From Bryobacteraceae bacterium (lineage in GTDB: Bacteria > Acidobacteriota > Terriglobia > Bryobacterales > Bryobacteraceae): 64,000 bases of DNA. The notes beneath the pieces are model-generated. The model was not told where the DNA came from. It made no database searches and worked only from the letters and a program-made list of their open reading frames with translations. The position numbers and the translations under genes are program-made. This document shows positions 1 through 64,000 of the stretch, piece after piece; position 1 is the stretch's first letter, and every line of letters starts with the position of its first letter. Location of the stretch: NCBI GenBank assembly GCA_026002875.1, contig BPGE01000001.1, positions 3,224,001-3,288,000 of the forward strand. The letters run 5' to 3'.

Positions 1-183
1 GCGAGAACCGAAGGCACGCTGGAGCTTCAGCGCTTCGATGGCGCTTACGTCCGCCTGTACAACCGCGGTTCGGCCGATACCTACGAAGGCTGGGTCCAGC
101 CTGACGGCAGGACTCTCAAGGGAACCGCGAAAAGCTGCGGGACCGACCCCAAGTGCCGCTGGGAAGCGGTCATCGAGAAGTGA
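1..183 (+). CDS. C-terminal end of an unidentified protein (partial)
   Basis: An open frame runs from the first base of the window to a TGA at 181-183 and gives the last 60 residues of a protein whose start lies outside the window. The fragment is polar, has two cysteines spaced C-x6-C (SCGTDPKC) and alternating hydrophobic residues suggesting beta strands, and ends in a WEAVIEK tail. I do not recognise a family. It is called coding because the frame stays open to the edge and ends immediately before a well-formed promoter for the next gene. Confidence 0.5.
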   Translation, partial: ARTEGTLELQRFDGAYVRLYNRGSADTYEGWVQPDGRTLKGTAKSCGTDPKCRWEAVIEK

Positions 184-184
184 T

Positions 185-214
185 TTGGCGCGGACCCCGC
201 GATCACGCTATCCT
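185..214 (+). promoter_or_regulatory. Sigma-70 type promoter of the 6S RNA gene
   Basis: A TTGGCG box at 185-190 and a TATCCT box at 209-214 are separated by 18 bases. Counting about seven bases past the -10 box places the start of transcription near 221, which is where the closing stem of the 6S RNA begins. The agreement of the two independent predictions supports both. Confidence 0.55.
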
Positions 215-220
215 GACCCT

Positions 221-418
221 CAGAGGAGCGTTCCTGCAGAACGCGTCACTGGTCTCCATAATTGATCCGATGCAAATGAATCTGGAGCCCGGCTCGTTAC
301 TTGAGCGCCGGTGAGCATGCTCCGCAAGGAGAAGCCTGAAGGCGCGCGGCGGGCGCCCCCCGTGGTCGATCGGGGTCGATTCCGAGGCTGGAACGGTTAT
401 TGTGGTGCGCTCCTTCTG
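221..418 (+). ncRNA. ssrS: 6S RNA
   Basis: 6S RNA binds housekeeping RNA polymerase holoenzyme by mimicking an open promoter and dampens transcription in stationary phase. The most diagnostic stretch is at 310-340: a GGTGAGCATGCTC block, a short hairpin, then GAGAAGCCTGAA, which matches the corresponding segment of E. coli 6S RNA very closely. The ends pair: CAGAGGAGCG (221-230) with CGCTCCTTCTG (408-418, one bulge) forms the closing stem, giving about 198 nucleotides against 184 in E. coli. A promoter at 185-214 predicts the same 5' end. No T-rich terminator follows; the gene ends six bases before ymdB, so 3' processing or read-through into ymdB is likely. End positions are estimates from the stem. 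Confidence 0.88.
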
Positions 419-424
419 TTCTTC

Positions 425-1225
425 ATGCGTATCCTCTTCATCGGCGACATCTTCGCCTCTCCCGGCCGCCGCATCACGGCTGCCTGTCTGCCCCGTCTCG
501 TCGGCGACGAACAGATCGATCTCGTGATCGCCAACGTCGAAAACGCCGCAGGCGGCTTCGGCATCACTCCGCCCCTTGCGCAGGAGCTGTTCGCCCTCGG
601 CGTCGACGTGATGACCTCCGGCAACCACATCTGGGACAAGCGGGAGATCTACGACTACCTCAACAACGAGCCCCGCCTGCTGCGGCCGGCCAACTACGGT
701 TCTTCCGTCCCCGGCGCCGGCATCGTCACAGGGAAAGCCCGCAACGGCGTCCCTTACGCCGTCGTCAACCTCCAGGGCCGCGTCCACATGCCGGCCATCG
801 AGTGCCCTTTCCGCACCGCTGACACGCTTCTGGCCGGGCTTCCGCCCGAGATCCGCATCCGCTTCGTCGACTTTCACGCGGAAGCCACCAGCGAGAAGAT
901 GGCCATGGGCTGGCACCTCGACGGCCGCGTCACCGCCGTCATCGGAACCCATACGCACATCCCCACGGCGGACGCGCGCGTCCTGCCCGGCGGCACCGCG
1001 TATCAGACCGATTGCGGCATGACCGGTCCCTACGACTCCGTCATCGGCGTCGAGAAGCGGACGATTCTTTACCGGTTCGTGACGCAGCTTCCCGCGCGCT
1101 TCGAAGCCGCCGCCGGCATGGTTGAGCTTCACGCCACCATCGTCGAGGCTGACGAAGAGACAGGCCTCGCCCGCTCCATCCGGCCCATCACCATCACCGC
1201 AGCCGAAGTCGGCGAGCCGCTGTAA
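425..1225 (+). CDS. ymdB: YmdB-family metallophosphoesterase (TIGR00282)
   Basis: This 266-residue protein is a calcineurin-like phosphoesterase of the YmdB family, which hydrolyses cyclic nucleotides and in Bacillus influences biofilm and motility gene expression. Metal-binding motifs are all present: GD (7-8), the NVEN segment (37-40), GNH (66-68), a lone His (151) and GTHTH (174-178). The start at 425 is chosen because MRILFIGD is the standard beginning of the family; an in-frame ATG at 317 and GTG at 311 lie inside the 6S RNA gene and would add a basic non-homologous leader. No Shine-Dalgarno sequence precedes 425, which sits just after the 6S closing stem. In other bacteria 6S RNA also lies near rny/ymdB or ygfA, so the context fits. 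Confidence 0.9.
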   Translation: MRILFIGDIFASPGRRITAACLPRLVGDEQIDLVIANVENAAGGFGITPPLAQELFALGVDVMTSGNHIWDKREIYDYLNNEPRLLRPANYGSSVPGAGIVTGKARNGVPYAVVNLQGRVHMPAIECPFRTADTLLAGLPPEIRIRFVDFHAEATSEKMAMGWHLDGRVTAVIGTHTHIPTADARVLPGGTAYQTDCGMTGPYDSVIGVEKRTILYRFVTQLPARFEAAAGMVELHATIVEADEETGLARSIRPITITAAEVGEPL

Positions 1226-1228
1226 GCC

Positions 1229-3157
<1,929 letters not shown>

Positions 3158-3213
3158 GGCTCCCTCGACAGTCGGGTCGAGAGTGAGTCTAGCAGAGTGC
3201 GGACGGCCGCCGG

Positions 3214-3234
3214 GCATCCGGTAAATTCGGATGC
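3214..3234. promoter_or_regulatory. Inverted repeat upstream of acs
   Basis: GCATCCG (3214-3220) and CGGATGC (3228-3234) form perfect seven-base arms around an AT-rich seven-base centre. The dyad lies 57 bases upstream of the acs start and in the only sizeable divergent gap of this area, so it may be an operator; a TAGACT box on the minus strand at 3187-3192 could be the acs -10 element. Function is inferred from position only. Confidence 0.35.
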
Positions 3235-3394
3235 AGTTGTCCTCCTCGCAGCAGAACGCGGAGCCGCCGCCCTGCAGTTCAGGGCGCGGCAAAATTTTCC
3301 GGGAGCATGTCGTTTTTACAGTCCGCAGCGATTCGCGGGCACACGCGGATTCAACAGCTTGAGGATGGCCCCGGAATTGCTGTGATGCCGGGGC

Positions 3395-4009
3395 GTGATC
3401 CAGGCGCGTGTCTTCTGCATTGCGTTCTTCGCCGTCCTGACCACGGGTTTCGGGCTGGGTGCCGGGAACCTGGACCAGTGTTCTCTGTTCGCCGAAGGCA
3501 CGGTTCTCCGTGCCCGGCTGGACCATTCCGTCTCCACTGCCACCCACCGTGCGGGGGACCGCTTCACGGCGACATTGGCGGAGCCGCTGCGGGACGGCAG
3601 CCGAATCGTAGTCCCGAAGGGAGCGCGGGTGATCGGCAGGCTGCGGCAATCAACTCCCTCGGGGCGCCTGGTCGGACGCGCCGTGCTGTCGCTCGTGCCA
3701 GAGCGGCTGGAATGGAACGGGCGCTCCGTGGAGCTGGAAACGCGCGCCTGGACCACGGCGAGTGCGCGGCATCGCCGCCGCAACCTGGCTTGGATCGGCG
3801 GCGGCAGCGGCGCGGGCGCCATGATCGGAGCGCTGGCGGCTGGCGGCGCGGGCGCAGCCATCGGCGCAGGAGCGGGCGCAGCCGCCGGACTGGCCGGTGC
3901 CGCCGTCACCGGCCGGAAGCATGCCGCGGCGCCCGCCGAGACTCTGGTGACTTTCCGCCTGCGCTCGCCGCTGCAAATCTGCCAACAGGATCAAAACATG
4001 AGGAGGTGA
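3395..4009 (+). CDS. Exported protein with glycine-zipper segment
   Basis: A 204-residue protein of unknown function. The GTG-initiated N-terminus has a hydrophobic signal peptide (about 5-23), followed by a region with the pattern [14 protein letters not shown] and later [12 protein letters not shown], as in small beta-barrel domains of TrbI/VirB10-like and related surface proteins. Residues about 130-170 are almost entirely Gly and Ala with GAGAG repeats, a glycine-zipper type membrane segment. It ends three bases before the next exported-protein gene, so the two are probably co-expressed. The start is uncertain because no clear ribosome site precedes the GTG. Confidence 0.65.
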
Positions 4010-4012
4010 ACC

Positions 4013-4735
4013 ATGAGGAATTTGCTGACTGGCTGGCTTGCTGCCACCCTGCTGCTAGGGCTGGCGCTGCCTTCAACGGCGCCTGCCGATGATGACGACG
4101 ACGGCTGGAAGAACGATCTTGGCCCTAAGCTGTGGGAGGCAGCGATTGTGCGCACCGCGCATCTGCCGGCGGATCCTGCTTCGATCATCCCGTTTCCCTG
4201 GGGCAACGACCCGCTGGACGAGGGCGAGATCGAGGTCTGCGGCAGAGGCTACGTCAAGCTGGAGATCGAAGGCGCGGTTCCCAATGCCGAATACTCCGTG
4301 CTTGCCTGCCGTTTGAGCTCCTCCGGGGATCGCTGTGCTGGGATCGGCAGTGTGAAGACCGACGAAGACGGCGACGCAAAAGTCGTGCTGGAATGGCCGG
4401 CCGGCACCTCAGGATCTCAAAGCGTCTTTTTCGCCCTCCGGCGGGCTGAAGCAACAATGTTCGTCTCCGGCTTCGTCATGCCTGTCTCCGCTCCTCCTGT
4501 GCCCGGCGCGCCGCCTTCAGCCGAGATTGAAGTGAAGGGCGAGGTCGCCACCGTGGGCGCCAGCTCCTTCACCATCTCCGGAGTAGCGCAGACGATTCTC
4601 GTGGGCGAGAACACGAAGTTCTTGGGCACGCTGAGAAGCATCGGCGACCTCCAGCCAGGAATTCGGGTCGAAGTCGAAGGCGCCACGACGGCTGGCGGGA
4701 TTCTCGCTTCCCGCGTCCAGCGGAAGAAGAAGTAG
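4013..4735 (+). CDS. Exported protein with C-terminal OB-like (DUF5666-type) domain
   Basis: A 240-residue secreted protein starting at an ATG with a strong AGGAGG ribosome site. A signal peptide (about 1-25) ends before a stretch of five aspartates. The middle region has three cysteines and no family I recognise. The last 70 residues (VKGEVATVGASSFTISG ... GDLQPGIRVEVEG) have the strand pattern of DUF5666-like beta-barrel modules, which are common in secreted acidobacterial proteins. Its function is unknown. It is convergent with hoxH, only nine bases separating the stops. Confidence 0.65.
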   Translation: MRNLLTGWLAATLLLGLALPSTAPADDDDDGWKNDLGPKLWEAAIVRTAHLPADPASIIPFPWGNDPLDEGEIEVCGRGYVKLEIEGAVPNAEYSVLACRLSSSGDRCAGIGSVKTDEDGDAKVVLEWPAGTSGSQSVFFALRRAEATMFVSGFVMPVSAPPVPGAPPSAEIEVKGEVATVGASSFTISGVAQTILVGENTKFLGTLRSIGDLQPGIRVEVEGATTAGGILASRVQRKKK

Positions 4736-4744
4736 GCGGAAGGC

Positions 4745-6160
<1,416 letters not shown>

Positions 6161-6174
6161 CGCCGCCTCCCTGC

Positions 6175-6705
6175 TCAGCCGAACTTCACCTTGCCCGTCA
6201 GCTCGGGCTTGCGTCCCGCCAGCAGCTCTGTCAGCACATAGCCGATGGCCGCCGCCGGAGGCGGGCACCCGGGCACGTGCAGGTCCACGCGGATCGCTTC
6301 GTGCAGCGGCACCGCCTGCTTCAGCAGCGCCGGCACGCCATCAGCCGGCACGCGGTGATTCACATTCACCCCGTCCACGTAGATCCGCTCCAGCAGCTGC
6401 TTCGGCGGAATCTGGTTGCGCATCGAAGGCACGTTGCCCGTCACCGCGCAATCGCCCAGCGCGATGACGAATTTCGACCGCGACCGCACCTTCTGCGCCA
6501 GCTGCAGATCGTCCTGGCTGCTCACCGCCCCTTCCACCAGCGTCACGTCCACGCCTTCCGGAAACTCCTGCGCGTCCACCAGCGGTCCGAACACCAGCTC
6601 GATCTTCGGCGCCAGATCGATCAGCGCCTCGTCCAGATCGAGCAGCGACATATGGCACCCGCTGCAGCCGTCCAGCCAGACCGTGGCCACTCTCGCCTTG
6701 CTCAT
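6175..6705 (-). CDS. hoxY: Hydrogenase small subunit HoxY
   Basis: Small subunit that passes electrons between the Ni-Fe site and the diaphorase part. At 176 residues it is the short, soluble form: four cysteines at 14, 17 (CSGC), 86 (GDC) and 147 (PGC) can hold the single proximal [4Fe-4S] cluster, and there is no Tat signal, as expected for a cytoplasmic group 3 enzyme. The start codon overlaps the hoxU stop by four bases (ATGA), which implies translational coupling and equal production of the two partners. Confidence 0.95.
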   Translation of the reverse strand: MSKARVATVWLDGCSGCHMSLLDLDEALIDLAPKIELVFGPLVDAQEFPEGVDVTLVEGAVSSQDDLQLAQKVRSRSKFVIALGDCAVTGNVPSMRNQIPPKQLLERIYVDGVNVNHRVPADGVPALLKQAVPLHEAIRVDLHVPGCPPPAAAIGYVLTELLAGRKPELTGKVKFG

Positions 6706-7412
6706 GCCCGCGCTCCTTTCGCCTCCACCAGCCGGCTGATCGTCTCCGTCCGCTTCACCATCTCCTCAGCCGCATAACCCTTCGCCGCCAGCGCGCCCGT
6801 CGGGCAGCTCTGCACGCACTTGCCGCAGCTCGTGCAGTACCGGCTCTCCGCCCAGCTCCGGTTCAGCTCGCACGTCAGCCGCGAGCCGATCCCGCGCCCG
6901 CCCACGTCCCACACGTGCGCTCCCTCCACCTCGGCGCACACGCGCACGCACCGCGTGCACAGGATGCAGCGGTTCTGATCGAGCACGAACTGCCGGTGCG
7001 TCGCGTCCACGGGAGCTCTGGGAAAGCTGTACGGGAACCGCACGTGCGTCACGCCCAGCCGCTGCGCCATCGCCTGCAGCTCGCAGTGGTTGTTGGACAC
7101 GCAAACGGCGCAGATGTGGTTCCTCTCCGAAAACAGCAGCTCCAGAATCATGCGGCGGTAGCGGTCCAGCTTCTCGTTGCGCGTCGTCACCGCCATGCCG
7201 TCCTGCACCGGCGTCGTGCACGCGGGCAGCAGCCGCCCCACGCCCGCCACCTCCACCAGGCACAGCCGGCACGCGCCCACCGGCGTCAGCCCCTTCAGGT
7301 GGCACAGCGACGGAATGAACTTCCCGTGCGCCAGGGCTGCCTCCAGGATCGTCTGTCCGAGCCGCGCGTGGATCAGCTCTCCGTCAATGCGAATCGAAAC
7401 CCGGTCGGGCAT
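6702..7412 (-). CDS. hoxU: Diaphorase iron-sulfur subunit HoxU
   Basis: NuoG-like electron-transfer subunit linking HoxF and HoxY. Over 236 residues it shows a plant-type [2Fe-2S] site (C37, C48, C51, C65), a His-Cys3 [4Fe-4S] site (H99, C101, C104, C110), and two C-terminal CxxCxxC-type ferredoxin sites (C149/152/155/159 and C193/196/199/203). The start at 7412 gives MPDRVSIRIDG, the usual beginning of the [2Fe-2S] domain; a longer in-frame extension has no similarity. The hoxF stop lies 17 bases upstream. Confidence 0.94.
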   Translation of the reverse strand: MPDRVSIRIDGELIHARLGQTILEAALAHGKFIPSLCHLKGLTPVGACRLCLVEVAGVGRLLPACTTPVQDGMAVTTRNEKLDRYRRMILELLFSERNHICAVCVSNNHCELQAMAQRLGVTHVRFPYSFPRAPVDATHRQFVLDQNRCILCTRCVRVCAEVEGAHVWDVGGRGIGSRLTCELNRSWAESRYCTSCGKCVQSCPTGALAAKGYAAEEMVKRTETISRLVEAKGARA

Positions 7413-7429
7413 CGTCTTGTGCTCCTTAT

Positions 7430-10400
7430 TCAGTCGCCGTTGCGGATGTCGCAACGCAGGCAGCGGCACGCCTCTTCCATTGCCTCCACCGTTGTCAGCC
7501 CGCAGGTGGCCTCGCGGAAGTCCCGCACGCGCTCCAGCGGATCCGGCTCGCGGACCCTGTGCCGCCGGCTCGCGCTCGGATGCGCCGGCACGGTCATGTC
7601 GTACTCGAATTCGGGCCAGAGGCTCGCCCACCGCTCTTCGCCCGTCAGCATGCGGTCGATGTTGCGCGCCGCCTTCTTGCCGTAGCCCATCGCGTTGCTC
7701 ACGTTCGAGGCGCCCGTGATCAGATCCCCGCCCGCGTAGAACTTCGGCCGGCTGGTGGCCAGCGTGTAGCGGTCCACCTCGATCAGCCCGTTCTCCTTGA
7801 TCTTCAGCCCCGACGCCTTCGCAAAATCGATGTCCACGGCCTCGCCTACCGCCAGAATCACCGTGTCGCACGGGATGCGCACGATCTCGTCGGTCGGAAT
7901 CGGGCGCCGCCGCCCCGAGGCGTCATATTCGCCGAGCCGCGTCTTCACCGCCTCCAGCGCCTTCACCCGTCCCGCCTCGTCGCCCACAATCCGGTGCGGC
8001 GAAGCGAGAAACACGATCTTCACCCCCTCGGCTTCCGCCGCCTCCACCTCTTCATGGATCGCCGGCATGTCCTTCCGCTCGCGCCGGTACACGATCGTCA
8101 CGTCGCAGCCGAGCCGCATGGCTGTCCGCGCCGAGTCGATCGCCGCGTTGCCGCCGCCGATCACCACCACTTTCTTCCCCAGCGCCGTCGGCTCGCGTTT
8201 CGACACCGCCTCCAGGAACGGCAGCGCGGGCATCACGCCCTTCAGTTCGGTGCCCGGCAGGTACACCCAGTTCTCTTTCCATGTGCCGATGGCGAGGAAC
8301 ACTGCGTCGTACTGCTCGTCCAGGTCGTTCAGCGTGATCTCCTGCTGAATCCGCACGCCGAACGTGAACTGCACGCCAACGCGCCGGATCAGCTCGATCT
8401 CCCGGTCCAGCACGTCCTTCGGCAGCCTGTAGTCCGGCAGCGCGTAGCGCAGCATGCCTCCTGCATCGGGATTCGAGTCGTACACCATCACGTCGTGGCC
8501 GAGCAGCGCCAGATAGTACGCGCACGCCAGCCCCGTCGGACCGGCGCCCACCACCGCGCACCGCTTCCCGGTCGGCGGCTTGCGCATCGACGCCACCCGG
8601 GCGGCGAGCTCTTCGAACTTCGGCGTCGGATAGATCGAATCCGCGATGTAGCGGTGCACTTCGCGCATGTTCACCGCTTCATCCAGCCCGGCGCGCCGGC
8701 AGCGGTTGTCGCATGGATGCTGGCACACGCGCCCCGTCGAGGCTGGCAGCGGATTGTCCAGCACCACCGACAGGAATGCCTCCTCCAGCCGGTCTTCCTT
8801 CAGCAGCTGCAGGTAGCGCGGAATGTTCATGTGCAGCGGACAGGAGTTCTCGCAGGGACTCAGCGCCAGGTCCTCGCACACGCCCGCGCGGCACCGCCGG
8901 GCGCGGATGTGGTCTTCGAACTCGTGCAGGAAGTGCCGCATCGTCGTCAGCACCGGGTTCGGCGCTGTCTGCCCCAGCCCGCACAGCGACGCGTCGCGGA
9001 TCATGCGGCTCAGCTCGTCCAGCGTCTGCAGGTCTTCTTCCGTGCCTTTTCCGTGCGTGATCCGGTTCAGGTAATGCAGGCTCTTGTCGAGCCCCACGCG
9101 GCACGGAATGCATTTGCCGCAGCTCTCCGAGTGCGTGAACTCGACGAAGTACCGCGCCACGTCCACCATGCAGTTGTCTTCGTCCATCACCACCATGCCG
9201 CCCGAACCCATGATCGAGCCGAGCTGCGCCAGGCTCTCGTAGTCCACCGGCGTGTCGAACATCTCGCTCGGAATGCATCCGCCGGACGGTCCGCCCGTCT
9301 GCACCGCCTTCACCGCGCGCCCCATGGGCGCGCCGCCGCCCACGTCGTACACAAACGTCTTCAGCGGCGTCCCGAGCGGCATCTCCACCAGCCCCGTGTT
9401 CTGCACCTTTCCGACCAGCGAGAACACCTTCGTCCCGGGGCTCTTCGGGCTGCCCGTCTCCAGAAACCACGCCGGTCCCTTCAGCACGATCGGCGCGATG
9501 TTGAACCACGTCTCAACGTTGTTGATGTTGGTCGGCTTGCCGTACAACCCGCTGTCCGCCGGATACGGCGGCCGCGGCGTCGGCCGTCCCGCCTTGCCCT
9601 CCAGCGAGCGGATCAGCGCCGTCTCCTCGCCGCACACAAACGCGCCAGCCCCCTCCACCAGATCCAGCCGGAAGCGGAAACCGCGCCCCAGAATGTCCTC
9701 GCCCAGCAGGCCCCACTCCTCCGCCTGCTGGATCGCCGTGCGCAGCCGGTGCACCGCCAGCGGGTACTCCGCACGGACGTAAATGATGCCCTCGCTGGCC
9801 CCCGTGACGAATGCGCCGATCAGCATCCCCTCGATCAGGGAGTGCGGATCGCCCTCGATCTCGTTGCGGTTCATGTAGGCGCCCGGGTCGCCCTCGTCCG
9901 CATTGCAGATCAGATATTTCGGCTCGGCTTTCGCTCTCCGCAGGAACTCCCACTTGGCGCCTGTCTGGAACCCCGCGCCGCCGCGGCCCCGCAGCCGCGC
10001 CGCCTGGATCGCTTCAATCACCGCGGCCGGATTGTTGTCGATCAGCACCTTGTACAGCGCCTGATATCCGCCCACCGCCAGGAATTCTTCGATGTCGTCC
10101 GGGTTGATCAGCCCGCAGTTCCTCAGCACGATTTTCTTCTGTCCGCGGAAAAACGGCACTTCATTCCACAGCGGAATCTCCTCGAAGCCCGCGCCGAATT
10201 TGACGTGCGCCGTGATGTGGTCCCACTCGTCGATCCGGCACAGCGCCAGCTCCGCGGGCACGCGCCCGGCGGCTATATCGTCGAGAATCGCCGGCGCGTC
10301 GTCGGGCCGCACCTTCTGCAGAATCACCAGAGGCCTGCCCGGAATCCACACGTTCACCAGCGGCTCCGCCGCGCAGAAGCCGAAGCAGCCGGTCCGCGCC

Positions 10401-10582
10401 AGACGCACGCTCATGCCGCGCTGCTCGATCGCATCGGCGAACGCACGGAACACGCTCTCGGCGCCGTTGCCCGCCCCGCAGGTCCCCATGCCTACGGCGA
10501 TGCGCGGCACGGGCGGCAGCAGCTTCGCCAGTCCCGCCTCGCGCGCTTCGTTGAAACTGGCCAGGTCGCGGATCTTCCTCAT
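7430..10582 (-). CDS. hoxF: HoxF diaphorase fused to a GltD-like NAD(P)H oxidoreductase
   Basis: A 1050-residue two-part flavoprotein. Residues 1-560 are HoxF/NuoF: a short thioredoxin-like [2Fe-2S] part (C35, C66, C70), the NADH and FMN motifs (GRGGAGF near 199-205, GAGAFVCGEE 311-320) and the [4Fe-4S] cysteines C488, C491, C494, C534. From about 562 a second module begins: cysteine-rich Fer4_20-type segment (C564, C569, C577, C581, C620, C624, C628), an FAD site GAGPTG (679-684) and a second dinucleotide site VVIGGGNAAID (806-816), as in glutamate synthase small subunit or NfnB. Ordinary HoxF ends after the first part, near 550-600 residues. The join is in one uninterrupted frame. The extra module suggests NADP(H) or a second flavin-coupled electron route; this is inference. 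ATGA overlap with hoxE. Confidence 0.92.
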   Translation of the reverse strand: MRKIRDLASFNEAREAGLAKLLPPVPRIAVGMGTCGAGNGAESVFRAFADAIEQRGMSVRLARTGCFGFCAAEPLVNVWIPGRPLVILQKVRPDDAPAILDDIAAGRVPAELALCRIDEWDHITAHVKFGAGFEEIPLWNEVPFFRGQKKIVLRNCGLINPDDIEEFLAVGGYQALYKVLIDNNPAAVIEAIQAARLRGRGGAGFQTGAKWEFLRRAKAEPKYLICNADEGDPGAYMNRNEIEGDPHSLIEGMLIGAFVTGASEGIIYVRAEYPLAVHRLRTAIQQAEEWGLLGEDILGRGFRFRLDLVEGAGAFVCGEETALIRSLEGKAGRPTPRPPYPADSGLYGKPTNINNVETWFNIAPIVLKGPAWFLETGSPKSPGTKVFSLVGKVQNTGLVEMPLGTPLKTFVYDVGGGAPMGRAVKAVQTGGPSGGCIPSEMFDTPVDYESLAQLGSIMGSGGMVVMDEDNCMVDVARYFVEFTHSESCGKCIPCRVGLDKSLHYLNRITHGKGTEEDLQTLDELSRMIRDASLCGLGQTAPNPVLTTMRHFLHEFEDHIRARRCRAGVCEDLALSPCENSCPLHMNIPRYLQLLKEDRLEEAFLSVVLDNPLPASTGRVCQHPCDNRCRRAGLDEAVNMREVHRYIADSIYPTPKFEELAARVASMRKPPTGKRCAVVGAGPTGLACAYYLALLGHDVMVYDSNPDAGGMLRYALPDYRLPKDVLDREIELIRRVGVQFTFGVRIQQEITLNDLDEQYDAVFLAIGTWKENWVYLPGTELKGVMPALPFLEAVSKREPTALGKKVVVIGGGNAAIDSARTAMRLGCDVTIVYRRERKDMPAIHEEVEAAEAEGVKIVFLASPHRIVGDEAGRVKALEAVKTRLGEYDASGRRRPIPTDEIVRIPCDTVILAVGEAVDIDFAKASGLKIKENGLIEVDRYTLATSRPKFYAGGDLITGASNVSNAMGYGKKAARNIDRMLTGEERWASLWPEFEYDMTVPAHPSASRRHRVREPDPLERVRDFREATCGLTTVEAMEEACRCLRCDIRNGD

Positions 10583-11136
10583 GACCGCACCCCTTTCCGC
10601 ACAGCCTCCACCTCGCGCTCGAGCGCGCGCTCATTCACGTGGCCGAGAATCTGATGGTCCACCTCCACCACCGGCGCCAGCGCGCATTGCCCGAAACAGG
10701 CCACCGTGCGGATCGTGAACTCTCCGTCCGGCGTCGTCGCCGTCAGCTTGTCCGCGCTTCCTCCGTCCTCGCCCTCGCCCACCCCGAGCAGCAGCCTGAG
10801 CCGCTCCAGCAGCGCCTTCGACCCGCGCGTGTGGCATGCCGTCCCGCGGCAGATGCACACCGTGTGCCTGCCCTGCGGCTTCAGATTGAACAGCGCATAG
10901 AACGTGGCCACGCTGTAAATCTGCGCGCCAGGAATTCCCGTCCGGCTCGAAAGATATTCCAGGTAATCCAGCGGAAGGTATTTCTTCGGCTGGTTCTCCT
11001 GGATCTCCTCCAGAATGTTCAGCAGCATTCCGGGGCGCCCCCGGTGCCGCGCAATCAGCCGGTCCAGATAGTCCTGCTCGTCCGCCGTCAGCGGGCCCGG
11101 CGCCGGTTTCTCGCCGGGCAGAAGGGCTGAAGTCAT
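10579..11136 (-). CDS. hoxE: Diaphorase subunit HoxE (NuoE-like)
   Basis: Thioredoxin-fold [2Fe-2S] protein, first gene of the hydrogenase operon. C96 and C101 (CRGTAC) with C147 and C151 (CFGQC) form the NuoE-type binding site. The ATG at 11136 gives 185 residues; the frame is open upstream for 28 more codons but that part overlaps a strong inverted repeat and the likely promoter. The stop overlaps the hoxF start by four bases. Confidence 0.93.
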   Translation of the reverse strand: MTSALLPGEKPAPGPLTADEQDYLDRLIARHRGRPGMLLNILEEIQENQPKKYLPLDYLEYLSSRTGIPGAQIYSVATFYALFNLKPQGRHTVCICRGTACHTRGSKALLERLRLLLGVGEGEDGGSADKLTATTPDGEFTIRTVACFGQCALAPVVEVDHQILGHVNERALEREVEAVRKGVRS

Positions 11137-11150
11137 GCTCCGTTTCCTTT

Positions 11151-11183
11151 CGACATATACCAGATAAACGTATCTGAATGTCG
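11151..11183. promoter_or_regulatory. Double inverted repeat upstream of the hydrogenase operon
   Basis: An inner dyad CAGATA-AACG-TATCTG (11161-11176) lies inside an outer dyad CGACAT (11151-11156) / ATGTCG (11178-11183). The element ends 14 bases upstream of the hoxE ATG, between it and the end of the preceding gene on the same strand. Nested perfect arms in this position suggest a dimeric repressor or activator site; it could also fold as a hairpin in the leader. No known consensus (Fnr, Rex, Fur) fits. Confidence 0.5.
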
Positions 11184-11189
11184 GATGCA

Positions 11190-11207
11190 ACCGGGTGTTC
11201 GCCCGGT
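11190..11207 (-). terminator. GC hairpin after the Mut7-C gene
   Basis: ACCGGG and CCCGGT pair around a six-base loop, 25 bases after the stop of the Mut7-C gene and before the hoxE dyad. There is no T-run, so termination here would be weak or factor-dependent. Confidence 0.25.
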
Positions 11208-11232
11208 GGAAACAGGTCATGCCATTCTTGTT

Positions 11233-11937
11233 TCAGGCCCCGCCCTGCTGCCCGTCCCGCACTGACCGGATCCACTCCTGCATCCGCTCGTAGTGGGATC
11301 CCGGCCAGTACAGCTGCCCACAGCCCGGGCACAGCGCGTATTCCCCGCACCACAGCCTCGTCTTCGGCGGGATGCGCTCCCACACCGCCTGCTTCTTCAC
11401 CGGCTCGAGCAGAGCATTGCACCGCAGGCACCGGCGCAGCGGCTCGGCCTCATCCCACAGCCCCAGCCGGCGCGCCAGCCATGCCAGCTGCTCGCGCGGA
11501 TCATCGCTCCTCACCAGGAATCCCCGCCTCACCTGCTTCCGCATCAGCAGGCTCCGGTCGCGCGTCAGCAGAAAACGGCCTCCGGCAGCCGCTTCCGCCA
11601 GCTCCGCGTCATGCAGGCGCGCGTCGTACTGCGTGTCGAATCCCAGAATCCGCAGGTACTTCGCCAGCCGCCCCAGATGACAGTCCAGCACGAACCGCCA
11701 CCCTCCGTCCGGAGGCCCTGCATACACGCGCGGACGCACTTCCACTTCTTGCCCGTCCTTCAACAGCGGGCTCAGGTCTTCAGGCTCGCCCACTTCCGGA
11801 TGCGGCACGCCAAATGTTTCGATGGCATGCTTCAGCGAAGGACGGTCCTGAAACTCGTACTCCAGCCACACGCCGCGCTTCGCTGCCGGCAGGAAATCAT
11901 TCAGCTCCCCGTGAAACCGGAACCGCGCGCGCCGCAC
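11233..11937 (-). CDS. Mut7-C RNase domain protein with ubiquitin-like N-terminus
   Basis: A 234-residue protein. The first 80 or so residues resemble the ThiS/ubiquitin-like fold that precedes Mut7-C domains. The remainder is the PIN-like Mut7-C domain: acidic residues in FVLDCHLGRLAKYLRILGFD, a FLLTRDR motif, and a C-terminal zinc ribbon with CLRCN and CPGC pairs. The family is predicted to be a metal-dependent RNase; its substrate is unknown. It lies upstream of hoxE on the same strand but is separated by a hairpin and a dyad, so it is probably not part of the hydrogenase operon. It is divergent from the M16 peptidase gene. Confidence 0.85.
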   Translation of the reverse strand: MRRARFRFHGELNDFLPAAKRGVWLEYEFQDRPSLKHAIETFGVPHPEVGEPEDLSPLLKDGQEVEVRPRVYAGPPDGGWRFVLDCHLGRLAKYLRILGFDTQYDARLHDAELAEAAAGGRFLLTRDRSLLMRKQVRRGFLVRSDDPREQLAWLARRLGLWDEAEPLRRCLRCNALLEPVKKQAVWERIPPKTRLWCGEYALCPGCGQLYWPGSHYERMQEWIRSVRDGQQGGA

Positions 11938-12014
11938 GCCTCCACGATAGCTCTGCGAATGAGACAGAAAAAGCCGCCGTCGATTGTTTACGATGGGAGC
12001 AGGGATTCTGGATC

Positions 12015-14764
<2,750 letters not shown>

Positions 14765-14768
<4 letters not shown>

Positions 14769-15280
14769 TCACCGACCTCGTCCAGATCCGGCGCCTCGGC
14801 GAGCACAAACGCGGCGAAAACGCAAAATTCCGCCGCCACCTGAAGACCTACCGCTACGTCGAGCGCCGGCTCCGGCAGATCGCAGAGGACGTCGAGTCGC
14901 AGGTCGACTGCCTCGCCTGCGCCAACTGCTGCCGCGTGGCCACGGCGCGTTTGCTGGACCGGGACGTCGAAAAACTGGCCCGTCATTTCCGCATCACGGT
15001 CGAGCAATTCAAGCGTCAATTCACTGAAATGAGCGAGGAAGAAGGCCTGATTTTACGCCGCGATCCGGACCGCGGCTGCGTCTTCCTTTCGGGCAACGAA
15101 TGCACCGTCTACGGCGCCCGCCCCGCCTCCTGCGTTGATTTCCCCCATATGGTGCGCGGGGCAGGCTCCATTCCCTCGCGCATGTGGCAGTTCATCGACC
15201 GCGCCTGCTACTGCCCGATCGTCTACAACACGCTCGAGGCGTGGAAGGAAGAAACCGGCTTCTCTCCCTCGCCGCGCTGA
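14765..15280 (+). CDS. YkgJ-type zinc/iron-chelating cysteine cluster protein
   Basis: A 171-residue protein with the cysteine pattern of UPF0153/YkgJ (C44, C47, C50 and C51 in LACANCC, then CVFLSGNECTVYGARPASC), predicted to bind a metal. Its role is unknown. It starts at a GTG overlapping the peptidase stop (GTGA), so it is translationally coupled to the M16 gene. It is convergent with the DUF971 gene. Confidence 0.8.
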
Positions 15281-15296
15281 ACGCACCCCGCGCCGG

Positions 15297-15662
15297 CTAC
15301 AGCCGCCCTTCGCGCCGCAGGGCTTCGCACTCCGGGCAGGGGCAGATGCTCCTCAGGTACTCGTAGCTGTAAATGCCCGCGCTGTGCCCGTCGTTCCAGT
15401 CCACCCGGAATGCGTACGTGCCGACTTCTTCGATGTGGTTCATCTTCAGCTTCGGCCGGTACATCGGGAACGGATTGTTCTGCGGCTTCGAGTAGGAAGA
15501 GGGCTGCGGCTCCGTGCCGTGCGCGCCCGTGCACGTGGCGCAGGGGCAATGGTCGCGCAGGTACTCGCAACTGTAATGGCTCTGGTGTCCGTCGGCCCAG
15601 TCGATGGTGACGCCGCGCGATTTCGACACGGCGATGTGCTGCGGATCGGTGCTGATCGTCAT
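15297..15662 (-). CDS. DUF971 domain protein
   Basis: A 121-residue protein of the DUF971 family, the fold found at the N-terminus of gamma-butyrobetaine hydroxylase. Two repeats of the HS-x-Y-x-CEYLR / YSYEYLRSICPCPEC pattern are visible, with CPCATC and CPCPEC cysteines suggesting a bound metal. Members often lie next to Fe-S or ApbC/Mrp genes; that is not the case here. It starts four bases after the relA stop, so the two may share a transcript. Confidence 0.85.
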   Translation of the reverse strand: MTISTDPQHIAVSKSRGVTIDWADGHQSHYSCEYLRDHCPCATCTGAHGTEPQPSSYSKPQNNPFPMYRPKLKMNHIEEVGTYAFRVDWNDGHSAGIYSYEYLRSICPCPECEALRREGRL

Positions 15663-15666
15663 GTCT

Positions 15667-17910
15667 TCAGGAAACTCTCTCCACGTCCCGCACGCCCGGC
15701 ACCCGCCGCATCGCCTGCACCAGCCGCTCGAGCTGCTTCTTGTCGCGGACTTCGATCGTCATCTCCACCAGCGCCGAATCGAAGTTCTTCTCGTCGGCGT
15801 GCGCCTCCACGCTGCGGATGTTCACGTTGTCGTCGAACAGGATCTGCGTCAGCTGGTTCAGCATCCCGGCGCGGTCGTCGGTGCGCACGACCAGCCGCAC
15901 GTAAAAGCTGGCGCTTGCCGACCGCGCCCACTCCACCTCGATGCGCCGCTCGGCCTCGTACATCAGGTTCTGCACGTTCGGGCAGTTCTTCGAGTGCACC
16001 GCAACGCCCTTGCCCCGCGTGATGTAACCCACGATCGGCTCGCCCTTGATCGGGTTGCAGCACTTGGCCCGGTAGGTGAGCAGGTCGTTCACACCTTTCA
16101 CCTGGATGACGTAGTCGCCCGCCTCGCCCGCTTTTTCCTTCGGCACGGGCGTTTCGGGCGGCTGCGCGGCGGCCTCTTCCGGCTGCACCAGCTCCGGCGA
16201 CAGCTTGCCCAGCACCTGCCGCGCCGAGAACTTGCCCCATCCCAGCGCCGCATGCAGGTCCTCGATCTTCGCGCAGCCGTACTCCGCCGCCACGGCTTCC
16301 ATCTGCTGACGGCTGATGCGGCTCAGGGTTACTCCCAGCCGGCGCGCCTCGCGTTCGAGCACGCGCTGGCCAAGCTCGATCGCCTTCTCCCGCTCCGTGG
16401 CGTTGATGACGTGCCGGATCTTGTTCCGCGCCCGCGCCGTCTTGACGAACGCCAGCCAGTCCCGGCTGGGCCGGCTCCCGGCCTGCGTGAGAATCTCGAC
16501 CACGTCGCCGTTCCGCAGCGGGTGCTTCAGGGGCACCATCCGCCCGTTCACCCGCGCCCCCACGCACGTGTGCCCCACGTCCGTGTGGATCGCGTAGGCA
16601 AAGTCCACTGGCGTCGCGTCGCGCGGAAGCACGACGATCTTGCCCTTGGGCGTGAAGCAGTAGACTTCCTCCGGGTACAGGTCGACCTTCAGGTTCGACA
16701 GGAAGTCGCTCGGGTCGCGCATCTCGCGCTGCCACTCCACCAGCTGGCGCAGCCAGGCGATGCGCTGATCGTCTTCCGCCGGCCCGTGCTTGCCTTCCTT
16801 GTACTTCCAGTGCGCCGCAATGCCTTCCTCGGCCAGCCGGTGCATCTGCTCGGTGCGGATCTGAACCTCGAACGGCACGCCGCCCGGCCCCATCACCGAC
16901 GTGTGGAGGGACTGGTAGAGGTTGGGCCGGGGAATGGCGATGAAGTCCTTGATTCGCCCGGGAATCGGGTGCCACTCATGATGGATGATGCCGAGAGCCG
17001 CGTAACAGTTCTTCACCGAATCGGTGATGATGCGCACGCCCAGCAGGTCGTAGACCTGCTCGATGGTGATCTTCTGACGCCGCAGCTTCTGGTAGACCGA
17101 CCAGGGCCGCTTGATGCGGGCTTCCACGCGAGCGGGGATGCCTTCCTCCTTCAGCCGATTCTCGATGTGCTCCCGGATGGCGTCCAGATCCAGGTGGCTG
17201 CCCTTGCGGCGGGCCTCGATCGCGGCGGTGATTTCTTCCCATGTATCGGGGTCGAGATACCGGAACCCCAGATCTTCCAGCTCCGCCCGCAGCTTGCCCA
17301 TCCCAAGCCGGTGGGCGATGGGCGCATACAGCTCAAGCGTTTCAGCCGCGATGCGTTCCTGCCTCTCCCGGGAGAGCGAGTCCAGCGTCCGCAGGTTGTG
17401 CAGCCGGTCGGCCAGCTTGACGATGATGACGCGGATATCCTCCACCATGGCGAGGAGCATTTTGCGGACGCTTTCCGCCTGCCGCTCCTCCCGGTTGTGC
17501 ATCTCGATCTTGCTGAGCTTCGTGACGCCGTTGACGCAGCGGGCGACCTCCTCGCCGAACAGCTTCCGGATTTCATCCAGGGTCGCCGAAGTGTCTTCCA
17601 GCGTGTCATGGAGCAGAGCGGTGACCAGGCACACCTGGTCCATCTGCATCTCGACGAGAATGTCGGCCACCGCCAGCGGGTGCGCCATGTACGGTTCGCC
17701 GGAATCGCGGGTCTGTCCCGCGTGCCTTTGCGCGCCGAATTCAAACGCGCGCCTAAGAAGCGTCAGATCCTCGCCGGGACGCCGCTGGCGGAGTTTCGAT
17801 TCCAGTTGCTGGTAGGCGGCTTCGAGCGCCGGAGCAATGCCGCCATCGGCTGGCGCATCACACGCGGGCGGCTCGGCGGGAAGGGCGGAGGCGGGCTGTC
17901 TTCGGGTCAC
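15667..17910 (-). CDS. Bifunctional (p)ppGpp synthetase/hydrolase, RelA/SpoT family
   Basis: A 747-residue long Rel protein that makes and degrades the stringent-response alarmone. An HD hydrolase domain (LLHDTLED near 100) is intact, followed by the synthetase domain (KDFIAIPRPNLYQSLHT, EVQIRTEQMHRLAEEGIAAHWKYK), a TGS domain (VYCFTPKGKIVVLPRDATPVDFAY) and a C-terminal zinc-finger/ACT part. Since the HD site is complete it is probably bifunctional. The GTG at 17910 has no obvious ribosome site. A terminator-like hairpin separates it from the TPR gene upstream. Confidence 0.93.
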   Translation of the reverse strand: MTRRQPASALPAEPPACDAPADGGIAPALEAAYQQLESKLRQRRPGEDLTLLRRAFEFGAQRHAGQTRDSGEPYMAHPLAVADILVEMQMDQVCLVTALLHDTLEDTSATLDEIRKLFGEEVARCVNGVTKLSKIEMHNREERQAESVRKMLLAMVEDIRVIIVKLADRLHNLRTLDSLSRERQERIAAETLELYAPIAHRLGMGKLRAELEDLGFRYLDPDTWEEITAAIEARRKGSHLDLDAIREHIENRLKEEGIPARVEARIKRPWSVYQKLRRQKITIEQVYDLLGVRIITDSVKNCYAALGIIHHEWHPIPGRIKDFIAIPRPNLYQSLHTSVMGPGGVPFEVQIRTEQMHRLAEEGIAAHWKYKEGKHGPAEDDQRIAWLRQLVEWQREMRDPSDFLSNLKVDLYPEEVYCFTPKGKIVVLPRDATPVDFAYAIHTDVGHTCVGARVNGRMVPLKHPLRNGDVVEILTQAGSRPSRDWLAFVKTARARNKIRHVINATEREKAIELGQRVLEREARRLGVTLSRISRQQMEAVAAEYGCAKIEDLHAALGWGKFSARQVLGKLSPELVQPEEAAAQPPETPVPKEKAGEAGDYVIQVKGVNDLLTYRAKCCNPIKGEPIVGYITRGKGVAVHSKNCPNVQNLMYEAERRIEVEWARSASASFYVRLVVRTDDRAGMLNQLTQILFDDNVNIRSVEAHADEKNFDSALVEMTIEVRDKKQLERLVQAMRRVPGVRDVERVS

Positions 17911-17930
17911 GTTCGGGCGCCGCTAACAGG

Positions 17931-17958
17931 AAAGGCGAGAGCAGAAGCTCTCGCCTTT
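17931..17958 (-). terminator. Rho-independent type terminator of the Ton/Tol-like operon
   Basis: AAAGGCGAGAG (17931-17941) and CTCTCGCCTTT (17948-17958) form an 11-bp perfect stem with a six-base loop. It lies 40 bases beyond the stop of the TPR gene and 20 bases ahead of the relA start, flanked by A and T tracts on both sides, so it can terminate on the minus strand. The U-tract is short. Confidence 0.65.
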
Positions 17959-17998
17959 ATTGTACCGGAATGGCGGGCAGCCGCTTGCGGCCGCCACG

Positions 17999-18844
17999 CT
18001 ATTCTTCCGTGACGATCCCGGTGGACTTCGGCTGGCGCTCGGCCTTGATCTTGCGCGTTTCCAGCGTCTTGTTGATCCACATGTCGGCTTCGTCGATGTC
18101 CTTCTTGTACATCGCCGCGTCGTCATGCAGATCCGCCCGCTCGCGGTGGAGCAGGTTCAGATAGGCCATCGCGTCGTCGTATTCGGGGTCGATCTCCAGC
18201 GCCTTCTTCAGATTCTGGATCCCGTCCTCGATCAGGGTCATGTATTTCTCCCGGAGCTCGGTCCGCACCTTCTTGTCCTTCAGCGGCCCCGGCTCGTCCG
18301 GCCTCATCCCGAGTTTGTTCCGCGCCGACATCCAGACCGGATAGAACTTGGCCCACGTGATGACGCCGAGGGAGTAATAGGCCTCTTTTTCTTTCGGATC
18401 CACTTCGATCAGCTTGCGGTACCACTCGGCCGCCTTGTCGAGACGCGCCAGCTTCTCTTCCGTCGTCGGAGCGCCGCTGGACTGCTGGTAGGCAAGCGAG
18501 GCGAGCGACTTGATGGCCGTCGTATTCTTCGGGTCTTCGTTCAGGACCTCGAGAAAATACTTGGCCGCGTTTTCGGCGTAAGCCAAATTCTCAGGAGACT
18601 CGGCGCCTGGGATGTATTGGCTCATGTAGGCGGTGGCCAGGTACAGCTTCGCCGTGGGGTAGGTCGGGTCAAGCTCGATGGCGCGCTTGAAGAACTCCAC
18701 AGCATCGGAGTACTTGGCGTTCTTGAAAGCCTGGACGCCCTTGTTGAGGTTGTCTCGGGCTTCCAGCTTCCTGCACCCGGTGGAAGCGCCGGCCAGAATG
18801 AGTGCGGCCGCTGCTACGAAAGGAATGAGGGTTCTGCGGAACAT
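17999..18844 (-). CDS. TPR-repeat lipoprotein
   Basis: A 281-residue protein with a signal peptide ending in a lipobox (STGC, C24), so it is anchored in a membrane facing the periplasm. Several TPR-like helical repeats follow (YSDAVEFFKRAIELDPTYPTAKLYLATAY; IQNLKKALEIDPEYDDAMAYLNLL). It is the last gene of the tonB-exbB-exbD-exbD cluster, where such proteins may act as periplasmic scaffolds; its partner is unknown. Confidence 0.85.
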   Translation of the reverse strand: MFRRTLIPFVAAAALILAGASTGCRKLEARDNLNKGVQAFKNAKYSDAVEFFKRAIELDPTYPTAKLYLATAYMSQYIPGAESPENLAYAENAAKYFLEVLNEDPKNTTAIKSLASLAYQQSSGAPTTEEKLARLDKAAEWYRKLIEVDPKEKEAYYSLGVITWAKFYPVWMSARNKLGMRPDEPGPLKDKKVRTELREKYMTLIEDGIQNLKKALEIDPEYDDAMAYLNLLHRERADLHDDAAMYKKDIDEADMWINKTLETRKIKAERQPKSTGIVTEE

Positions 18845-18870
18845 CCGAAAGTACCTCCGGCTGGATCGCC

Positions 18871-19296
18871 CTACTCGCCCGCTTCCACCTTGGCCGTCAT
18901 CAGCCCGACCTTGTCCATCTGCGCGCCCTTGGCGATGTCAATCGCCTTGGCGACGTCCTTGAACTCCAGATCCGGGTCGGCTTTGACAAACACCACACGC
19001 TCGGCGCGGGTCTTGAAGACCTCAAGCAGCCTTTCGCCCAGACGGTCCTCTGAAACAGGCTCCGTGTTCAGCATCATCGACCGGTCGCGGTTGATGATGA
19101 TCACCACCGTGCGGTCCACCTCCGGGGGCGGCGCATTCGGCGGCGGCGGCTGCGGGATCAGCGCTTCCAGGCCTTTCGGCGTCAGCGGCGTGATCACCAT
19201 GAAAATGATGAGGAGAACGAGCAAGACGTCGATCAGCGGCGTCATGTTGATGTCGGCTTTCGGTCCCTGACCGGAGCCGCCCACTGCCATTCCCAT
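18871..19296 (-). CDS. exbD: ExbD/TolR-family transporter protein (second copy)
   Basis: A 141-residue ExbD/TolR protein: short cytoplasmic N-terminus, one transmembrane helix (about 17-38, with the essential Asp in PLIDVLLVLLIIFMV), and a periplasmic domain. With ExbB it uses proton-motive force to energise TonB. It is a diverged duplicate of the gene just upstream, a common arrangement in Acidobacteria and Bacteroidetes. Confidence 0.9.
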   Translation of the reverse strand: MGMAVGGSGQGPKADINMTPLIDVLLVLLIIFMVITPLTPKGLEALIPQPPPPNAPPPEVDRTVVIIINRDRSMMLNTEPVSEDRLGERLLEVFKTRAERVVFVKADPDLEFKDVAKAIDIAKGAQMDKVGLMTAKVEAGE

Positions 19297-19373
19297 AGCA
19301 ACTCTCCTTATGAAACTCTCACTGCCGCCCCATCCCAGGGTGCGGCTGACTGGGAGGCCCCAGGCCGCGCCGT

Positions 19374-19838
19374 TTACGGCGCAGGCGTGGCTGAACCGCC
19401 CATCGCTTCCATGCGGGCTTTTGCCTTCGCATCAAGTTCGGTCAACAGGCCGATGTTGTCCACGCCAGCCGCGCGGAGATTGTCGACGACCTCGACAACC
19501 CGTTCGTACCGCGCCCGCGCATCGGACTTCACATAGCAGGTCTTGTCGAGCCGGTTCGCCAGCAGGTCCTTCACTTTCGGAGCGAGATCGGCGGGATTGG
19601 TCGCCTTCGATCCGAGAAAGACCTTTCCGTCCCGCGTGATCGCGATGACCACCGCGTCTTCTTTGTCGGCATCGTTCATCGCGATCGGGTTCATCGTCTT
19701 CGCCAGATCCACACTGACGCCTTTCGAGAGCATGGGCGTCACCACCATGAAGATGATCAGCAGCACCAGCATCACATCCACCATCGGAGTGACGTTGATG
19801 TCGGAGATCGCCTGCGGAATTTTCGACTTCTTAGCCAT
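19374..19838 (-). CDS. exbD: ExbD/TolR-family transporter protein (first copy)
   Basis: A 154-residue ExbD/TolR protein with the same plan: transmembrane helix at about 15-37 carrying the conserved Asp (NVTPMVDVMLVLLIIFMVV) and a periplasmic domain ending in a charged tail. A strong hairpin lies between it and exbB upstream. The stop codon falls inside a small GC palindrome around 19366-19381. Confidence 0.9.
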   Translation of the reverse strand: MAKKSKIPQAISDINVTPMVDVMLVLLIIFMVVTPMLSKGVSVDLAKTMNPIAMNDADKEDAVVIAITRDGKVFLGSKATNPADLAPKVKDLLANRLDKTCYVKSDARARYERVVEVVDNLRAAGVDNIGLLTELDAKAKARMEAMGGSATPAP

Positions 19839-19880
19839 GCACCAGGCCTCCTTCGTCTCAGAGCGTCCGGCGCTCCGCCG

Positions 19881-19908
19881 CGGGGAACCGCCGGATGGCG
19901 GCTCCCCG
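19881..19908 (-). other. Intercistronic hairpin between exbB and exbD
   Basis: CGGGGA-A-CCGCC pairs with GGCGG-C-TCCCCG around a GGAT loop: eleven pairs and one mismatch. It lies in the 120-base gap between exbB and exbD with no T-run after it, so an mRNA-stabilising or processing element adjusting the ExbB:ExbD ratio is more likely than a full terminator. Confidence 0.5.
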
Positions 19909-19958
19909 CTGAAGAGCCTTCAACTCGCCGGACAGCAATTACACCGGCCGCTGCCGAA

Positions 19959-20693
19959 CTACTTCACGGCGCCGGCGCGGATCCGCTTCAGGAAGTAATC
20001 GATCAGCTCCGAGCTCGAGTTCGACATCTCGACGTCGAACGCCTTCAGCCGCTCGTTGAAGTAGTTGAACATCCACACCGCAGGGATGGCGACGAACAGA
20101 CCGATGGCCGTGGCGACCAGCGCTTCCGAAATACCGCCGGCCACGGCGCCCAGACCCGTGCTCTTCTCCGTCGAAATCCCCTTGAACGCGTTGATGATGC
20201 CCACCACCGTTCCGAACAGTCCCACGAACGGAGCGCTCGATCCGATCGTCGCCAGGCCGCTCACGCCGCGGTCCAGCTCGGAACGCACAATCGCCTGGGC
20301 CCGTTCCAGAGCGCGGTTGGACGCCTCGACGATGTCGCCGGGGATCTCTGTGCTCAGTTCATGAGCCCGGAACTCCTGCAGCCCGGCCACGACCACCTTG
20401 GCCAGGTGCGACTTCTTGTAGCGGTCGGCGATCTTGATCGCCTCATCCAGCTTGCCTTCGCGCAGCGCGCCGGCCACAGCCGGAGCGAACAGCCGCGACT
20501 GCTTGCGGGCTGCGTTGTACACAATCAGGCGATCGATCATCACGCCGATGGACCAGGCCGACATGATGAACAGGATGATCACGACCGCCTTCGCCATCCA
20601 GCCCATCTGGTTCCACATCGACCGGAGGTCGAACCCGACGGCGCCGGCTTCCTGAAGCAACAGGAACGACCAGACTTGCAATTGAAGAAGCAT
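19959..20693 (-). CDS. exbB: MotA/TolQ/ExbB proton channel protein
   Basis: A 244-residue inner-membrane protein with three predicted helices (about 30-50, 140-165, 183-205) and the family signature GLFGTVVGIINAFKGI. It forms the proton channel with ExbD to drive TonB. It lies between tonB and the two exbD genes, all on one strand. Confidence 0.92.
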   Translation of the reverse strand: MLLQLQVWSFLLLQEAGAVGFDLRSMWNQMGWMAKAVVIILFIMSAWSIGVMIDRLIVYNAARKQSRLFAPAVAGALREGKLDEAIKIADRYKKSHLAKVVVAGLQEFRAHELSTEIPGDIVEASNRALERAQAIVRSELDRGVSGLATIGSSAPFVGLFGTVVGIINAFKGISTEKSTGLGAVAGGISEALVATAIGLFVAIPAVWMFNYFNERLKAFDVEMSNSSSELIDYFLKRIRAGAVK

Positions 20694-20765
20694 CTTCTTT
20701 TCTCTCCTGCGAGTTGAGTTGAATGGAACGGACTGTATCCGAACTGACAGAACGCCGTCAACGCA

Positions 20766-21533
20766 TCACATGCTCAGCGTGAAGTTGACGTCGATCTGGG
20801 TGACAACCTCGACCGGCTCGCCGTTCAGCAGGGTCGGCTTGTAGCGCCACTGCTTCACGGCCTCGGTCGCCGCCTGCACCAGCAGCGGATGGCCCGACAC
20901 CAGCGTCAGGTTCTGGATCGTGCCGTCGCGGCCGATGATGGCGGTGAAACGAACTGTGCCCTGGATGCGCGCCTGCTTGGCCAGCGGCGGGTACACCGGC
21001 TTGGGCTGGTAGATCAGCATCGCCTGCTGGACGTTGCCGCCCACCGTGATCCGGCGCGGCGCCTGCGGCTTCACTTCCTGCTTCACCGGCGGAGGCGGAG
21101 GCGGAGGCGCGGCCGTCGGGACGCTGCTGATGATGCCGCCGATCACGCCGCCGGGCGAACCGCCAGGCACGCCGCCCGGCACGCCGCCCACCACGCCGAC
21201 TCCAGCCGCGGGCGGCAGCTCATCCTCCTTGATGATGGCGATCTCTTTCGGCACCTGCTTCGGCGCCATCAGCCTCGACCCGTCAAACTGGCGGGGAATG
21301 ACTTTCTGCACCCGCACCACCTGCGTGGCCGGCGGAGGAGGCGGAGGAGGCGGGGGAGGAGGCGGAGGAGCCACCAGCATCGACTGCAATGCCGTCTGGG
21401 GCAGCATCTCCGGGTTCAGCAGCGGAATGATGATCGCGATCACCACCAGCAGGATCTGCAGCGTGGTGGAAATGATCACCGTCCACCCTTTGTTGGTCTT
21501 CGCTCGACCTTCAACGAGAGACTGTTCAAACAT
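20766..21533 (-). CDS. tonB: TonB-family energy transducer
   Basis: A 255-residue protein with a short cytoplasmic N-terminus, one membrane helix (about 19-40), two poly-proline spacers (13 and 7 prolines), a Gly-Gly-Val-Pro repeat region, and a C-terminal TonB domain with YPPLAKQARIQGTVRF and QWRYKPTLLNGEPV. It passes energy from ExbB-ExbD to outer-membrane receptors. It is first in the operon; the 156-base gap upstream separates it from secF. Confidence 0.92.
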   Translation of the reverse strand: MFEQSLVEGRAKTNKGWTVIISTTLQILLVVIAIIIPLLNPEMLPQTALQSMLVAPPPPPPPPPPPPPATQVVRVQKVIPRQFDGSRLMAPKQVPKEIAIIKEDELPPAAGVGVVGGVPGGVPGGSPGGVIGGIISSVPTAAPPPPPPPVKQEVKPQAPRRITVGGNVQQAMLIYQPKPVYPPLAKQARIQGTVRFTAIIGRDGTIQNLTLVSGHPLLVQAATEAVKQWRYKPTLLNGEPVEVVTQIDVNFTLSM

Positions 21534-21607
21534 GGGCCTTCTCCTTCGGTCCAGGCTGCCGGCTCACAGCGGGCCGGAACCGTTTCCATTCCTATGGACA
21601 CCAATCC

Positions 21608-21636
21608 GGCCGGGAGGTTCCCGGAACCGCCCGGCC
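21608..21636 (-). other. Nested hairpin after secF
   Basis: GGCCGGG and CCCGGCC enclose a second palindrome, GGTTCC-C-GGAACC. It lies between the secF stop and tonB start on the same strand. The site could end the tgt-yajC-secDF transcript or act as an operator for tonB; there is no U-run on the minus strand. Confidence 0.35.
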
Positions 21637-21689
21637 TGCGAAAATTCTTTCCGGCGATCGCCCCCGGAGCATCCGTTTCAGCCCCAGGC

Positions 21690-22862
21690 TCACTTGGCCG
21701 CCGCCGGCGCAGCCGCACGCCTGCTCTTCCCGAACCGCTCGTGCCAGAAGACCAGGATCGGGACGGCGATGAAGATGGATGAATATGTGCCGACGATCAC
21801 ACCCACAACCAGAGCGAATGCAAACCCGTTCAGCACGGGCCCGCCGAACAGCCACAGCGCCAGCGCCGAGATGAAGGTCAGCCCCGACGTCAGAACCGTC
21901 CGGCTCAGTGTCTGATTAATGCTATCGTTGACGATCGCCGGGGTCAACTCCCTCCGCGACAGCTTCAGCGTCTCCCGGATCCGGTCGAACACCACGATCG
22001 TGTCGTTCATCGAGTAGCCCACCAGCGTCAGCAGCGCGGCGACCACGTTCAGGCTGATCTCCTTGTCCGTCAGCGAGAAGAACCCGAGCGTGATGATCAC
22101 GTCGTGGAAGACCGCGATCACCGCCGCCAGCCCGTACACGAACTCGAAGCGCAGCGCCAGATACACCAGCATCCCGCCCAGCGCGTACAGCACCGCCAGC
22201 ACCGCCTTGTTCCGCATCTCCGCGCCGATCTTCGGACCGATCACCTCCGCCCCGCGGATCGTGAACGGCGCCAGATAGCACTGCTGCCGGATCACCTCGA
22301 GAATCTGCGGCGTCACCCCTTCGACTTCCCGCAGCTGTTCGAAGTTGGACAGCACGCCCGACCGCGGAGGCGAATTCCGGAACTCGAAAATCCGACGCGC
22401 CAGCTGCCCCAGCTGCTCGTCGTTCATGGGGATCGACGCCCGCTGCAGCGGGTCGCGCAGCCGCTCAGCCAGCTGCGCCGCGCTCGCGTTGTTCAGATCC
22501 AGGCGGTCGGTCTTCTCGCCGAACGTCTCCGTCAGCGTCTCCACCACCGTCTGCCGCTCTTTCTGCAGGGCCACGTCTTCTTTCAGCGGCAGCCCGATGA
22601 TGACCTCGTTTTCTCCCGTCACTTCCTGTACGGAGATCTCGCCCGGGATCTTCGCGCTGATGGCGGCGCGGATCCGGTCGATCGGCGGGCTGGAAGCGAA
22701 ACGCACGCTGATGTTGGCGCCTCCCGTGAAGTCAATGCCGTACTTCAGCCCGCCCTTCGCCGCCCAGCTCCCGATGCCGACCGCCAGCAGAACCAGCGAG
22801 ATCCCGATGAAGATCTTCTGCTTGCCAAGGAAATCGATCTGGGTGTTCTTGAATAGCTCCAT
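21690..22862 (-). CDS. secF: Protein translocase subunit SecF
   Basis: A 390-residue membrane protein with six helices and the SecF signature FTGGANISVRF near 45-55, then YSMNDTIVVFDRIRE in the cytoplasmic side of the later helices. With SecD and YajC it pulls secreted proteins across the membrane using the proton gradient. The periplasmic loop between helices 1 and 2 is longer than in E. coli (about 190 residues), explaining the extra length. Confidence 0.95.
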   Translation of the reverse strand: MELFKNTQIDFLGKQKIFIGISLVLLAVGIGSWAAKGGLKYGIDFTGGANISVRFASSPPIDRIRAAISAKIPGEISVQEVTGENEVIIGLPLKEDVALQKERQTVVETLTETFGEKTDRLDLNNASAAQLAERLRDPLQRASIPMNDEQLGQLARRIFEFRNSPPRSGVLSNFEQLREVEGVTPQILEVIRQQCYLAPFTIRGAEVIGPKIGAEMRNKAVLAVLYALGGMLVYLALRFEFVYGLAAVIAVFHDVIITLGFFSLTDKEISLNVVAALLTLVGYSMNDTIVVFDRIRETLKLSRRELTPAIVNDSINQTLSRTVLTSGLTFISALALWLFGGPVLNGFAFALVVGVIVGTYSSIFIAVPILVFWHERFGKSRRAAAPAAAK

Positions 22863-22884
22863 GTAGCTTCCCGTAACGAATGAC

Positions 22885-22901
22885 GGGGCGCCCTGCGCCC
22901 C
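22885..22901 (-). other. Intercistronic hairpin between secD and secF
   Basis: GGGGCG and CGCCCC are separated by five bases in the 46-base secD-secF gap. It resembles the exbB-exbD hairpin in position and lack of U-tract. Confidence 0.35.
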
Positions 22902-22908
22902 GCCGCTC

Positions 22909-24534
22909 TCAGATTCCGATGCTCAGTTTGGGATTGAACCCCTGCCGCGCCACCGCAAACTGGAACAGCGCGCGCGAGACGAAGACCGATGTGAACACGT
23001 TCGCCACCAGGCCGATCACCAGCGTCACCGCGAAGCCGCGGATCGCCGGCGTGCCGAACATGAACAGGAACGCGCAGCTGACCACCGTGGCCACGTGCGT
23101 GTCGATGATCGTCAGAAACGCCTTGCTGAAGCCCGTGTCGATCGCCGCCAGCGTCGCCTTGCCCGCCCGCAGCTCTTCGCGGATGCGCTCGAAGATCAGC
23201 ACGTTCGAGTCCACCGCCATGCCGATCAGCAGGATGATGCCCGCAATGCCGGGCAGCGTCAGCACCGCCTCCAGATACGCCAGGCAGCCGATCAGGATCA
23301 CGCCGTTCAGGATCAGCGCCACCACCGCGTTCACGCCCGCTCCCGCGTAGTAGATCAGCATGAACGCCACCACGAACACCAGTCCGATCACGCCCGCGAT
23401 CAGCCCCTTGCGGATCGAGTCGGCGCCCAGCGACGGCCCGACCGTCTGCTCCTGCAGGTAGACGATTCCCGCCGGCAGCGAGCCTGCCCGCAGCACCAGC
23501 GCCAGGTCGCTTGCGTCCTGATGGGACGCCGCCCCGGTGATGCGGCCCTGATCCTCGATCCGGCTCTGGATCGTCGGCGCGCTCCGGATCTGGTTGTCCA
23601 GTGCAATCGCCAGCCGGTTGCCGATGTTGGCCTCCGTGAACCGCGCAAAGCGGCCCTTGGCCTCCTGCGACAGCACGAACGCCGTCTCCCACTTGCCGAA
23701 CTCGTCCTGCGCCGGCCGCGCGTCCCGCAGGTCGCGGCCCGTGATCACCGGCGTCCGCGCCACCAGATACCAGCCCTCGCCCGCCGGATCGCCCGGCCGC
23801 GGCGCGCTCCGCATCAGCTTCGTGTTCAGAGGAAGCACGCCGCCGAACTTCGCCAGCGCGTCTTCCTGCCGCGCGAACGGCCCTTCCTTCACCTCGTACA
23901 GCTCCAGCAGCGCCGCCGTCTGCAAGATGTTCTTCACCCGCGCCGGATCGTCGAGCCCGGGCAGCGAGATCAGAATCTCGGCCTCCGAGCCTGCGCCGCC
24001 GCGCCGCTGCACCGCCGCCTCGGCCAGTCCGAGCCCGTTGATGCGGCTCTCGATCGTCGTGATCGCGCGCTGCACCGTGTCTTCCTTCAGCGCCAGCACT
24101 TCCGTCGGCTTCATCGTCAGCCGGTAGTCGGTCGAGCTCAGCGGCGTCAGCACCCAGCTCGGCAGCAGCTCGGCGACGATGTTGCGGAACAGCTGCGACT
24201 TGTCCGCCGGAATCCCGCGCACCGTGATGGCGATGTTCTCCGCCTCGGCGAGCGTCTGCGGATCGTTGTGATCGATCGACTGATACGCGATCGACTGCTT
24301 GCCCAGCTCTTCCTTCAGCCTTTCAATCTGCGTGTTCGCCTCCACCTTGAAGGCGTCCTGCAGCTGCACCTGCACCACCAGCAGCGATCCGCCCCGCAGG
24401 TCGAGCCCCAGACGGATGTTCTTGCGCCAGTTGGCCACCAGTTCGTCTTTCGACTTCGGCAGCCCGATCACGCCATACAGGCACACGAGCGTGATGGCCA
24501 CAATCAGAGCCGCTTTCCATTTCAGGCTTTTCAT
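22909..24534 (-). CDS. secD: Protein translocase subunit SecD
   Basis: A 541-residue membrane protein: first helix at about 7-24, the conserved LGLDLRGGSLLVVQV segment, the large periplasmic P1 domain, and five C-terminal helices with GIAGIILLIGMAVDSNVLIFERIREEL. It is the partner of SecF in the proton-driven step of protein export. The gene order tgt-yajC-secD-secF is the classical one. Confidence 0.95.
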   Translation of the reverse strand: MKSLKWKAALIVAITLVCLYGVIGLPKSKDELVANWRKNIRLGLDLRGGSLLVVQVQLQDAFKVEANTQIERLKEELGKQSIAYQSIDHNDPQTLAEAENIAITVRGIPADKSQLFRNIVAELLPSWVLTPLSSTDYRLTMKPTEVLALKEDTVQRAITTIESRINGLGLAEAAVQRRGGAGSEAEILISLPGLDDPARVKNILQTAALLELYEVKEGPFARQEDALAKFGGVLPLNTKLMRSAPRPGDPAGEGWYLVARTPVITGRDLRDARPAQDEFGKWETAFVLSQEAKGRFARFTEANIGNRLAIALDNQIRSAPTIQSRIEDQGRITGAASHQDASDLALVLRAGSLPAGIVYLQEQTVGPSLGADSIRKGLIAGVIGLVFVVAFMLIYYAGAGVNAVVALILNGVILIGCLAYLEAVLTLPGIAGIILLIGMAVDSNVLIFERIREELRAGKATLAAIDTGFSKAFLTIIDTHVATVVSCAFLFMFGTPAIRGFAVTLVIGLVANVFTSVFVSRALFQFAVARQGFNPKLSIGI

Positions 24535-24562
24535 GGGATGTCGGTTCTCGCTGGAATCAGAC

Positions 24563-26097
<1,535 letters not shown>

Positions 26098-26098
26098 T

Positions 26099-26114
26099 TA
26101 AACTAGCTAGTTTA
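26099..26114. promoter_or_regulatory. Perfect 16-bp palindrome between tgt and cysS
   Basis: TAAACTAGCTAGTTTA is its own reverse complement and fills most of the 27-base gap between the divergent tgt (26094) and cysS (26122) starts. Each strand reads a TAAACT box about 11-20 bases before its gene, so the sequence could act as a symmetrical pair of -10 elements driving both genes with very short leaders, or as an operator. No clear -35 boxes were found. Confidence 0.5.
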
Positions 26115-26121
26115 GCCCCCC

Positions 26122-27522
26122 ATGGCACTGCGCTTCTACAACACGCTCACGCAACGGCAGGAAGAGTTCCGCCCGCTCGACGGCGAAACGGTGCGCATGT
26201 ACACCTGCGGCCCCACCGTCTACCACTACGTCCACATCGGCAACTTCCGCACCTTCAGCTTTCAGGACGTGCTGCGGCGCGTGCTCCGGATGCGCGGCTG
26301 GAAGCTGTTCCATGTGATGAACATCACCGACGTGGACGACAAGATCATCCGCAACGCCGTGGCCGAGGGCAAGTCGCTGAAGGAGTACACGGAGCGCTAC
26401 ACGCAGGCGTTCCTCGAGGACGCCGCCCGGCTGCGGCTTGAAAAGCCCGAGAAGCTCGTCTTCGCCACCGATCACATCGACGACATGGTGGCTGCCATCC
26501 AGCGCCTGGCCGAAAAACAGCACACTTACACAAGCGAGGGCTCCACCTACTTCCGCATCGCCAGCTTCCCCGGCTACGGCAAGCTCTCCCACACCAACTT
26601 CAGCGGCAACGTCGCCGGCGCGCGGGTCGACGTCGACGAATACGAAAAAGCCGACGCGCGCGACTTTGTGCTCTGGAAAGCCCGCAAGCCCGGCGAGCCC
26701 TTCTGGGACACCCCGCTCGGCCCCGGCCGACCCGGCTGGCACATCGAGTGCTCCGTCATGGCGATGAAGTATCTGGGCGAGACCATCGACATTCATACCG
26801 GCGGCGTCGACCTGATCTTCCCGCATCATGAAAACGAAATCGCCCAGAGCGAGTGCATCAGCGGCAGGCCCTTCGCCCGCTTCTGGCTTCACGCCGAACA
26901 CCTCATGGTCGAGGGCCAGAAGATGTCGAAGTCGCTCGGCAACTTCTATACCCTGCGCGACATTCTCGACAAAGGCTATGCGCCGGAGGCCATCCGCTAC
27001 CTTCTGATCTCGGCGCCCTACCGCAAGCAGCTCAACTTCACTTTCGATGGCCTGAAGGCCGCCGCCGCCGCCATCGAACGGCTCCGCAACTTCGAAACGC
27101 GCCTCAAAACGGAGCGCTTCGACGAAGGGCTCGATGAAGAGCAGGAGCGGCGCGCGGAACAGGCGCTGCGGGACTATCACGAGGGGCTCGACGACGACCT
27201 GAACACCGCCGACGCCCTCGGCGCCGTATTCGAGTTCATCCGCGAAACCAATATCGCCATGGACCAGGGCCGCTTCCGCACGGGCAACGCCGCCAGCGCG
27301 CAGCGGCTTCTCGATGATTTCGACGCCGTCTTCGACGTGCTGAAGCCCACCGTGCACGAAGGCTCGCTCACCGACGAGGAAGTCGAGGCGCTCGTCCGCC
27401 AGCGCACGGAGGCCAAGAAGGCGCGCGACTTCGCCCGCGCCGACCAGATCCGCGCGCAACTGCTCGAAAAAGGCATTATTGTCGAAGACACGCGCGACGG
27501 CGTCCGCTGGAAGCGCAAGTAG
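26122..27522 (+). CDS. cysS: Cysteinyl-tRNA synthetase
   Basis: Class I aminoacyl-tRNA synthetase, 466 residues. The HIGN motif is at 38-41 and KMSKS at 267-271. Zinc ligands C29, C210, H235 and E239 are at the same spacing as in E. coli CysRS. No Shine-Dalgarno sequence precedes the ATG at 26122, consistent with a very short leader from the palindrome. The transsulfuration-type gene follows 30 bases later, so both may serve cysteine use. Confidence 0.96.
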   Translation: MALRFYNTLTQRQEEFRPLDGETVRMYTCGPTVYHYVHIGNFRTFSFQDVLRRVLRMRGWKLFHVMNITDVDDKIIRNAVAEGKSLKEYTERYTQAFLEDAARLRLEKPEKLVFATDHIDDMVAAIQRLAEKQHTYTSEGSTYFRIASFPGYGKLSHTNFSGNVAGARVDVDEYEKADARDFVLWKARKPGEPFWDTPLGPGRPGWHIECSVMAMKYLGETIDIHTGGVDLIFPHHENEIAQSECISGRPFARFWLHAEHLMVEGQKMSKSLGNFYTLRDILDKGYAPEAIRYLLISAPYRKQLNFTFDGLKAAAAAIERLRNFETRLKTERFDEGLDEEQERRAEQALRDYHEGLDDDLNTADALGAVFEFIRETNIAMDQGRFRTGNAASAQRLLDDFDAVFDVLKPTVHEGSLTDEEVEALVRQRTEAKKARDFARADQIRAQLLEKGIIVEDTRDGVRWKRK

Positions 27523-27552
27523 CTTTTCCGTGCAGAGGGGCAGAGACCGCCG

Positions 27553-28734
27553 ATGAAGATCCAGACGAAAGCCGTGCATGCGGGCGACCGCAAGCGCCCG
27601 CAACAGCAGATTCCCGTTTCCACGCCCGTGCACTTCGCCGCCTCCTGGATCTGCGCCGATCAGGCGGAACAGGACCGCATCTTCGCCCACGAGCAGCACG
27701 GCTACGCCTACTCGCGCTACTGCAACCCCACCAACGACGCGCTCGAGGAGCTCGTCGCGGCGCTCGAAAACGGCCACGGCGCGCTCGCCTGCTCCTCGGG
27801 CATGATGGCGCTGCAGCACGCGCTGATGTGCGCCCTGCTCGAGCGGCCGAAACGCATCCTCTGCGCCCGCGACATCTACGGCGCCACCCTGAAACTGCTG
27901 TTTGACGTGCTCGGGCCGTTCGGGTTCGAAACGCGGCTCGTCGACGCCAACGATCCCGCCGCCGTCGAAGCGGCCCTTGATGAATTCGGCGCGGGCGCGC
28001 TGCTCGTGGAAACCATCTCCAACCCCTTGCTCCGCGTGCCCGATCTCGAATCGCTCGCCCGCCTGTGCCGCGCCCGCAACACGGCGCTGATCGTCGACAA
28101 CACCTTCGCCACGCCGCTGCTTGTTCGCCCGATGGATCTCGGCGCGCATCTCGTCGTCCACAGTTCCACGAAATATCTGGGCGGCCACGGCGACACCCTG
28201 GGCGGCCTCGTCATCAGCGACGAAGCCCACTTCGAAACCGTGCGCCGCTTCTCGCGCGTGGCCGGCCCTGTGATGGGCCCCATGGAGGCCTATCTCACCA
28301 TGCGCGGCATCAAGACATTTCCGCTGCGCATGGAGCGGCAGTGCCAGAACGCCGCGGCCCTTGCGCGGTGGCTGCGCCAGCATCCGCGCGTTGAGCGTGT
28401 CTTCTATCCCGACGATCCGCAGCATCCGGACGCAGCGGTCATCGGGCGCCTGCTGCCGGAAGGCCTGCGCGGCGGCATGGTCAGCTTCGAAATCCGCGGC
28501 GCCCGCCGCGAGCAGGTCTTCGCCTTCCTCGACCGCCTGAAGCTGTGCGTCAAGGCCACCTCGCTCGGCGACGTGCACACCATGGTGCTCTATCCCTGGA
28601 TCGCCTCCCACCGCGACGTGCCGCCAGAGCAGAAGGCGGCCATGGGTCTGCGCGAGAACCTCGTGCGCTTCAGCGTCGGCATCGAAGCCATCGACGACAT
28701 TACCGCCGACATCGAACAGGCGCTCGCGGGCTGA
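27553..28734 (+). CDS. PLP-dependent trans-sulfuration enzyme (Cys/Met metabolism family)
   Basis: A 393-residue fold-type I enzyme of the cystathionine gamma-synthase / methionine gamma-lyase family. The PLP lysine is in the HSSTKYLGGHGD motif (about residue 209), with YSRYCNPTNDALE and the SSGMMAL phosphate-binding segment upstream. Which reaction it performs (synthase, lyase or O-acetylhomoserine sulfhydrylase) cannot be decided from motifs. It follows cysS closely, suggesting a role in sulfur amino-acid metabolism. Confidence 0.9.
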   Translation: MKIQTKAVHAGDRKRPQQQIPVSTPVHFAASWICADQAEQDRIFAHEQHGYAYSRYCNPTNDALEELVAALENGHGALACSSGMMALQHALMCALLERPKRILCARDIYGATLKLLFDVLGPFGFETRLVDANDPAAVEAALDEFGAGALLVETISNPLLRVPDLESLARLCRARNTALIVDNTFATPLLVRPMDLGAHLVVHSSTKYLGGHGDTLGGLVISDEAHFETVRRFSRVAGPVMGPMEAYLTMRGIKTFPLRMERQCQNAAALARWLRQHPRVERVFYPDDPQHPDAAVIGRLLPEGLRGGMVSFEIRGARREQVFAFLDRLKLCVKATSLGDVHTMVLYPWIASHRDVPPEQKAAMGLRENLVRFSVGIEAIDDITADIEQALAG

Positions 28735-28878
28735 CAGCGCCGGCGCCCGGCCGCCTCAGCCCTTGCCTCCGCGCCAGCGCCCCGGGAGTCGACCGCCCGC
28801 TGCTACCTCTTCCACAGCGGCGCGGCACAGGAACACCCGGCATCGGGCGCTCCGGAAATCAGAGCGGCGTCGCCACGT

Positions 28879-29946
28879 TCAATCCAGGTTTTCCGCCATG
28901 CGGGGGCGGCGGGCAGGAATGCCTTTCGGGTGGCAGTCGGCGCACTTGACCGTGTGAATGTTGTGCCGCGAATTTTTATTGGCGAACGTCGTGTCCATCT
29001 TCTCCACGTCCAGGCCGCAATTGGACAGGCGCGGATGGCAGTTCGCGCAGGATGCCCGCGTGGTCTGGCGGTGCCTGTCGTGGCAGGCGAGGCAGGAGAT
29101 GCCTTCGTGGACCCCGGCGGGCGTGCGGTCATCGCCGGAGAATACTTCGCGCGTGCTCAGCGGCGCGTGGCACTGATAACAGAGCGCCTGGCGCGGGTCC
29201 GGGCTCATTTTCACCGGACGCCCTCCCTCCCGCATGGCGGGCAGGGGCAGCAGCGCAACCTCGACTGGCGCCATGGAGCGGCGGTCGAAAAACGCGAGCG
29301 ACGGCCGGAACTTCTCCTGCCGCGGGCCAATGACCTTGGCCTCCAGGCGCCGTTCTTCATGCCGGGCGCCGCGGCGGTGGATGGAATGGCAGGCCATGCA
29401 GGGAATGGCGGGCGCCTCCATCAGTTCGGCGCGGCGCAGCCGCCACGGGCCTTTCGTCGACAGCGGCTCCACCAGATCCCGGATGCCGCCGTCGAAGTGC
29501 ATGCCATGGCAGCGGAGGCAATCGTCCATCAGATGTCTGGACGAATTGTGTTTCTCGTCGAGAAAAATGCTGCGATAAGCGATGGCGTGCGGCCCGCTCG
29601 ACCAGGAGGCGAACTCCTGCTGGTGGCACTTCTGGCAGCGCGGCAGCATGGCGCGGATTTCGGACGGTCCGAGCTGCCCGCGCGCGCCGGCTTCCCCGCG
29701 CCAGTGCGCGACGACGCGGCGCGCGTTGGTCAGATGGAACCGCGGATCGGCCGTCAGGGCGTCGCCATGACAGGCGCTGCACGCCACGCCGCGGTGCGTG
29801 GAGTGGCGCCATTCGCCCACCGGCGCGCCCATCTCGTGGCACCGTGCGCAGGCCTCCGGGCCGCCGGCTTCATAGAAGAAGCTCGCCGCGGGAATCATCA
29901 GCAGCAGGGCGAGACCGGCGGCCAGAGCTGCTGCGGCCGCCTTCAT
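28879..29946 (-). CDS. Nine-haem cytochrome c, membrane-anchored or periplasmic
   Basis: A 355-residue protein with an N-terminal hydrophobic segment (about 5-25) and nine CxxCH haem c motifs (CARCH, CSACH, CQKCH, CLRCH, CMACH, CYQCH, CLACH, CANCH, CADCH). Many extra histidines, such as HSTHRGVAC, can be distal ligands. It resembles cytochromes of the c554/NapC/NrfH-like multihaem class in spacing but I cannot assign a known subgroup. Its start overlaps the GMC oxidoreductase stop by four bases, so it is probably the electron acceptor of that dehydrogenase. The 144 bases beyond its stop, up to the PLP gene, hold nothing recognisable. Confidence 0.9.
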   Translation of the reverse strand: MKAAAAALAAGLALLLMIPAASFFYEAGGPEACARCHEMGAPVGEWRHSTHRGVACSACHGDALTADPRFHLTNARRVVAHWRGEAGARGQLGPSEIRAMLPRCQKCHQQEFASWSSGPHAIAYRSIFLDEKHNSSRHLMDDCLRCHGMHFDGGIRDLVEPLSTKGPWRLRRAELMEAPAIPCMACHSIHRRGARHEERRLEAKVIGPRQEKFRPSLAFFDRRSMAPVEVALLPLPAMREGGRPVKMSPDPRQALCYQCHAPLSTREVFSGDDRTPAGVHEGISCLACHDRHRQTTRASCANCHPRLSNCGLDVEKMDTTFANKNSRHNIHTVKCADCHPKGIPARRPRMAENLD

Positions 29947-31604
29947 GCGCGCCTCCCTTCCCGGGCCAGGCGCTCTCCCGCCCGGTAGGCGATGGCCATG
30001 ATCGTGAGGACGGGATTGTAGGCCCCGTTGGTGACGTGGACGCTCGAGTCCACCACATACACGTTGTCCGTGTCATGCACGCGGCACCACGCATCCACGA
30101 CGGACGTCTTCGGATCGTTTCCCATGCGGCAGGTGCCCGCCTGGTGCTGGCCGGCGCTGACGCCGCGTCCGGCGCGGCGCAGCCACACTTTCACCGCCCC
30201 TGAAGCGCGCAGCCACTCCGCGGCCCGCTCCGCCATGAACTCGCTGATCTCGATCGTGTGCGGATGCCGGTATCCGGAAATGCGCGCCACCGGGATGCCG
30301 AATTTGTCCCGCACGCGCGGGTCCAGAGTCACGCGCGAATCGAAGACCGGAATCTCCTGCGTGGGCCCCTGCACCGGGATGATGCGCCGGTAGGCGCGGC
30401 GCACAAAGTCCTTGTGCGCGCGCCCCCAGCGCGGCACGTCCGGATCCCGGATGCCGGAAACAAACTGATAGGGCAGGCGGATGAATTCATTGGCGAGCAT
30501 CGCCCCGCCGGCCAGCCCCGGATTGCCGTGGACGTAATCGCAGATGGCGATGCTGGCCCCGGGTCCGAGATCGTCGTAGACAATCTCGTCGAACAGCCCG
30601 TTGGCGCCCGTGTAGGTGTGCCCCTGCAGATTCCGCCCCACCCAGTCGAAGCGGTTGCCCAGGCCCTGCGGATACAGCCTCGACCGCGAATTCAGCAGCA
30701 GCCGGGCGCTTTCGATGGCCCCGCAGGAGACCACCACGTACCGGGCGGGCTGCTCCCACAGCCGTCCGTCCCAGTCGAAGTAAGCGACCCCCGTGGCGTT
30801 GCCTTTCCCGTCGAGCAGGATCTCCCGCGCCGAGCATTCCGTGCGCAGCTCGAGATTGCCGGTGGCCATGGCCGCGGGAATCACCGTATTCTGCGTGCCG
30901 TTTTTCGCATCCACTTCGCAGGCGAAGCCCACGCACCAGCGGCAGCGCATGCAGGCGGGGCGGCCGTTGTAAGGCACGGAATTCCGCAGCATCGGGATGG
31001 AAAACGGATGCAGCCCGAGCCTGCGCGCGCCTTTTTCCAGAATCTCGTGCTCCCGCGTCGGCGGCAGCGGCGGCATGGGCAGCGGGCGCCGGCGCGGACC
31101 CTTGAAAGGATCGCCGGAAACATCTCCCGAAACGCCGATTTCCCATTCCGCTTTTTCGTAATACGGCTCCAGATCGTCGTAGGAAATCGGCCAGTCTTCG
31201 AGCGTCGAATTCTCGAATGCCCGCGGAATTTTCGCAGCATATGTGCTGCGCATCCGGAAATCGTTCGGGTGGAACCGCCACGCCATGGCGCCGTAGGACA
31301 GCGTGCCGCCCCCGACGCAGAAGGCGTTGTTGTTGTAGCCGGGCTCGGACGGCCGGACGACCCGCTCGCGCCCGTTGAGATCCACGATGACCCGCGGGTT
31401 GCCTTCTTCCTCCGGGCCGAACGGATAGCCGAGCGTGGCGTTCCGCTGATTCCGCAGGTCGTCCTTGCGGCAGTCGGCGGGCGTGTTCCAGCGCCCTTTT
31501 TCAAGCAGCACGACGCGCCAGCCGGCGAAGGCGAGCTCCTTCGCGACAATCGGACCTGCGGCGCCCGCTCCGATCACGACGGCATCCACTTTCGGCAGCG
31601 GCAT
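29943..31604 (-). CDS. GMC-family FAD-dependent dehydrogenase
   Basis: A 553-residue flavoprotein similar to the large subunit of gluconate 2-dehydrogenase and other sugar or polyol dehydrogenases. The FAD site VVIGAGAAG is at 9-17; the catalytic histidine region GQHQAGTCRMG and the NGAYNPVLTI segment lie near the C-terminus. It has no signal peptide, which is usual for this class: it is exported folded, together with the Tat leader of the small subunit encoded just upstream (TGATG junction). The cytochrome gene follows. The substrate is unknown. Confidence 0.93.
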   Translation of the reverse strand: MPLPKVDAVVIGAGAAGPIVAKELAFAGWRVVLLEKGRWNTPADCRKDDLRNQRNATLGYPFGPEEEGNPRVIVDLNGRERVVRPSEPGYNNNAFCVGGGTLSYGAMAWRFHPNDFRMRSTYAAKIPRAFENSTLEDWPISYDDLEPYYEKAEWEIGVSGDVSGDPFKGPRRRPLPMPPLPPTREHEILEKGARRLGLHPFSIPMLRNSVPYNGRPACMRCRWCVGFACEVDAKNGTQNTVIPAAMATGNLELRTECSAREILLDGKGNATGVAYFDWDGRLWEQPARYVVVSCGAIESARLLLNSRSRLYPQGLGNRFDWVGRNLQGHTYTGANGLFDEIVYDDLGPGASIAICDYVHGNPGLAGGAMLANEFIRLPYQFVSGIRDPDVPRWGRAHKDFVRRAYRRIIPVQGPTQEIPVFDSRVTLDPRVRDKFGIPVARISGYRHPHTIEISEFMAERAAEWLRASGAVKVWLRRAGRGVSAGQHQAGTCRMGNDPKTSVVDAWCRVHDTDNVYVVDSSVHVTNGAYNPVLTIMAIAYRAGERLAREGRRA

Positions 31605-32152
31605 CAGCCTTTCTCCGGAAACGTCTTCGCCGCTTCGTAGTGCTCGCGCCCGCGGACGGGCATGGGCGGCACGCCGATCATCTTCCAGGAAGCGTAGCCG
31701 CGGTTGCCGCCGTGGCGCGGATTCCCGTAAAAACCCTGCATCGCATGCGCCAGCACAAGCTCGAAGGCAGCCCTGCCGCCGTCGGGAAAGTGCCCGCGGT
31801 CCGCCTGCCCCTGCTCCATCAGCAGCAGCATCTCTTCGCGCGCCTCCGGCGGCATCTCCGCGAACCCCCGGCCGCTCCGCGCCATGGCCCAGCGTTCGAT
31901 CTGCGCCAGAGCCTCGCGGTAGTCGCTCTGATAACGCCGGAACCAGCGCGTCAGCTGCAGATCGATATAGCGCGCCACGCCTGCCTCCCGCGCGCCGGGA
32001 TCTTCATCGGGCGGAATCAGCGTGTCGATCCACGCTTCCAGAGTGCGCACTTCCGCCTGCGTCAGAAACCGGTAGCCCGCGGCGGGGGCGGGCCTGCGCC
32101 CGCACGCCGATGCGGCCGCCAGGGTTCCGGCGAGGAACGATCGTCGTTTCAG
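31604..32152 (-). CDS. Gluconate 2-dehydrogenase subunit 3-type Tat lipoprotein
   Basis: Partner of the GMC flavoprotein; carries the export signal. The conserved body (RTLEAWIDTLIPPDEDPGA ... GNPRHGGNRGYASWKMIG) can be read from a GTG at 32050, but the frame stays open upstream and encodes KRRSFLAGTLAAASACGRR, a twin-arginine signal with a lipobox (ASAC). The only in-frame start ahead of this is a CTG at 32152, seven bases after a perfect AGGAGG ribosome site and downstream of a good promoter. I therefore place the start at CTG, giving 182 residues. An annotation starting at 32050 would lose the signal peptide. Confidence 0.82.
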   Translation of the reverse strand: MKRRSFLAGTLAAASACGRRPAPAAGYRFLTQAEVRTLEAWIDTLIPPDEDPGAREAGVARYIDLQLTRWFRRYQSDYREALAQIERWAMARSGRGFAEMPPEAREEMLLLMEQGQADRGHFPDGGRAAFELVLAHAMQGFYGNPRHGGNRGYASWKMIGVPPMPVRGREHYEAAKTFPEKG

Positions 32153-32181
32153 ACACGCACCTCCTGTTTCGGCTTGACAGA

Positions 32182-32211
32182 ATCATACAGGATGCACGCG
32201 CGCCCGGGCAA
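32182..32211 (-). promoter_or_regulatory. Sigma-70 type promoter of the GMC dehydrogenase operon
   Basis: Reading the minus strand, TTGCCC (32211-32206) and TATGAT (32187-32182) are spaced by 18 bases. Transcription would start near 32175, leaving a leader of about 22 bases containing the AGGAGG before the CTG start at 32152. Confidence 0.5.
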
Positions 32212-32244
32212 CGCCGCGCGCGATATGAGAGTCTGGGAACACGG

Positions 32245-33588
32245 ATGGCGCAACAGGAGCTGTTCGGACTCGAGCCGAAAATCTACACGGTGACCAGCCT
32301 GACGGCGGCGATCCACCGCGTGCTGTCAGCGCAGTTCGACGACGTGCGGGTGATGGGCGAGATCTCGGGCTACAAGGTGTGGACCTCGGGGCACGCCTAC
32401 TTCACGCTGAAGGACAACGGCGCACAGATCCGCTGCGTCCTGTTCCGTCAGGTGCTGCGCTACCTGAAGTTCACGCCCGGGGACGGCATGGCTGTCGTGG
32501 CGCGGGGCGCGGTGGAGGTCAGGCAGGAGCGCGGCGAGTACCAGCTGATCGTCACCTCGCTCGAGCCGCAGGGCGCCGGTGCTCTGCAGGTGGCGTTCGA
32601 GCAGCTCAAGCAGAAGCTCGCCGCCGAGGGGCTGTTCGACCCCGCGCGCAAGCGTCCGCTCCCGCCCTATCCCCGGCGGATCGGCATCGTCACCTCGCCG
32701 CAGGGCGCCGTCATTCAGGACATGCTGAACATCCTCGGACGCCGCTTTCCGGGGCTGCATATCCGGCTGTATCCGACGGTGGTGCAGGGCGAGGGCGCGG
32801 TGGAAGGGATCGTCGAAGGGCTGCGCTACTTCTCCACGCATCCCTGGGCTGATGTCGTGATTGTCGGCCGTGGTGGCGGCTCGCTCGAGGATCTGTGGGC
32901 GTTCAACGAGGAAGCCGTGGCCCGCGCCATCGCCGGGTGCAGCGTCCCGGTCATCTCCGCCGTGGGCCACGAAACGGATTTCACGATCGCCGACTTCGTG
33001 GCCGACCTCCGCGCGCCCACCCCGTCAGCGGCGGCGGAACTCGTGGTGAAGAACCGCGCCGATCTCCTCGCCCAGCTCGCCGAAACGCTCCGCCGCATCT
33101 GGCGCGCCGTGCAGCTGCATACCAGCCGGGCGCGGAGCCGCCTCCAGGAACGGGGCGTGGATCGCGCCGCCACTCTGGCAAGGAGGCGCGTGGCGCTGCT
33201 GTGGCAGGAACTCGACGACCTCGACCAGAAGCTCCGGCAGGGCGATCCGCGCGCCCGCCTCGCCGCCTCCAGAAGACTGCTCGATCAGCTGGACCGCCGC
33301 GCCGCCGACCGCATGCGCGCCCTGCTGCACGATCACCGGCTCGAGCTGGAGCTCCTCGTCACCCGGCTCCCCGAATCCATCCAGCGCAGGCTCGAGCAGG
33401 CGCGTCAGAAGGAACGCCTGGCCCGCGCGCGGCTCGAGGCGCTCAGCCCGCTCAGCGTGCTCGAGCGCGGCTACGCCATCGTGAAGCGCGCCGACGGCCG
33501 CATCGTGCGCGAGGCCGCCGACGCGCCTTCGGGAACACGGCTCCGCATCCGCCTCCGCAGCGACGAATTCGGCGCCGTCAGCGAGTAG
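32245..33588 (+). CDS. xseA: Exodeoxyribonuclease VII large subunit
   Basis: A 447-residue nuclease subunit that degrades single-stranded DNA. An N-terminal OB fold (VTSLTAAIHRVLSAQFDDVRVMGEISGYK) is followed by the catalytic domain with GRGGGSLEDLWAFNEE and GHETDFTIADFVADLRAPTP, then a long coiled coil rich in Arg, Leu and Glu. ATG 32245 is preferred because upstream in-frame sequence overlaps the divergent dehydrogenase genes. The small subunit gene xseB is not adjacent. Confidence 0.95.
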   Translation: MAQQELFGLEPKIYTVTSLTAAIHRVLSAQFDDVRVMGEISGYKVWTSGHAYFTLKDNGAQIRCVLFRQVLRYLKFTPGDGMAVVARGAVEVRQERGEYQLIVTSLEPQGAGALQVAFEQLKQKLAAEGLFDPARKRPLPPYPRRIGIVTSPQGAVIQDMLNILGRRFPGLHIRLYPTVVQGEGAVEGIVEGLRYFSTHPWADVVIVGRGGGSLEDLWAFNEEAVARAIAGCSVPVISAVGHETDFTIADFVADLRAPTPSAAAELVVKNRADLLAQLAETLRRIWRAVQLHTSRARSRLQERGVDRAATLARRRVALLWQELDDLDQKLRQGDPRARLAASRRLLDQLDRRAADRMRALLHDHRLELELLVTRLPESIQRRLEQARQKERLARARLEALSPLSVLERGYAIVKRADGRIVREAADAPSGTRLRIRLRSDEFGAVSE

Positions 33589-33608
33589 GCCCGCTGCCGC
33601 GCAGCCGC

Positions 33609-34481
33609 TCAGATGCCGTAATCCTTCAGGTATTTCCGCGCCCGCGCGATGCCTTCCAGCTCGGACAGTTTCCGGCCCTCGTATTCAATTCCGATATAGC
33701 CGGAGTATTTCGAGTCTTCCACCACTTTCATCATGCGCTGGAAGTCGTACTTGTCCTCGCCGCCGTCCGGCCCCTCGAAGTAGCACTTGAAGCTCATGCC
33801 CTTCGCATACGGAGCCAGCTTCGCCACAGCCTCGTACTTGTCGATTTCCGGCGGGAAATTCCCGAAATCGGGCAGCGTGCCGAAATTCGGAAGATTCACC
33901 TTTTTCATCAGGGCGGCCACGGCGTCCGGGTCGGAAGAAAGACCCCAGTGATTTTCAATCAGAACCGAGATGCCGGCCTGCTTCGCATATTCGCAGAGCG
34001 CGCGGAAACTGTCGGCGCAATAGCCCAGCACCGTCTCGTTTTCCGCCGGGGTTTTCGGCGTGACGTCGGAGTGCATGTTGGTGCGGATCGAGTGGCAGCC
34101 GAGTTCGGCGGCGATGTCGACCCACTTGTTGTGGTTCTTCACCGCCTTGCGGCGGACCGCCGGGTCGGAATGGCCGAGCTGGCCCTCGTCGTCCACCATG
34201 ATCAGCACGGCTTTCGTGTTCGTCTCGGCCATGCGCTTTTTCAGCCGCGCGATGTAGCCCGCCGTCGGCGATGCCCACAGCGTGTTGACGAATTCCAGGC
34301 CCTCGCAGTCATTCTCGCGGGCGATGCGCGGAAAATCGAGATTCGTGGCCTTGCCCTGCTGGATCAGCCGGTGGATGGACCACTGGGCCAGGGAAACCTT
34401 GAAGCGTCCCGGCGCGGGCGCGGCGGCGGCGAACGGCGCGGCCGCGAACGAGGATAGAAGCGTTCTGCGTGTCATCTGCAT
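33609..34481 (-). CDS. Exported TIM-barrel sugar phosphate isomerase/epimerase-like protein
   Basis: A 290-residue AP-endonuclease-2-type TIM barrel. The N-terminus MTRRTLLSSFAAAPFAAAA is a twin-arginine signal. Conserved barrel residues include GLEFVNTL, VLIENHWGLSSDPD, LPDFGNFP and YIGIEYEG, which provide the acidic and histidine metal ligands. Large families of such secreted proteins are typical of Solibacter-like Acidobacteria; substrates are unknown. It follows the HAD gene by 18 bases on the same strand. Confidence 0.85.
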   Translation of the reverse strand: MQMTRRTLLSSFAAAPFAAAAPAPGRFKVSLAQWSIHRLIQQGKATNLDFPRIARENDCEGLEFVNTLWASPTAGYIARLKKRMAETNTKAVLIMVDDEGQLGHSDPAVRRKAVKNHNKWVDIAAELGCHSIRTNMHSDVTPKTPAENETVLGYCADSFRALCEYAKQAGISVLIENHWGLSSDPDAVAALMKKVNLPNFGTLPDFGNFPPEIDKYEAVAKLAPYAKGMSFKCYFEGPDGGEDKYDFQRMMKVVEDSKYSGYIGIEYEGRKLSELEGIARARKYLKDYGI

Positions 34482-34499
34482 GGCGGCGTATACCGCCCG

Positions 34500-35128
34500 C
34501 TATGATAGCAGTTCGGCCGGGGAGTCGATCCAGAAGTCGGGCTGATGGCTGCGCATGGCTTCCAGGTCGCCGTAGCCCCAGGTGACCGCGCAGGTGCGGA
34601 CGCCGGCGCGGCGGCCGGCCTCCATGTCCGGGGCGGCGTCGCCCACCAGCAGGCAGTCCTCCGGGCGCACGCCCAGACGTTCGAGAGACTTCAGAACGAC
34701 GTCGGGCGCGGGCTTGGAGGGAAAGCCGTCCGTGCCCTGAATGTGATCGAAGTGGCGCGCCAGTCCGAACAGTTCGAGCACCTGCCGCGCAGTCTCGCTG
34801 CTCTTCGTCGTGGCCGTCGACTTGAGCCCGCCGAGACCCGCCAGCATCTCCTCCACGCCCGGATACACGCGCGTCGCGGCATGGCGCCGGGCGAGATAGA
34901 TGGATCGGTAGCGGGCCAGCAGCCGCTCGCGGTCCTCCTGCGTGCTGTCCGGCAGGACCTCGCGGAACAGGTCAAAAAGGTGGTGGCCGATGAAGCTGCG
35001 GAGGTAGGCGTCGGAAAGCTGGTCTACGCCCGCTTCGGCCAGCGCCTCGCGCACGGCGCCGCAGATGTCGTCGGCCGAGTCGACAAGCGTCCCGTCGACG
35101 TCGAACAGGTACAGCTGGAAACGCGGAA

Positions 35129-35132
<4 letters not shown>
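34500..35132 (-). CDS. HAD-family phosphatase, phosphoglycolate phosphatase-like
   Basis: A 210-residue HAD hydrolase. Motif [10 protein letters not shown] has the nucleophile D11 and acid/base D13; [10 protein letters not shown] is motif II, K in KPAPDVV motif [17 protein letters not shown] motif IV. The helical cap (residues about 15-80) is of the Gph/PGMB type. It probably removes phosphate from phosphoglycolate or a similar small molecule. The start overlaps the ftsH stop by four bases. Confidence 0.87.
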
Positions 35133-37060
<1,928 letters not shown>

Positions 37061-37192
37061 CCCTGCTCCAGCGCCGGACCTCCGAGAACAACCGACCCCG
37101 GCGCCTTTCTTAGCACTCTACACCAGTTCAGACGCCTCCGAAAGCGTTTCCGATTCATCGAGACCGCATCTAACCATTTCGGAGACCGGTGT

Positions 37193-38572
37193 TTACTTCG
37201 CAAAACCCTTTCGGGCTGCGGCGACCCAGATCCTCTGGCCCGAGTCCGGCCGCGGACGCGCCCACTGCGCCGCGCCGAAGCCGCGGCACCAGGCGATTCG
37301 CCCGCCCGATTCCACCATCGGCCATTCGGCCCGTTCCCATGAGGGGACGCCCGCTTTTTGCAGCAATTCCTTCACCTTGACCGGCGCTTCGCGGCCGGCA
37401 GGCTGAAACCGGTCGCCCGGACTGCGGAAACGCAGCGTCAACGGGAAGGAGACGGCCGCGCCGTCCAGCTCGCTGACTTCAGCATAACAGGCCGATGAAT
37501 CCGGAGGCGTGCGTCCGGCCTCGATCACCCAGCTCCCGAGCTCCGCCCTGCCCTCCGCTTCCAGCACCACCCGCTCTGCCTCCGTTCCGGCGCCCTCCCC
37601 CGGTCTGCCGAACCGCACCCAGCCCAGCGACCGCCAGACTTCCACCCCCGGCGCCCGCACCCGGCCGCTGCCCTGCTCTCCAGTCGCCAGGCGCCAGACC
37701 GAATCGGCGTGCTCGAACGTCAGCCGCCGCCCGCTTCCCGCCGCTTCCGCCAGCAGCCGCCGCACCACGCGGCGTCCCAGCGCCGGCCCCAGCCCCCGGA
37801 GCCATCCCGTTTCAACCGTCAGCGGCCATTCCAGCCGGCCAAGCCCCTTGATCGCCTCCGCCGCCCGCCGCTGCCAGTCCTCTTCCTCCTCCCACGCCAG
37901 CGCCGCCGTCCGGGCGAGGGCTTCTTCCAGCCGCGGGTTGAGCAGTTCGGCCAGCAGCGGCAGAATCCCGCTCCGGATCCGGTTCCGCTCCAGCCGGTTG
38001 TCGGCGTTGGACGAGTCCTCGCGCCAGGCGAGCCCGCGTTGCCGCAGGTAGAGCCGGATCTCCGCGCGGCTGACTTCCAGAAGCGGGCGGATGATGCCCT
38101 GCCGCGTCACGGGATGGATGCCGCGCAGCCCCTGAGCCCCGGCGCCCCGCGCGAGGCGCAGCAGCACGGTTTCTGCCTGATCGGACCGCGTATGCCCCGT
38201 GGCCACCCGCTCGAGCCGCAGCTCCCGGCGCGCCTGCTCGAAGAACGAATACCGGATCCGCCGCAGCGCCTGCTCCAGATTCTCCGACCCGCCCGGCGGA
38301 TCCGCCCGCAGCACCTCCACAGGAAAGCCAAGCTGTCCGCCGAGCTCCCGCACGAACTGCTCGTCCCCCTCCGACTCGGCGCCCCGCAACTGATGATTGA
38401 CATGAAGAATATGCAGGCTGTAGCCCAGCCTCTGCAGCACGTCGAGCAGCGCCACCGAGTCCGCTCCGCCCGACACCGCCACCCCGAGCCGGGCGCCTTC
38501 TGGGGCCATGCTATAACGGAGAATAGTCCCTCGAACTCTCTCGACGAGCACCCGATCCCATTGTAGGCCCAC
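37193..38572 (-). CDS. tilS: tRNA(Ile)-lysidine synthase
   Basis: Modifies C34 of the AUA-reading tRNA-Ile to lysidine; essential. The PP-loop motif VAVSGGADS is near residue 30, followed by HILHVNHQLRG, GHTRSDQAETVLLRLARG and RPLLEVSRAEI; a C-terminal TilS domain (FRSPGDRFQP, LLQKAGVPSWER) is present. No ATG is available near the conserved start. GTG at 38572 (459 residues) is chosen; GTG at 38551 is an alternative. Both lack a good ribosome site. The gene is divergent from kdsC. Confidence 0.9.
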   Translation of the reverse strand: MGLQWDRVLVERVRGTILRYSMAPEGARLGVAVSGGADSVALLDVLQRLGYSLHILHVNHQLRGAESEGDEQFVRELGGQLGFPVEVLRADPPGGSENLEQALRRIRYSFFEQARRELRLERVATGHTRSDQAETVLLRLARGAGAQGLRGIHPVTRQGIIRPLLEVSRAEIRLYLRQRGLAWREDSSNADNRLERNRIRSGILPLLAELLNPRLEEALARTAALAWEEEEDWQRRAAEAIKGLGRLEWPLTVETGWLRGLGPALGRRVVRRLLAEAAGSGRRLTFEHADSVWRLATGEQGSGRVRAPGVEVWRSLGWVRFGRPGEGAGTEAERVVLEAEGRAELGSWVIEAGRTPPDSSACYAEVSELDGAAVSFPLTLRFRSPGDRFQPAGREAPVKVKELLQKAGVPSWERAEWPMVESGGRIAWCRGFGAAQWARPRPDSGQRIWVAAARKGFAK

Positions 38573-38636
38573 GCCGTCGGGGAACCCGGGCCGCCGGAGA
38601 GATCGGCCCCGGCCGAAGCGGGACCCGGACCAACTC

Positions 38637-39191
38637 ATGCCACCGCAAGTGAACCAGGACATCCGCCAGCGCGCTTCGCGCATCCGCCTGATCCTGATGG
38701 ACGTCGACGGCGTTTTGACCGACGGCAAATACTTCCATGTCCCTCATCCGCAGGGCGGTCTGTTCGAGGTAAAGATGTTCGACTCCCAGGACGGCATCGC
38801 CCTGCAATGGCTCCACCGTGCGGGAATCAAAACCGGGCTGATCAGCGGGCGCGATGCCGAATCCACCCGCGAGCGGGCGCGGTCCAGCCACATGGCCTAC
38901 TGCTACATGGGCAGCACGGAAAAGCTCCCCATCTTTCAGGAAATCCTCGCCGATTCCGGCCTCCAGCCCGAGCAGATCGCTTACATCGGCGACGACCTCA
39001 CCGACGCCATCCTGATGAAGCGCGTCGGACTCGCTGTGGCTGTCGCCAACGCGGCGCCTGAGGTCAAGGCGGTGGCGCACTACGTGACCTCGGCGTCCGG
39101 CGGCTCGGGCGCCGTCCGGGAAGCCACGGAGCTGATCCTCGACGCCCAGGGTCTGTGGGAGCAGATCCTGCGCCACTACGAAGTGATCTGA
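38637..39191 (+). CDS. kdsC: 3-deoxy-D-manno-octulosonate 8-phosphate phosphatase (KdsC-type HAD)
   Basis: A 184-residue capless HAD phosphatase. Motif I MDVDGVLTDG has D22 and D24; GLISGRDAESTRERA is motif II; YIGDDLTDAILMKRVGLAVAVANA is motif IV. KdsC removes phosphate from KDO-8-phosphate for lipopolysaccharide core synthesis. Other kds genes are not in the window, so a related substrate remains possible. Confidence 0.88.
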   Translation: MPPQVNQDIRQRASRIRLILMDVDGVLTDGKYFHVPHPQGGLFEVKMFDSQDGIALQWLHRAGIKTGLISGRDAESTRERARSSHMAYCYMGSTEKLPIFQEILADSGLQPEQIAYIGDDLTDAILMKRVGLAVAVANAAPEVKAVAHYVTSASGGSGAVREATELILDAQGLWEQILRHYEVI

Positions 39192-39197
39192 ACAGCG

Positions 39198-39860
39198 ATG
39201 AAACCGGAGCGGATCGGAGTCGTCATCGAAGCAAAGGACGAGCCCGGCGTCCTGCACGAGCTGACCGGCGTGATCGCGCGCCACAGGGCCAACATCGCCA
39301 GCATCGAGATCCTTGGCAGCCCGCTGGCGGGACTCTCGCGGCTGTATTTCGAGCTCGACATGGTCCCGCAGCCGAAAGCGCTGCTCGACGAACTCGCCGC
39401 CGTCCCTGCCGTGCAGAGCGTGACGCAGGAGCCCAGCCTGCAGAAGATCTACGGCAAACGGATCATCATCATGGGCGGCGGCGCCCAGGTGGGCCAGGTG
39501 GCCATCGGCGCCATCAGCGAGGCGGACCGACACAACATCCGAGGAGAACACATCAGCGTCGACACCATTCCGCTCGTGGGCGAACAGGCGCTTGCTGCCG
39601 CCGTCCGCGCCGTCGCGCGGCTGCCGCGCGCCCGCGCGCTCGTTCTGGCCGGTTCGCTCATGGGGGGCGAGATTGAGAAGGCGGTGCGCGAGGTCCGCGC
39701 GCAGGGGCTGCTCGTCGTCAGCCTCAACATGGCCGGCAGCGTCCCCGATGCGGCGGATCTTGTGGTCAGCGATCCCGTCCAGGCCGGCGTCATGACCGTG
39801 ATGGCCGTGGCCGACACCGCGAAGTTCAACATCGCCCGCCTGAAACGGCGCGTGTTCTGA
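39198..39860 (+). CDS. ACT-domain protein with an uncharacterised C-terminal domain
   Basis: A 220-residue soluble protein. Residues 1-85 are an ACT-like domain (VVIEAKDEPGVLHELTGVIARHRANIASIEI), the fold that binds amino acids or similar ligands. Residues about 90-220 form a second domain with IIIMGGGAQVGQVAIGAISEADRHN, LVLAGSLMGGEIEKAV and LVVSDPVQAGVMTVM, resembling the DUF5612-type modules seen joined to ACT domains in methanogens; I recognise no enzymatic motif. It starts six bases after kdsC and is probably co-transcribed with it. Confidence 0.75.
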   Translation: MKPERIGVVIEAKDEPGVLHELTGVIARHRANIASIEILGSPLAGLSRLYFELDMVPQPKALLDELAAVPAVQSVTQEPSLQKIYGKRIIIMGGGAQVGQVAIGAISEADRHNIRGEHISVDTIPLVGEQALAAAVRAVARLPRARALVLAGSLMGGEIEKAVREVRAQGLLVVSLNMAGSVPDAADLVVSDPVQAGVMTVMAVADTAKFNIARLKRRVF

Positions 39861-39882
39861 CACCCGCCCGGCCGCGCTCCGC

Positions 39883-40575
39883 TCAGCGCCCCGAACCGAC
39901 CTGCAGCGCGAACTCCCTCAGCAGCAGCCCGGTGTCCGGATCCTGGATCCGCACCCAGTAACGGCCGGAAGACAACCCCTTTTGCAGAACGAAGCGAACC
40001 CCGTTCCCCTCGCGCCCGGCCACGCCTTCAGCCATGATTTTGCCCGTCGTATCGACAACCGCCCAGCGGAAAGACTCCAGCGGCGGCAGTCCCCGGACGT
40101 CCGCATCGATGGAAAGGCTCCGCCTCTCCGGCGGCAGATTCGCACCGGAGGGATCAGCCGCCCGGACCGCAACCAGTTTCACCTCAACGGCTTCGCTCCC
40201 CCGGAACTGCCTCACGGCGAGGCTGCCGCCCACGGCCAGCAGCGCCACCGACGCAGCGATCGCCCAGCGGGGCGGCGAAAACCGGCGGCCCGCGTCCTGC
40301 GGCCGTTCCTCAGGGGCTTCATCCGCTGCATGCGGTTCCATCTCGGCGCGGGTAGCGGCCCCACGCATGGCTTCGATGAAGCTCTCCTCTTCCTCCACCC
40401 GTTTCCGGCAGTCTTCACAGAAGAGCAGGTGCTCCTCGACAGCCTCGCGGCTGACGCCGGAAAGCCTCTGGAACAGAAAGTCTTCCACCTCCTGCTCCGA
40501 AAGGCAGTGCTCCGGGGATCTGCGGGTCAAGAGACCCTCCTGCTGATCATCCTCGTCCCAGTATAGACCCGTCAT
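39883..40575 (-). CDS. Membrane protein with anti-sigma-type zinc finger
   Basis: A 230-residue protein. The N-terminal cytoplasmic part has the ZAS pattern H49-x3-C53-x2-C56 (HLLFCEDC), as in anti-sigma factors. A membrane helix lies at about 104-122 and the rest is a periplasmic beta-rich domain. ATG 40575 is preferred over a longer frame because of its AGGAAGGAG ribosome site. No sigma factor gene is next to it, so its partner is unknown. On the minus strand a TATACT box at 40672-40667 could be its -10 element. Confidence 0.75.
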   Translation of the reverse strand: MTGLYWDEDDQQEGLLTRRSPEHCLSEQEVEDFLFQRLSGVSREAVEEHLLFCEDCRKRVEEEESFIEAMRGAATRAEMEPHAADEAPEERPQDAGRRFSPPRWAIAASVALLAVGGSLAVRQFRGSEAVEVKLVAVRAADPSGANLPPERRSLSIDADVRGLPPLESFRWAVVDTTGKIMAEGVAGREGNGVRFVLQKGLSSGRYWVRIQDPDTGLLLREFALQVGSGR

Positions 40576-41158
40576 CGCGGCTCCTTCCTGCATCGCACGG
40601 CGGCATTCCAGGCGCCCGCCCCAGGCGAAGGGCTGGCAAAAATGGATTGTCACATGCAGGTGCGCAAGTATAGTGCCGGGCCGGTAAAATTTCTCTCACA
40701 AAAGGAAGCACAATTCCGTAACAGTTTGTTCTTCCTCCGGTTCCGCTGCTGAAACTCCCCTCCTGCAGATGCCCTCGCCGCCCTCCCCAACGGGTTTCCC
40801 CTCGCGCTTGCGCGAGGGCTGCATCCCAACCCTGCCCCCGGCGCCACCCCAACGGATTTCCCCTCGGCCTTGGCCGAGGCCTGCATCCCAACCCTGCCCC
40901 CGGCGCCACCCCACCGGATTTCCCCTCGGCCTTGGCCGAGGGCTGCATCCCAACCCTGCCCCCGGCGCCACCCCAACGGATTTCCCCTCGCGCTTGCGCG
41001 AGGGCTGCCTCCCAACCCTGCCCGCCTGTGCCGCCGGAACGCCCAGCCCCCCGCCCGGCTCAGCCAGGGCCGGCGATCCCGGACAAGCCGGATCGTCCGT
41101 CCCCCAGGAACACGGCTCCCACTGTCCGGTTCAGCAGGACGCCCGGGAAAGAGCGCCT
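40576..41158. other. 583-base intergenic region with tandem repeats
   Basis: Lies between the start of the anti-sigma-like gene and the end of the epimerase gene. It holds a possible promoter near 40667-40672 (minus strand) and a four-copy tandem array at 40785-41025. Reading frames across the array give Gly/Arg-rich periodic peptides that simply mirror the DNA repeat, and I do not regard them as genes. The stretch 41030-41158 shows nothing recognisable. Confidence 0.7.
40785..41025 (+). repeat. Tandem array of a 62-bp hairpin repeat, four copies
   Basis: Copies start at 40785, 40847, 40909 and 40971 with an exact period of 62. Each has the order CCCCAACGG[G/A]TTTCCC, a hairpin with a TT loop, GGCTGCATCCCAACC, then CTGCCCCCGGCGCCA as linker. 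Stems alternate: copies 1 and 4 use CCCTCGCGC/GCGCGAGGG, copies 2 and 3 use CCCTCGGCC/GGCCGAGG. The two inner base pairs are swapped in both arms, so pairing is kept. Copy 4 lacks the end of the linker. Related copies occur near 52.5, 52.75 and 58.6 kb. Confidence 0.93.
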
Positions 41159-42043
41159 CTACAGATACGACCCCGAAGCGATTTCGTCGAAGATCGACGG
41201 ACGCCGCACGGTCCAGCCGAAAAACCGCGCCGGCTTCGTCGAGCCCGCCTTGCACGTCATGGCCAGGCAGTCGGCAATCGGGCCGAGTTCTTCGCGCGCC
41301 TGCTCGAGGGGAATATGCTCCACCCTGCCGGGCACGCCGCAGGCCTCGGCCACGGCCTCGGCGATGCGGTTCACCTGCTGCGGCATGCCTCCGCAGGTCA
41401 CGAAAAGCTGGCCGCCGGCCGGCTTCAGCACGGCCCTCACATAGAGATCCGCCAGGTCGTCGGCGTGCACGCAGGACCAGTAGTTCTTACCGTTCCCAAT
41501 CACCCGGACCACGCCCAGTGCGCGCGCGTCCTCGAAAAACCCTTTCAGAAAACCGCCCTTCCGGCCGAAAACCATGCCCGGCCGGAACACCATCGTGCGG
41601 ACGCCCCGTTCGTTGGCCTCCAGCACCAGTTCCTCCACTGCAGGCCGCCAGGCCACCAGCGGCGGCGGATTCAGCGGCGCCACCTCGCCCAGCATCCGGT
41701 CCCCCGTGTCCCCGTACACCCAGACGCCGCTCGTATAGATGAACGGCTTGCCGGAACCCTCCAGAGCCCCCAGCATCGCTTCCACGGCGCTGCGGTCCAC
41801 GGCCCCCGCGTCCGGCGTGAACGCCATGGCCGTGTGGATCACGGCATCAGCCTGCCGGCAGCCCTGCCGCAGGCTCTCCGGATCCTCGAGACTGCCCCGC
41901 AACGGTTGATCGCCGCGCGCGGAGAGCGCCGCAGCCTTATCATCCGACCGCGCCAGGCCAAGAGCCTCATGGCCCGCCGCGCGCAGGGCATCGCAGATGG
42001 CCGAACCGATGTAGCCGGTCGCTCCGGTGACAAAAACCCTCAT
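41159..42043 (-). CDS. NAD-dependent epimerase/dehydratase-like protein
   Basis: A 294-residue extended short-chain dehydrogenase-like protein. The nucleotide motif GATGYIG lies at 7-13. In place of the usual YxxxK the corresponding region is WRPAVEE, so catalytic activity of the classical type is doubtful; it may act as an atypical reductase or NADP sensor. Substrate unknown. It follows the thiolase gene by 31 bases on the same strand. Confidence 0.83.
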   Translation of the reverse strand: MRVFVTGATGYIGSAICDALRAAGHEALGLARSDDKAAALSARGDQPLRGSLEDPESLRQGCRQADAVIHTAMAFTPDAGAVDRSAVEAMLGALEGSGKPFIYTSGVWVYGDTGDRMLGEVAPLNPPPLVAWRPAVEELVLEANERGVRTMVFRPGMVFGRKGGFLKGFFEDARALGVVRVIGNGKNYWSCVHADDLADLYVRAVLKPAGGQLFVTCGGMPQQVNRIAEAVAEACGVPGRVEHIPLEQAREELGPIADCLAMTCKAGSTKPARFFGWTVRRPSIFDEIASGSYL

Positions 42044-42074
42044 GACACCGAGTCTAGCGCGCAGCCGCCGCCGG

Positions 42075-43280
42075 TTACTCCGCCCGCCGCAGCACCGTGC
42101 ACACGCTCGCGCACACGGGACCGCCGATGTTGAACGTCGCCGCCAGCCGCGGCTCGCGCACCTGCAGCGGCGCAGGAGCCCTGCCTGTGAGCTGCCAGAA
42201 ACACCAGCCGATCATGGCCACCCCGGTAGCGCCCACGGGGTGGCCTTTGGCGATCAGGCCGCCGGAAGAGTTGATGGCGCAACGGGCGTTGACACGCGCC
42301 TCTCCGTCCGCCCAGAACTGCGCCCCCCGCCCCGGCGGCGCCATTCCGATCACTTCCGTTCCCAGCGCCGCCATCACCGTGAAGCAGTCGTGAATCTCGG
42401 CGATGTTGACGTCTTCCGGACGCGCTCCCGCCATGGCGTAGGCGCTCTGCATGGCTTTCATCGCCCCCGCCGGCCGCAGCACGTCGCGCCCGGCGCGGCC
42501 CAGCGGATCGGTCGCCTGCCCGTAACCGGCAAGCTCGACAGCGTCCGCGCGCTTCACTCCCAGCCTCTCAAGCCCTTCCTCCGTGGCCAGGATCAGCGCC
42601 GCGTAGCCGTCCGTGATCTGCGAACAGTCGTACGTCTTCAGCGGCAGCCCCTCGATGACGTAGCGGTTGACGCCCTCGATCTTCATGGCCTGCTCGAACG
42701 TCAGCTCCACGCCGCGCATCTGCGCGTAAGGGTTATGCTGCGCGCACGCGTATTCCTCCACGGCGATCTGCGCCAGCTGCTGCTCGGAAACGCCGTATTC
42801 GGCCATGTATTGCTGCATGATTTCCGCAAAAATATGCGGAAAAACGAACACCTTCCCCGGCCGTTCATCCGGATGCGAATAATACCCGAGAACCTCTCCG
42901 ATGCGCTTGCCGTCCACCTTTCCGTCCGGACCGCGCATTTTCTCGTATCCCACGGCGATGCCGGTCTCTCCCAGCCCGAGCTGCAGCTTCTGCGCCACGC
43001 TCAGGACGGCCTGCCCTCCCGAGGCGCAGGCGTTTTCCACGCCCTCGATCATCTTGCCGGCAAGCCCGGGCGTCTCCGCCAGCAGTCCGGCCAGCAGCCC
43101 CTGCTGGTTCAGCGTCTGGTTGCAGGCTGCGCCTACGGAAGCAACGTCAAGAGCCGCAGCAGAAACCCCGATTTCCGCACAGGCGCCGTCCACCGCAGCC
43201 CGGAGAATCTCCGGCACGGTCATGCCCATCAGCTTCCCGAATTTCGATTGGTGATAAGCGGCAATGTAAATCTTTTTCAT
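42075..43280 (-). CDS. Thiolase-family acetyl-CoA acetyltransferase (SCP-x type)
   Basis: A 401-residue thiolase-like protein. The nucleophile is C85 (VENACASGG), and GGLIAKGHPVGATG carries the catalytic histidine; EIHDCFTVMAALGTE is the usual NEAF-replacing segment of the SCP-x thiolase branch, and the last cysteine motif is GGPVCASV. It probably cleaves or condenses acyl-CoA chains. It is preceded by an SDR gene 13 bases upstream, so the pair may perform steps of fatty-acid or ketone metabolism. Confidence 0.88.
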   Translation of the reverse strand: MKKIYIAAYHQSKFGKLMGMTVPEILRAAVDGACAEIGVSAAALDVASVGAACNQTLNQQGLLAGLLAETPGLAGKMIEGVENACASGGQAVLSVAQKLQLGLGETGIAVGYEKMRGPDGKVDGKRIGEVLGYYSHPDERPGKVFVFPHIFAEIMQQYMAEYGVSEQQLAQIAVEEYACAQHNPYAQMRGVELTFEQAMKIEGVNRYVIEGLPLKTYDCSQITDGYAALILATEEGLERLGVKRADAVELAGYGQATDPLGRAGRDVLRPAGAMKAMQSAYAMAGARPEDVNIAEIHDCFTVMAALGTEVIGMAPPGRGAQFWADGEARVNARCAINSSGGLIAKGHPVGATGVAMIGWCFWQLTGRAPAPLQVREPRLAATFNIGGPVCASVCTVLRRAE

Positions 43281-43293
43281 CTCTGCACGACCC

Positions 43294-44049
43294 TTATGTA
43301 CCCGTCACAATTCCGCCGTCCACGGACAGCACCGCGCCCGTGATGAACGCGGCGGCGCTCGAGGCCAGCCAGACGTAGGCCTCCGCGATCTCTTCCGGCT
43401 TGCCCAGCCTCCCCAGAGGCGTGCGCCGCTTCATCTCCTCGAGAACCTTTTCCGGCATGTTTTTCAGAATGTCCGTTTCCACCAGCCCTGGCGCGACGGC
43501 GTTGACGCGGATATTGTACCGGCCCAGCTCCCGCGCCCACACTTTCGTCATTCCGATCACCCCGGCTTTTGAGGCAATGTAATTCGTTTGCCCGAAATTT
43601 CCGTACAGCGCCACCACCGACGAGGCGTTCAGGATCACGCCCCCGCCCTGCCGGATCATGTGCGGAACCACGGCCCGCGTGCAGTGAAAGACGCCCTTCA
43701 GGTTGACGTCGATCACCCGGTTGAAATCCTCGTCCGTCATGCGGCCCGTCACTGCGCCGTCGCGGAATTTCACCAGCTGCCCGTCCCGCAGAATGCCCGC
43801 GTTGTTCACCAGCACGTCGATGCGCCCGAATTTCTCCACAACAGCCTGCGCCGCCTGATCGACGGCAGCCGGGTCGCTGACATCCACCTGCAGCCCGAAC
43901 CAGTCAGGCGGGCAGTGCTCGCAGCGGGCGACGTCCCACGCCGCTACATGGCAGCCTTCCAGAGAAAACCGGATCGCGGTGGCATGACCGATTCCGGCGG
44001 CCGCACCGGTCACGACAACCACTTTTCCGTGAAGCCCCGTCTCAATCAT
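43294..44049 (-). CDS. Short-chain dehydrogenase/reductase, FabG-like
   Basis: A 251-residue classical SDR. TGAAAGIGHA is the cofactor motif (14-23), NNAG lies near 86, and the catalytic S-Y-K set is in NASSVVALYG and YIASK. Similar to 3-oxoacyl-ACP/CoA reductases, and its position before a thiolase gene supports a beta-ketoacyl or acetoacetyl-CoA substrate. Exact substrate is not determinable. Confidence 0.9.
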   Translation of the reverse strand: MIETGLHGKVVVVTGAAAGIGHATAIRFSLEGCHVAAWDVARCEHCPPDWFGLQVDVSDPAAVDQAAQAVVEKFGRIDVLVNNAGILRDGQLVKFRDGAVTGRMTDEDFNRVIDVNLKGVFHCTRAVVPHMIRQGGGVILNASSVVALYGNFGQTNYIASKAGVIGMTKVWARELGRYNIRVNAVAPGLVETDILKNMPEKVLEEMKRRTPLGRLGKPEEIAEAYVWLASSAAAFITGAVLSVDGGIVTGT

Positions 44050-44180
44050 TCCCGACCTCCTCGCTCTCCGCCCATTCTAGCCGCCAGAAAAGGGGACAGG
44101 AACACAATTCCCCTTTTTGGGGACCTGGTCCCGCGCTGAATTTCCCGCCGCGCCGCGCGCCGGACTCGGGGACGCAACAC

Positions 44181-44234
44181 GGGCGGAGGCCGCAGAAATC
44201 CCCCTCGCGGGGCGCCCGCCTGCGGCCTCCGCCC
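44181..44234 (-). terminator. Strong 15-bp hairpin between two minus-strand genes
   Basis: GGGCGGAGGCCGCAG (44181-44195) and CTGCGGCCTCCGCCC (44220-44234) pair perfectly; the loop contains a second small stem (CCCC/GGGG). It lies 34 bases past the stop of the fucose isomerase-like gene and well before the SDR gene. On the minus strand no U-run follows; on the plus strand CTTCTTT follows. It probably ends transcription of the isomerase gene. Confidence 0.5.
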
Positions 44235-44267
44235 CTTCTTTGCCCGCCGGATCCCGCCCCGGCAGTC

Positions 44268-45869
44268 TTATTCCAGTCCGTGCCGCGTGCCGCAGATCGA
44301 GACGTCGACGCCCATTTCGCGCAGCATGGCGGCTTTCACCGCCAGCGCGCGGTTCGCCGCCGCAGCGTCGGGCGCGTAGGCCACCTGAATGTGGTTCGCC
44401 TTGTGCCGCGCCATCATCTGGTCGCGCGTGATGCCGTACAGCACGGCGTGCATGATGGGCCATTGCGGCGTGGTGATCCGCCAGCGCCGTTCGGTCTCTT
44501 CGCGAGGCAGCTCGACGACCTTGGCCCGGCCCAGATCGGCGCGCAGCACGCCTGCGTCGACGAAAATGCGGCTCCAGACGATTTCGCCGGGCTTGGAAAT
44601 TCCCTTCAGCGTGCCGCCGCCGAGGCGGAAATACATGGGCGGCTGCCGCTCGCTGGAAGCGCCCGCGTATCCGCCGATGAAATGCTGCGGCGGCGCCGCG
44701 CCCGAGATCAGGAACACCCACACATATTCGCCGTTGTATTCCTCGCCATAGCGGACATCGTGCAGCGTGGTCTCGGGATCGTAGCCGAGCGCCGTCCAGA
44801 TGCGGTTCGTGATCAGCGCGTCGAGCCCGGCGCACTCGTCCACTTCGTTGAAATGCGGCAGAGCCTTGCCCTCGTACAGAATGCGCCCGTTGCCGCGCGC
44901 CTGCACCGGCGGACGGTCCACGTTGTTCAGCAGCCCTTCCACCAGATCCGACGCCGGCGCCAGATCTTTCAGCCCCTGCTGGTACTGGATGCCGATCGTG
45001 TCGCAGCCGAAATCATCCGCAATGCGCAGCGCGGCGATGTACATCTTGCACTGTTGCAGAATCTGATCGTCGGTGAGATCGGTCTCCGGATTCGGCCCGG
45101 TGACGAACTTCATGCCCTTCGCGTCCAGCCAGCGCCGCACGGCAAGCGCTTCCTCGTCGCTCACGGTCAGCATCTCGGCGTACAGCGCCGACTGCGACAG
45201 CCGCTCCTTGAATACGCCCGTGCGGTGCAGCAGCTCGTCGGGGATGATGGCGTTGTACATGCCCATGCAGCCCTCGTCGAACACGCCCATGATGGCCTTG
45301 TTCCGGTAGAGCTCGCGGGCCATCCGCGCCCCCATCTCCTCGCAGTCGGACGGCAGCCGGAACGAAGCCAGCGGCCGCACGTGCCGCGTGTCGTGCACCA
45401 GCTTCTCGCCCTCCAGCCACCTCTTCAGCCCGCTGAGGAAAAACTCGTCGTCGAAATTCTCGCTCCACAGCGTCGAATACGGGATGCCGGCCTTCGTCAT
45501 CGAGCCGTTCAGGTTCAGCATGCCCACCAGCCCCGGCCACTGCCCGCTCCAGTTGGCCACCGTCAGGATCGGCCCCTGGTGCGTGTACAGCCCGTGCAGA
45601 ATGTGATGCGAGTATTGCCAGACGGCCTCCACCACGATCAGCGGCGCCGTGGGAGGAATGTTGCGGAACACTTCCATCCCGTATTTCTGGCTGTCGATGA
45701 AACCGTGCTTCTTGTTTTCGTCATAAGGATGGCCGCGCTCGATGGAATATCCGAGGCTGCGCACCGCCTCCATCACTTTCTGCTCGGCCGCCTGTTGTGC
45801 GGGCCAGCACACCTGGTTCGCCGAAAGGCGGAGATCCCCGTTCGCGATCAGAATTGCCGTGTCTGCCAT
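44268..45869 (-). CDS. L-fucose isomerase-like protein
   Basis: A 533-residue protein of the fucose/arabinose isomerase-like superfamily, which interconverts aldoses and ketoses using Mn2+. Conserved acid residues expected at the metal site occur in [18 protein letters not shown] and [13 protein letters not shown], and a late histidine in [12 protein letters not shown]. Length is slightly under that of FucI (about 590). The true sugar is unknown. ATG 45869 is preferred over a TTG four codons upstream. Confidence 0.78.
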
Positions 45870-45909
45870 GCTCTTATTCAACCACAGGCGTCCGAAAAGC
45901 GGCCGCCGG

Positions 45910-46467
45910 TCAGAAGCGGGCGCGCGCGTGCAGAAACCGCGCGCAGTCGGGGCAGAACGCCGCCTGCCGCACGTCGATCCGCTCCACCGTGTGGGCGCTG
46001 CTCATCACGCAGCGCCAGTCCCCGCAGTGCCGCAGCCCCTGCGTGTGGCCCAGCTCGTGCAGCAGCTCTTTCATCAGCCTCTCCAGCAGGAGCGCCGGGT
46101 TCGGAGGCAGCCCGTAGTATTCATCCCGCAGCCGGTGCGTGCTGATGACGGCCGCATGGCCCGCCACTTGCGCCTCTCCGAACACGAACGTGAACACCGG
46201 AACGAACAGGTCCAGCCCCGTCACCCCCACCACGGCGGAGCCCGGCGGATGCGGGCGCCCGGCGAGCCGCGCCAGCACGGGCGTCGACCACGCCTGCCGC
46301 CGCAGTTCGTCGTAGCTGAACGTGATGTCGAGCGGCTCCGTCTCGATGTGGCAGGAAGCGCCCAGCAGCCGCGCCGCCTCGGCCGCCAGCCGGTCCAGCA
46401 GTTCCATTGGAGGAACGCCGTCCGAGTTCGCCAGCCCCATCCGGATGAAGGTCAGCGCCTCGACCAC
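45910..46467 (-). CDS. amzA: Archaemetzincin-type zinc protease
   Basis: A 185-residue metalloprotease with the signature [12 protein letters not shown] (137-148): three zinc ligands H137, H141, H147, catalytic E138, then C148, C153 and the pair C172/C175 (FCPDC) for the second, structural zinc. The Met-turn is M155. The family (AMZ) is mainly archaeal and metazoan but scattered in bacteria. GTG at 46467 starts 15 bases after the response-regulator stop and has a GCGAGG site; a longer frame overlaps the regulator. It may be the last gene of that operon. Substrate unknown. Confidence 0.88.
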
Positions 46468-46481
46468 GGCGGGCCTCGCTG

Positions 46482-47834
46482 TCAACGGCTGGCGGGCTCG
46501 CGCAGGCCGTACTTGCGGATCTTGTTGTACAGCGTCGTGCGGTCGATGTCGAGAATCCGCGCCGTCTTCGACAGGTTCCACCGCGTTTCCGCCAGCACCC
46601 GCTCAATGTGCGCCTTCTCGACATCCTCCAGCCTCAGCCCCGTGGCGATCACCGGCGCGGAAGGATGCAGCTGGAACGGGAAATCCTCCGGCTTCAGATC
46701 CCCTTCCCGCCGCATCAGCAGCGCCCGCTCGATCGCGTTCTCCAACTCGCGCACGTTGCCCGGCCAGTCGTACCGCATCAGCAGCTCCATCGTCTCCGGC
46801 GCCAGCCGCTGCGGCGGACGGTTCATCTGCCGCGCGAACTTGTCCAGGAAATGCGCCACCAGCAGCGGAATGTCTTCCTTCCTCTCCCGCAGCGCCGGAA
46901 TGTTGATCGAGAACACATTCAGCCGGTAATACAGGTCCGGGCGGAACACCCGCTCCTCCACCAGCCGCTCCAGGCTCTTGTTCGTCGCCGCAATGGCGCG
47001 GAAATCCACCTTCACCGGCATCGTGTCCCCCACGCGCACGATCTCTTTTTCCTGCAGAACGCGCAGCAGGTCGGTCTGCACGCGCAGGCTGATGTCGCTG
47101 ATTTCGTCCAGGAACACCGTGCCGCCATCGGCCACTTCGAACTTGCCCTTCTTGCGCGCCTGCGCGCCCGTAAACGCGCCGCGTTCGTGGCCGAACAGCT
47201 CGCTCTCCAGCAGCGACTCCGTCAGCGCCCCGCAGTGGATCACCACCATCGGGTTGTACCGCCGCGGGCTCAGCGCATGAATCGCGCGCGCCACCACTTC
47301 CTTGCCCGTGCCGCTCTCGCCCGTGATCAGCACCGTCGCGTCGGTGGGCGCGACCGTCTCGACGAGTTCGATCACGCGCTTCATCGCCGGGCTCTGGCCG
47401 ATCAGCTTCGTCTCGGGGAAGATCTCGTCGAGGTTCTCCTTGAGCTTCGACACCTCCCGCTCGGCGCGCTTGTGCGAGATCGCCTTGTTCACCAGGTGCA
47501 CCAGCTCGTCAGGATCGAACGGCTTCGTGATGTAGTCGTAAGCCCCGTTCTTCAGCGCCCGCACGGCGGTCTCCACGCTGGCGAAGCCCGTCATGATGAT
47601 CACCGGCATCGCCGGATCGATCTCCCGCAGCTTCGCCTGCAATTCAATGCCGTCGACCCCCGGCATCTTGATGTCGACCAGCGCCAGGTCGAACCTGCGG
47701 CTGGCCAGCATCTCCAGCGCCGCCGCTGCCCCCGGCGCGATCGACACCTGGAAGCCTTCGCTCTCGAACCACTTGCCGAGCGAATCCCGCACGACAATGT
47801 CGTCGTCGACAATGAGGATGCTTGGCTCGCCCAT
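46482..47834 (-). CDS. Sigma-54-dependent response regulator (NtrC family)
   Basis: A 450-residue enhancer-binding protein. Receiver domain with phospho-acceptor D54 (LVDIKMPG), AAA+ domain with Walker A GESGTGKE (172-179), GAFTGA loop (219-224) that contacts sigma-54, and a Fis-type helix-turn-helix at the end (WNLSKTARILDIDRTTLYNKIRKYG). It is encoded directly after the haem-type kinase with a TGATG junction, so the two form a pair. The sigma-54 promoter and TGTTG-N7-CAACA dyads upstream of the operon are its likely targets. Confidence 0.94.
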   Translation of the reverse strand: MGEPSILIVDDDIVVRDSLGKWFESEGFQVSIAPGAAAALEMLASRRFDLALVDIKMPGVDGIELQAKLREIDPAMPVIIMTGFASVETAVRALKNGAYDYITKPFDPDELVHLVNKAISHKRAEREVSKLKENLDEIFPETKLIGQSPAMKRVIELVETVAPTDATVLITGESGTGKEVVARAIHALSPRRYNPMVVIHCGALTESLLESELFGHERGAFTGAQARKKGKFEVADGGTVFLDEISDISLRVQTDLLRVLQEKEIVRVGDTMPVKVDFRAIAATNKSLERLVEERVFRPDLYYRLNVFSINIPALRERKEDIPLLVAHFLDKFARQMNRPPQRLAPETMELLMRYDWPGNVRELENAIERALLMRREGDLKPEDFPFQLHPSAPVIATGLRLEDVEKAHIERVLAETRWNLSKTARILDIDRTTLYNKIRKYGLREPASR

Positions 47835-49477
47835 CACGCCTCTCCCTTCACCATCGTCTCCGGCTCGCTGTCCGGCTCCTTCGCTTCCAGCGGCAGCTCG
47901 ACGATGAACTCCGCCCCCTTGCCCGGCGCCGAATTCAGCCGGATCCGCCCGCCGTGCCGCTCCACGATGCCCCGCGCCACAGCCAGCCCGAGCCCCGTAC
48001 GGTGCGGATCGTCCTTGGTCGAGAAGAACGGCTCGAAGATCTGCAGCTGCAGCTCCGGAGCGATGCCGGGCCCGTTGTCGCGCACCACCAGCTCGATGCC
48101 GCTCTCGGCGCGGCGCGTCTCCACCGTCACCTCGCCTCCGCGCCCCAGCGCTTCCTGCGCGTTCACCAGCAGCACGATCAGCACCTGCTGGATCTGCCCG
48201 GGGTCGCAGTCGATCTCGGGCAGCGAATCGTCCAGCTGCGTGCGCAGCGCGATCTGCGACAGCTCGTACTGGTGCATCACCAGGCGCACCGCGCGCTCCA
48301 CGATCTGGTTCACCTGCGTGTGCACGCGCTGGGGCGTCGATTGCCGGGCGAACGCCAGCAGGTTCTTCATCAGATCCCCGCAACGGCGGCTTTCGCGCTC
48401 GATGATCCGCAGGTTGTCGATCATCCGCTGCCGCGCCGCTTCATCCAGAACCGGCTTCTGCAGGTCCTTCAGCACCAGCCGCGCATACGTCAGCATCCCG
48501 AACAGCGGGTTGTTCACCTCGTGCGCCACCGTCGCCGCCAGCCGCCCCAGCGAGGCCATCTTTTCGGTGTGGATCAGGCTCCTCTGCGCGGCTTCCAGCT
48601 CCGCCGTCTTCTCGCGCACCCGCTCCTCCAGCGTGTCCGCCCACTCGGTCAGCTCGCGGTGCGTCTTCTCCAGATCCTCCGCCATCTCGTTGAACGACTC
48701 GGCGAGCACGCCCAGCTCGTCGCGCGACCGCACCTGAATGCGGTGGCTCAGGTCGCCCGACGCCAGCCGCATCGTGCCCGCCACCAGATCATGCACGGGG
48801 CGGTGGACGAAGTACCACACGAAGAGAATCGCCATCAGACAGCCCATCACCGCCGCGCCCGCCGTGAACAGGTACATCTGCGCGCGGTGCTCGGCCAGCT
48901 GCTCGTCCACCGCGTCCAGCGACAGGTGCGCGTCGATCACTCCGAGAATCCTCCGCGAAGGCGGATGGGCATGGCAGGCGGCCGTGCTGCAGTCCGGGTG
49001 GTTCTCGATCGGCAGGATCACCGCCAGCACGCGGTGGCCTTCGTCGGCGCGGAAGATCCGCGTCCGGTCTTTGCGCTGCAGCCGCGCCAGCGGCTCCGCC
49101 TGCGCATGGCAGGCGTAGCACGCCTCGGCCTGTTTGTCCACCATCGTGCCGATTTCCGCCGTGTCGGTCGAGTAGCGCACCAGCCCGACTTCATTGATGA
49201 TCCGCAGCCGCCGGATCCCCGGCTCCCGGCCGATGTCCCGGATCATCGTGTACAGCATCTCCTGGTCGTTGCGCAGCATCGCCTGCCACGCCGAGAAGTG
49301 CACGACATCGGCCACCCGCTGCGCCGACAGCGACACCAGCGACTCCAGGTGCCGCTGCTCCAGCCTCTGGTGCGCGAAGCTGAACAGCACGAAGCACAGC
49401 AGCACGCCTCCCACCAGCCAGACGGCCAGCTTGGCCGCCAGGCCGAACCGCGGCAGGCGGACGGGCCGGTGCATCAC
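47834..49477 (-). CDS. Membrane histidine kinase with c-type haem motifs in its sensor
   Basis: A 547-residue two-component sensor. Helices at about 14-34 and 201-223 bracket a periplasmic domain containing CYACH (120-124), a standard haem c site, and C163-STAA-CH (163-169), a CX4CH site. HAMP (about 223-275), coiled coil, HisKA with H319 (VAHEVNNP) and HATPase (VLIVLLVNAQEAL, DNGPGIAP, GTGLGLAVARG region) follow. It probably senses redox state or a gas through covalent haem. It is cotranscribed with the electron-transfer genes upstream and the regulator downstream. Confidence 0.9.
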   Translation of the reverse strand: MMHRPVRLPRFGLAAKLAVWLVGGVLLCFVLFSFAHQRLEQRHLESLVSLSAQRVADVVHFSAWQAMLRNDQEMLYTMIRDIGREPGIRRLRIINEVGLVRYSTDTAEIGTMVDKQAEACYACHAQAEPLARLQRKDRTRIFRADEGHRVLAVILPIENHPDCSTAACHAHPPSRRILGVIDAHLSLDAVDEQLAEHRAQMYLFTAGAAVMGCLMAILFVWYFVHRPVHDLVAGTMRLASGDLSHRIQVRSRDELGVLAESFNEMAEDLEKTHRELTEWADTLEERVREKTAELEAAQRSLIHTEKMASLGRLAATVAHEVNNPLFGMLTYARLVLKDLQKPVLDEAARQRMIDNLRIIERESRRCGDLMKNLLAFARQSTPQRVHTQVNQIVERAVRLVMHQYELSQIALRTQLDDSLPEIDCDPGQIQQVLIVLLVNAQEALGRGGEVTVETRRAESGIELVVRDNGPGIAPELQLQIFEPFFSTKDDPHRTGLGLAVARGIVERHGGRIRLNSAPGKGAEFIVELPLEAKEPDSEPETMVKGEA

Positions 49478-49483
49478 GGCCCC

Positions 49484-50662
49484 CTAGTCCCCCTGCGCCG
49501 CGGCGCCCTGCAGGGTGGGAATCCTCGTTCCGGGAACGCTCTCCTGATCCTCGTGACGCTCTTCTTCGAAGACCGGCAGGTAGCGCGCCGCAAGCCGGAA
49601 GATGGCGAACCCGGCGGCGATGATCGCCAGCGTCACGGCCACTTCGCTCCACTTGGGAATGTACGTCACCCCTGAAGCCCGCTCCAGCCCCGTCACGCTG
49701 ACATTCATCCGGTTGGCAACGAACCCGAGCAGGAACATCACCACGCCCAGATACACCGCCAGCGGATGCCGCCGCGTCTTCTCGCGGAAAAACATCAGCA
49801 TCGGCACAGCCATGAGCACGATTTCGAGGCCGAACATCCACCGCTCGATGCCGGGCTCGTTCAGCGTGGCCAGCGCCCCGCGGTGGCTGAGATCCAGGAA
49901 CCGCATGGTCAGGTACACCGCCGTGATCACCGCCAGCACCCGCGTCATGTTGCAGATCAGACCGTACTCCAGCTGCCGCCCGAACGCCTTCGAGCTGTGC
50001 CAGCTCTCAAAGATCGTCATCGCCAGCCCCGTGGCCACCGCCGAGATGAAGAACAGCACCGGCAGCAGCGGCGTCCACCACAGGGGGTGCAGCCGGTCCG
50101 GCATGATCAGGAACAGGCTGCCCAGCGAGCTCTGGTGCAGCGTCGACAGGATCACGCCCGCAATGATGATGGGCAGCGTGACCCCCTTCATGATCTTCAG
50201 CGCCGTGTGCATCCTGAATTTCTCGAGCACGACAGGCAGAAATTCCAGGAACAGCACCGTCGTGTACAGCGTCACGCACCAGCCCACCTCGAACATGACC
50301 GAGCGCGGATTCCACATGATCAGCGGGTGCCAGATCCGGTACGGGTGGCCCAGGTCGAACATCAGCGCCACCACCACCAGCAGGTAGCCGAGAAACGCCG
50401 TCAGAATCGCCGGCCTCACTACCGCGTGATAGGACTTGATGTTGAAAATGTGCACCGTGGCCGCCAGCGTGAAGCCGCCCGCCGCCAGTCCGACGCCGCA
50501 CAGCACGTCAAACCCGATCCAGATGCCCCACGGGAACTGATCGCTCAGGTTCGTCGACGCCCCCAGCCCGCCCCAGAACCGCAGAAACGTCGCATACAGG
50601 CCCGCCGCCATGATGACCGCGAACAGGCCCCGCCAGAAATACTTCTGCGCCATCGCCATCAT
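49484..50662 (-). CDS. NrfD/HybB-type polytopic membrane protein
   Basis: A 392-residue quinone-reactive membrane subunit with about ten helices. Family motifs include FPWGIWIGFDVLCGVGLAAGGF near 45-65, HLGHPYR-type segment (DLGHPYRIWHPLIMWN), and HQSSLGSLF. The start at 50662 has an AAGGAGG site and overlaps the ferredoxin stop. It likely moves electrons between the quinone pool and the ferredoxin-like subunit, as in hydrogenase-2 HybAB or Cbc-type complexes. Confidence 0.92.
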   Translation of the reverse strand: MMAMAQKYFWRGLFAVIMAAGLYATFLRFWGGLGASTNLSDQFPWGIWIGFDVLCGVGLAAGGFTLAATVHIFNIKSYHAVVRPAILTAFLGYLLVVVALMFDLGHPYRIWHPLIMWNPRSVMFEVGWCVTLYTTVLFLEFLPVVLEKFRMHTALKIMKGVTLPIIIAGVILSTLHQSSLGSLFLIMPDRLHPLWWTPLLPVLFFISAVATGLAMTIFESWHSSKAFGRQLEYGLICNMTRVLAVITAVYLTMRFLDLSHRGALATLNEPGIERWMFGLEIVLMAVPMLMFFREKTRRHPLAVYLGVVMFLLGFVANRMNVSVTGLERASGVTYIPKWSEVAVTLAIIAAGFAIFRLAARYLPVFEEERHEDQESVPGTRIPTLQGAAAQGD

Positions 50663-51402
50663 GACCGGCCCTCCTTCCGCGCCACCTCTTCCTTGCGGTG
50701 CGTCAGCCAGTGAATGCCGCCCAGCAGCACCGTGCCCATGACAACAACATCCGGGATGTGCTTCAGCGCAGCCCACGTGTACTGCGGCAGGGCCGTCTTC
50801 TCGATGTTCACCGGATAGCCGATCTGATCGAACGGCACGGCGGACAGGATCAGCACCGACGTGCCGCCCGCTTCCTCCAGGCCATAGATCCGAGGATAGT
50901 AGCCCTCCGGATTCTCGGCCAGCCGCTTCCGCGCTTCGGCGATCAGCTCGTCCCGGTCGCCCGAGATCGTGGCGCCGGTCGGGCACGCCTCTGCGCACCG
51001 CGTCGGCTCGCCCTTCGGCACGCGGTCAGCGCACAGGTCGCACTTGCGCACATACGGCAGGCGCGAGTTCCATTCGTACGTGGGCACGCCGAACACGCAC
51101 GACACCATGCAGTACCGGCAGCCCATGCACCGCTCGGGCAGATAAACGACCGGCCCGGCGGCGGTCTTCTGCAGAGCCGCCACCGGGCAAACCGAAGCGC
51201 ACGCCGGATCCAGGCAGTGCATGCACAGTTTTCGCGAGTACCGCTCGCCGTAAGTGCGGACCGCAGTCAGCTTGTGGGCGGAGGTCTTCTCCTCTGCGGC
51301 GATCTTGTCGTCGTAGGGGAGCTTCTTTCCTTCCGAACAGGCCTGCTCGCACTGACGGCATCCAATGCATTGGGTGCTGTCGAAGAGAATCGCTCGGGCC
51401 AT
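50659..51402 (-). CDS. 4Fe-4S dicluster ferredoxin-like protein (HybA/DsrO/NrfC type)
   Basis: A 247-residue protein with sixteen cysteines arranged as four [4Fe-4S] sites (CIGCRQCEQAC, CMHCLDPACASVCP, CMGCRYCMVSC, CDLC...CAEACP) and a C-terminal membrane helix at about 217-234. There is no Tat leader, so it may face the cytoplasm or be exported by another subunit. It overlaps the NrfD gene by four bases, as is usual for this pair. Confidence 0.92.
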   Translation of the reverse strand: MARAILFDSTQCIGCRQCEQACSEGKKLPYDDKIAAEEKTSAHKLTAVRTYGERYSRKLCMHCLDPACASVCPVAALQKTAAGPVVYLPERCMGCRYCMVSCVFGVPTYEWNSRLPYVRKCDLCADRVPKGEPTRCAEACPTGATISGDRDELIAEARKRLAENPEGYYPRIYGLEEAGGTSVLILSAVPFDQIGYPVNIEKTALPQYTWAALKHIPDVVVMGTVLLGGIHWLTHRKEEVARKEGRS

Positions 51403-51437
51403 GCGGCTCAGTCAGCCTCCAGCTTCATTCTATACCA

Positions 51438-51465
51438 GAATTTCAGGTCTTCTGTACTGAAATTC
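51438..51465 (-). promoter_or_regulatory. Inverted repeat before the ferredoxin gene
   Basis: GAATTTCAG (51438-51446) and CTGAAATTC (51457-51465) form perfect nine-base arms with a ten-base centre in the 78-base gap between the GcvH-like and ferredoxin genes. On the minus strand a TGGTATAGA extended -10 box (51437-51429) follows directly. A partial TGTTG-N7-CAACA-like match (TGTAC-N7-CAACA, 51453-51469) overlaps the right arm. It may be an internal operator or promoter. Confidence 0.4.
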
Positions 51466-51480
51466 AACAATGAAACCGGA

Positions 51481-52146
51481 TTAACTGAGCAGCAGCGTCC
51501 GGGCCGCTTCCTTCCACCGCTCCACAGGCAGCGCCGCCGTAGCATCCTTCGACGCCCGGCCGCCATCCGCCGCCGTCGCGCCCGCAAACTGCGGCTGGAA
51601 CCTGTAGAAGACCTCGGCGGACTCCCGGATCCACGCGGGAACCAGAGAGCTCGGCAGCAGGTTCCGGCTGGGGGATTCCTCGTCAGGCGAGAACACCGTC
51701 ATCAGCCACCCGCGGCCATACGGATCCTCCAGGAGCAGCCGCGGATTCTCCGCCAGCTCCCGGTTCACTTCCACAACCTCGCCTTCCACCGGCGAGATCA
51801 TCTCGATCTTCTCTTCGCCGCGGTAGAACGCGAACACTTTCTGTCCCTGCCGCACCCACTGACCAGGCTTCGGCAGCTCGATCCGGTCCACCGGTCCCGC
51901 CAGTACCGCCGCCAGCTCGTCGGCGCCCACCCGGTGCACGTTCTTCCGCTCCTTCTGCATCCAGGTGTGACCCGGATGATACTTCAGGTTGGCGGGAATG
52001 TGGAATCCGCTCAGAATCTCCTGCCCGACGGCGGCCTTCTCCGCTTCCTCTGCCTCAATGGCAGCAACCGGAACCTTGCTCCGGCTCAGCAGCAGATCAA
52101 TCGCGATGAAGATGGCGAAAGTGACAATCACGAGTAGGACGACCAT
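51481..52146 (-). CDS. Membrane-anchored GcvH-like (lipoyl-fold) protein
   Basis: A 221-residue protein: helix at about 3-20, then a lipoyl-domain-like region with KYHPGHTWMQKE, LPKPGQWVRQGQKVFAFYRG, ISPVEGEVVEVNRELAENPRLL and PYGRGWLM, which follow glycine-cleavage H protein. The lysine that carries lipoate in GcvH aligns with E111; the nearest lysine (K113) is displaced by two. It is therefore probably not lipoylated in the usual way. ATG 52146 has an AAGGAG site. First gene of the sigma-54-driven operon; role in the complex unknown. Confidence 0.8.
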   Translation of the reverse strand: MVVLLVIVTFAIFIAIDLLLSRSKVPVAAIEAEEAEKAAVGQEILSGFHIPANLKYHPGHTWMQKERKNVHRVGADELAAVLAGPVDRIELPKPGQWVRQGQKVFAFYRGEEKIEMISPVEGEVVEVNRELAENPRLLLEDPYGRGWLMTVFSPDEESPSRNLLPSSLVPAWIRESAEVFYRFQPQFAGATAADGGRASKDATAALPVERWKEAARTLLLS

Positions 52147-52210
52147 GACATTTCTCCTTTTCAGAACTCTCTGCCGGCTCCATTCCGCGGCCGGCTCGCA
52201 CCCTTGTAAG

Positions 52211-52226
52211 AGCATTCGCCATGCCA
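52211..52226 (-). promoter_or_regulatory. Sigma-54 (-24/-12) promoter
   Basis: The minus strand reads TGGCATGGCGAATGCT. GG and GC are ten bases apart as required, and the match to the consensus TGGCACG-N4-TTGCT is ten of twelve positions. The start of transcription would be near 52200, leaving a leader of about 55 bases to the ATG at 52146. The operon encodes its own sigma-54 activator. Confidence 0.75.
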
Positions 52227-52289
52227 AAACCGGATTCTCGCTAACTCATTGATTTTTCAGTCGTAAGACCTTCACGCCCATAGACATGG

Positions 52290-52410
52290 TGTTGCGATTC
52301 TCAACAATGCAACCGGCCGCGTATCGCCGTAACGACGCCTAAATCGCCCTTCGTCAACGCATTACACCGCCTGTTGAACTGTTCAACGCACACTGTTGTC
52401 GAGTTCAACA
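52290..52410. promoter_or_regulatory. Three enhancer-like dyads, TGTTG-N7-CAACA
   Basis: Sites at 52290-52306 (TGTTGCGATTCTCAACA), 52372-52388 (TGTTGAACTGTTCAACG) and 52394-52410 (TGTTGTCGAGTTCAACA). All have five-base arms with a seven-base spacer; the last two are 22 bases apart, two helical turns. They lie about 100, 180 and 200 bases upstream of the predicted sigma-54 start, the usual place for activator binding. The bound protein is presumably the regulator at 46482-47834. Confidence 0.65.
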
Positions 52411-52445
52411 AAGTCCCTTCGTCCGCGATGCTGTCCACGAGCCCA

Positions 52446-52469
52446 CCCCAGCGGATCTCCCCTCGGCCC
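52446..52469 (+). repeat. Hairpin repeat, copy 5 (truncated)
   Basis: Keeps only the leading CCCCAGCGGATCTCCCC block and the left stem arm CTCGGCC; the right arm and tail are missing and copy 6 begins three bases later. The junction suggests deletion between neighbouring copies. Confidence 0.75.
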
Positions 52470-52471
52470 TA

Positions 52472-52525
52472 CCCACGGGTTTCCCATCGCGCTTGCGCGA
52501 TGGCTGCATCCCAACCGTGCCCCCT
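52472..52525 (+). repeat. Hairpin repeat, copy 6
   Basis: Same order of blocks: ACGGGTTTCCC, stem, GGCTGCATCCCAACC. The stem is CCATCGCGC/GCGCGATGG with a TT loop: compared with copy 1 an outer C:G pair has become A:T on both sides. Confidence 0.88.
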
Positions 52526-52723
52526 CCCACCCCGCAAACCCTTGCCCCGCAACCCCCACCCAAACCCCAAACTGCGATTTTGCGAAACGAACCGAAACCC
52601 GACCCGCGCAAACAGAGCCGCGAGGGAGCAGCCCGAAGGGCTGCGACCGAGCGGTTAAAACACAACGTCCCCAACCTTCCGACACCCTCCCTCGCGCCGC
52701 AGGCGCGACCGGTCCGCCGCCTT

Positions 52724-52777
52724 CCCCAGCGGGTTTCCCCTCGGCCTTGGCCGAGGGCTGCATCCCAACCGAGCCCC
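52724..52777 (+). repeat. Hairpin repeat, copy 7
   Basis: CCCCAGCGGGTTTCCC, stem CCCTCGGCC/GGCCGAGGG with TT loop, then GGCTGCATCCCAACC, identical in plan to copy 3 of the tandem array. Confidence 0.9.
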
Positions 52778-52784
52778 TCGCTCT

Positions 52785-52822
52785 CCCCAACGGGTTTCCC
52801 GCCGCCGTCGGGCGGGGCTGCC
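52785..52822 (+). repeat. Hairpin repeat, copy 8 (divergent stem)
   Basis: CCCCAACGGGTTTCCC is intact, but the stem is CCCGCC/GGCGGG with a larger loop, followed by GGCTGCC. Its right flank has lost the CATCCCAACC tail. Confidence 0.75.
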
Positions 52823-53290
52823 GGATCTCCAGGCCGATGCTTCCCGGGCGATGCCGCAATGCGCCCGAGGCGGCGCCGCGCCTCGACGGAGGACGGTCAC
52901 GCGGCCGGGCTGCGCATCGGCGCCTTCCGGTTGACACGCGCGAGGCCCACGGCGCCGGACTCCTCGAATGAATCCGGCGCCGCGCCCGCCTGCATCAACC
53001 CCTTCGCCCCGCCTCGTCCTTCACCGGTTCCCGCACCCGCAGTGTATCTGCATAGAAGGAACAGCAATTCGATTTTCGTTTTCTTCCGCCCGGCCGTTTG
53101 CACGCCCTCATCGCCGGCAGCGTCTTCGATTGCACGATCGGCGCCCCCGCGAGACCGCTTTACCTGTTCATTGCACTCCGTCCTTCAGCAGCCCGGTCCG
53201 GGCGCTCCCGGGACGGTCGTCCTGATGCGGAAAGGCAAGATTGAATTCCCCGTAACAACCGCCGCCCGGACCGCATCCTTCCTGCAGAGC

Positions 53291-54271
53291 ATGAAAGCCC
53301 TTGTGTCAGCCGTTGTGATGGCGCAGGCGCTGTCGGCCGGTCTCTTCGCCGCTCAGCCTCCGGCTGCGCTTCCGGACGATCAGGTCATCCGCGTCGACGT
53401 CAATCTGGTCAACATTTTCTTCAGCGTCCGCGACCGCAAAGGCGCCTACATCACGAATCTGGGCAAAGACGACTTCACCATCTACGAAGAAGGCAAGCCC
53501 CAGGAGATCCGCTTCTTTTCGCGCGAAACGGACCAGCCCCTCACGCTGGGCCTGCTCGTCGACGTCAGCCGAAGCCAGGAAGCTCTGATCGAGATCGAGC
53601 GCAGCGCATCCAGCCGGTTTTTCCAGCGCGTGCTCCGCGAGAAGGACATGGCCTTCCTGATCAGCTTTGGCGTCGACGCCGAGCTGCTGCAGGACTTCAC
53701 GGGCTCGCCGGCTCTGCTGGCCAGGGCGCTCGACCGGCTCCGCCTGAACGCCGGAGTCAGCGGGATGTCGCCGACAGGCTCGCCGATCCCGCTGCCCGGC
53801 GGCGGCCGCGGCACGGTGCTGTATGACGCTGTCTGGCTGGCTTCGAAAGAAAAACTCCGCGGCGAGGTCGGCCGCAAGGCTTTGATCGTCATCACCGACG
53901 GTGTCGATGTCGGCAGCCGCGTGAAGCTGCAGGAGGCCATTGAAGAGGCGCAACGGTCGGATGCCATCGTCTACGTGATCCTGTTTGAAGACCCGCGCTA
54001 CACCTCCTGGCAGTACGGCGGCGTCTCCGGCGAAGGCGCGATGCGGAGGATGGCGGAGGAAACCGGCGGCCGCGTTTTCCGCGTCAGCCGCCGCGAGTCG
54101 CTCGACGACATTTACGACACCATCCAGACCGAACTGCGCAGCCAGTACTCGGCCGCCTATGCCCCCTCCAACCAGGCGCGCGACGGCAGTTTCCGCCGCA
54201 TCGAGGTGAAAACGAAAAACCGCGACTACCGCGTGCAGGTCCGCCGCGGCTACTACGCTCCGAAGGATTGA
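53291..54271 (+). CDS. VWFA-related acidobacterial domain protein, exported
   Basis: A 326-residue secreted protein with a signal peptide (about 1-22) and a von Willebrand A-like domain of the TIGR03436 type, largely confined to Acidobacteria. Visible landmarks are VDVNLVNIFFSVRDRKGAYI, LTLGLLVDVSRSQ (metal-site DxS), LYDAVWLASKEKL, IVITDGVDVGS, and the closing RSQYSAAYAP...YRVQVRRGYYA. It probably mediates protein contacts at the cell surface. ATG 53291 gives a clean signal peptide; an ATG at 53225 in frame would add 22 residues. Confidence 0.88.
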   Translation: MKALVSAVVMAQALSAGLFAAQPPAALPDDQVIRVDVNLVNIFFSVRDRKGAYITNLGKDDFTIYEEGKPQEIRFFSRETDQPLTLGLLVDVSRSQEALIEIERSASSRFFQRVLREKDMAFLISFGVDAELLQDFTGSPALLARALDRLRLNAGVSGMSPTGSPIPLPGGGRGTVLYDAVWLASKEKLRGEVGRKALIVITDGVDVGSRVKLQEAIEEAQRSDAIVYVILFEDPRYTSWQYGGVSGEGAMRRMAEETGGRVFRVSRRESLDDIYDTIQTELRSQYSAAYAPSNQARDGSFRRIEVKTKNRDYRVQVRRGYYAPKD

Positions 54272-54449
54272 GATCCGGCAGCCGATGGCAAGCCCTCTCC
54301 CGCCACGCCATGCGCTCCCGCCCGCCAGAACCGGGGCATCCCGGATCCCGAACAATCGCGGGGTCAATCTCGGAGACAGCCTGAACTGAGCGCTGTGCCC
54401 CCTCACGTCCGGGCCGCGCTGGCAGAAGAGAGGGAATGCGGGCGCGCCT

Positions 54450-55325
54450 TCAGGCCGACACCATGCGGCTGCGCAGCTGCAGGTAGCTGCGCACGGCCGT
54501 TTCCAGCGGCGGCATGGGCGCGACGCCGAGCGATTCCATCCGCCCGTTGGAAAGAGCCGAGTACTTGGGCCGGCGCGCCGGCGTGCGGTATTCGCGGTCG
54601 TTCGTCGGGCGCAGGTCCGGCTGCAGCCCGGCTTCGGAGAAGATCATCCGGGCGAAATCAAACCAGGTGATCGGCGTTCCGCCCCCGACGTGGATGACGC
54701 CGCTGACGCCGCGTTCCACCAGATCCGCCGTGCGCGCCGCCAGCAGAGGCGCGTAGGTCGGACTGCCCGTGTGATCTTCCACCACGCGGATGGTCTTGCC
54801 TTCGCGCGCCAGCCGCAGCATCAGCTCGATGAAATTCCCCCGCGCCGTCTGCAGTCCGCCCAGTCCGAAGACGCCGGAAGTCCGCACGATCAGGGCGTCG
54901 TCGAGATAGGCCTTGGCGTAATATTCGCCGGCGAGCTTGGAGACGGCGTACGCGCCCAGCGGGTGAGGCGGGTCGGTCTCCACATACGGCCTGCCGGCAG
55001 CGCCGTCGAAAACATAGTCCGTCGAGTAGTGCACCAGCTTCGCGCCCGACTGCCTGCAGGCCAGCGCGATGTTGCGCACGGCCAGAGCGTTTACCTGAAA
55101 CGCGGCTGCCGGCTCGCTCTCGGCGACATCCACCTGATTGTAAGCGGCAGCGTTCAGCACGACGTCGGGGTTGAATTGCGCCACAGCGCCTTCCACGGCT
55201 TCGGGGTTCGTGATGTCGACCTGCCTGCGGTCCCAACCCGCCACTGCGTAGCCCCTCTGCCGGAACTCCCTCTCCAGTTCGACTCCCAATTGGCCGGCGC
55301 AACCGAAGACCACCGCTTTCTTCAT
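54450..55325 (-). CDS. dTDP-4-dehydrorhamnose reductase-like protein (RfbD family)
   Basis: A 291-residue RmlD-type extended SDR. GCAGQLG (8-14) binds NADPH, STDYVFDG is diagnostic of the family, and YAVSK provides the catalytic Tyr and Lys; GNFIELMLRLAREGKTIRVVEDHTGSPTYA follows. It probably makes dTDP-L-rhamnose or a related sugar. No other rml genes are adjacent, so it could act on a different nucleotide sugar. Confidence 0.88.
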   Translation of the reverse strand: MKKAVVFGCAGQLGVELEREFRQRGYAVAGWDRRQVDITNPEAVEGAVAQFNPDVVLNAAAYNQVDVAESEPAAAFQVNALAVRNIALACRQSGAKLVHYSTDYVFDGAAGRPYVETDPPHPLGAYAVSKLAGEYYAKAYLDDALIVRTSGVFGLGGLQTARGNFIELMLRLAREGKTIRVVEDHTGSPTYAPLLAARTADLVERGVSGVIHVGGGTPITWFDFARMIFSEAGLQPDLRPTNDREYRTPARRPKYSALSNGRMESLGVAPMPPLETAVRSYLQLRSRMVSA

Positions 55326-55475
55326 GTTTCGTACTATAGCGCGGACCCGAGCGGCGACGCTCCGCAAAACCGCCTAATGCCGGAGTCAAAAGCGCCGATA
55401 GGAAAAAAAGGTATGAGAATTCCGGCAACTTTGTTACACTTTAGCTACGTCTAGTTCAATGGGAGTGGCACGGAC

Positions 55476-55607
55476 GTGAAACGGGTACTGCATCGCTCGT
55501 TCATCCGCAGCCGCCGGGCAGAGGCGCTAAGCTGGGTACTGCTGGCGACACTGGCGGCCGTGCTGGTCGTGTCGCTCTACGTGGGCCTCCGCGGCATCGC
55601 CGCCTGA
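55476..55607 (+). CDS. 43-residue predicted membrane peptide
   Basis: A short frame starting at GTG with a GGGAG ribosome site ten bases upstream. It encodes a basic N-terminus (KRVLHRSFIRSRR) and a single hydrophobic helix (about 20-38, WVLLATLAAVLVVSLYVGL). The positive-inside pattern is that of a small inner-membrane protein. Its last 81 bases run antisense to the end of the PilZ gene. No known family is recognised; existence rests on composition and ribosome site only. Confidence 0.5.
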   Translation: MKRVLHRSFIRSRRAEALSWVLLATLAAVLVVSLYVGLRGIAA

Positions 55608-55943
55608 GGGGCCGTACCCTTCCTCCAGCAACGCCTTCATCAACGCCCGCAAGCCGGCTGCCGCATGGAGCACGCAGTCCACCTCCACGCCAGCCAGATA
55701 TCCGTCCCCGTCAGCGCGGCAGTGAACGATTTCTCCCAGGAACAGGTCGTCGCCCGCCTCCATCTGCACCAGCGTGCCCGGCCGCAGCAGCAGCGGCATG
55801 CGGACCCTGGCCCCTCGCCCGGAAATCTCTTCGACGACGATTCCGAGCGGCGGTCCTTTCCGGGTCTCGCCGTTCTCTTCATGAAGCGTATTCAGCACCG
55901 CCTGGATCGTGACCGGCTGCCGCCTTGTTGTTCGGCGTTCCAT
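55527..55943 (-). CDS. PilZ-domain protein
   Basis: A 138-residue protein with a single PilZ-like domain: basic N-terminus RRTTRRQPV, then VVEEISGRGARVRMPLLLRPGTLVQME (the [D/N]xSxxG position is EISGRG) and GEIVHCRADGDGYLAGVEVD. PilZ domains bind cyclic-di-GMP; the RxxxR motif is present as RRTTRR. The final 30 residues are not conserved and overlap the small gene on the other strand. Confidence 0.78.
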   Translation of the reverse strand: MERRTTRRQPVTIQAVLNTLHEENGETRKGPPLGIVVEEISGRGARVRMPLLLRPGTLVQMEAGDDLFLGEIVHCRADGDGYLAGVEVDCVLHAAAGLRALMKALLEEGYGPSGGDAAEAHVERHDQHGRQCRQQYPA

Positions 55944-55994
55944 GCCCTCCTTATCGGCGGGGCATGCTGAAGCTGGAGCCGGTTTTGCGCCGCC

Positions 55995-56336
55995 TCAGGC
56001 GCGCCAGTGCAGCAGCCAGGCGGCCGCGGCCAGCGCCGCGACAGCCAGCCCGAGCCATCGTACGAGCCGCTGCTGGCTCTTCCACGCCGCAGCGGCAGAA
56101 GCAGGGGGCGTTTCAGGAGCACCGGGACAGCGAGCGGGCGCGCCGCCCTCTTCAGACGTTTCCGCCTGTCCCGCGATCACCACCGTCCCGCTTTCCCGGC
56201 TTTCCAGCGCCTTCAGGCATCGCGCCCGGAGCACCGGCGGCATCGCGTCCAGGCTGTCGAACCGCTCCAGCCCGCGCCGGGTCGAAGCCAGAATCACGGT
56301 GTAGCGGAACCGGCCCGCCTGCGTCCGGATCGTCAT
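55995..56336 (-). CDS. Small tail-anchored membrane protein
   Basis: A 113-residue protein. The first 50 residues are soluble (RYTVILASTRRGLERFDSL), the middle is Pro/Ala-rich, and the end carries one helix (about 92-110, WLGLAVAALAAAAWLLHW). Its ATG overlaps the stop of the LysR gene by four bases, so it is coupled to it. I recognise no family. Confidence 0.6.
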   Translation of the reverse strand: MTIRTQAGRFRYTVILASTRRGLERFDSLDAMPPVLRARCLKALESRESGTVVIAGQAETSEEGGAPARCPGAPETPPASAAAAWKSQQRLVRWLGLAVAALAAAAWLLHWRA

Positions 56337-57253
56337 CGCGCGCCTCCGCCCGGCGCCGGCGAGGAATGGTTCCGTGCCGCCAGCTCCATCACGCTCTCGA
56401 TGAACCCGAGCGCCGCCTTCGACAGCGCCTTGTCCTTCCGGTAGACGAGCCCCAGACGCCTCATCAGCGGTTCCGGCGCAAGGCTGACGGCGGCGAACTG
56501 GCCCGCCTCCACGCCCTCGCGGAAATGCGACGCCGCCATGAACGAGATCCCCATTCCGGCCAGCACGAACCGCTTGATCATTTCGGTCGAATCCAGCTCC
56601 ATCGAGATCTGAAGATCGTCCTCCACCGGTTCGAGCCATTCATTCAGCCGCGTCCGCGTCGCGCCCCCCTTGGGCAGCAGCAGCGGATAGGGCGCGATGT
56701 CGCGCGCCGTCACCGACGCCGCGCCGGCCAGCGGATGCGAAGCCGGCACGAGCAGCTTGATCTCGTCGGTGTACACGTGCACGACCTGGAGCCGCTTCTC
56801 CTGCACGGGCAGCTGCGTGAAGCCGAAGTCGGCCAGGTTGTCCACCACCGACTCCACCACGTGGCGCCCGTAGCTGCGGTCCACCAGCAGCTGCACGTTG
56901 GGAAACCGCTTCTTGAAAGAACTGAACACCGTGGGCAGGACGTAAATGCAGGTGGCCTCGTTGGCGGCGATCACCAGCTCGCCTCGCGGCGTGCGCTCGA
57001 GTTCGTTGATGGCGTCCTGCGCCTGCCGGCGCAGGTCGAGAATCTTCTCGGCGTATTCGGCGAAGATGCGGCCCGCGGGCGTCAGCTGGATGCGCGTTCC
57101 CAGACGCTCGAACAGGCTCGTGTTGAGCTCCTGCTCGAGCTGCCGGATCTGCGCGCTGATGGCCGGCTGCGTGCGGTAGCACGTCTGGGCGGCTTTCGAG
57201 AAACTCTTCAGCCGCACGATCTCCAGAAACGTGTGGAGCTGGTCCAGATCCAT
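56333..57253 (-). CDS. LysR-family transcription regulator
   Basis: A 306-residue LysR regulator: winged helix-turn-helix in residues 1-60 (FLEIVRLKSFSKAAQTCYRTQPAISAQIRQLE), then a substrate-binding domain (LVIAANEATCIYVLP, KLLVPASHPLA, LVLAGMGISFM). ATG 57253 gives the standard MDLDQLHTFLEI start. It is divergent from the DUF362 gene and may control it through the dyad at 57287-57314. Confidence 0.9.
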   Translation of the reverse strand: MDLDQLHTFLEIVRLKSFSKAAQTCYRTQPAISAQIRQLEQELNTSLFERLGTRIQLTPAGRIFAEYAEKILDLRRQAQDAINELERTPRGELVIAANEATCIYVLPTVFSSFKKRFPNVQLLVDRSYGRHVVESVVDNLADFGFTQLPVQEKRLQVVHVYTDEIKLLVPASHPLAGAASVTARDIAPYPLLLPKGGATRTRLNEWLEPVEDDLQISMELDSTEMIKRFVLAGMGISFMAASHFREGVEAGQFAAVSLAPEPLMRRLGLVYRKDKALSKAALGFIESVMELAARNHSSPAPGGGAR

Positions 57254-57286
57254 GGGACTGCCGCCTGCCGGGCGTCGCGCCGCCCG

Positions 57287-57314
57287 CCGGATTACCCACA
57301 ATGGTACCATCCGG
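57287..57314. promoter_or_regulatory. Candidate LysR operator between LysR and DUF362 genes
   Basis: CCGGAT (57287-57292) and ATCCGG (57309-57314) frame a 16-base spacer that contains a second perfect palindrome ATGGTACCAT (57301-57310). It lies 33 bases upstream of the lysR ATG and 90 bases upstream of the DUF362 gene. The assignment rests on position. Confidence 0.35.
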
Positions 57315-57403
57315 AAACCGGCGCCTGACAGCTCCGGCGGGTAACACGAAGCCCGTCGGCTGCGCCTGAAAGACAGGCTACGCTTTCAACAGGAGGTCGC
57401 GCG

Positions 57404-58492
57404 ATGGAATTCGACCGAAGGGCTTTTCTCGGCACGCTGGCCGCAGCCCAGGCCCGTCTGAGAGCGCAGGAGCGCAAGCTGGGCATCCCTGGCCCGTTCC
57501 CCGGACGAGTCGTGGCCGTCGAGCACCCGGCCAGCATCATCGAGGGTGTTTATCAGCGCGAGCCCGTCCGCGAAATGATGCGCCGCGGCATGATGGAGCT
57601 CACCGGCGCGCCCTCGTGGCAGGAGGCGTGGCGCGTCTTTTTCGAACCCGGCGATGTCGTGATCATCAAGGTCAACCCGGTGGGCCAGCCCTACATCATC
57701 TCTTCGGCCGAAGTGTTTCAGGAGATCGTCGCCGGGCTCGAAGCCGCCGGCGTCAAGCGCGGCGACATCTTCGCCTACGACCGTTACCAGAGCGAGTTCC
57801 TCAGCGGCGGCTTCCAGAAGTGGCTTCCCGAGGGCGTGCGCTGGAGCTGCGCCACGGTGAAGTACGACAAGCTGCAGCTCGACATGGACGGCTACGACCG
57901 CGATCAGTACATCGAGCTGCCTCTCGCCGGCGCGGGCCATGATCCGCGCGACCCGCACCACCGGCGTTCCTACGTGGCGAAGCTGCTGTCGCAGACGGCG
58001 AACAAGGCCGTCAATCTGGGCGTGCTCAAGCACCACCAGAGCGCGGGCATCACGATCGCGCTCAAGAACCTCAGCCACGGCTTTGTGAACAACGTCGCCC
58101 GCAGCCACGTCAGCCGCACCAACAACGCCTGCGGCATGTTCATCCCCGCTGTCGTCGATCACCGGATCTTCCGCGAGAAGGTCGTGCTCAACATCATCGA
58201 CGGCATCAAGGGCGCCTACCACGGAGGTCCGGCGCGCCGCACGGCCAGGTATCTCTGGGAGCACAAGACGCTGTACTTCGGCACCGACCCGGTGGCGCTG
58301 GACCGCATCGGCTGGAACGTGCTCGACATGAAGCGCGGCCAGATGGGCATGGCGCCCATTGCGCTCGCGACGGACGATCAGGACAGCAACTTCATCCGCA
58401 TGCAGCCCGAGCACGTCGAACTGGCGTCCATGCTCGGCCTTGGCGTGGCGGAGGAAGACAAGATCGATCTGCGCCGCATCCGGCTGGGTTGA
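57404..58492 (+). CDS. DUF362-domain protein with Tat signal
   Basis: A 362-residue protein. DRRAFLGTLAAA is a twin-arginine leader. The DUF362 fold follows: VVIIKVNPVGQP, a metal-binding-like YDRYQSEF segment, KAVNLGVLKHHQSAGITIALKNLSHG, and a C-terminal ...FGTDPVALDRIGWNVLD motif. Members are often secreted iron-sulfur or metal proteins of unknown function. A strong AGGAGG site precedes the ATG. Confidence 0.85.
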   Translation: MEFDRRAFLGTLAAAQARLRAQERKLGIPGPFPGRVVAVEHPASIIEGVYQREPVREMMRRGMMELTGAPSWQEAWRVFFEPGDVVIIKVNPVGQPYIISSAEVFQEIVAGLEAAGVKRGDIFAYDRYQSEFLSGGFQKWLPEGVRWSCATVKYDKLQLDMDGYDRDQYIELPLAGAGHDPRDPHHRRSYVAKLLSQTANKAVNLGVLKHHQSAGITIALKNLSHGFVNNVARSHVSRTNNACGMFIPAVVDHRIFREKVVLNIIDGIKGAYHGGPARRTARYLWEHKTLYFGTDPVALDRIGWNVLDMKRGQMGMAPIALATDDQDSNFIRMQPEHVELASMLGLGVAEEDKIDLRRIRLG

Positions 58493-58600
58493 GCCGCTGC
58501 CGGCTGCCCGGGAAAGGCCCGAGGGGCGCGGCTCTTCGAGAATCGCGCGCCGGGCGGGGGATCGCGAGAGGACCGCCCGCTCTCGCTGCCGAGGCTGGCA

Positions 58601-58648
58601 CGGCCGGGATGCAGCCCTCGGCCAGGGCCGAGGGGAAACCCGCTGGGG
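58601..58648 (-). repeat. Hairpin repeat, copy 9 (inverted orientation)
   Basis: On the minus strand: CCCCAGCGGGTTTCCC, stem CCCTCGGCC/GGCCGAGGG with a CT loop, then GGCTGCATCCC. It lies in the 363-base gap between the DUF362 gene and iscR. The remaining bases of the gap before 58790 show no gene. Confidence 0.9.
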
Positions 58649-58790
58649 AAGGCGAGGCGCCGTGTCGGAGCCGCTCGCTTGCGCGGCCTGCGGGCGATTC
58701 GCCCAGGGCACAGAACCGGCGATGAACCCGCGGGGATTTTCATTCGTGCTGACGGCGGGCAGCGTGATGGCGGCGGCCATGCGCTGATCC

Positions 58791-58840
58791 TTGACCAATT
58801 TGGTCCGTGATGCTAGAGTGGGAAGTGGACTGATTCGGTC
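58791..58840 (+). promoter_or_regulatory. isc promoter with two operator dyads
   Basis: TTGACC (58791-58796) and TAGAGT (58814-58819) with a 17-base spacer form a sigma-70 promoter. GACCAATTTGGTC (58793-58805) overlaps the -35 box, and GACTGATTCGGTC (58828-58840) follows the start site. Both have GACY and GGTC arms with an A/T centre, like the GACT-N5-AGTC core of IscR type 1 sites. This implies repression of the operon by its own first gene product. Confidence 0.72.
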
Positions 58841-58855
58841 CGGGATTCGCCTGCC

Positions 58856-59320
58856 ATGCTCAAGCTGACCAAGAAAGCCGATTACGGGCTGATCAGCCTG
58901 AAGCATATCGCCGTGTACGGCAAGGACCGGCCTGCCAGCACGAAGGAGATGGCCGAGGCGTACGGGATTCCGGCGCCGATCCTGTCGAAGGTGCTGCAGC
59001 GGCTGGTGCGCGAGGGATTCCTGGTCAGCGAGCAGGGCGTCAACGGCGGCTACCGGCTGGCGCGCGATCCTTCGCTGATCACGGCGCTGGAAGTGATCCG
59101 CGCCATCGACGGACCCGTGCTGCTGACGAACTGTTTCGGACGGCAGGGCGAGTGCGAGATCTCGGACAGCTGCAACGTGCGCGAGCCGCTGCGCAAGGTG
59201 CACGAGCGAATCCAGCAGGTTCTGGAAAGCATCACCATAGCAGACCTGAGCGAGGAGCAGCCCCCGGCATCCTCGCGCGGCGCAAGGCGGGCGGGGGCGC
59301 TGACCGTCATATCCGGGTAG
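58856..59320 (+). CDS. iscR: Rrf2/IscR-family iron-sulfur regulator
   Basis: A 154-residue winged-helix regulator. The helix-turn-helix is at about 28-56 ([24 protein letters not shown]). Three cysteines C93, C100, C106 (C-x6-C-x5-C) bind a [2Fe-2S] cluster that reports the cell's iron-sulfur supply. It heads the isc operon and is expected to repress it when loaded. Confidence 0.92.
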
Positions 59321-59340
59321 GGGCAGGAGAGGAAAAGGCC

Positions 59341-60558
59341 ATGTTGAAATTCCCGATTTATCTTGATTACCACGCGACGACGCCGATGGACGAGCGGGTG
59401 CTGGAGGCGATGCTGCCGTATTTCCGCGAGCACTTCGGCAACGCCGCCAGCCGCAACCACGCGTTCGGCTGGGTGGCCGAGGAGGCGGTGGAGAAGGCGC
59501 GGAAGCAGATCGCGTCGCTGATCAACGCCAATCCGAAGGAAATTGTGTTCACCAGCGGCGCGACGGAGTCGAACAATCTCGCCATCAAGGGCGTGGCCGA
59601 GATGTACGCCGAGAAGGGCAACCACATCATCACGGCGGCGACCGAGCACAAGGCGGTGCTCGACACCTGCAAGCGGCTGGAGAAGCGCGGCTGCCGCGTC
59701 ACCTACCTGCCCGTGCGGCCGGACGGCCTGATCGACCTCGACCAGCTGCGCGACTCGATCACGGACAAGACGATCCTCGTGTCGATCATGTACGGCAACA
59801 ACGAGATCGGAACGATCCAGGACATCCGCACGATCGGGCAGATCTGCCACGAGAAGGGCGTGCTGTTCCACACCGACGCCACGCAGGCGGTGGGCAAGAT
59901 CCCGGTGGACGTGATCGCCGACAACATCGACCTGCTTTCCTGCACGGCGCACAAGATGTACGGCCCGAAGGGCGTGGGCGCGCTCTACGTGCGGCGCAAG
60001 AACCCGCGCGTGCAGCTGACGGCGCAGATGGACGGCGGCGGCCATGAGCGCGGGATGCGCTCGGGCACGCTGAACGTGCCGGGCATCGTCGGCTTCGGCA
60101 AGGCGGCCGAGCTGTGCCAGCAGCTGATGCCGGAAGAGATGCCGCGGCTGCAGCGGCTGCGCGACAAGCTGAAGGACGGCATCCTGGCGGAGCTCGACGA
60201 GGTGTACATCAACGGCACGATGGAGCGCCGCCTGCCGCACAACCTGAACATGAGCTTCGCCTACGTCGAGGGCGAGAGCCTGCTGATGGGCATCAACGAC
60301 ATTGCGGTTTCCTCCGGTTCCGCCTGTACGTCGGCCACGCTCGAGCCGAGCTACGTGCTGAAGGCGCTGGGCGCGGGCGACGATCTGGCGCACTCCTCCA
60401 TCCGCTTCGGCCTGGGCCGCTTCACCACGGAGGAGGAGATCGACTACACGATCGGCAAGGTCGTGGAAGTGGTGAAGAAGCTGCGCGAGCTTTCGCCGCT
60501 GTACGAGATGGTGAAAGAGGGCATCGACCTGTCGAAGGTCGAGTGGACCGCGCACTGA
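59341..60558 (+). CDS. iscS: Cysteine desulfurase IscS
   Basis: PLP enzyme that takes sulfur from cysteine for cluster and thio-cofactor synthesis. The 405-residue protein has the PLP lysine K205 ([10 protein letters not shown]) and the active cysteine C329 in [14 protein letters not shown], the group I (IscS) type. A long mobile loop around it is present. A GAGAGGAAAAGG site precedes the ATG at 59341. Confidence 0.96.
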
Positions 60559-60609
60559 GGGGCACGACTGCGGTAACGATTCCAATGCAGAAGGGGATTT
60601 GAAGAGACC

Positions 60610-61020
60610 ATGGCATACAGCGACAAGGTTCTGGACCACTACAACAATCCGCGCAACGTCGGCAGCCTGGACAAGAACGACCCGAACGTGGGCACCGGAC
60701 TGGTGGGCGCGCCCGAGTGCGGCGACGTGATGAAGCTGCAGATCAAGGTGAACCCGGAGACGGGCATCATCGAGGACGCGAAGTTCAAGACGTTCGGCTG
60801 CGGCTCGGCGATCGCCAGCTCGTCGCTGGCCACGGAGCTGATCAAAGGCAAGACGCTCGACGAGGCGATGCAGCTGAAGAACACGGTGATCGTCAACGAG
60901 CTGAGCCTGCCGCCGGTGAAGATCCACTGCTCGGTGCTGGCCGAGGACGCGATCAAGGCGGCCATCGAGGATTACAAGAAGAAGGCGGGCGTGCCCGCCG
61001 GCGCCGCGCAGACGGCGTAA
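60610..61020 (+). CDS. iscU: Iron-sulfur cluster scaffold IscU
   Basis: A 136-residue scaffold. Ligands C37 (PECGD), C64 (FGCGSA) and H106-C107 (KIHC) are present, as is the LPPVK motif (100-104) recognised by HscA. Assembles [2Fe-2S]/[4Fe-4S] clusters with sulfur from IscS. Confidence 0.97.
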   Translation: MAYSDKVLDHYNNPRNVGSLDKNDPNVGTGLVGAPECGDVMKLQIKVNPETGIIEDAKFKTFGCGSAIASSSLATELIKGKTLDEAMQLKNTVIVNELSLPPVKIHCSVLAEDAIKAAIEDYKKKAGVPAGAAQTA

Positions 61021-61086
61021 AGTGGAAGTGGGCGCGGGCGTCCGCCGGGCGGACGCCCGGCTGCCCTGCGCGAGGAAGCAGTCCGC

Positions 61087-61416
61087 ATGCCTGAAGTTCA
61101 CGTCACACCGAAAGCCGTCCAGAAGATCCGCGAGGCGTTCGCCAAGCAGGGGGTCGCGGGCGGGGGTCTGCGCCTGGGGGTGCAGGGCGGCGGGTGCTCG
61201 GGGCTGAGCTATCTGTTCCGCTACGAGCCGAAGCCGCGTCCCACGGACCACGTCTTCCGCTTCGAAGACGTCGAGGTGTACGTCGATCCGAAGAGCATGG
61301 TCTTCCTCGACGGCATGACTCTGGACTACAAGGAATCGTTGATGCACTCGGGCTTCGCGTTCGAGAATCCTCACGCGACGAAGAGCTGCGGGTGCGGGAC
61401 GTCGTTTTCCGCCTGA
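61087..61416 (+). CDS. iscA: A-type iron-sulfur carrier IscA
   Basis: A 109-residue HesB/IscA protein with the three conserved cysteines C37 (GGGCSGL), C101 and C103 (CGCG). It carries clusters or iron to target enzymes. Its stop overlaps the hscB start (TGATG). Confidence 0.95.
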   Translation: MPEVHVTPKAVQKIREAFAKQGVAGGGLRLGVQGGGCSGLSYLFRYEPKPRPTDHVFRFEDVEVYVDPKSMVFLDGMTLDYKESLMHSGFAFENPHATKSCGCGTSFSA

Positions 61417-62054
61417 TGGCACACCTGCACGATTGCTGGCACTGCGGGGCGAAGGATGCGGCTTCGCTGTTCTGCCGCTATTGCAATACCATCCAGGCGC
61501 CGACGCCGGACTATTACGAGTTTTTCGACCTGCCGCGGCGGCTCGGGCTGGACTCGGAAGACCTGAAGAACCGCTTTTACACGCTCAGCCGCCTGCTCCA
61601 CCCGGACCGCTACACGCGCCGTTCCGAGCAGGAGAAGCGGTTCTCGCTGGAAGCCTCGTCGATCCTGAACGACGCCTACCGCGTGCTGAAAGATCCGATT
61701 CAGCGCGCGGAGTACGTTCTGCGGCAGGAGGGCTTCCCTGTCGGCGACCAGCGGAACAAGGACGTTCCGCCGGAGCTGCTCGAAGAGGTCTTCGAGCTGA
61801 ACATGGCGCTGGACGAGCTGCGCGGCGGGGACCTTGAAGTGCTGCCGCAGCTGGACGCCATGCGGCGCCGGTTTGTCGGCATGCTGGGCGAAATCGACCG
61901 CGAGCTGGAAGCGATGTTCGCCCGCCACGACGCCGCGCCGGAAGAAGCGCGGAGGCAGATCCTGGCCGAAATCCGCGCGGCGCTGAACCGCCGGCGGTAC
62001 ATCAGCAACCTGGTCCAGGAAGTCGACAAGCAACTGGCCGCGCGCAACGCCTGA
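61416..62054 (+). CDS. hscB: Co-chaperone HscB with N-terminal zinc ribbon
   Basis: A 212-residue J-protein that delivers IscU to HscA. The J domain has the HPD motif (LLHPDRY), and the C-terminal helical bundle (ELLEEVFELNMALDELR) is the IscU-binding part. Before the J domain there is a four-cysteine module CWHCG...LFCRYC and QAPTPDYYEFFDL, absent in E. coli HscB but found in mitochondrial HSC20/HSCB. ATG 61416 is chosen since the frame upstream lies within iscA. Confidence 0.93.
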   Translation: MAHLHDCWHCGAKDAASLFCRYCNTIQAPTPDYYEFFDLPRRLGLDSEDLKNRFYTLSRLLHPDRYTRRSEQEKRFSLEASSILNDAYRVLKDPIQRAEYVLRQEGFPVGDQRNKDVPPELLEEVFELNMALDELRGGDLEVLPQLDAMRRRFVGMLGEIDRELEAMFARHDAAPEEARRQILAEIRAALNRRRYISNLVQEVDKQLAARNA

Positions 62055-62075
62055 CGGCGCGATCCACCCACTCCC

Positions 62076-63929
62076 ATGAGCACGTTTCAGATTGATTTCT
62101 CCTCGGTGCAGAAGCGCCGGATCATCGGCATCGATCTCGGCACGACGAACTCGCTGGCCGCCTTCATGGATCTCACGGGACCGGAGATCATCCCCGGTCC
62201 GGACGGGAGCCGCATGGTGCCGAGCATCGTGAGCCTGGCCGCGGACGGCTCGTTCGTCGTGGGCGAAGCCGCGCGGCGCCTGCTGATCGATGCGCCCGAG
62301 CGCACGGTGTATTCGGTGAAGCGGCTGATGGGCCGCGGCCGCGAAGACGTGGCCGAGGAGGTGAAGCTGTTCCCCTTCCGCATCGCGGAGGGCAGCGAGC
62401 AGGTGATCCGGCTGGCGCTGGGCGACCGCACGTTCACGCCGCCGGAGATCTCGGCTCAGATCCTCAAGGAACTGAAGCGGCGCGCAGAGCAATACCTGGG
62501 CGAGGAGATCACGCAGGCTGTCATCACCGTGCCCGCGTATTTCAACGACGCGCAGAGGCAGGCCACGCGCGACGCGGGCCGCATCGCCGGCCTCGAGGTG
62601 CTGCGGCTGGTGAACGAGCCGACGGCGGCTTCGCTGGCCTACGGCCTTGACAAGCGCAAGGAAGGCATCGTCGCCGTCTACGACCTGGGAGGCGGGACGT
62701 TCGACATCTCGATCCTGCGCCTGCACGAGGGCATCTTCGAAGTTCTGGCCACCAACGGCGACACGCACCTGGGCGGAGACGACATCGACAACCGCCTGCT
62801 GGCGATTGCGCTCGAAGACATCGCCAGCGAATGGGGCGAAGACCTTTCGCACAACGGCGAAGCGGTGCAGACGATCCGCCAGGCGGTGATCCGCGCCAAG
62901 GAAGAGCTCTCCTTCCAGCCCGCCACGGTGATCGACATCGAATACCACGGCCGCCGCTACCAGCGCGAGCTGAAGCGCGAGCTGTTCGAGAACCTGATCC
63001 GCGACATCGTGGACCGCACGCTGGGTCCGTGCCGGCAGGCGATGCGCGACGCCGGGCTGGAGCCGGAGCAGATCGACGAGGTCGTGCTGGTGGGCGGCTC
63101 GACGCGCATCCCGATGGTGCGCCGCGCCGTGGAGGCGCTGTTCAAGGCGAAGCCGCACACGGAGCTCAACCCTGACGAAGTGGTGGCGCTCGGCGCGGCG
63201 GTGCAGGCGGCGATTCTCTCGGGCGACGTGCAGGACAAGCTGCTGCTCGACGTGACGCCTCTTTCGCTCGGCATCGAGACGATGGGCGGCGTGGTGAGCA
63301 AGCTGATCCACCGCAACTCGACGATTCCGGCTTCAGCGACGGAAGTGTTCACGACGAGCGTGGACGGGCAGCGGAACGTGCTGATCCACGTCGTGCAGGG
63401 CGAGCGCGAGCTGGTGAAGGACTGCCGGTCGCTGGCGCGATTCGACCTGAAGGACATCGAGCCGATGCCCGCCGGCATGGCGCGCATCGAGGTGCGGTTC
63501 CTGATCGACGCCAACGGCATCCTGAACGTGACGGCGCGCGATCTGCGCAGCGGCAAGGAGCAGAGCATCGAGGTGAAGCCGAGCTACGGGCTGACTGAAG
63601 AGCAGGTCGAGGCGATGATCCGCGAGTCGTACGAGAAAGCGGAAGAGGACCTGCGCGAGCGGCAGGTGCGCGAGGCGCGCGTGGAAGCCGACAACATTCT
63701 GGCGGCGGTGGAGAAGGCGCGGATGAGCGACGCCTGGCTCGAGCTGACCGACGAGGAGCGCGCCGCCGTGGACGCCGCGATCAACGAGCTTCAGGTGGTC
63801 TATCACTCGAACGACCATCACCTGATCCGCGACCGCATCGAGAAGCTGGACGCGGCCACGCGCCGGCTGGCCGAGAATCTCATGAATACGGCCGTGCGGC
63901 AGGCGCTGAAGGGCACCAAGATCGAATAG
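62076..63929 (+). CDS. hscA: Hsp70-type chaperone HscA
   Basis: A 617-residue specialised Hsp70 for cluster transfer from IscU. Nucleotide motifs GIDLGTTNS near 18-26 and [12 protein letters not shown] near 200 are intact, and the substrate-binding domain with the [14 protein letters not shown] linker follows. Its place between hscB and iscX identifies it as HscA rather than DnaK, and it is HscA length. Confidence 0.95.
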
Positions 63930-63940
63930 GAGACGCCGCC

Positions 63941-64000
63941 ATGACGTGGAACGACTTTGAAGACATCGGCATCGCGCTGTACGAGGCGCATCCGGACATC
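63941..64000 (+). CDS. iscX: IscX (partial, runs off the window)
   Basis: The first 20 residues, MTWNDFEDIGIALYEAHPDI, match the start of IscX/YfhJ (WxDxxxIGxALYDAHPD), a small iron-binding regulator of IscS. It begins 11 bases after hscA with a TAGGAGA ribosome site. The gene normally between hscA and iscX, fdx, is absent here. Confidence 0.85.
   Translation, partial: MTWNDFEDIGIALYEAHPDI

Follow-up and report, generated by a model that had tools for sequence, protein, structure and literature searches.

What keeps a tandemly repeated hairpin paired when the letters of its stem change from copy to copy, and is there a gene that serves it? The intergenic array at positions 40770-41023 of the window raises this question. 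The window is the whole 64,000-nucleotide stretch that was analyzed, positions 3224001-3288000 of the single 4,863,736-bp contig that makes up the genome of this Bryobacteraceae bacterium. The hairpin family of the window, with the frame RTTTCCC-stem-GGGCTG, is referred to here as family 1, and it is probably a non-autonomous REP-like DNA element of high copy number that the class-3 Y1/HUH transposase RAYT-1 serves.

Copies in the window and across the genome

The array (plus strand) comprises 4.1 units with a period of 62 bp and a 90% match and is bordered by two minus-strand genes (39883-40593 and 41159-42043), confirming the tandem hairpin repeat with four copies reported in the preliminary description. 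Its outer copies (40785-40831 and 40971-41017) have the stem CTCGCGC/GCGCGAG, and its inner copies (40847-40893 and 40909-40955) have CTCGGCC/GGCCGAG. A second locus holds four plus-strand copies: a truncated left half (52446-52468), a copy between divergent genes with the stem ATCGCGC/GCGCGAT (52470-52516), a CTCGGCC/GGCCGAG copy (52724-52770), and a degenerate copy with an imperfect GCCGCC-like stem (52785-52831). The third locus, between plus-strand genes, is a single minus-strand copy (58602-58648) with the stem CTCGGCC/GGCCGAG and the loop CT in place of TT. The three loci therefore stand as first described, but only seven of the nine copies are well formed, one being truncated and one degenerate. 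The left-flank motif has nine matches in the window (up to 3 mismatches) versus 0.64 expected and a maximum of 3 in 100 shuffles. Over 53 aligned columns, the seven well-formed copies have a mean identity of 90%, and three of their inner-stem pairs are altered on both arms, as had been claimed for at least three pair positions. The stem CCCGCC/GGCGGG, previously listed as a type of the family, has to be withdrawn; its source is the degenerate copy at 52785, whose folding does not exceed that of shuffled sequences (z 0.16), and the intact counterpart of this stem elsewhere in the genome is GCCGCCC/GGGCGGC. The second locus also contains a hairpin of a second family (CAGAGCCGCG...GCGACCGAGCGGTT; 52613-52656, plus strand), which flanks another transposase gene, RAYT-2, elsewhere in the genome. 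Separately, Rfam assigns window positions 228-411 (plus strand) to 6S RNA, at 47.5 bits versus a gathering score of 46.4.

Genome-wide, the pattern CGGRTTTCCC N16 GGCTGC with up to 2 mismatches matched 570 times (235 forward, 335 reverse), compared with 8 matches (5 and 3) for a reversed-pattern control, and a stricter pattern gave 519 matches versus 0. The hundreds of genomic copies anticipated for a structured family are thus present (519-570 versus 0-8). A phylum-wide pattern search gave 490 matches in the own genome and no more than 7, a chance-level count, in any of 395 other genomes, just two of which belong to the family Bryobacteraceae. Among 237 genomes of the family, G399, from the same genus, had 16 copies by pattern and 22 by model, ten others had one pattern match each, and the remainder had none; the single matches in G396 and G427 are, by eye, hairpins of the family-1 kind.

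Comparison with relatives suggests turnover at individual sites. At the locus of the window array, the corresponding gap measures 150-303 bp in G396, G397, and G398 versus 555-597 bp in the window, and 825 bp in G399 versus 462 bp in the window, with no model match in the gap of any of these four genomes. Conversely, a four-hairpin array of G399 separates two genes that overlap, as called, in the own genome, so that its site is empty there. In one further gap, a single copy in G399 corresponds to a longer array in the own genome.

The position of the copies relative to genes was determined in 100 evenly spaced 20-kb stretches covering 41% of the genome, in which a codon-usage caller placed 1684 genes (88% coding). 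A stem with 6 or all 7 of its pairs formed was required for an element to be counted, and two loci at stretch edges were excluded. Outside called genes lay 208 of the 227 sampled elements, which are dispersed over about 50 loci; the other 19 fall within two low-scoring open reading frame calls composed of the array itself. The 49 element-bearing gaps were convergent in 17 cases, codirectional in 24, and divergent in 8, versus 74, 347, and 179 among 600 element-free gaps of at least 60 bp. Convergent gaps are therefore enriched for elements (17/49 versus 74/600, p = 1e-4), and divergent gaps are depleted of them (8/49 versus 179/600, p = 0.05). Within codirectional gaps, orientation was mixed (16 sense and 8 antisense, p = 0.15), and no replichore bias of orientation was detected in a test made without a mapped origin (p 0.535).

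The elements are arranged strictly head to tail: neighbors less than 300 bp apart in this sample pointed in the same direction in 166 cases and were inverted in none. The 214 copies retained, one of them a chance match, form 48 arrays, of which 18 are singletons and the longest has 19 copies. The most frequent array spacing is 63 bp, and within-array spacing differs from locus to locus. Arrays less than 10 kb apart were oriented alike in 14 of 15 cases, though orientation is mixed genome-wide, and some of these like-oriented neighbors may be single arrays divided by spurious gene calls. Two other identities were considered for the arrays and rejected: (i) a coding repeat, because the common periods of 62, 64, and 61 bp are not consistently multiples of three, and (ii) an integron attC site, because the flank boxes CCCCAAC and TCCCAAC are, on inspection, direct rather than inverted.

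Stem types and covariation

Four perfectly paired stem types account for most of the 214 copies: CTCGCGC (93, plus 17 with a CTCG loop), CTCGGCC (52), GCCGCCC (19), and ATCGCGC (8). Covariation was measured in a set of 89 copies (87 distinct), taking one copy per stem type and 3-kb block and removing the chance match. In this set, 96.2% of 1131 stem cells are paired, and two-sided paired changes occupy 88 cells versus a shuffled mean of 25.3, a value that was reached in 0 of 500 shuffles; slid controls gave at most 5 such cells. The covariation score was 0.264 versus 0.103 in shuffles, again reached in 0 of 500. The proposal that paired structure rather than sequence is kept, with significant covariation, therefore holds in the genome sample. 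Within the inner stem, 87 cells changed on both sides, 3 were one-sided standard pairs of the G-U type, and 21 were unpaired. The independent events are few, however, amounting to about three stem-type changes scattered across many loci, and neither the count of pairs altered on both sides (5; 163/500 shuffles) nor that of further pair types (13; 199/500) exceeded shuffles.

The two arms are strongly linked to one another, with normalized mutual information of 0.64-0.91 at four pairs, and adjacent stem columns within one arm are linked as well. Between stem and flanks, mutual information averaged 0.057 (largest 0.15) versus a null of 0.045, and among flank columns it was 0.109. Flank differences across loci were nearly the same for copies with unlike and like stems (7.13 versus 7.06), and within arrays they were 5.31 versus 3.57; in nine pairs of units from the same array, the flanks are identical and the stems different. 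Stem type is thus nearly independent of the flanks across loci and less fully so within arrays. Rare hybrid units with arms from different stem types (L147 at about 10683-12163, L070, and L093) look as if recombined within the hairpin.

The agreement between arms may reflect either selection of recombinants or hairpin-templated copying. Hairpin-templated copying during replication, or quasi-palindrome correction, is central to an explanation in which family 1 consists of passive repeats that were dispersed in the distant past or through fortuitous recombination, had their arms matched by such copying, and grew into arrays by slippage, with no protein recognizing them. Such passive repeats would fit arms that are linked together and hardly to flanks only 6-15 bp away, the nine same-array pairs with different stems, the locus-to-locus variation in array spacing, and the rarity of unpaired hybrid stems, which recombination between types should produce. 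However, this explanation leaves unaccounted for the dispersal to about 50 loci in 41% of the genome, the intergenic position and the bias toward convergent ends, and the occurrence of the same frame at homologous transposase genes in another genus (see below), and we consider it unlikely.

The preliminary description had also offered a structured RNA or mRNA-end element, in which transcribed hairpins would protect or terminate messages. While the covarying stem, the enrichment at convergent ends, and the depletion of divergent gaps all suit this idea, the orientation relative to genes is not fixed, G-U intermediates are few (3 one-sided versus 87 two-sided cells, with 21 unpaired), and a T run beside the hairpin is absent from the sequence. 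Moreover, Rfam has no match over the elements in the window or in L099, L104, and L142, and, G399 aside, none of the 235 other genomes in the family has more than one match. An RNA function is therefore quite improbable, and a DNA element is favored.

RAYT-1, its homologs, and other transposase genes

A Y1_Tnp search of the own genome returned two genes, RAYT-1 and one at 3427295. RAYT-1 lies outside the window, at genome positions 2167718-2168164, and encodes a Y1/HUH protein of 149 amino acids. It matches Pfam Y1_Tnp above the cut-off (E 2.5e-6) and stays below the NCBIfam cut-offs for IS200 (27.9 of 55 bits) and REP transposase (19 of 80 bits). The best PDB folds for its AlphaFold model (pLDDT 89.5) are TnpA of IS200/ISDra2, with TnpA_REP (4er8) at rank 12. 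Residues H69, H71, W108, Y129, and Q134 are invariant across 14 and across 9 aligned proteins, the former being 14 of 25 class-3-like search loci (L170 from its minus strand), and the features of Y1 class 3 (HUH, W, and Y----Q) are all found in RAYT-1. On these sequence features, RAYT-1 is assigned to the rare TnpA_Y1 'class 3' type.

Three family-1 copies follow the RAYT-1 stop codon, the third weaker at 40.6 bits, and a hairpin with the family-1 frame also lies 5' of its start; in addition, a 70-nt segment with half a unit is duplicated on both sides of the gene. Such proximity is uncommon: among 1623 called genes, a copy lies no more than 60 bp from an end in only 8. An open reading frame for a DDE transposase adjoins RAYT-1. 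Where the preliminary description suggested looking for a RAYT/TnpA-REP gene, the genome has this RAYT-type gene with hairpins on both sides.

At E of at most 1e-20, RAYT-1 has homologs in five genomes of genus g291 and three of genus g2, all within the family. Ten homolog loci were examined, covering all eight of these genomes except G612 (g2). In G629, G622, and G626 (L286, L287, L289, L290, and L291), the homologs are flanked by ATTNCCC-stem-GGGCCC hairpins, which are oriented as the gene in these 5 of the 10 loci. In G627 (L295), the hairpins are oppositely oriented, continue with GGGTCC, and show one compensated stem pair. No same-frame hairpin was found at L288, L292, L293, and L294 by a scan that misses GCCGCCC-type copies; the two g2 genomes covered are without it. 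RAYT-1 is 33-42% identical to its best homologs, those in the other genus that carry the same frame. The frame is also abundant in G629 (129), G622 (100), and G626 (82) compared with controls of 29, 30, and 34. By comparison, the six other members of that genus, including the homolog-bearing G623 and G627, stayed near control level with 19-31 matches versus 11-21, and the six remaining genomes searched had 12-34 versus 4-21. Two of the five homolog-bearing g291 genomes, G623 and G627, are therefore without the frame in the right orientation and without high copy number. Among the exact matches listed for G622, compensated stems include TGGGC/GCCCA, CCGGC/GCCGG, and CCAGC/GCTGG. In a 2-Mb sample of the own genome, at most 20 ATTNCCC-type hairpins lay outside family 1, again by a scan that misses GCCGCCC-type copies. 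RAYT-1 and the frame-bearing homologs share an 18-column gap relative to RAYT-2, RAYT-3, and two other class-3-like proteins. In G629 (L286, 2204-5300), three tandem copies of the class-3 gene and its hairpins, with an 810-bp period, are followed by further hairpins, gene and hairpin being amplified jointly.

RAYT-1 is preferred as the cognate enzyme mainly because the same frame stands beside its homologs and is high-copy in three genomes of another genus. The earlier statement that the repeat is not attached to any gene type can no longer be upheld, since the family surrounds a class-3-like gene and homologs in these three genomes have the same frame; among the functions first suggested, a REP-type element moved by a REP-associated transposase is the one that the evidence favors. 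The main result against the RAYT-1 explanation comes from G399, which has 16 family-1 copies and no RAYT-1. The one class-3 gene of G399 by eye resembles RAYT-2, and the hairpins 3' of it belong to a different family.

RAYT-2 (2182253) and RAYT-3 (800893) are two further class-3-like genes of the own genome, found by searching with the shorter Y1 gene. Each is flanked on both sides by its own, different hairpin family, which suggests one hairpin family per transposase gene. That family 1 is moved by some other enzyme encoded in this genome (RAYT-2, RAYT-3, the gene at 3427295, or the DDE transposase) has very little probability: the family-1 copies of G399 with only a RAYT-2-like class-3 gene, the DDE transposase next to RAYT-1, and a degenerate family-1-like remnant seen by eye 3' of RAYT-2 would agree with it, but RAYT-2 and RAYT-3 are bordered by their own families, and the 3.3-3.4-kb loci of RAYT-2, RAYT-3, and the gene at 3427295 contain no family-1 copy at E 0.1.

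The families at RAYT-2 and RAYT-3 (families 2 and 3; L191 and L192) have the frame CAGAGCCGCG...AGCGGTC. Family 2 gave up to 27 pattern matches in a 2-Mb sample, a few of them by chance. In family 3, the stem of one copy is entirely different yet paired. By self-BLAST, 39 of 83 class-3-like loci had direct repeats within 700 bp versus 5 of 58 distal controls, and 25 of 83 had inverted repeats versus 1 of 58. Self-BLAST was used in place of a stricter hairpin-pair scan, which found 2 of 80 near class-3 genes and 0 of 78 far from them. By eye, class-3-like genes of Planctomycetes, Legionella, and other hosts have flanking motifs close to GAGCCGCGACCGTNAGGGAGCGG (L231, L248, L254, L273, L277, L278, and others).

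Proposed mechanism and comparison with known systems

For a DNA element served by RAYT-1, we infer recognition, cutting, mobility, and array growth as follows. When a single strand is exposed, the unit of roughly 50 nt would fold into a hairpin with a nine-pair inner stem closed by C-TT-G and a short outer helix, GGRT/ATCC. RAYT-1 would read the hairpin shape together with the constant flanks, its catalytic Tyr129, with the HUH residues His69 and His71, would cut beside the hairpin, and the enzyme would rejoin the unit elsewhere. Copies would persist between genes, best at convergent gene ends, and local duplication and recombination would extend them into longer head-to-tail arrays. A few fully paired stem types would be interchangeable among otherwise similar units because, in this proposal, pairing is required and the inner-stem letters are not; the letters vary and yet stay paired because shape rather than sequence seems to be recognized.

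A more specific idea, which we put forward tentatively and at somewhat less than even chances, is that family 1 represents a shape-coded, head-to-tail kind of REP belonging to a Bryobacteraceae class-3 clade, in which the whole inner stem is a module swapped between units. If true, the genome as a whole would document, in natural sequences, how an HUH enzyme recognizes structure alone. The link between one class-3 clade and a hairpin frame now extends over two genera. Hundreds of natural copies separate pairing from sequence and offer ready-made substrates, so that shape recognition is directly testable.

In IS200/IS605 elements, hairpins act as recognition sites. RAYT-1 resembles TnpA of ISDra2 and IS608 in its predicted fold and catalytic motifs; unlike in IS200/IS605, the hairpin alone is the repeated unit, and no two-ended gene-carrying element was seen in the genome. 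Recognition that tolerates altered stem letters has been described for two group-3 TnpA_REP enzymes, where altered letters had a moderate or small effect on cutting and a stem mismatch reduced it severely, whereas E. coli TnpA_REP tolerates a swapped upper stem but differs from the others in requiring a mismatched bulge (PMC8266576). If family 1 is recognized like group-3 REPs, compensated stems would follow naturally.

Family 1 resembles the GTAG REPs with their RAYT genes, which are short intergenic palindromes, often in more than 100 copies, with a cognate Y1 gene, and which likewise have tandem unit clusters and sub-families with alternative complementary stem residues (PMC3733652, PMC3686654). 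Compensation in itself is thus no novelty, having a precedent in the GTAG REPs (PMC3733652). Family-1 arrays are direct only, in contrast to the inverted (head-to-head) pairs that predominate in GTAG families, and RAYT-1 differs in transposase class from the GTAG-family RAYT (PMC3733652, PMC3686654). The 89-copy consensus has no GTAG or GTGG tetranucleotide beside the stem (the bottom strand reads GCAG) and no CGTC on either strand, and inverted neighbors of the REPIN/BIME kind are absent within 300 bp in the 41% sample (0 opposite versus 166 same).

The closest relatives are the TnpA_Y1 class-3 systems, for which the genes, the Y----Q motif, and high-copy flanking structures are already published, including about 600 structure copies and three class-3 genes in Solibacter usitatus Ellin6076, and whose 'origin and behaviour' were left to be determined (Quentin et al. 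2018, PMC6006769). In the literature searched, only that paper and PMC3733652 treat REPs, Acidobacteria, and a transposase together, and the Solibacter genome paper, in the parts accessible, mentions palindromes only for CRISPR (PMC3174227). Family 1 shares with class 3 the acidobacterial host, the H-V-H, W-A, and Y----Q motifs, hairpins at the gene, and hundreds of copies (PMC6006769). The 5' foot is CnGA in published class 3 (PMC6006769); in family 1 the corresponding stretch reads CGGA in 71 of 214 copies and CGGG in 125 of 214, and it overlaps the outer helix. RAYT-1 also lacks an 18-column N-terminal stretch present in RAYT-2 and other class-3 members. The main text of PMC6006769 never uses the word 'tandem', and the parts consulted do not mention compensated stems. 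A REP-like class-3 element is thus known in outline (Quentin et al. 2018), and family 1 is distinguished by direct arrays without inverted pairs, by a consensus without GTAG, and by interchangeable stems.
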